The translations under genes and the position numbers were made by a program. Under the pieces are notes generated by a model, which ran no database searches, was not told the origin of the DNA, and saw only the letters and a program-made list of their open reading frames with translations. A DNA stretch of 21,641 nucleotides from a virus: positions 1-21,641 of the IMG/VR virus record IMGVR_UViG_3300009537_000207. One strand, 5' to 3'. Shown here in pieces: positions 1 through 21,641 of the stretch (positions within the stretch are counted from its first letter, which is position 1; each line of letters starts with the position of its first letter).

Positions 1-48
1 CTATATATAATATAGTATATATAAAAGTATATATCAATAGCTTAAAGC
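1..48. other. AT-rich alternating TA tract
   Basis: The first 40 bases are almost pure A/T with repeated TATATA runs. They lie just downstream of the minus-strand promoter at 49-77, so they would form the start of a transcript leaving the window. A perfect DnaA-box-like nonamer (TGTGGATAA, the complement of TTATCCACA) lies next to the tract at 57-65. AT-rich DNA beside a DnaA box can be part of a replication origin, but one box is weak evidence. Confidence 0.3.
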
Positions 49-77
49 ATTATGTGTGTGGATAACGCTTTTGTCAA
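49..77 (-). promoter_or_regulatory. Sigma70-type promoter firing out of the left edge
   Basis: On the minus strand a perfect -35 TTGACA (72-77) is followed after 17 bases by CATAAT (49-54), one mismatch from TATAAT. The -35 embeds the TGA stop of the HNH gene, so this promoter would serve genes left of the window. The ten bases TTACTTGACA are shared with the promoter at 707-736. A DnaA-box-like nonamer lies in the spacer. Confidence 0.6.
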
Positions 78-517
78 GTAAGGCGAGCATATTCACGCTT
101 TAGAGCGAGCAACTCCATAGTCCAATCCATTTTCTTAGTTTTATGGGCATATAAGTCTTGCAAACACTTTTCCCAAAGCCTTATTCTTTTTTTTGACAAA
201 ACTTTTTTTACTAAATTATTATATTCTTTTTCGTTCCAGTGTTTCCAAGCATGGCAGGGTTTACATAGACAGACTATCAATCTAGTGTCGGCATAGGTAG
301 CGCTATTTGAGCGTGTTAGAAGGTGGTCCGCTTGTATTACAGTTTCACTGATTATTTCGTCATCTACAACCTCGCAGTCGCCCCCGCAGTGCCTGAGGTG
401 GCGCAATACACACCCACCGTCACGTTTAGCACAGATAAGTCTCACCCACGCCTGTATGTCGTCTTTTAAGAGAGCTGTGGCAGTTTGAGATTTTCTTTTT
501 AGCCGAGTTCGTTTCAT
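74..517 (-). CDS. HNH-family endonuclease (NinG-like)
   Basis: A 147-residue basic protein that probably cuts or nicks DNA. It resembles phage HNH/NinG-type zinc endonucleases. Visible elements are a first cysteine group (C36, C44, C48), an A-D-H motif at 63-65 (D64, H65) that would form the first half of a beta-beta-alpha-metal fold, and a C83-x-C85-x2-C88-H89 cluster as the second half. The start is basic (MKRTRLKRK). Phage HNH proteins often work with terminase in packaging or in recombination, but no terminase is visible here to decide between them. A terminator (537-560) lies only 20 bases upstream, so transcription must either read through it or start in the short gap. A TATTAT box seven bases before the ATG could give a nearly leaderless message. 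No Shine-Dalgarno sequence is present. Confidence 0.75.
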   Translation of the reverse strand: MKRTRLKRKSQTATALLKDDIQAWVRLICAKRDGGCVLRHLRHCGGDCEVVDDEIISETVIQADHLLTRSNSATYADTRLIVCLCKPCHAWKHWNEKEYNNLVKKVLSKKRIRLWEKCLQDLYAHKTKKMDWTMELLALKREYARLT

Positions 518-536
518 AGTTACATAATATCATAAA

Positions 537-560
537 AAAGCCCCCGATTGCGAGGGCTTT
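537..560 (-). terminator. Intrinsic terminator upstream of the HNH gene
   Basis: On the minus strand an AAAGCCC stem pairs with GGGCTTT around a short GC-closed loop and runs into six T residues. It ends the transcript from the promoter at 707-736 just before the HNH start codon. Because it precedes rather than follows the HNH gene, it may act as an attenuator. Confidence 0.8.
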
Positions 561-620
561 GACCTAAGTCACTAAACAAAACCCCCACCCCAGTCAGTTT
601 ATAACAAAGCCAGCCCCCTT

Positions 621-692
621 TCACAAGAGAGCTGGCTGTAGAAATTTAATTAAATTAGATGTTTTTTCCTCGTCTCCGAGGTCTAGCTCCAT
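621..692 (-). CDS. Possible 23-residue leader peptide
   Basis: A short frame runs from an ATG at 690-692 to a TGA at 621-623. It encodes an acidic start (MELDLGDEEK) followed by a more hydrophobic end. It would begin only about eight bases from the predicted transcription start and has no Shine-Dalgarno sequence. Its stop lies in the loop of the 609-636 hairpin, an arrangement that would suit translation-coupled attenuation. An open frame this short also arises easily by chance, so support is weak. Confidence 0.18.
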   Translation of the reverse strand: MELDLGDEEKTSNLIKFLQPALL

Positions 693-706
693 TAAGGAAC
701 AGCATA

Positions 707-736
707 AGTATATCATAATGCTTTACAGTGTGTCAA
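707..736 (-). promoter_or_regulatory. Strong sigma70 promoter upstream of the 165-nt leader
   Basis: On the minus strand a perfect TTGACA (731-736) is followed after 18 bases by TATACT (707-712). It lies between the terminator of the preceding gene (749-781) and the candidate leader RNA, so it defines a separate transcription unit. Start of transcription is expected near 700. Confidence 0.7.
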
Positions 737-748
737 GTAAAATGGCAT

Positions 749-781
749 AAAAAACCCCCTACTTTATAGTTTTCAGGGGTT
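749..781 (-). terminator. Intrinsic terminator of the 61-residue gene
   Basis: On the minus strand AACCCCT (775-781) pairs with GGGGGTT (753-759) and the stem runs into six T residues (749-754). It overlaps the last codons of the small gene ending at 759 and would end the unit that begins at the promoter before the T9SS-domain gene. Confidence 0.8.
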
Positions 782-944
782 CTATCCTTTTTATGACCGA
801 TTTCATGATCATGGTGGTGTCAGAGTAGTCTTCACTTGTACTCCAACTACCAGCTATGACAATGTAATCCTTGGTCTGGCTCACTATCACACCGACAGTA
901 TAATACTCTGTGTCGTAACATGTCTTTGCCTTTTTAAAAGACAT
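759..944 (-). CDS. Small hypothetical phage protein, 61 residues
   Basis: I chose the ATG at 942-944 (MSFKKAK) over a TTG at 956, because that ATG overlaps the stop of the preceding 24-codon frame in the arrangement ATGTCTTTTAA, a sign of translational coupling. The sequence looks like a small soluble mostly beta protein: a T-V-G-V-I-V strand, then Y-I-V-I-A, then an acidic turn and a final I-K-R-I strand. It resembles small phage proteins that share a vGwlv/ivla/Ip pattern and have no known role. That similarity is from memory and only moderate. It is the last gene of its unit, since a terminator overlaps its end. Confidence 0.6.
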   Translation of the reverse strand: MSFKKAKTCYDTEYYTVGVIVSQTKDYIVIAGSWSTSEDYSDTTMIMKSVIKRIEPLKTIK

Positions 945-1008
945 CAAGTACCGCAAGACATAAAACTACGATTCCGAGTGGAATTAACATCCATAATTCA
1001 AATTCCAT
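934..1008 (-). CDS. 24-residue single-span membrane peptide
   Basis: The frame runs from an ATG two bases after the stop of the T9SS-domain gene to a TAA that overlaps the next gene's ATG. After MEFELW the peptide is a continuous hydrophobic stretch (MLIPLGIVVLCLAVLDVF), enough for one membrane span. Its tight packing between two genes (TAA-TT-ATG before, ATGTCTTTTAA after) supports a real gene, and it fills what would otherwise be a gap. There is no Shine-Dalgarno sequence, but most genes here lack one. The role is unknown; phages often carry such tiny membrane peptides. It could also be a chance frame. Confidence 0.42.
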   Translation of the reverse strand: MEFELWMLIPLGIVVLCLAVLDVF

Positions 1009-1010
1009 AA

Positions 1011-1916
1011 TTAACGTATTAAAGTTATATCAGAAGATTCCCTATGAACCACGCCTTTATAGTCTTCATAGACCAACAAGACAACATAGACCCACGGGTT
1101 ATTGTCGTAGCCATCCCAGCCTTCTAGCTGTTTTACATTCCGTTCTCGGTGTAGAACTGCACCCCATCTGTTGAATACCGTGAACTCAATAAAATTGTGA
1201 ACATAGTATTCTTTTACTCTTGGTAGGTAGATGTCGTTTATCCCATCTCCGTTGGGAGAAAAGATATTCGGTAAGAATACATCTGGTACTTTATCGGACA
1301 CATACTCATTTATATAGAGCGTGTCGCAACATTTACCGTATACATAAGTGTACTGCGGGGTTGGGGTAGTAAAGTCTGTATAGATAATCGTGTCGTATTC
1401 TGTATAACAATACGAGTCTATACAATTTACCCAAAATCTCCCAATAGTATAGGCGTGTTGGTTTGGTATGACACGAAGGATAAAGAAGTCTTTGTTCGTT
1501 CGGTACATAATCCTCGCCATTCCGTAGAAGCCCCACGGATTAGCTGTGTGAAAGTGATAGTCGTATGGAATCATATAGCTTACACTCCAAACACTGTCGT
1601 TAGTAAACCACACAAAGCCATCGTTGCACTCGTCTGTACTATCAAGAAATTCCCAGTTACAGAATATCCATTTAGTGTCAATCAGGGTGTCTCTTGTGTC
1701 GTAGTCCATCAAGATAAATCTATCAGGAACAACGTAAATCATCAGGTCAATGATGAGTAGGGTGTCATACCTACATTGATTTGATTGCCTTATGACAATT
1801 TCAAAAGGTTCTGTATTATCAATGTGTCTTGCAAATTCATCTTTGAATCCGCAGTTTGGTTCGTGTTGTGCGAATAATCCGCACGACAAAAACAAGAGCA
1901 TGATTGTAAATTTCAT
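1011..1916 (-). CDS. Secreted protein with type IX secretion (type B) sorting domain
   Basis: A 301-residue exported protein. Residues 1-16 form a signal peptide (MKFTIMLLFLSCGLFA) with predicted cleavage before Q17, matching the preference for N-terminal glutamine in Bacteroidota signal peptidase I products. Residues about 211-301 match the gliding-motility-associated C-terminal domain that directs cargo through T9SS: F-L-P-N-I-F-S-P-N-G-D-G-I-N-D (214-228), V-F-N-R-W-G (247-252), G-W-D-G (266-269) and the terminal I-T-L-I-R. The middle (20-205) is unrecognised, rich in aromatic residues, cysteines and D-T-L repeats, and predicted to be beta-rich. After export the protein would be released or attached at the host surface. 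It has its own extended -10 promoter, and the 24-residue and 61-residue genes follow. A superinfection-exclusion or receptor-masking role is plausible but is inference. Confidence 0.85.
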   Translation of the reverse strand: MKFTIMLLFLSCGLFAQHEPNCGFKDEFARHIDNTEPFEIVIRQSNQCRYDTLLIIDLMIYVVPDRFILMDYDTRDTLIDTKWIFCNWEFLDSTDECNDGFVWFTNDSVWSVSYMIPYDYHFHTANPWGFYGMARIMYRTNKDFFILRVIPNQHAYTIGRFWVNCIDSYCYTEYDTIIYTDFTTPTPQYTYVYGKCCDTLYINEYVSDKVPDVFLPNIFSPNGDGINDIYLPRVKEYYVHNFIEFTVFNRWGAVLHRERNVKQLEGWDGYDNNPWVYVVLLVYEDYKGVVHRESSDITLIR

Positions 1917-1958
1917 CGTGCTGGAATTTAATTGTGAAGAGCAATATTGCTTTATTTA

Positions 1959-1967
1959 ATTATAGCA
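1959..1967 (-). promoter_or_regulatory. Extended -10 promoter for the T9SS-domain gene
   Basis: The minus strand reads TGCTATAAT, a perfect TGnTATAAT extended -10. Transcription would start near 1952, about 36 bases before the ATG. The -35 region is poor. It overlaps back to back with the plus-strand element at 1970-1978. Confidence 0.6.
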
Positions 1968-1969
1968 TG

Positions 1970-1978
1970 TGGTAAAAT
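1970..1978 (+). promoter_or_regulatory. Extended -10 promoter for the plus-strand zinc-ribbon gene
   Basis: The plus strand reads TGGTAAAAT, one mismatch from TGnTATAAT. It would start transcription near 1985, about 32 bases before the ATG at 2017. It lies only two bases from the divergent element at 1959-1967, so the two polymerases would exclude each other. Confidence 0.45.
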
Positions 1979-2016
1979 AAATAAAACATTTTGTTCATCT
2001 ACTTAATCTTTATGTC

Positions 2017-2169
2017 ATGATAAAACACTGCGATCATTGTAAGCAAGACCGCTTTTGCCTGATGATTTCCGAGAAAATCTTTTACGAGAAAAATATTCCC
2101 GTGAGAGTAAATTTGGTCTACAAGTGTCTACGATGTAAGAAGATCAACTGGAAAACAGTTAAGCCATGA
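2017..2169 (+). CDS. 50-residue zinc-ribbon protein, the only plus-strand gene
   Basis: The frame begins MIKHCDHCKQDRFC and ends with a second C-L-R-C pair. C5-x2-C8 and C37-x2-C40 form a four-cysteine zinc ribbon, with C14 as an extra cysteine. It is flanked by an extended -10 promoter upstream and a bidirectional terminator at 2181-2210, so it is a complete one-gene unit on the strand opposite all others. The paired cysteine knuckles make a chance frame unlikely. Zinc ribbons of this size in phages often bind nucleic acid or RNA polymerase, but no specific function can be assigned. Confidence 0.65.
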   Translation: MIKHCDHCKQDRFCLMISEKIFYEKNIPVRVNLVYKCLRCKKINWKTVKP

Positions 2170-2180
2170 GCGACAAATAG

Positions 2181-2210
2181 AAAACCCCTTCAACTTTTTG
2201 GAGGGGTTTT
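2181..2210. terminator. Bidirectional intrinsic terminator between convergent genes
   Basis: A near-perfect 13-bp stem (one G-T pair) with a four-base loop begins with AAAACCCC and ends with GGGGTTTT. It therefore has a U-tract in either direction. It serves the plus-strand zinc-ribbon gene ending at 2169 and the minus-strand operon ending at 2190, whose stop codon is inside the hairpin. Confidence 0.88.
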
Positions 2211-2378
2211 GTTTGTTGGGTACTTAACCTCAATATACTTATCGCAGTGTTTACCTGTGCACCGATATGTTCCAACCATGCACTTCTTTGAGAAGTGGAA
2301 AGCTATCACGTCTAGCCTTCCAGTAGATTGCTTTCTGCAACCTGGGCAGTAGAAACTAATCTCGTACTTCATTACCAT
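2190..2378 (-). CDS. Zinc-finger protein, 62 residues
   Basis: A small protein with C11-x2-C14 near the start (F-Y-C-P-G-C) and C40 and C45 near the end (Y-R-C-T-G-K-H-C), plus H28 and C33 between them, consistent with one zinc site. It probably binds nucleic acid or a protein partner; its role is unknown. The start overlaps the end of the metallophosphoesterase gene by seven bases, so the two are likely translationally coupled. It is the last gene of a four-gene unit ending at the bidirectional terminator. A second small zinc-ribbon gene faces it from the other strand, but apart from the cysteine pairs I see no close similarity between them. Confidence 0.65.
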   Translation of the reverse strand: MVMKYEISFYCPGCRKQSTGRLDVIAFHFSKKCMVGTYRCTGKHCDKYIEVKYPTNKTPPKS

Positions 2379-3526
2379 TTATATTCCCAATCCTTCTGAT
2401 AGAACTCTCTGTCAAAGAAAGGCATCCACTCCGTCTTCATTCGTACGATTCGTCCATCGGGGGCTTGTTGATAATCAACAATCCATCCACCAACATGGGC
2501 AGCGAGACGTTTCTTGCGCATAAAAGGAGTTTGATCTTCTGTCGTTCCTCCCTGAATACAAAACACTCCACGATAGTACAAGAACTCTGCCTTGTGATAG
2601 TGCCCAATCAAAAGAATGTTGGGCTTTTCACCGGGCGTAAAGCTCTCTACGAGTTTCTGAACAGCGTAGCTTAAGGCATAACTTGATCCACCACCAGGGT
2701 GGACTATTCGCAGTTTTGCGCTACCACCCTTTTGCTCCAAAGTAATGTCGGCTTCCATATGGCCTAAGAATTGCAAATCTTTACGACCTGCATACTCTGC
2801 TTGGTTTTGGATGTACTTACCGACATTGATACCTTCACGTTGAGAGTACCAGCCTTCATGATCATCCCCTGTAATGAAATAGGTGATGATCCCCTTACGT
2901 TGTGGATACTTTTCAATCAGGTATTTAACCTGATGGTCAAGCCCATGTGTGTGGAGGTTATGCTTATTAAACCTGAACTCTCCGTCAATCATATTGCCTG
3001 CGTTGTAGACAATGGTTATTCCTGCCTTTTCATAAATGTCGTAAAGGGCTTCAAGAACATCCAGTCTTTCGTACCTTGATCCGAGGTGGTTGTCGGTGCA
3101 GAAACCAAATTTAGTCGCCTCACCTTTCAAATACCTCTGGTCGATAGTAATATGACCTCCTGTTGGAGTTGTCTTCGCAAGTTCAATGCCGCTGTCGTGA
3201 ACGAAAAGGTTTTTCCCTTCGTCCCGTATCTGTGTAATTATCTCTTTTACCCTACCTACTCCACAATCAAACTTATCGGAAATTTTTTCAATAGTCCACT
3301 TCGTTCTCTTGTCTTTGAGTAAGGTTTGAAAGATTTTTTCTTTGAGGTCAATATCTTCCTCTAATCGAAGCTTTAGTTGAGATTTTGCAATCTCGCCGGC
3401 CTTTTTCATGCGATATTTCATCGCTCGGTAGTTGGAAGGACTTACCCCTATTTCCTTAGCTCCTTTTACAGCAGAAAGTTCGGGATGATCCTGAATGAAT
3501 TTCCGTAAAACATTGTTGCGTTTCAT
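2372..3526 (-). CDS. Metallophosphoesterase with N-terminal HTH region
   Basis: A 384-residue calcineurin-like phosphoesterase, expected to hydrolyse phosphodiester or phosphomonoester bonds with two metal ions. Motifs in order are D145-N-H147 (from T-D-N-H-L-G), G-N178-M-I-D181, G-D-D-H223-E, H276-P-G-G and G-H309-Y-H311. The usual GD of motif II is GN here, and the GNHD/E motif reads GDDHE, so catalysis may be altered. The first 110 residues are basic and helical: P-E-L-S-A-V-K-G-A-K-E-I-G-V-S looks like a helix-turn-helix, and 78-104 resembles a second winged-helix segment, suggesting DNA binding. The C-terminus Q-T-P-F-M-R-K-K-R-L-A-A-H-V-G-G-W-I is typical of the phage members of this family. 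It lies three bases after the CxxC gene. The substrate is unknown. Confidence 0.82.
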   Translation of the reverse strand: MKRNNVLRKFIQDHPELSAVKGAKEIGVSPSNYRAMKYRMKKAGEIAKSQLKLRLEEDIDLKEKIFQTLLKDKRTKWTIEKISDKFDCGVGRVKEIITQIRDEGKNLFVHDSGIELAKTTPTGGHITIDQRYLKGEATKFGFCTDNHLGSRYERLDVLEALYDIYEKAGITIVYNAGNMIDGEFRFNKHNLHTHGLDHQVKYLIEKYPQRKGIITYFITGDDHEGWYSQREGINVGKYIQNQAEYAGRKDLQFLGHMEADITLEQKGGSAKLRIVHPGGGSSYALSYAVQKLVESFTPGEKPNILLIGHYHKAEFLYYRGVFCIQGGTTEDQTPFMRKKRLAAHVGGWIVDYQQAPDGRIVRMKTEWMPFFDREFYQKDWEYKW

Positions 3527-3528
3527 TG

Positions 3529-3987
3529 TTACAAAAGTTTAAATTGTGTTTTAACAAGTGCCTTCCATTCCTTTAAAGGAAGAAAAATCACTCTTGGTCT
3601 GGCTTTAATATAAGCCTTGTGCGTCAGATCTCCTTTTGGGGACATCCATGTTCCATTCTTGAAGGCATAGTCGGTTCCTTTATAGGGAACAACCACATCT
3701 CCATCTTCATCATAGAGTACGGGTTCGTCCTTTACCTTATGGACGGTAATTCCGCACTCATCCATTCCGCACAGAGCTTCAATTTTCATCTTGTCTTTTA
3801 GAACACCAACAAGTTCAATGAAGTGCGGAGTTAAACCATGTTCAGTTCCGGGGTGTGATACCGAAACTTTGTGAAAAGAGAATCCACCTTTGCCATCGTG
3901 GATGACATAGATGTCCCCTCTTCTAGGCTTGCGTAGAGCTTCACATTTTTTGCAAAGTATTCTACGAGTGATTACTTCTCTGGTCAT
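3529..3987 (-). CDS. Hypothetical protein with two CxxC-type cysteine pairs
   Basis: A 152-residue protein I do not recognise. It has C12-x2-C15 near the N-terminus (L-C-K-K-C) and C73 with C78 (A-L-C-G-M-D-E-C-G), which could together bind one zinc ion. Between them is a segment that looks like a small beta barrel (G-D-I-Y-V-I-H-D-G, then F-S-F-H-K-V-S-V). The rest is beta-rich with several G-W/G-T-D turns, and there is no signal peptide or membrane span. It lies between the HHxxP protein and the HTH-metallophosphoesterase in one transcription unit, so a role in DNA or RNA handling is possible but unproven. It has no Shine-Dalgarno sequence. Confidence 0.6.
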   Translation of the reverse strand: MTREVITRRILCKKCEALRKPRRGDIYVIHDGKGGFSFHKVSVSHPGTEHGLTPHFIELVGVLKDKMKIEALCGMDECGITVHKVKDEPVLYDEDGDVVVPYKGTDYAFKNGTWMSPKGDLTHKAYIKARPRVIFLPLKEWKALVKTQFKLL

Positions 3988-4005
3988 TACTGAATATTTA
4001 GAAAA

Positions 4006-4209
4006 TTAAGAGTTGGGCCACCAATCCCGTTTCAATATTTCGCACGCAGTCTTGTAGTCGGGACATGAAGGCCCGAATAAAAGGTTATACGCTTCGTGGT
4101 GTCGTTTCTCTTTGAAGAGAATAGTAGGCCGTGGTTTTAGGTTGGGTTTCTTGGGCGGTACATGGTGTCTAGTGATCTTACGAGGATCATTAGACGATTT
4201 TCTAGCCAT
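4006..4209 (-). CDS. Small HHxxP protein (HNH-like fragment fold)
   Basis: A 67-residue basic protein. It carries R-H-H-V-P-P (14-19) and, after a K/P-rich stretch, R-H-H-E-A-Y-N-L-L-F-G (36-46) followed by a helix ending R-D-W-W-P. The double-histidine plus H-x-A-x-x-x-L-F-G pattern recalls tiny HNH-like proteins seen in phages and small-genome bacteria, in which the first HH would be the catalytic pair. No cysteines are present to hold a zinc knuckle, so nuclease activity is uncertain. It is the first gene of its unit, with an extended -10 promoter at 4246-4254 and about 30 bases of leader. Confidence 0.55.
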   Translation of the reverse strand: MARKSSNDPRKITRHHVPPKKPNLKPRPTILFKEKRHHEAYNLLFGPSCPDYKTACEILKRDWWPNS

Positions 4210-4245
4210 GATAAGTATATTAAGTTTACAAATAGTTCTGTATAG

Positions 4246-4254
4246 ATTATATCA
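4246..4254 (-). promoter_or_regulatory. Extended -10 promoter for the HHxxP operon
   Basis: The minus strand reads TGATATAAT, a perfect extended -10. It lies directly after the terminator at 4262-4281 and would start transcription near 4239 into the four genes ending at 2190. No good -35 is visible. Confidence 0.55.
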
Positions 4255-4261
4255 TAAGCAG

Positions 4262-4281
4262 AAAACCCGCCGAAGCGAGTT
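4262..4281 (-). terminator. UUCG-tetraloop terminator of the 38-residue gene
   Basis: On the minus strand AACTCGC pairs with GCGGGTT (one U-G wobble) around TTCG, giving a C(UUCG)G tetraloop, and continues with T residues. It begins at the stop codon of the 38-residue gene and separates it from the next promoter. Confidence 0.82.
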
Positions 4282-4397
4282 TATCCACCTAGTCGAGAAT
4301 TTTTCTTAAAGGTCGTTATTGTCACAAATTGATTTTTTCGTTGTTTTTTAGGGTTGCCTGTTGGCCAAAGAACATACGAGTTTTTAGGACTAGACAT
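4281..4397 (-). CDS. 38-residue basic protein in its own cassette
   Basis: The frame begins MSSPKNSYVLWPTGNP and continues with a strongly basic segment (K-K-Q-R-K-N) and a T-I-T-T-F-K-K-N end. It has no recognisable family. It is believable because it sits between its own promoter (4411-4419) and its own UUCG terminator, whose stem starts at its stop codon; the unit contains nothing else. The leader would be only about seven bases. Small basic phage proteins in such cassettes often modulate host machinery, but that is only a general expectation. Confidence 0.5.
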   Translation of the reverse strand: MSSPKNSYVLWPTGNPKKQRKNQFVTITTFKKNSRLGG

Positions 4398-4410
4398 TAC
4401 TCTTGTGTAT

Positions 4411-4419
4411 ATTATACCA
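4411..4419 (-). promoter_or_regulatory. Extended -10 promoter for the 38-residue gene
   Basis: The minus strand reads TGGTATAAT immediately after the stop codon of the transglycosylase gene. The expected start is near 4404, about seven bases from the next ATG. Confidence 0.55.
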
Positions 4420-4809
4420 TCAATAGGAGTTATTGGCATTATGAAATACAATAGCACCCCTCGGTGTTTTGTGTCTTTGTATGATGTAGTCTATTGTCGC
4501 ATCTAGCTGAATTAGAGGATCGCTAGTTTTGGTATATCCTACACTTTTCCAAGTGCTATCTAAAAATTGTCCGCAACCATACGCAGTGCTTGTGGGATTC
4601 TGTGCTTCGCAATCCCAATTACTTTCCCTTCTTATTAAATCATCAAAATAAGTCCACTGACTTAACGAAAATTCTGCTCCTACTATAGATAGGGCATAAA
4701 AATATGGCTCGTTATTATCAACCTCTAAAAACATTTCATCCCGAATAGCAAGAGCCGGTATGGAAGTCGCTAGTAAAATCACTAGCAACATTGTTTTTAT
4801 TATTTTCAT
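4420..4809 (-). CDS. Secreted lytic transglycosylase (SLT-like)
   Basis: A 129-residue protein that would cleave the MurNAc-GlcNAc bond of peptidoglycan in the periplasm. Residues 1-21 form a signal peptide (MKIIKTMLLVILLATSIPALA). The catalytic glutamate is E62 in I-R-R-E-S-N-W. The second family motif follows as A-Y-G-C-G-Q-F-L-D-S-T-W (76-87), and the protein ends with F-H-N-A-N-N-S-Y, close to the F-H-x-A-N-x-x-Y end of small lytic transglycosylases. C67 and C79 may form a disulfide, sensible for an exported enzyme. It follows the peptidase fusion and holin genes but has its own promoter inside the preceding terminator, so its timing may differ. It could act in lysis or in local wall remodelling. 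Confidence 0.82.
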   Translation of the reverse strand: MKIIKTMLLVILLATSIPALAIRDEMFLEVDNNEPYFYALSIVGAEFSLSQWTYFDDLIRRESNWDCEAQNPTSTAYGCGQFLDSTWKSVGYTKTSDPLIQLDATIDYIIQRHKTPRGAIVFHNANNSY

Positions 4810-4852
4810 AATATCTCGATATACGCTCCGAGAACTCCTTACCGAAAAACTG

Positions 4853-4882
4853 AAAAAACTGGTACATATATTATACCAGTTT
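4853..4882 (-). terminator. Terminator of the adaptor-to-holin unit
   Basis: A perfect 9-bp inverted repeat AAACTGGTA/TACCAGTTT (4856-4864 with 4874-4882), with a nine-base loop, runs on the minus strand into six T residues. It lies 24 bases after the holin stop. The -10 element of the next promoter is inside its stem and loop. Confidence 0.8.
4870..4878 (-). promoter_or_regulatory. Extended -10 promoter embedded in a terminator
   Basis: The minus strand reads TGGTATAAT, lying within the 5' stem and loop of the terminator at 4853-4882. New transcripts would start near 4863, inside the 3' arm, so they escape the hairpin while incoming transcripts are ended by it. A 5-bp inverted repeat TGTGG/CCACA lies just upstream at 4890-4903. 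Serves the transglycosylase gene. Confidence 0.55.
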
Positions 4883-4905
4883 GATCAAGTGTGGTTTTCC
4901 ACAGT

Positions 4906-5136
4906 CTATTTAATAACAGAAAGCCAAAGCTTTCGCACAAGTCCAAACAATGTAGTCATTTTAGTAAACAATATACCAAAAGCTACTACCACTCCCACGA
5001 CAGCTTCTTCTGCGTTGCCAAGTAGTGTTGCATCAATTCCTAAAAGAACCAACAGTGAGACTCCAGATCTTACAGTCAGAGCTACGCTTGATGGATCATT
5101 AGAAGAATATACGAACCATTGAAATAATTTTTTCAT
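4906..5136 (-). CDS. Holin
   Basis: A 76-residue membrane protein expected to permeabilise the inner membrane at the end of infection. There are two predicted spans, about residues 18-39 (from V-A-L-T-V-R-S-G-V-S-L-L-V-L-L-G) and 44-66 (from E-E-A-V-V-G-V-V-V-A-F-G-I-L-F). The N-terminus is short and basic and the C-terminus is basic (R-K-L-W-L-S-V-I-K), fitting a class II holin. The start overlaps the stop of the peptidase fusion by one base (TAATG), so lysin and holin are coupled. The A-L-T-V-R segment before the first span is common in small phage holins. Confidence 0.75.
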   Translation of the reverse strand: MKKLFQWFVYSSNDPSSVALTVRSGVSLLVLLGIDATLLGNAEEAVVGVVVAFGILFTKMTTLFGLVRKLWLSVIK

Positions 5137-6257
5137 TAAAATAATACTTCTTGGGGCTTATCTTTCGCAATATCGCAATGGATATGTTTTGGATAGCCCC
5201 TACTTATTCTTGTAATACCGACCTCTAATAATGCCTTAGTGATAAGGTAATGTTCGTGTGAATCTCTGGCGCGCAAATCTACCGCTTCGCCTGTTAAATG
5301 AGCTGAACTATTTACTCCTCCGACTTCTGCGTTACTTATTGTGGTTCGTTTACCTGAAGTTATCACAAAAGGTATACCAGCCTTCTCTCTTGCTTGATCT
5401 AATTTTTCCACTAGCTCTGATTTTAATCCTACTATTTCCCAATCTGCAAAATATTTGTACTTTTTAGTTACCTCTCCTTTTTTAATTCCAACTATTGGCT
5501 TCAAAGCATAAGCGATAGTTCTAGTTCTTTTCATCAAAAATGGCAGATAAGAATCAAATTCCCAAGTCATAGCCAAAAGGACTATTGCGTGAGTCGGGCT
5601 ACTTTTAGTTACTGCGACTTGTATAGGTGCTTGCTTGAGAGCAGTGTTTAGTTCTATTCCAGTCTCTACCGGCACCCACTCATAGTTTATCTTATATCCC
5701 CCACTTGGCCATTTATCAAACATCACTTCCAAAAATCTCTTGGCTTTATCCCGCATAGCTTGGGTTACTTTTGACTTATCGAGATACTCGGCTTGATTAT
5801 TTCCACTGAAAGGCAGGTCTGCCTCGGGGATCAGACCGGTCTTGCGAAAGTCATCCCACACATTTTGTAGATATTGCCCGTTAGGCATAGTGCCATTACT
5901 AATAGCAGAAAATCGGTCAGAGAAATTGAATACTCCGTCTATTAAATATCCGAAATCTTTTAGCCATTGTGTCTGGTAGGCAGAAAAATATCCATTATCT
6001 AAATAAAATTTAAACAATGCTTCTAGTGCACTTGTACCAGAGAATGTAGAACAACACTTAGTATCAAAAGTAAAGTCTTTATACTGCCTCTCTCCTTCTG
6101 GAGCATATTTTACCCAATCACTAATTAGATTTAAATCTTCGCCCGATAGCGGTGAAGTAGTGCCGAGAATGTAGTCGGTTGGTCTTCGCTCGTATAAGAA
6201 TCCGGACTGCCTCACTGGTTTTTCTTTGAATAAACTTTTTAAGAAATTTAATATCAT
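5136..6257 (-). CDS. Endolysin-like fusion: papain-like cysteine peptidase plus M15 peptidase
   Basis: A 373-residue protein of two domains. The C-terminal part (about 275-370) is a zinc D-Ala-D-Ala-type peptidase of the M15 family: F-V-I-T-S-G-K-R-T (297-305), S-S-A-H320-L-T-G-E-A-V-D327-L and the final H358-I-H360-C-D-I, giving the H/D/H zinc set. It would cut peptide stems of peptidoglycan. The N-terminal part (about 20-245) looks like a papain-fold cysteine peptidase: T-K-C68-C69-S-T-F-S-G-T-S-A-L-E-A-L resembles the active-site helix, and P-T-H223-A-I-V-L-L the histidine strand, with a possible D/S element at 235-236 in place of the usual N-S-W. There is no signal peptide, so the holin at 4906 probably releases it. 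The cysteine-peptidase call is less certain than the M15 call. Confidence 0.8.
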   Translation of the reverse strand: MILNFLKSLFKEKPVRQSGFLYERRPTDYILGTTSPLSGEDLNLISDWVKYAPEGERQYKDFTFDTKCCSTFSGTSALEALFKFYLDNGYFSAYQTQWLKDFGYLIDGVFNFSDRFSAISNGTMPNGQYLQNVWDDFRKTGLIPEADLPFSGNNQAEYLDKSKVTQAMRDKAKRFLEVMFDKWPSGGYKINYEWVPVETGIELNTALKQAPIQVAVTKSSPTHAIVLLAMTWEFDSYLPFLMKRTRTIAYALKPIVGIKKGEVTKKYKYFADWEIVGLKSELVEKLDQAREKAGIPFVITSGKRTTISNAEVGGVNSSAHLTGEAVDLRARDSHEHYLITKALLEVGITRISRGYPKHIHCDIAKDKPQEVLF

Positions 6258-6299
6258 ATTGACAATGTTTTTAGTGTTGGTTTGATGGTCATATTTAAT

Positions 6300-9200
6300 T
6301 TAAGGTAGCTTGGGTAAATCTGGTAATTGAGGTATCTTGGGTAGTTCTGGTAAATCTCCACCAAACCCTTGCCCTGTGTCTTTGTTCTTGTATTTTTTAC
6401 CCGGGCCAAACCAATAATAAAATAATTCTCCACCAACGGGGATTTCTCTTATGGTTCTTATGTTTGATAGCTCTGTGGCTTTATCAAAGTCTTTGAATAG
6501 CCCAATTATATCTTTTGAAATGTTATCAACAGCTGGAAATGGAGGAACAAGTTCTGAACCTAGTGTTGCAGCTAGCCCCTCTTTAGCTACCTGGTCTGTG
6601 TGATAACGACTGAACCCGACTAGTTTTGCGAGATTATTTACCACCAAATCACTAAATTCTGTCTTTCTACCACGAATAAAATCTTTTATTTCATCTGCAG
6701 TGGCGTTCATGGTAAACAACAATACCCCCAACTCAATCATATTTTTTAGGGCTTGAACTTTGTTTTCTTTGGCTACTCTAAATATTTCATTTCTATATAC
6801 ATCAAAAAGTTTTAATGTCCAAGTTTTTAGAACATAAAATACACGTCCATTGCCACTGCGTAAATACTGTTCTGGCATTTCTGATAACGCTCTTGGAGAA
6901 AAGTCCAACACATTATTAAAAGCGTAGTATTTCACATCATCTGATATGAACCCATTTTTTAAATCTCTTATTACATTACCTACTGTGTCCTTACCAAACA
7001 ACTCTTTAGGAAAAATCTTTGTCAATTCTTTGTGTAGCTTATCACTGTCTTTTATTGCCAACCTTTGTGCTTTTCGGATTGAAGCATTTATTAAACTTTC
7101 CGCACCCATTTTATCTATTTTATTAAAGCCAGTAATTCTAAACAATCTATCAAGAAAAGCTCCTAACCCCCTTCTTTCCATTTCCGCAGATATTTCGCGG
7201 GTAGCAAAGCCCACATCCTGTTTGGTTACTTTTGCCTTACCTATAAAGGATTTGGCACCCTCTTTAAGCCCTCGCACCCAACCTCCTTTATACATAGCAA
7301 AAGCCATGTCGCCAATTTGGGTTATGGCGTTCACCACGCTACCAAGCGTGTCTATATATGCTAGATTTTTATACACACCCATTACAATTCCAGTTTTACC
7401 AGGATTAAATCTAGCCTCCAGTATACTTCTTAGCTCTAATTCTTGTTTAGGGGTTATTTCCCCCTTGGTCAATAAGTCAGATGTAAATGTTCCAATAGAG
7501 TCTTCTAGATTATTCAAAGCTTCTTTGGGTGCACCCTGTAAGGCTCTCTGCTTGCCAAAAAATTTCCTTGATTCTATCGCGTCATTAGTCCTTTCGATGT
7601 AATTAAGCAAAGCTTCATCGGAATTAGCATAAAACTTATTAAGCTCTGGAGTAACAGCATCTAATACCCTATTTTCCATAGCTCCTGTTTTAGACAATGT
7701 AATACCCCCATTCCTGTAACCTCTTAGCATGGTGTTTATTAAACCAGCACGCTCTACCTCTGTTAAGTGTCTACCCAGATCTAATTCCTTTCTCTTTATT
7801 GCTTCTTCTAGCGCACTCCAAGCTTCTGTACCCTGCAGGTGCTCAAGGAATCCTTTGGTGTCTTTTACTTGTCTTGGCCAATAGTTCTTGCGATAACCTA
7901 TATCAAAACCCACTTCGTCTGCCCTATTCCACATATCATCTAAAACTTTCTTTATATTATCGTATTCTTTTTGTATCCCATATTTCTCTACTATTGAATT
8001 TATAGTTTTAGTGTCCCCGTTTTTTAACGCAAGATCAAACCTCCAGTAGTCTTCTTTACTTAGCTTAGAAAAACCTTTTATCATCGGATCTGCTACTTCA
8101 ATGTCTTTTTTTATAACCCGCCTAGTGTCAAATTCATATTTTCTAATTCTTGATTTTAGGATAGGACTTATATTCTCTAGCCTGGTAGAGATAGAGCCAC
8201 CAATCTTGTCCATAAACTCTCCTACATTTTTAGGTATTTCTTTAAGTTTGACTTTTATTGGGGTTTTAATTTGTTTTACTTCTAGATTTTTTGCATAAAA
8301 ATCTTCAGTAAACTCTGGGGCTTTTGATGTTTTGGGCTTCAGGTTTAATTTTTCTATTGTTTCCCTACCTGGTTCAAAGCCCTTAGTGCGCTTGAAGGCA
8401 AGTCTGTCTTTTAATTCTTTTGTTAGTGTATTAAGTTCCTCTAGGTTCATTCTAGTTATTGGTTTCTGTATTCCAATACTCTTTTTAGCATCAGTTATCG
8501 CCCCCTGCTTCATTTCACCTAGTTGCTTTATGAAAGATATGGTGCTTCGTTGTTTTACTTTTGGTTTGTTTAATTCTTTTGATATTTGTTTTTGAATAGA
8601 ATCTAAGAGTTTTTTCTCTCGCTTGAATTGAGCAATTCCTGTTTTTGCGCCCCTTGCTTCTGTCCTTAATTTCTGTTTCAGTAAAATATCTTCGCCACGA
8701 GTAATTTTTTTAGTGGGTATTGGGGCTAACCCTACTTTCTTTAATCCTCTGACACCCGGAATACCACCTGTGTCTGTGGCCTGTTTCCATATATCGGTGA
8801 GTTGGGATTTGGGTCTGTAAAGATATTCTTCTCCTAGCGGCTCATCTATGTCGTCAAGCACATCCGAGAGTTTTACTTTTTTGCTTAAAACATTTCCGTC
8901 ACCTGTATAACTTCTCGCAAGCTCTGGGTTGGTCGTAACAAAATCTCCACCGACAATACTTTTCTGGTTTTTGGGAGCGCCTCTATAAATCGTTATCATT
9001 TCATCGGGAAACTTGCCCATTGTCTTATCTAGGGTCGTTATGTTATCTGCCAACTTTGCTGTCATTCTTGCCTGTGGCGTATAATCTACTAGAAGCCCCC
9101 CAGTTGGGTTCAAGCTGTCAATGATGGGGGTTTTGTCCATACCTTTTGTAGCTTTCTCCCAAAACGCCATTCTCTGCTCTGCCCCCCGAACACCTTGATT

Positions 9201-10124
9201 CCGCAATTCATCTATAACCTTACTTGGTGCTTTGTTAGCAAACTCCTCTGCACTCTTATACTTACGAGCTTCTTGAAATAGTGGATTTCTTTTCGCCACC
9301 GGTGTATATCTTGGTGCTACTCTTGTGGTTTGTTGTAAGTCAGTAATACCCTTGAATAGATTTTCCGCTTCTTTGGTGGTCTTCACACCCACAGCATCTT
9401 TGGCAAACCGAGACAACAAATCATCCTCAACGCCCATTTTTCTACCCAGAATAAGGGCATCACCAATATTACTTACTTCTTTTATTGCCTTAAACGCTCC
9501 CTTTGTTGAACCACCCCATGGAGTCAGATCAATTCCAGTATAAGCAGCAAGAAACACAAAAGAAAGTGCTCCTGGATCTCTGTTTAGAAATTTTGACCAT
9601 CGCTTTGTTATTTTCTTTTCTAAGGAAGTTAATGTCTCTAGTTTAGATATTTCTTCCCACTCTTTCCCTTTCCCCCTTATCTTCTTTTCTATGTCGGGTC
9701 GCCTTTCGCTTAGTGGACGTATTTGCTCTGCTCTAGTCTCACCCGTAAGCTCTGTGATTTCTGGTAAAAGAATATCTCCATAAATAGCTTGTGTAAACTT
9801 ATCAGCAGCGTCAAGCTCTAACCCCTTATCTAGCCTAAGTGGTTTCAATAGGGTTATACCCACAGAACGAATATTCCTTAGAATAGACTGGGCAACCTCT
9901 ACACCAAACTTCTTTATTTTTTCGGCTCGCTCTGGTTTGAAAAGTGGGTGAGATTTAGGTGGGGTTAATGGTATGAGTGCTTGGTCGCCAGCAAATACAT
10001 CTTGCTGAAACGGAGATATCGTTGGTTTTGTTGGTTCAGCAGAAAATCTTTGAGCTACTGATACATATCTGCCAGTAACATCCTCGTTAGTAGTCCCTCG
10101 TTGTGCTACGGGAATGTATGGCAT
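6300..10124 (-). CDS. 1274-residue ejection/polyvalent virion protein with ART-like domain
   Basis: The largest protein here, probably carried in the particle and delivered with the DNA. Residues about 373-437 resemble an R-S-E type ADP-ribosyltransferase: I-T-I-Y-R381-G-A-P, then G-G-D-F-V-T-T-N-P (392-400) as the S-T-S-like strand, A-R-S-Y, and G-E-E433-Y-L-Y as the acidic motif. The N-terminus has the repeat Y-x-x-V-A-Q-R (3-9 and 20-26), which recurs at 273-279 as Y-T-P-V-A-K-R. Residues 480-660 are highly basic and helical. Residues 660-1230 are long helices with mildly hydrophobic stretches (about 913-947 and 1125-1140), resembling large phage polyvalent/ejection proteins. The C-terminus is a leucine-proline repeat (1258-1274). 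Its place between the peptidoglycan-binding protein and lysis genes fits an internal virion protein. The ART target is unknown. Confidence 0.7.
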   Translation of the reverse strand: MPYIPVAQRGTTNEDVTGRYVSVAQRFSAEPTKPTISPFQQDVFAGDQALIPLTPPKSHPLFKPERAEKIKKFGVEVAQSILRNIRSVGITLLKPLRLDKGLELDAADKFTQAIYGDILLPEITELTGETRAEQIRPLSERRPDIEKKIRGKGKEWEEISKLETLTSLEKKITKRWSKFLNRDPGALSFVFLAAYTGIDLTPWGGSTKGAFKAIKEVSNIGDALILGRKMGVEDDLLSRFAKDAVGVKTTKEAENLFKGITDLQQTTRVAPRYTPVAKRNPLFQEARKYKSAEEFANKAPSKVIDELRNQGVRGAEQRMAFWEKATKGMDKTPIIDSLNPTGGLLVDYTPQARMTAKLADNITTLDKTMGKFPDEMITIYRGAPKNQKSIVGGDFVTTNPELARSYTGDGNVLSKKVKLSDVLDDIDEPLGEEYLYRPKSQLTDIWKQATDTGGIPGVRGLKKVGLAPIPTKKITRGEDILLKQKLRTEARGAKTGIAQFKREKKLLDSIQKQISKELNKPKVKQRSTISFIKQLGEMKQGAITDAKKSIGIQKPITRMNLEELNTLTKELKDRLAFKRTKGFEPGRETIEKLNLKPKTSKAPEFTEDFYAKNLEVKQIKTPIKVKLKEIPKNVGEFMDKIGGSISTRLENISPILKSRIRKYEFDTRRVIKKDIEVADPMIKGFSKLSKEDYWRFDLALKNGDTKTINSIVEKYGIQKEYDNIKKVLDDMWNRADEVGFDIGYRKNYWPRQVKDTKGFLEHLQGTEAWSALEEAIKRKELDLGRHLTEVERAGLINTMLRGYRNGGITLSKTGAMENRVLDAVTPELNKFYANSDEALLNYIERTNDAIESRKFFGKQRALQGAPKEALNNLEDSIGTFTSDLLTKGEITPKQELELRSILEARFNPGKTGIVMGVYKNLAYIDTLGSVVNAITQIGDMAFAMYKGGWVRGLKEGAKSFIGKAKVTKQDVGFATREISAEMERRGLGAFLDRLFRITGFNKIDKMGAESLINASIRKAQRLAIKDSDKLHKELTKIFPKELFGKDTVGNVIRDLKNGFISDDVKYYAFNNVLDFSPRALSEMPEQYLRSGNGRVFYVLKTWTLKLFDVYRNEIFRVAKENKVQALKNMIELGVLLFTMNATADEIKDFIRGRKTEFSDLVVNNLAKLVGFSRYHTDQVAKEGLAATLGSELVPPFPAVDNISKDIIGLFKDFDKATELSNIRTIREIPVGGELFYYWFGPGKKYKNKDTGQGFGGDLPELPKIPQLPDLPKLP

Positions 10125-10125
10125 G

Positions 10126-11865
10126 TTATTGTTTTTGTATTATTTTTAGTATGTCAGCATCAGAAAATCCCACTGCCTGGTACTGATCAATGGACACCAT
10201 TATATCATCCAATTTTTCACTGTTTGTTTTTCCAAAACCCAAAAATCCTGTTTTTTCACTATTGTCTGGTATGTTGTATAAAGTAGAGATACTTTCTCTG
10301 GTTAATTTGGTTTGATCTTCTCCGCCGTATGCTTCTCGTATCGCATCGGCTTGAGGCTCTGATAATTCCTGTACAGTAAATTCTACTCCAAATTCACTAA
10401 CATCTCTTTCTATTTTGGCTATGTCTGAAGTATTAAAGCCCGCCGTTAATAGTATATTCTTAGAGGCTTTAGTAAGCTCAACCACCTCATCCGCTCCACT
10501 AAGAAAATCTGCATAGGTTCCTGGTTTTCCTGCTAGCGTCCACTCTTGGTAACTACTTGGAATCTTTGATATTATAGAAGATCCAAAGTCAGCAATAGTT
10601 TCACCTGTTTGTTTGTCTACTAATATCCTTCTTCCATCGGCTTCTATCACTTGTGTATCAAGTTCATTCTTGGCATCTAATTGTTTCTCTGCAATATCAA
10701 TAGCCTTGATAATTATGTCTTGATTTAATTTAGCAGATTGATCTAGTTGGTCCATTATTCCTCCAGTTAGGAATTGAGCATCTTGTCGGGCGTTATCTAT
10801 TTGAGACTCTAAGAGCCTTAACTTGTTAGACAAAATAACTTCGCGATCTTCATACTTCTCATTTAATTTCCTTATTTCTAATACTCTTTTTCCTTCTGTA
10901 AACCATGGGTTGTCATTTATGTCTCTTTCCTCCTCTTTCTTTTCGTTTTGCAGTTCTTCCCATTCATTTGAATTGGCTTTATACTGACTATTTAAATCAG
11001 GAATACCGAGGTCTTCGTATGCTTGGATATATATTTCAGAGAATGTCTGTTGATCACTTTGATTATTAAGGTACCCCAACAGCTCGTTTATTATCTCGTT
11101 TCCAGTATCCGGAACACCGGTGTCTGTTTGTCTTATTGTTTGTTCCTGGCGGTTGGATTTAATACCACTCACAACACTTTGAATAGGTGAGCCGTAGCTT
11201 TTATTTAGCGCCGCCATTGTATTAGGGCCGACAATGCCATCAACCTTAAGTCCGTTTTGTAATTGAAACTGCTTCACCGCCGCCTCAGTCTTAGGCCCGA
11301 AGATTCCATCCACAGCAAGCCCGCCTAGAGCTTGCTGAAGTTGTTTTACAGGGTCTCCACTAGAACCTTTTGACAAGTTAGGGCCGGCAAATAAAGGTGG
11401 TGGAGGAGCACTCACTTGTTGCTGCTGAGCTTGCTGTGACTGTTGCTGTTGTTTAGGTTGTTGAGTAGAACTAGGGGGTGTTGAACCTGGTTGAAAAGAT
11501 GATTCTCCTGAACTTTGGGGGTATCTTGGTGGACTACTAGCACCTATGGAACTAGAACTCTCCCGCACGGTGCCAGGAGCATTAAACTTAGTATTAAAAG
11601 CACTTTGAGCTTCTTCAAAGGTGGATGGAACGGGTAGTGACCCAGCTCCCTGCATCATTGCTATTAGGTCTCTAGCTTGAGCCGCACCTGTGCCACCTGA
11701 TTCATGTATTGCCTGCAAAGAAGAAATATCTTGATTTATGTCTAAATTAGAGGTTTCCTCTACTATTTTTCCGTTTCTGTTAACAAAGTTTAAATCACCA
11801 TAAGATATGATTTCGTCTGGTTTATCTCCTATGAGAGTATTTAATTGTTCGTAAAGTGTTGCCAT
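10126..11865 (-). CDS. Virion protein with peptidoglycan-binding domain
   Basis: A 579-residue protein. Residues about 163-222 form a PG_binding_1 domain with two repeats: G-S-S-G-D-P-V-K-Q-L-Q-Q-A-L, A-V-D-G-I-F-G-P-K-T-E-A-A-V-K-Q-F-Q and K-V-D-G-I-V-G-P-N-T. It is preceded by a low-complexity S/P/Q linker (100-158, including a Q-rich run at 139-150). Residues about 300-410 are charged and helical, probably a coiled coil, and the C-terminus (430-579) has small helical repeats ending in an A-D-I-L-K-I-I-Q segment. There is no catalytic wall-hydrolase domain and no signal peptide. It most likely acts as a tail or internal protein that grips the cell wall during genome entry. It lies one base from the adaptor gene upstream and the 1274-residue gene downstream. 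Confidence 0.7.
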   Translation of the reverse strand: MATLYEQLNTLIGDKPDEIISYGDLNFVNRNGKIVEETSNLDINQDISSLQAIHESGGTGAAQARDLIAMMQGAGSLPVPSTFEEAQSAFNTKFNAPGTVRESSSSIGASSPPRYPQSSGESSFQPGSTPPSSTQQPKQQQQSQQAQQQQVSAPPPPLFAGPNLSKGSSGDPVKQLQQALGGLAVDGIFGPKTEAAVKQFQLQNGLKVDGIVGPNTMAALNKSYGSPIQSVVSGIKSNRQEQTIRQTDTGVPDTGNEIINELLGYLNNQSDQQTFSEIYIQAYEDLGIPDLNSQYKANSNEWEELQNEKKEEERDINDNPWFTEGKRVLEIRKLNEKYEDREVILSNKLRLLESQIDNARQDAQFLTGGIMDQLDQSAKLNQDIIIKAIDIAEKQLDAKNELDTQVIEADGRRILVDKQTGETIADFGSSIISKIPSSYQEWTLAGKPGTYADFLSGADEVVELTKASKNILLTAGFNTSDIAKIERDVSEFGVEFTVQELSEPQADAIREAYGGEDQTKLTRESISTLYNIPDNSEKTGFLGFGKTNSEKLDDIMVSIDQYQAVGFSDADILKIIQKQ

Positions 11866-11866
11866 A

Positions 11867-12580
11867 TTAGAATTGATCCTCGCGGAAATTATTATTATTA
11901 ACTCCTCGACCTCTCAACACATCAAATTCTTCAAACATACTTTGGTCTCTGGTTTGGTAGCCGTATTGTTCGTCTTGTATTTTTTTCCATATTTCTTCTA
12001 ACTTTAGAGATGCGCGCTGGTCGTGTAGTTCCGCCTCATCCGGTTGATGCTCGCGCCGTTTCAAATACGAAGTCATTTTTTCCACCATAGCTTCGTTGCC
12101 CTCTTCGTCAAAATCAGAAAATATCGTGACTCCTGTCTCATCTGTCACATCTATATAAGGCGTGTATTGTCCGTAAGCTGTGAGTGTTCCGGATACATCA
12201 GCTCCGCCATTTACATAAAGTTGTCTTCCAAAATCAGAAAAGACTCGGTCTGTTCTGCCGGGTCTGTTTTCTATCAAGCGAAGAAAAGAGGAGAACTCTA
12301 GTTTCTGCAACCTCTTGGCGCCGATATTTAATATTCGCACACTGTCTGACTTATATCCTTCCGCATAGGGGATCAAGGTGTTTCCCATTTCGTCTTGGTT
12401 AGAGGTGGAAAAAGTTGTGGAAAACTTACCTTCGGTAAAGGGCCATTTGTGAATACCAGCCGCCCAATTATGCGCATCTTTATACCAAGCTTTCAGCATA
12501 GTATCAGTAATAAAACCATCAGTTGTTGTGCGGTTGTTTCTAACTAAAACTTCTGTGAAAATGTTTGTTAGTGTTCTCAT
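11867..12580 (-). CDS. Head-tail adaptor (gp4/gp6-like connector)
   Basis: A 237-residue protein with the layout of podoviral head-to-tail adaptors. It has an N-terminal helical region with A-W-Y-K-D-A-H-N-W-A and a W-P-F motif (46-48), then beta strands T-T-F-S-T, Y-K-S-D-S-V-R-I-L-N-I and F-L-R-L-I, a D-F-G-R-Q-L-Y-V-N-G-G (116-126), G-T-L-T-A-Y-G-Q-Y (131-139), and a late acidic helix (158-205). This order follows P22 gp4-like connectors, which bind the portal and extend it for the tail. The C-terminal R-G-R-G-V-N-N-N-N tail is disordered. It is the first gene after a new promoter (12622-12630), and its ATG is inside an 8-bp inverted repeat. The assignment is from pattern only. Confidence 0.55.
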   Translation of the reverse strand: MRTLTNIFTEVLVRNNRTTTDGFITDTMLKAWYKDAHNWAAGIHKWPFTEGKFSTTFSTSNQDEMGNTLIPYAEGYKSDSVRILNIGAKRLQKLEFSSFLRLIENRPGRTDRVFSDFGRQLYVNGGADVSGTLTAYGQYTPYIDVTDETGVTIFSDFDEEGNEAMVEKMTSYLKRREHQPDEAELHDQRASLKLEEIWKKIQDEQYGYQTRDQSMFEEFDVLRGRGVNNNNFREDQF

Positions 12581-12606
12581 ATCACTTTGTTATCCACCGT
12601 GATATG
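12578..12606 (-). repeat. Perfect 8-bp inverted repeat enclosing the adaptor start codon
   Basis: CATATCAC (12578-12585) and GTGATATG (12599-12606) are perfect complements 13 bases apart. The adaptor ATG is within the second arm on the message, so an RNA hairpin would hide the start codon; as DNA it could be an operator just downstream of the promoter. The loop contains TTATCCACC, one mismatch from a DnaA box. Confidence 0.6.
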
Positions 12607-12621
12607 GTTTGGATTTTTATT

Positions 12622-12630
12622 ATTATAACA
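12622..12630 (-). promoter_or_regulatory. Extended -10 promoter for the adaptor-to-holin unit
   Basis: The minus strand reads TGTTATAAT, a perfect extended -10, with a start expected near 12615. It drives the adaptor, the two large virion proteins, the lysin fusion and the holin down to the terminator at 4853-4882. The -35 region is T-rich without a clear hexamer. Confidence 0.55.
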
Positions 12631-12634
12631 CATA

Positions 12635-13354
12635 CTAAAGAAAATTAAAAAAGTTACCCGTGTTAGTTGGCGTAACACTCTCACTACTGTCGACAAACGT
12701 AGTTGACTCGTCTGCGCCATCCATATGTAATAGTAGTTCTGTGCCAGAAGCACTGTCTCCGTAATACTGGGTCGTTTCTGGGGTGAAGTCACTTATCCAA
12801 ACTGCAGTGCCTTTCACCAGTCTAAATTCATCTATCCAACCGTCGTTGTCATTTGCAAAGCTTCCGTCTAGGGTGCCCACCTTAAAAGTACCTGTCCCGT
12901 TAAAAATGGTTCCACTATAAGCTCCGACTGCAAGTGTTTTAGTACCCTCTACTCCATCTAAAAACATATGCCATGTTCCTTCCGTGGTTCCATCTCTTAC
13001 CACCGCAACATGATACCAAGTATTAGCATTTAGTGTTGCTGGAATACTAAAGTTTACATCCCAAGTACCAGCAGTAATTGAACCAAAGGTTATTGTATTG
13101 GCACTTGAGTTATATACAAATCCCCAAAAGTTAGTTCCATTATCCACCTGCCCGCAAACAACGTTTGAGTTGCTGTCTGCTGGTCTAATCCAGCAGTCAA
13201 TAGTAAACTTACCTGTGCCTAGGTTCCAGGCTGCATCATTGGGTACTGTAAGCTCGTCATCTATTCCGTCTAAAAGCAAAGAGCCTGTCCCAAATTTCTT
13301 CTGGGCCGTATCTACTTGTGCATTATTTACTGCTGTAACTGTTTTTGTTCCCAT
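12635..13354 (-). CDS. LamG-like (concanavalin-fold) surface protein
   Basis: A 239-residue protein with a LamG/laminin-G-type jelly-roll domain that probably binds carbohydrate. Signs are F-G-T-G-S-L-L-L-D-G-I-D-D (21-33), F-T-I-D-C-W-I-R-P, the strand L-N-A-N-T-W-Y-H-V-A-V-V-R-D-G-T, M-F-L-D-G-V-E-G-T, and G-W-I-D-E-F-R-L-V-K-G-T-A-V-W, all typical of the family, plus a trailing L-L-L-H-M-D-G-A-D. It starts directly at the stop of the preceding fibre gene (TAAATG), so it is probably part of the same adhesion device at the tail tip or on the capsid. It has no signal peptide. A weak terminator overlaps its end. Confidence 0.78.
   Translation of the reverse strand: MGTKTVTAVNNAQVDTAQKKFGTGSLLLDGIDDELTVPNDAAWNLGTGKFTIDCWIRPADSNSNVVCGQVDNGTNFWGFVYNSSANTITFGSITAGTWDVNFSIPATLNANTWYHVAVVRDGTTEGTWHMFLDGVEGTKTLAVGAYSGTIFNGTGTFKVGTLDGSFANDNDGWIDEFRLVKGTAVWISDFTPETTQYYGDSASGTELLLHMDGADESTTFVDSSESVTPTNTGNFFNFL
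12645..12676 (-). terminator. Weak terminator at the end of the LamG gene
   Basis: On the minus strand GTTACGCC pairs imperfectly with CGGGTAAC (five good outer pairs, mismatches inside) and runs into six T residues. It would end the capsid/fibre unit before the promoter at 12622-12630. It is weaker than the other terminators here. Confidence 0.4.
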
Positions 13355-14209
13355 TTATGCTACTGCCACACACGTCCATTTAGACGTAGCGGAGTTATAT
13401 AAAAATCCGACCCTTAATAATGTTGAAATAACTGTCGTAGTTGGCAGTGCGACAGTGCTTGCCTCAAATGAAGCTCCCCAAGTTATTGCTCTTGCTGTTC
13501 CGTTGTCAGTTATTTCTATAATGAGAGCATCGTCATGGCTTGGTGAGCCGGATAAGTTAGTGGTAAAGGAGGTTATGGCGGCCGCCTGAGCTGTTAATCT
13601 GTACACATCATACAAATCAGTGTTTATTGTTGGGGTTGCAGATGATGCTGTTGATCCGATTCGCCTTGATGATTTCTTGGCGTTATCCGATTCAGTAAAC
13701 CAATCTGTTCCGTTGGTATATATTTTTAGTGATCCAAAGTCAGAGTTTATACTTGCCCCCGGCTGTCCGTCTATTAAATCTGTGTCAAAAGGAGTTATTG
13801 AAATAGTTGTCGCTGCCGCCGAGCCTGATGAGTCTTTAATTACATAGAGCTTTCCAAAGCCCGCGATAGATGGTTTTGGGAGTTGAATAGTGCGAGCAAT
13901 TGCCACATCTGATATAGCTACAATATAATCAGAAAGGGTCATGTTATACGTTGGGTCGTCTCCGGAAATAATTTCTCTTAGCTTTACTTTCTGGCCATGG
14001 CCTAAAACAGTTTCATTCTCTAGTGCTTGGAATTTGTTTTTTATATTCAAGTCTTTATCAGTGCGGAGAATGTTAGGGGCGCTTAATTCAAAGTCTCGGC
14101 GCTGTTGGCTCCTGTCTTGGTTTATATTTTGATTTTCTGTATCAAATTCGGGCGATAGGCTAAGTTGCTTGTGTTCTGTGATTTTTATTTGTTCTTTTTT
14201 TTCTAGCAT
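13355..14209 (-). CDS. Two-module tail fibre or decoration protein
   Basis: A 284-residue protein. Residues 1-85 are a charged helical start (K-I-T-E-H-K-Q-L) likely to anchor the protein in the particle. Residues about 90-172 match a common phage fibre module: S-D-Y-I-V-A-I-S-D, A-R-T-I-Q-L-P, G-K-L-Y-V-I-K-D-S-S-G, I-D-G-Q-P-G-A-S-I-N-S-D-F-G-S, and T-D-W-F. Residues about 195-284 form a second module with I-I-E-I-T-D-N-G-T-A-R-A-I-T-W-G and V-G-F-L-Y-N-S-A-T-S-K-W-T-C-V, also frequent in metagenomic fibres. Both modules are probably beta sandwiches that trimerise or bind receptors. It is adjacent to the LamG-like gene and one base from the propeller-like gene. Confidence 0.68.
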   Translation of the reverse strand: MLEKKEQIKITEHKQLSLSPEFDTENQNINQDRSQQRRDFELSAPNILRTDKDLNIKNKFQALENETVLGHGQKVKLREIISGDDPTYNMTLSDYIVAISDVAIARTIQLPKPSIAGFGKLYVIKDSSGSAAATTISITPFDTDLIDGQPGASINSDFGSLKIYTNGTDWFTESDNAKKSSRRIGSTASSATPTINTDLYDVYRLTAQAAAITSFTTNLSGSPSHDDALIIEITDNGTARAITWGASFEASTVALPTTTVISTLLRVGFLYNSATSKWTCVAVA

Positions 14210-14210
14210 A

Positions 14211-15806
14211 TTAGTCGTCTATTAGTTCGTATTCAATAATAATAGGTAACGTAATAGCAATTTTAGTAGTTATGTTGTTCCAATTTAACCGAAGACAAAA
14301 GTTATGTTCTCCTACAGCATTTTCTGGTCTTATAACGGCTTTTTTACCAACATAATTTGTTAAAGTACCTATAGTGTATCCAGTAGCAAAGTTATCCATC
14401 AATAACCTTACTTGAACTCCGTTTAGTACTGTGTTTTCTTCATCAAAAGGTATTGTTATTTTTGTTATCTTAAAGGAATTACCGATTTTAAAAATTCTGG
14501 AAAAAAACTGACACGGAAAAACTCCCGTAGTGGGACTTAAGTCTCCCAGTTTATAAACAGACACCCCATCACTTATACCAAAAAACGGATATGCACCGAC
14601 ACCAGTATTACCAATACCACTCTGTTCACCAAGTCCTAGAGCTGTAACGTGACCATTGGCGACAAAAGTCGTATAAGCTGGTAAGGGGAATAATCCATCA
14701 CTTAATTTATTTAACCGAGTTCTATACATATAGATACAGGGAGTTACAATGCCACTTAAAGTAAGTGCTCTCGAGCCGAAAAATAACCTTCCTGCGGAAG
14801 ATACTATAGCTCCAGGAGAAGGAGGGTACCCGTCCCCTATAAAGATTTTCTCTCTAAAAGAGTGTCCTCCAATATATTCCGACACCCTAAAACCCGCACC
14901 TGAATTTGTTCCCGCGTCATGAGAAATAAAGTAAAGTAGTCCATTCATATTTCTTATCCCCGAGATAAAAGAATCAGGGAACTCTTCCCAAGTAATATCA
15001 TCAACTTTCTGGCTAATTGTATTCCAAAAGGCAACCTTAGCAGAACCACTTCTTCCTCCCGCTGAAGCTATACCTTCGTAAAATGTTATAACTAAAATAC
15101 TTCCGTAACTTTCAAAAGCTGTGGGGTATAGACCGTACCCAACTTGAATTTTGTTGTAAGTCGAACCATCATCTGTGTCGCCTTCTACTGTAGTTTTTTT
15201 GGTTTTGATTATATGAATTGTACCTTGATTATCTACCACATCTGCTATGTATAGAACTCCATCTGAATGTCTGTGCATTACATGGTTGGGATGTGCCGCC
15301 AAGCTATCAGCTAGGTTTGGATAGGCAGTATTTGTAAGGGGGGTTTTACCTAATGTTGTTGCCCAGTAGTCATCTGTAAAAGTTGGAGTTCCGTCAAGGG
15401 GACCATAGCGAGCTATGGTCGTGTCTCTTGAAAAGTAGATATAATTATCATAATAAGCAGCTCCATTTCCGGAAGCACCACCACCATCATTTAGATCCCC
15501 TAAATCAGTAATACTAGGCGCACCAAGTGAATATATCGAACCTCCTGAATCGTAAGCGTAACTAATGGAGGGTGATTTTATATTTTTTACAAACCACAAA
15601 GGAGTAGAATAAAAGGTTCCAGAAGAAAGAGTTACACCTACTGGTCTTAAATCTCCTGCTGGTCGAGAAGACAAATTACTGTTTTCTCCAATAGAAGGAT
15701 CAATTCCTAAAGAAAAAGCCATTTGGTCTGGCGCAGTAGGGCCATACACAGAGTCCGCAACCCCCCCCAATATACTCTCTATTCTAATTTGCCTTATGTC
15801 TCTCAT
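14211..15806 (-). CDS. Probable beta-propeller tail protein (nozzle/hub-like)
   Basis: A 531-residue protein with many repeated beta hairpins separated by aromatic-glycine turns: Y-D-N-Y-I-Y-F-S, D-G-V-L-Y-I-A-D, N-G-L-L-Y-F-I-S, A-G-R-L-F-F-G-S and Y-P-F-F-G-I-S-D-G-V-S-V-Y. This spacing of about 50-60 residues suggests a propeller, as in podoviral nozzle proteins (T7 gp12, P22 gp10). The N-terminus (M-R-D-I-R-Q-I-R-I-E-S) lacks a signal peptide and has a G-G-V-A-D-S turn. The C-terminus (about 430-531) looks like a separate jelly-roll. It overlaps the 81-residue gene by four bases (ATGA). If the adaptor at 11867 is right, a nozzle is the expected partner, though the two genes are not adjacent. 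A receptor-binding role is the alternative. Confidence 0.45.
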   Translation of the reverse strand: MRDIRQIRIESILGGVADSVYGPTAPDQMAFSLGIDPSIGENSNLSSRPAGDLRPVGVTLSSGTFYSTPLWFVKNIKSPSISYAYDSGGSIYSLGAPSITDLGDLNDGGGASGNGAAYYDNYIYFSRDTTIARYGPLDGTPTFTDDYWATTLGKTPLTNTAYPNLADSLAAHPNHVMHRHSDGVLYIADVVDNQGTIHIIKTKKTTVEGDTDDGSTYNKIQVGYGLYPTAFESYGSILVITFYEGIASAGGRSGSAKVAFWNTISQKVDDITWEEFPDSFISGIRNMNGLLYFISHDAGTNSGAGFRVSEYIGGHSFREKIFIGDGYPPSPGAIVSSAGRLFFGSRALTLSGIVTPCIYMYRTRLNKLSDGLFPLPAYTTFVANGHVTALGLGEQSGIGNTGVGAYPFFGISDGVSVYKLGDLSPTTGVFPCQFFSRIFKIGNSFKITKITIPFDEENTVLNGVQVRLLMDNFATGYTIGTLTNYVGKKAVIRPENAVGEHNFCLRLNWNNITTKIAITLPIIIEYELIDD

Positions 15807-16048
15807 TTAGCTTTGTTTTTTAAATCTGTTAAATCGGCTGTAGTATCATTTGCTTGGATTTTGTTATCTAAAAGAGCTTTCAGGTCTGTCGGACCTACAG
15901 AGAAAGTTTCCTTTTCCACAGTTATCACCACCGCTCCAGTTGGGTCAGTGCGCTCGTCTATGTAGGTTTTTAGTTTCTCAAAGCGAGCAATTTCTTTTAA
16001 TTTGCCATCTACTTTTTCTACAATTTGTTTTATTTCTTCAAAATTCAT
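15803..16048 (-). CDS. Small helical hypothetical virion-cluster protein
   Basis: An 81-residue protein that I do not recognise. Residues 1-30 are a charged amphipathic helix (M-N-F-E-E-I-K-Q-I-V-E-K-V-D-G-K-L-K-E-I), followed by a short beta pair (G-A-V-V-I-T-V-E-K-E-T-F-S-V-G) and a final helix with L-K-A-L-L-D-N-K. It is soluble and without cysteines. It ends in an ATGA overlap with the propeller-like gene and starts one base after the stop of the 268-residue gene, so it is translated with the structural operon. A chaperone or a small tail-assembly factor is possible, with no direct evidence. Confidence 0.6.
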   Translation of the reverse strand: MNFEEIKQIVEKVDGKLKEIARFEKLKTYIDERTDPTGAVVITVEKETFSVGPTDLKALLDNKIQANDTTADLTDLKNKAK

Positions 16049-16049
16049 T

Positions 16050-16856
16050 TTAGTATTCTATATACTTATAATCCACCTTAAAATACTTTCCTCGAAAGAA
16101 GTACTTGTCGGCCTTTGATAATCTAACCTTTTTCCAATTTATCTCTCTCATTAGGGCTTTGAACTGCCTTCGGATGCTATCGTCCTCTAAGCCGAGCATG
16201 AGCACCCTTTTAAGCAATCTTTGGCGCTCTTTCATATCTCCTATCGTTTCGGCGTGTTCGAGCATAGACAGGGCATATTCGAAGCTTTTGATAGGCCTCC
16301 ATTTAAAGAACCAGCCGAACCATTCCGCCAGCCATTGCGCGCGCCAGCGATATGAGTCATCTTCTTGAAGAATAAAGCAGAGGTAGTCTCGGAGTGCATA
16401 AGTCTGTGGAGAAACTTTAGTCCATGCTCGGTGTATTTCTCTCACAGCCGGACACATCTTATGAGACGGAAACATATCATATTTAGACTTCTCAGCCAGC
16501 TCTGCTATCTCGTTGAATAGTGTATGTTTAATGTCTTTTATGATTTTTTTGTGATCTTGTCCTTCTTCTAGTTTACGCCAACTCTCGTTAAATACTTGGT
16601 TTTTGATTTCGTGCTTTATTTTAGACATGTGGCCAAAGAGTATATGCCCGCGTGGAAATCCCGGGAAAGGATACTTTTCGCCCTCCATATACATCACATC
16701 ACTTCCGTCTGGCGCTCGAGTAAGTTTAGCCACTACTCCTTCTTGTTTTTTCCAATACGAAACCATTTCAAAGTCAGTCGGACTTTTCTTGAGCAACTTG
16801 AAATACCATCTTATGAGTTTTGTGAGCATATTGTTTTGTAATGTTAAGTAATTCAT
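16050..16856 (-). CDS. Unrecognised 268-residue protein after the capsid gene
   Basis: A basic, tryptophan-rich, mainly helical protein that I cannot place in a family. Notable segments are Y-P-F-P-G-F-P-R-G-H-I-L-F-G-H-M-S-K-I-K-H-E-I-K-N (62-86), which has several histidines that could bind metal, a cluster of aromatic residues R-W-R-A-Q-W-L-A-E-W-F-G-W-F-F-K-W (170-187), and a lysine-rich C-terminus K-A-D-K-Y-F-F-R-G-K-Y-F-K-V-D-Y. The aromatic segment might lie on a membrane or on a partner but is too polar for a clear span. The annotated ATG is directly at an AGGAG sequence, too close for normal use; M10 is an alternative start. It is the first gene after the interleaved repeats and may be controlled by them. 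Confidence 0.65.
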   Translation of the reverse strand: MNYLTLQNNMLTKLIRWYFKLLKKSPTDFEMVSYWKKQEGVVAKLTRAPDGSDVMYMEGEKYPFPGFPRGHILFGHMSKIKHEIKNQVFNESWRKLEEGQDHKKIIKDIKHTLFNEIAELAEKSKYDMFPSHKMCPAVREIHRAWTKVSPQTYALRDYLCFILQEDDSYRWRAQWLAEWFGWFFKWRPIKSFEYALSMLEHAETIGDMKERQRLLKRVLMLGLEDDSIRRQFKALMREINWKKVRLSKADKYFFRGKYFKVDYKYIEY

Positions 16857-16858
16857 CT

Positions 16859-16900
16859 CCTGACGTTCTAGGGTATTTTCCGTCAGGTTAATACCCTAGA
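16859..16900 (-). promoter_or_regulatory. Interleaved inverted repeats between capsid gene and next gene
   Basis: Two perfect inverted repeats alternate (A-B-A'-B'). Seven bases at 16859-16865 pair with 16881-16887 (CCTGACG/CGTCAGG), and eleven bases at 16867-16877 pair with 16890-16900 (TCTAGGGTATT/AATACCCTAGA). On the message the 11-bp hairpin comes first, and its loop is complementary to the segment holding the AGG of the downstream AGGAG. This is the topology of a pseudoknot or of two alternative hairpins. There is no U-tract, so it is not an ordinary terminator. Confidence 0.7.
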
Positions 16901-16920
16901 GACGAATTACGCAGTGGTAA

Positions 16921-18249
16921 TTAGAGGGATCCGAACAACATTGCGCCGTACTTCCTTCTCTGTCGAGGCACTTTCGCGCCGAATAGATAGAGACCTTGGT
17001 ACTTCTTCGCAAACTGGTCTTCAGCTTCCATAACACGACTCTGACTCCACTTGTCCCCATAGGTCATAAAGCCCATGTGGTTAGCAGGCATCAGATAGCC
17101 GACCGTAGCAGCCGTCAAGACCACATCATTCGCCACACCTGAACCAGGTGAGTGACCGGCGCGAGTAGATACTCGTGAGCCAGCGGCAGAGTGAAGGTCA
17201 AATGCTCCGATTCTCATAACACGGCCATTGATGACTGTGCCTGAATAAATCTCGGCAATACCAGAAGGTTGCGTTTCTGAAGCTTGACGTAGTGTAGTAG
17301 TCACTGAAGGAGGAGTTGTTAACTGCCTTCCTTCTGCTGGTACTTCATTATCATCAAGTTTTTCAGCGAGCAATGTCACTTGGTCGTAAATCGAAGCGGC
17401 TGTGACCGAAGTCGGTGCAGCAGCTTGGAATTCCCAGCCGAGTCCCATCATGGTGATGAGGGCAGCATTTCCGTCTCCATATTTAGGGAAGTTGATACCA
17501 TCTCCGCCGAATAATCCGCGTAGAGTGTAACCTTCCTCAAAGTCTGGCCCGGTTACAGCTTCGTCCCACTCGGTAAGAGTAGCGACAATAGAGCTAGTAA
17601 TTCCAGAAATACGATACCAAGGAGACACGAATGCAGCTGTGGATCTTAGACGGAAGCCCTTGTAAAGGTCAGCCGTTTGGAATCCAGCAAAGTAGGTAAT
17701 TCCATCGCGAGGGTTTTCAACCGCTCCGACTGAAGTTTCTACAGTTGCCACACCAGTTGAGCCTATAGTTACGGTTCCGCCAGTGGCAGAGGTAACAATA
17801 GAAGCACTGGTACCAGATGCACCACCATCAACTACAAGATCAATTCCGATCCAGTTACCAGCTTTGACTTCTTCAGCCGCCTTGTTCAAGACGTAAGCAT
17901 CGATAGTACGCTCAAGCACTTGTGTTTGAGCATCTAAGAATGACTGAGGAATATCATCAGCGTAAGTAAATAGTTCTTCTAGCTGATCGAGGGGTACGTT
18001 GTAGTACTTCCTCTTCTCAACTATCAACTGATCTTCAGCATCAGGGAAACGCATAGTCACCATGTCTGTACCCACGACATAATCTCCAAGTTCTGCGGAG
18101 TTCAAGAAGGAAAGGATATTAACTCTATCCCCAGCTTTCTTAATTTCTCCCTCATAGTCCTTGTTGGTTATACCCGGTGTAACAGCGCTTTGGTAGACTC
18201 TACCTAAAACCTTGGCAGCAAATTGTTCTCCAAAATTTGTGATTTCCAT
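16921..18249 (-). CDS. Major capsid protein (HK97 fold)
   Basis: A 442-residue protein that would build the icosahedral shell. The N-terminal part has the usual early features: G-E-I-K-K-A-G-D-R-V-N-I (34-45), an acidic strand, and the long helix D-A-Q-T-Q-V-L-E-R-T-I-D-A-Y-V-L-N-K-A-A-E-E (106-127). The later A-S-I-Y-D-Q-V-T-L-L-A-E-K-L-D-D-N-E-V-P-A-E-G-R-Q-L-T-T-P-P segment (285-314) is a hallmark of phage capsid proteins, and the C-terminus contains beta strands plus a basic end. Between about 137 and 275 is a Gly/Ser/Thr-rich beta region that looks like an inserted domain. The gene directly follows the scaffold-like gene. The start is preceded by an A-rich stretch without a Shine-Dalgarno sequence, and a small hairpin (18256-18272) lies just upstream. 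Confidence 0.88.
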   Translation of the reverse strand: MEITNFGEQFAAKVLGRVYQSAVTPGITNKDYEGEIKKAGDRVNILSFLNSAELGDYVVGTDMVTMRFPDAEDQLIVEKRKYYNVPLDQLEELFTYADDIPQSFLDAQTQVLERTIDAYVLNKAAEEVKAGNWIGIDLVVDGGASGTSASIVTSATGGTVTIGSTGVATVETSVGAVENPRDGITYFAGFQTADLYKGFRLRSTAAFVSPWYRISGITSSIVATLTEWDEAVTGPDFEEGYTLRGLFGGDGINFPKYGDGNAALITMMGLGWEFQAAAPTSVTAASIYDQVTLLAEKLDDNEVPAEGRQLTTPPSVTTTLRQASETQPSGIAEIYSGTVINGRVMRIGAFDLHSAAGSRVSTRAGHSPGSGVANDVVLTAATVGYLMPANHMGFMTYGDKWSQSRVMEAEDQFAKKYQGLYLFGAKVPRQRRKYGAMLFGSL

Positions 18250-18255
18250 ATTTTT

Positions 18256-18272
18256 GAGTTTGTTAAAAACTC
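18256..18272 (-). repeat. Small hairpin just upstream of the capsid start
   Basis: GAGTTT (18256-18261) and AAACTC (18267-18272) form a 6-bp stem with a five-base loop, ending about six bases before the capsid ATG on the message. It might protect the 5' end of a processed capsid message; it may also be coincidental in AT-rich DNA. Confidence 0.35.
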
Positions 18273-18283
18273 TTCAGCGACTT

Positions 18284-18874
18284 TTATATTACGATTTCTC
18301 CAGCTTTAAGTTTCTTTTCGTACAACTTATAGTTGGTTTCTCGTAATGTTTTTATTTCTTCTCCAGTCATTTTAGTAGAAACAGGAGTCCTTGCTCCGCC
18401 CGTAGGTTGTTCTAAACCTTTGCGAACGGGGTCAAATAAATCATTTTCTACCAAGAAGGCTTTAACGGCGGTTCTGAGGTTCATACCTTTATTCTCTGGG
18501 TCAGCGCGGAAGGTTTCAAATTCTTCCCACTTTTCCTTTAGAACAGGATGTGCCACTAAAACATCTTTTTTGGCGAGATCTTGGCTCAAGATAGCAATCT
18601 TGTCATCTTGTTCCTTGATCTGCCTCTGTAAAGCTCTTCCTTCGTCTGAAGAAAAATCATCCGAAGAATTAGAGGATTCTTCTAATAATTCGATTCTGTC
18701 CTCGAGCTCCTTTCGCTTCTCTCTCTCTTCCTGTAAGGATTTGAGTAAAAGCTCAGGAGGAGTTTTAGAACCTGGAGCAGGAGTAGGGGCTCCTCCAGCC
18801 ACCTTCTCTTCTGCTAATTCCTCCGGAGTCTTCGGAGTTTCTTCCTCTTTAGGAGGATTAACGACTTCATTCAT
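18284..18874 (-). CDS. Scaffolding protein
   Basis: A 196-residue, highly charged protein expected to guide capsid assembly and then leave the shell. The N-terminus is acidic and proline-rich (P-P-K-E-E-E-T-P-K-T-P-E-E-L) and disordered. Residues about 43-105 form a strong coiled coil (S-L-Q-E-E-R-E-K-R-K-E-L-E-D-R-I-E-L-L-E, then R-Q-I-K-E-Q-D-D-K-I-A-I-L-S-Q-D-L). The C-terminus (130-196) is helical with a basic end (K-L-Y-E-K-K-L-K-A-G-E). Length, charge and the position immediately before the capsid gene all match known scaffolds. A possible weak Shine-Dalgarno (AAGGGA) precedes the start, one of the few here. No protease motif is visible in it. Confidence 0.8.
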   Translation of the reverse strand: MNEVVNPPKEEETPKTPEELAEEKVAGGAPTPAPGSKTPPELLLKSLQEEREKRKELEDRIELLEESSNSSDDFSSDEGRALQRQIKEQDDKIAILSQDLAKKDVLVAHPVLKEKWEEFETFRADPENKGMNLRTAVKAFLVENDLFDPVRKGLEQPTGGARTPVSTKMTGEEIKTLRETNYKLYEKKLKAGEIVI

Positions 18875-18919
18875 ATCAATTCCCTTGTTTAACGTCTCAA
18901 GGTGACATTACTTAATAAA

Positions 18920-19093
18920 CTAACTTGCGCGACTTATTCTTCCCTCAAGATCAGAAATTCTTGTAATTCCTAAATCTTTCAGTTTTTGATGTAGAGCCAA
19001 AAGCTCTTCTTTTTCTGTAGTATCTGTGATTACTTCTTCCACTTCTTCTACTTTCTCCTCTGCTTTCTTTGGTTTTTCTTTTTTCTTTGGCAT
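18920..19093 (-). CDS. 57-residue charged protein, N-terminal Lys/Glu-rich
   Basis: The frame starts MPKKKEKPKKAEEK and continues with an acidic V-E-E-V-E-E-V run, a helix E-L-L-A-L-H-Q-K-L-K-D-L-G, and a short end (R-I-S-D-L-E-G-R-I-S-R-A-S). It starts two bases after the stop of the HEKLH gene and ends 46 bases before the scaffold start, filling what would otherwise be a 220-base gap. The L-x-x-L-G-I-T-R-I-S-D-L-E pattern resembles the small helix-hairpin segments found in some structural phage proteins. Its role is unknown; a second scaffold-like or head-assembly factor is possible. Confidence 0.68.
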   Translation of the reverse strand: MPKKKEKPKKAEEKVEEVEEVITDTTEKEELLALHQKLKDLGITRISDLEGRISRAS

Positions 19094-19095
19094 AA

Positions 19096-19446
19096 TTATT
19101 TAATGTTATTACTAATAATATTTGAACTCTCCGTATATACGATCTCTCGCTTATGTGGAGGGTTTAACGACCTATCATGCACATCGAGCAATTCTTGAGC
19201 CATCTCTGGTAGAGTCATTGTCTGCTCTATTCTGCTGGCGTTTTCGTAAACTTTATCGTGGGACATATTAGGATAGTTTAGGTGTAGCTTTTCGTGGATG
19301 ATAGTGTTGAGTAAGTCCCCGGGCTTTTTTCCTACCACCATTTTCTCTTCGTTCAAGTCAGCGTAGCCGTATATCTTTTCTCCGCCGAGCTTTACTGTCG
19401 GCTTGACTATGACTTCGAATTCTGGTTTTAATGGGTTTTTACGCAT
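19096..19446 (-). CDS. Small putative zinc metallopeptidase (HEKLH motif)
   Basis: A 116-residue protein with the zincin motif H51-E52-K-L-H55 in a predicted helix (L-L-N-T-I-I-H-E-K-L-H-L). A third ligand could be E69 in Y-E-N-A-S or E74 in R-I-E. The preceding region has two beta strands (F-E-V-I-V-K-P, K-M-V-V-G) as in minimal metallopeptidases. It is small for an active peptidase but similar in size to short Zn-peptidase-like phage proteins. Its place between head genes and before the scaffold makes it a candidate head-maturation or scaffold protease, since no other protease is visible in the head cluster. It overlaps the preceding gene by eight bases. Confidence 0.6.
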   Translation of the reverse strand: MRKNPLKPEFEVIVKPTVKLGGEKIYGYADLNEEKMVVGKKPGDLLNTIIHEKLHLNYPNMSHDKVYENASRIEQTMTLPEMAQELLDVHDRSLNPPHKREIVYTESSNIISNNIK

Positions 19447-19762
19447 TTTCTAACATTTGATTAAGTTGCGCTTCTAATTGTTCTCTTTGGGTTTGTGGGA
19501 CCGACATCACTTGCTCTAGGTTTTTATAAACAGTGTGGTAGGGGATTAGCTCTGCTTTCTTTTCTTTATCTAAATTAAAGTCCTTCCACTTGTTTTCTAT
19601 TATCGAAATCTGTGCTTGGCAGAAAAGTTTTATATCCTCCACAGTCAGTTGGTCTTTAGAAAGAATCTTTTGCCAACTATCGAAGGTCGCCCTCTCTTCA
19701 GAGTCCAGCTCTGCTGTACTTTTCAATCCTCTTTTTTTTAATAATTTATTTAGTATGCTCAT
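19439..19762 (-). CDS. Helical hypothetical protein, first gene of the head unit
   Basis: A 107-residue soluble protein, almost entirely helical and rich in Lys, Glu and Gln, which I do not recognise. It contains A-E-L-D-S-E-E-R-A-T-F-D-S-W-Q-K-I-L-S and ends with a likely coiled coil R-E-Q-L-E-A-Q-L-N-Q-M-L. The pattern D-Q-L-T-V-E-D-I-K-L-F-C-Q is typical of small phage head or portal-accessory proteins, but I can give no specific function. Its ATG lies only two bases after the T-run of a terminator-like hairpin (19764-19794), which separates it from its consensus promoter. It has no Shine-Dalgarno sequence. Confidence 0.6.
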   Translation of the reverse strand: MSILNKLLKKRGLKSTAELDSEERATFDSWQKILSKDQLTVEDIKLFCQAQISIIENKWKDFNLDKEKKAELIPYHTVYKNLEQVMSVPQTQREQLEAQLNQMLENA

Positions 19763-19763
19763 A

Positions 19764-19794
19764 ATAAAAAGGCGAAACTTTGTTTGTCCGCCTT
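19764..19794 (-). terminator. Terminator or attenuator between promoter and head genes
   Basis: On the minus strand AAGGCG pairs with CGCCTT, an inner AAAC pairs with GTTT after a three-base bulge, and the stem runs into a T-tract just before the ATG at 19762. It would end transcripts of the fibre and membrane-protein genes, but also those starting at the promoter 19816-19844. Confidence 0.75.
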
Positions 19795-19815
19795 GGTGAG
19801 GTTAGGGTTTATTTA

Positions 19816-19844
19816 ATTATAATCTAGTAGCTTTTTTATGTCAA
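19816..19844 (-). promoter_or_regulatory. Consensus sigma70 promoter for the head gene unit
   Basis: On the minus strand TTGACA (19839-19844) is followed after exactly 17 bases by TATAAT (19816-19821), a full consensus match. The -35 embeds the TGA stop of the 92-residue gene, as the promoter at 49-77 does with the HNH stop. Start is expected near 19809. Confidence 0.78.
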
Positions 19845-20119
19845 TTCTTTTTAATAATGTTATCGACCTTTGTTTCTAAAACATCAAGGCGACTTTTGTT
19901 TTGTAGTCTTTCTAATTCTCCTAATTTGAAATCAGCTTTACTTTGTGTGATGTCTGTTTGAATCTGGCTCAAAGTTACTTGGATATTGCTTATTGGCAAA
20001 ATCACAGTATTTACAAAACCCCAAACACCAGCAATTATCATAATTACCCAAGTAATTTCGTGTTGCAGGATCTGTCTTACTATTGTTGTGTTTGTTTTTT
20101 CTTCCATATTAGTTGTCAT
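19841..20119 (-). CDS. Small membrane protein with coiled-coil tail
   Basis: A 92-residue protein. Residues about 18-42 form one membrane span (I-T-W-V-I-M-I-I-A-G-V-W-G-F-V-N-T-V-I-L-P-I), and residues about 48-90 a heptad-rich coiled coil (L-S-Q-I-Q-T-D-I, L-G-E-L-E-R-L-Q-N-K-S-R-L-D-V-L-E-T-K-V-D-N-I-I-K-K). The start overlaps the end of the fibre gene by 11 bases (ATGACAACTAA). The design resembles small phage proteins annotated as holin- or XhlA-like, though those usually have the coil first. It could be a fibre-assembly or membrane-anchored accessory protein. There is a separate better holin at 4906, so lysis is not the only option. Confidence 0.6.
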   Translation of the reverse strand: MTTNMEEKTNTTIVRQILQHEITWVIMIIAGVWGFVNTVILPISNIQVTLSQIQTDITQSKADFKLGELERLQNKSRLDVLETKVDNIIKKN

Positions 20120-21641
20120 ATACTATTTCTACTAAATCAAAGAAGTCTCCGACTGTTGGCGCTCCTGTGAAGTTGTAATAAACCTGAATTAAATCTCCTG
20201 CTGAAAATGTGTCTGTTCCTCTGGCTTGGGTTGTATAAGCCTTTTTTGCACCAGTAGATGTTGTTGTGTGTGTTACTGAAAGCACCGAAACATCGTTTAC
20301 TCTCACCTGCACTTCTACCGAAGTTGCTGCTACTGCTGTAGCGACATTTGCTGTGGAACTCAAACCAAGAATAGAGCCATTTCTCATCATTACCCAACCA
20401 AGTGTTGCTGACATTGGAGTTCCGTTATAACCCCTAGCGTAACTACTGGCTGTTAAGTCAGTATTCATTCCTGAGCCAACTGTTTGTCTTGAACCCTGTA
20501 ATTCTCCTGAAAGTTTTATATCGCCTGTAACGTCAAGTGCTACTGTGGGGGATGCTACACCTATCCCAACATTACCGCCCACAACAAAAGTATCATCTGT
20601 TTTTAACACATCAGCAGAATCTCTATATAAATTTGTGTCTCTAGCACTACCGCCTCCTGCCCCAAGTGCAAACCCTGGCTTGTCGGTGCCTCCTGCCTCC
20701 CACTCAAATGAAGCCCAAGCATAGGTATCAGTACTATTTGTTATCTGAAATCCTTTTCTGGCACCAGTGGCAGGTAATATTACAGCAAATGCAGGACTTG
20801 CATCTATAGTAGAACCACTAGCGTTTATAATAAACGGTGATGAAGTACCTGAGCTATATGAAATACTTTGCTTTCCTGTTAATGAAAAAGTTGTACCATC
20901 CCAAGTAAAGTTCGCATCTCCCTCTATCGTTCCATCACCAGTCCAAACTCCGATTTGGTTATCTACTGGAGTACCTACTTTAGTTACGTCTCCAGAACCA
21001 GCTGGGGTAGCCCAAGTTGGGGCAGAGCTTGCACCACTTGACTGTAAATATGTTCCACTAGCACCAAGAGCGAGTTCGGTTACGTCTCCATCAGTGTTTG
21101 AATAAAAGACCCTCCAGGCTGTTTGACCTACGAACTCTGTGAGGTTTGTGTAGCTAGTCAATGTTTCTATTTTGTCATAAACTGCATTTTTGGTTGGTAC
21201 TTCTGTGCTTGCGTTCCATCCTGCTCCGTATGCTTCATCGGGTACTGTTACTGTTCCAGTAAATACTGCATTACCTGTAGAGGGGGCGATGGTAAGTAGG
21301 TCGGTTGTTCCAAGCCTAGCTGCACCTGCAGTTGCCGAATAAGCTATCGTGAGAGCGTCTGTAGTGTTATCTATACCCACTGCGTAACTATCCCCTACAA
21401 TTGAGAACACCATAGCAGTGTCGCCAATGGTATCGTTTTGAATATGAAAAGATGGTTTTGTGCTTGTATCGTTATTGTAAACGTGCAAAGCCGAATCTGG
21501 TGGAAAAGCGGCACCCAAGTTATCACCTACAACCACACCTGTAATTGTGGCTTTCATAACTATCTCTCCCCCATCTGCATAATCTCCGTTTACTAAAAAG
21601 TTATGACCTCTGTAATTAAGGTTAGCAAAAGAAGCCCAGTT
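20109..21641 (-). CDS. Tail fibre protein, C-terminal part (cut by window edge)
   Basis: At least 510 residues of a tail fibre. The frame stays open past the first in-window ATG (21557) to the edge: 28 further codons read without a stop and include W-A-S-F-A-N-L-N-Y-R-G-H and A-D-G-G-E-I-V. The true start is therefore outside the window. Modules are recognisable: a beta-rich shaft, the common A-Y-G-A-G-W-N-A-S-T-E-V-P-T-K-N-A-V-Y-D-K-I linker, then V-G-G-N-V-G-I-G-V-A-S-P-T-V-A-L-D-V-T-G-D-I, typical of fibre head-binding or trimeric stretches. The C-terminal 130 residues form a beta-rich tip. No S74 intramolecular chaperone motif is visible after it. It is the receptor-binding candidate. Confidence 0.75.
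   Translation of the reverse strand, partial: NWASFANLNYRGHNFLVNGDYADGGEIVMKATITGVVVGDNLGAAFPPDSALHVYNNDTSTKPSFHIQNDTIGDTAMVFSIVGDSYAVGIDNTTDALTIAYSATAGAARLGTTDLLTIAPSTGNAVFTGTVTVPDEAYGAGWNASTEVPTKNAVYDKIETLTSYTNLTEFVGQTAWRVFYSNTDGDVTELALGASGTYLQSSGASSAPTWATPAGSGDVTKVGTPVDNQIGVWTGDGTIEGDANFTWDGTTFSLTGKQSISYSSGTSSPFIINASGSTIDASPAFAVILPATGARKGFQITNSTDTYAWASFEWEAGGTDKPGFALGAGGGSARDTNLYRDSADVLKTDDTFVVGGNVGIGVASPTVALDVTGDIKLSGELQGSRQTVGSGMNTDLTASSYARGYNGTPMSATLGWVMMRNGSILGLSSTANVATAVAATSVEVQVRVNDVSVLSVTHTTTSTGAKKAYTTQARGTDTFSAGDLIQVYYNFTGAPTVGDFFDLVEIVYDN

Follow-up and report, generated by a model that had tools for sequence, protein, structure and literature searches.

A 301-residue protein encoded on a virus contig carries a genuine type B sorting domain of the type IX secretion system (T9SS) behind a Sec signal peptide, and its gene stands under its own promoter among phage genes, in a record that holds no shuttle gene. 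The contig is an IMG/VR virus record of 21,641 bp, which was analysed over its whole length and is called the window here. The favoured explanation, with about an even chance of being right, is that the gene is a moron for a T9SS-targeted surface protein that would use host machinery to alter the surface of the infected cell. A T9SS in the host, secretion of the cargo protein and its purpose are what we infer, and surface modification or superinfection exclusion is a plausible purpose. The gene is divided as follows:

1011..1916, minus strand: T9SS type B cargo gene, 301 aa (open reading frame with PF13585 and TIGR04131 matches)
1869..1916, minus strand: Sec signal peptide, residues 1-16, with predicted cleavage between LFA and Q (Bacteroidetes Q-rule), from the sequence and a crude signal-peptide scan
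1287..1868, minus strand: cargo region, residues ~17-210, beta-rich, with 8 Cys and no homologue found in the searches (AF2 pLDDT roughly 30-70)
1014..1286, minus strand: type B C-terminal sorting domain (CTD), residues ~211-301 (HMM matches, alignment, AlphaFold, Foldseek)

The reading frame runs from an ATG to a TAA stop, and its codon usage falls within the range of the other window genes, its GC content also fitting the phage. The protein begins with MKFTIMLLFLSCGLFA followed by QHEP, which a crude predictor recognises as a Sec signal peptide, a feature of T9SS cargo, with a predicted cleavage that leaves Gln first. Signal peptides leaving an N-terminal Gln are typical of Bacteroidetes (PMC5837995), and the Bacteroidota-style signal peptide described in the first-pass annotation is borne out by this reading frame.

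The sorting domain is recognised by curated models. In hmmscan searches, PF13585 (CHU_C; E=5.5e-10, 39.7 bits against a gathering cut-off of 27) and TIGR04131 (E=1.6e-8) both match residues 215-273, the latter scoring just below its cut-off as protein (34.6 bits against 35) and above it in a DNA-level search (37.1 bits). With matches of this significance, the possibility that neither model would find a T9SS domain falls away. The PNxFSPNGDGIND, FNRWG and WDG blocks are present, and every invariant column of an alignment with seven phage type B domains (PN..P.GD..N, RWG, G, Y) is kept. The final two of the five blocks, presumptively assigned to motifs A-E, are more divergent and lie outside the HMM match (PWVYVVLLVYED and SSDITLIR), with VY and the terminal DITLIR retained. 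The domain had been called unmistakable, a description that suits its N-terminal two thirds and not its degenerate C-terminal third; secretion in F. johnsoniae required all five type B motifs (PMC12618676). AlphaFold, given a 60-row CTD alignment, folds the domain into a four-stranded sheet at pLDDT 90-97, and the model was compared with the published structural description of a type B CTD (PMC12618676). Foldseek returned the T9SS substrate chains 8glk_D, 8gl6_D and 8gl8_D, weakly (E about 0.07-0.08, probability 0.90-1.00), as well as, at E about 1e-6, viral proteins bearing the name 'Gliding motility-associated C-terminal domain'.

The cargo portion spans about 190 aa. Searches with the whole protein or with the cargo alone gave nothing informative in IMG/VR or in genome contigs. 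The cargo likewise found nothing informative among PDB sequences (best E 0.56) and only sub-significant fragments with stop codons in 395 Bacteroidota genomes (E about 0.003), while tblastn against phages matched through the CTD only. The earlier remark that the central 180 residues were unlike anything recognised therefore holds for the viral and genome collections and for PDB sequences. The structure prediction proposed at the same time yielded a beta-rich region and little more: pLDDT was 35 when no alignment was given and mostly 30-70 across the cargo with the CTD alignment, values because of which the cargo's Foldseek matches were left uninterpreted.

Profile searches identify major capsid protein (MCP), scaffold, tail, endolysin and HNH genes in the window. 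A minus-strand run contains the tail fibre, scaffold, MCP and tail genes, a 1274-aa probable internal virion protein and an M15 endolysin, and ends in holin-like, transglycosylase, metallophosphoesterase, cargo, 61-aa and HNH-like genes; some of the gene names in the run are assigned from size and order. The following elements define the surroundings of the cargo gene:

74..517, minus strand: HNH endonuclease-like gene lying beyond the cargo unit (PHROG HNH match, E=1e-3)
747..781, minus strand: terminator-like hairpin with a T-run, downstream of the cargo unit, judged by eye because its loop is too long for the terminator scan
759..941, minus strand: small reading frame that follows the cargo gene within its unit and gives 61 aa when read from an internal ATG
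1959..1967, minus strand: TGC-TATAAT, an extended -10 promoter for the cargo gene (TG at 1967-1966, TATAAT at 1964-1959), 43 nt before the ATG
2181..2210, no strand assigned: terminator-like hairpin separating the cargo unit from the upstream genes (terminator scan, listed on the plus strand)
2372..3526, minus strand: phage gene for a DNA-binding metallophosphoesterase-like protein, upstream of the cargo unit (profile matches)
16921..18249, minus strand: major capsid protein (phrog_267), which defines the phage lineage

The gene had been placed among phage genes with a promoter of its own, and the TGC-TATAAT element and the phage genes on both flanks agree with that placement. Its own promoter, the flanking terminator-like hairpins and the phage-like codon usage and GC content therefore give it the anatomy of a moron. 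The sorting domain is moreover absent from 42 relatives, and the contigs of the close relatives end short of the locus.

Three further observations concern the surroundings. A small Cys-rich reading frame of about 50 aa, with CDHC and CLRC motifs, occupies the gap ahead of the cargo unit (2017-2167, plus strand) and runs opposite to all its neighbours. The endolysin (5136-6257) ends in an M15 peptidase domain, and by eye its N-terminal part resembles a cysteine peptidase. At L002:10987-12174, the closest viral relative of the window's metallophosphoesterase directly precedes a Bacteroidota-style secreted protein that starts SHIVGVEVNYS; by eye, the end of this protein looks like a truncated type A tail, although it matches no model.

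Type B domains recur in other phages. A single conserved-motif scan of IMG/VR found them on 42 contigs (28 distinct), in proteins of 107 to 1059 aa, and two 640-kb phages also have them. Several of the proteins consist of little beyond a signal peptide and the CTD:

L224:5944-6267 and L232:5944-6267: near-cargo-less CTD proteins of 107 aa
L228:4063-4431 and L230:5884-6252: near-cargo-less CTD proteins of 122-123 aa, a size shared by one in L231
L213:2735-3154: near-cargo-less CTD protein of 139 aa, a size shared by one in L215

A two-gene cassette was also seen in unrelated phages, in which a gene for a secreted protein with a PKD-like domain is directly followed by one for a short type B CTD protein. 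The domain was confirmed with Pfam for L202 and L203, and the PKD-like protein closes with what looks like the opening strand of a following domain, which in several cases is in the style of NPTPVTGAITHD or PIPVLDNISHD. Possible explanations are a split adhesin and a donor-strand pair. Its occurrences are:

L193:598-1747, PKD-like and CTD cassette
L202:5273-6177, PKD-like and CTD cassette
L203:5153-6285, PKD-like and CTD cassette
L208:5204-6228, PKD-like and CTD cassette
L220:5172-6273, PKD-like and CTD cassette
L225:5169-6240, PKD-like and CTD cassette

A general link between phage CTD genes and lysis genes was considered and dropped, as the gene contexts vary.

Type B substrates require a PorP/SprF shuttle (PMC12618676, PMC9143113), and PorP-like proteins anchor type B proteins (PMC9143113). 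Each of three Bacteroidota genomes has 8-14 PorP/SprF genes, and none was found in the 37 CTD-bearing phage records, the window included, many of these records being fragments. Since type B substrates need a shuttle and these records contain none, the phage proteins would have to borrow one from the host. A nearby cognate shuttle, which is a common feature of type B genes and not a defining one, does not accompany the window gene. Its absence is not peculiar to phages, because many host type B genes also have no neighbouring shuttle gene, and F. johnsoniae has three orphan type B substrates (PMC12618676). For this reason, and because of the fragmentary records, the missing genes are only suggestive of a dependence on host shuttles.

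If the gene is a moron of the favoured kind, the cargo protein would be exported by Sec, would then cross the outer membrane via the infected cell's own T9SS, aided by a host PorP/SprF shuttle, and would be retained on the cell surface. There it would most likely alter how the infected cell appears to other phages or to neighbours, through superinfection exclusion or receptor interference; the effect might come from its cargo domain, or from its taking up shuttles that host type B adhesins need. The gliding machinery is a suspected phage receptor (PMC7345892). Points for this explanation are the CTD, seen by HMM, alignment and predicted fold, its recurrence on viral contigs, the lack of a PorP/SprF gene in the phage records and a close relative's terminase, nearest to those of Bacteroidota phages. 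Points against it are the non-Bacteroidota promoters, the absence of CHU_C from the 42 relatives, the few signal-peptide genes of the lineage, the scarcity of its capsid gene in Bacteroidota, the degenerate third of the CTD and a cargo that has no known relative.

Several of these latter points feed the main rival, a doubtful but substantial one, in which the gene is a passenger: a Bacteroidota-type surface protein picked up under a phage promoter, its tag idle in a host that lacks a T9SS. A capsid-profile scan found 41 loci of the window's phage lineage, several near 40 kb. CHU_C was found in 0/42 lineage relatives searched, which favours the passenger, and type A T9SS domains were absent from the first eight, the only ones in which they were sought. 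The window's capsid gene is practically absent from the 395 Bacteroidota genomes, and a crude scan of the lineage found few signal-peptide genes and one other Q-rule candidate only.

Promoter sequences also speak for the passenger. Upstream of genes in the lineage (681 kb), TATAAT occurs 90 times against 18.0 expected, TTGA-16/18-TAnnAT pairs 32 times against 7.0 and TGnTATAAT 13 times against 0.8, while TAnnTTTG, at 23 against 17.0, gives no indication of Bacteroidota-type promoters. In six phages of named Bacteroidota hosts, TAnnTTTG occurs 45 times against 12.0 and the -35/-10 pair 4 times against 3.9, a contrast with the lineage at a Fisher p of about 4e-8, and Bacteroidota chromosomes agree with these phages (28 against 5.3; 44 against 9.6). 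All of these counts depend on a simple ORF caller and first-order shuffles, and the stricter two-box count, with its small number of sites, carries less weight than the -10 counts. Lineage totals were used because the counts for the window alone vary with the ORF cut-off (5 against 0.0 or 2 against 0.0). The window itself contains near-perfect sigma-70 promoters:

19816-19844, minus strand: TTGACA-17-TATAAT, a perfect match
707-736, minus strand: TTGACA-18-TATACT

The perfect promoter, at 19821, is of the same kind as that of the cargo gene and is a further point for the passenger, as is the degenerate C-terminal third of the CTD. Such near-perfect sigma-70 promoters are unusual for a phage that carries a Bacteroidota-type secreted protein.

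The promoter evidence argues against a Bacteroidota host, and other signals conflict with it. Shine-Dalgarno use in the lineage is very low, at 9% compared with 2% in Bacteroidota phages and 60% in three other phages, and a close relative's terminase lies nearest to those of Bacteroidota phages, at 42%, the best from other hosts reaching about 27% among the matches listed. These two signals sit poorly with a passenger, and so does a reading frame that is intact, with a signal peptide, a well-placed promoter and phage-like codon usage. The supposition that the phage infects a gliding host with a T9SS is not established, given canonical sigma-70 promoters in the lineage and no CHU_C in the relatives. 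Following the promoter test, the idea that the cargo gene simply marks a Bacteroidota host was abandoned.

Two features of other phage contigs were noted by eye. A large surface-sugar gene cassette, conserved across the lineage (read in the window phage's relatives G006, G008, G504 and G505), comprises an aminotransferase, an N-acetyl-sugar amidotransferase-like gene, epimerases, a split transketolase and acetyltransferases. At G007:11762-13636, on a phage contig that shares one tail gene with the window, GroEL-like and GroES-like genes are followed by a small KH-domain-like gene.

It is rather unlikely, although consistent with the canonical sigma-70 promoters, that a lineage with non-Bacteroidota hosts took a T9SS type B protein into its own regulation, in which case such proteins might be displayed beyond Bacteroidota, or minimal tags might interfere with shuttles and surface receptors. 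Somewhat less probable again is that activity resides in the CTD itself, which would titrate the host PorP/SprF, so that adhesins serving as phage receptors would be kept off the surface. Such a decoy would suit the several phage proteins of 107-139 aa with little beyond signal peptide and CTD, the lack of a phage-encoded shuttle, and the finding that overproduced type B fusions needed co-expression of the cognate shuttle for their secretion (PMC12618676); the window protein, however, has about 190 aa of cargo, and activity of type B CTDs as decoys is hypothetical.

The closeness of the gene to the lysis cassette raises the improbable alternative that its product is a virion or lysis component and not a secreted effector. 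The gene does follow those for the endolysin, holin-like protein and transglycosylase, and the CTD gene of L193 directly precedes an M15-type peptidase gene. Yet its own promoter sets it apart from the late block, other phage CTD genes occur in varied contexts, for example beside thymidylate synthase or baseplate-type genes, and a Sec signal peptide is unusual among virion proteins. Least probable of all is an assembly chimera, with Bacteroidota DNA joined on at the end of the contig, or the host-chromosome join that the first-pass annotation had allowed for: the gene lies less than 2 kb from that end, no relative covers the junction and the HNH gene beyond it has no relative found in viral contigs, but no join is visible, the promoter upstream matches the phage's own kind and no Bacteroidota promoter is present, GC and codon usage match the phage, the gene shares the strand of all its neighbours and the far-side gene is phage-like.

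Phage-encoded T9SS cargo is already known as a kind, with type A published and type B phage proteins in databases. Cryophage, a tailed phage, encodes proteins with T9SS type A sorting domains, for which hijacking of the host system and superinfection exclusion were proposed (Bellas et al. 2020, PMC7468147). In that 76 kb phage, inferred to infect Bacteroidetes, the domains are borne by an endoglucanase, a GH39 protein and a PA14 protein, whereas the window protein has a type B domain on a cargo with no known relative, in a different phage lineage. T9SS sorting domains also occur on phage proteins near structural genes in gut crAss-like phages, where they are fused to or lie beside BACON repeats (PMC6949934). 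Type B CTDs appear in BFVD and UniProt on phage proteins named 'Gliding motility-associated C-terminal domain', including the 108-aa A0A8D9CF28, but as database annotations only, and no publication on phage type B domains turned up in literature searches. The Sec signal, the type B CTD and its conserved blocks are shared by SprB and further type B substrates (PMC12618676, PMC9143113), but these are host adhesins, usually much longer and often encoded beside a shuttle gene, which the phage record lacks. Porphyromonas gingivalis phages encode proteins with Q-rule signal peptides that are suggested to modify the host envelope, although T9SS domains are not mentioned there (PMC10367356). What is added here is the type B class with a cargo of no known relative, a survey of phage type B proteins that includes near-cargo-less ones, and the promoter conflict.

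The promoter test provides a simple check on the claimed Bacteroidota hosts of phages. In the present case it contradicts the sorting tag, a conflict to be settled before the gene can serve as a host marker. If the protein is secreted, phages would dress the surface of infected cells by way of the T9SS and the restricted set of outer-membrane shuttles that serves it. Superinfection-exclusion or receptor-blocking proteins would then be expected as a class, one that is testable in gliding bacteria.
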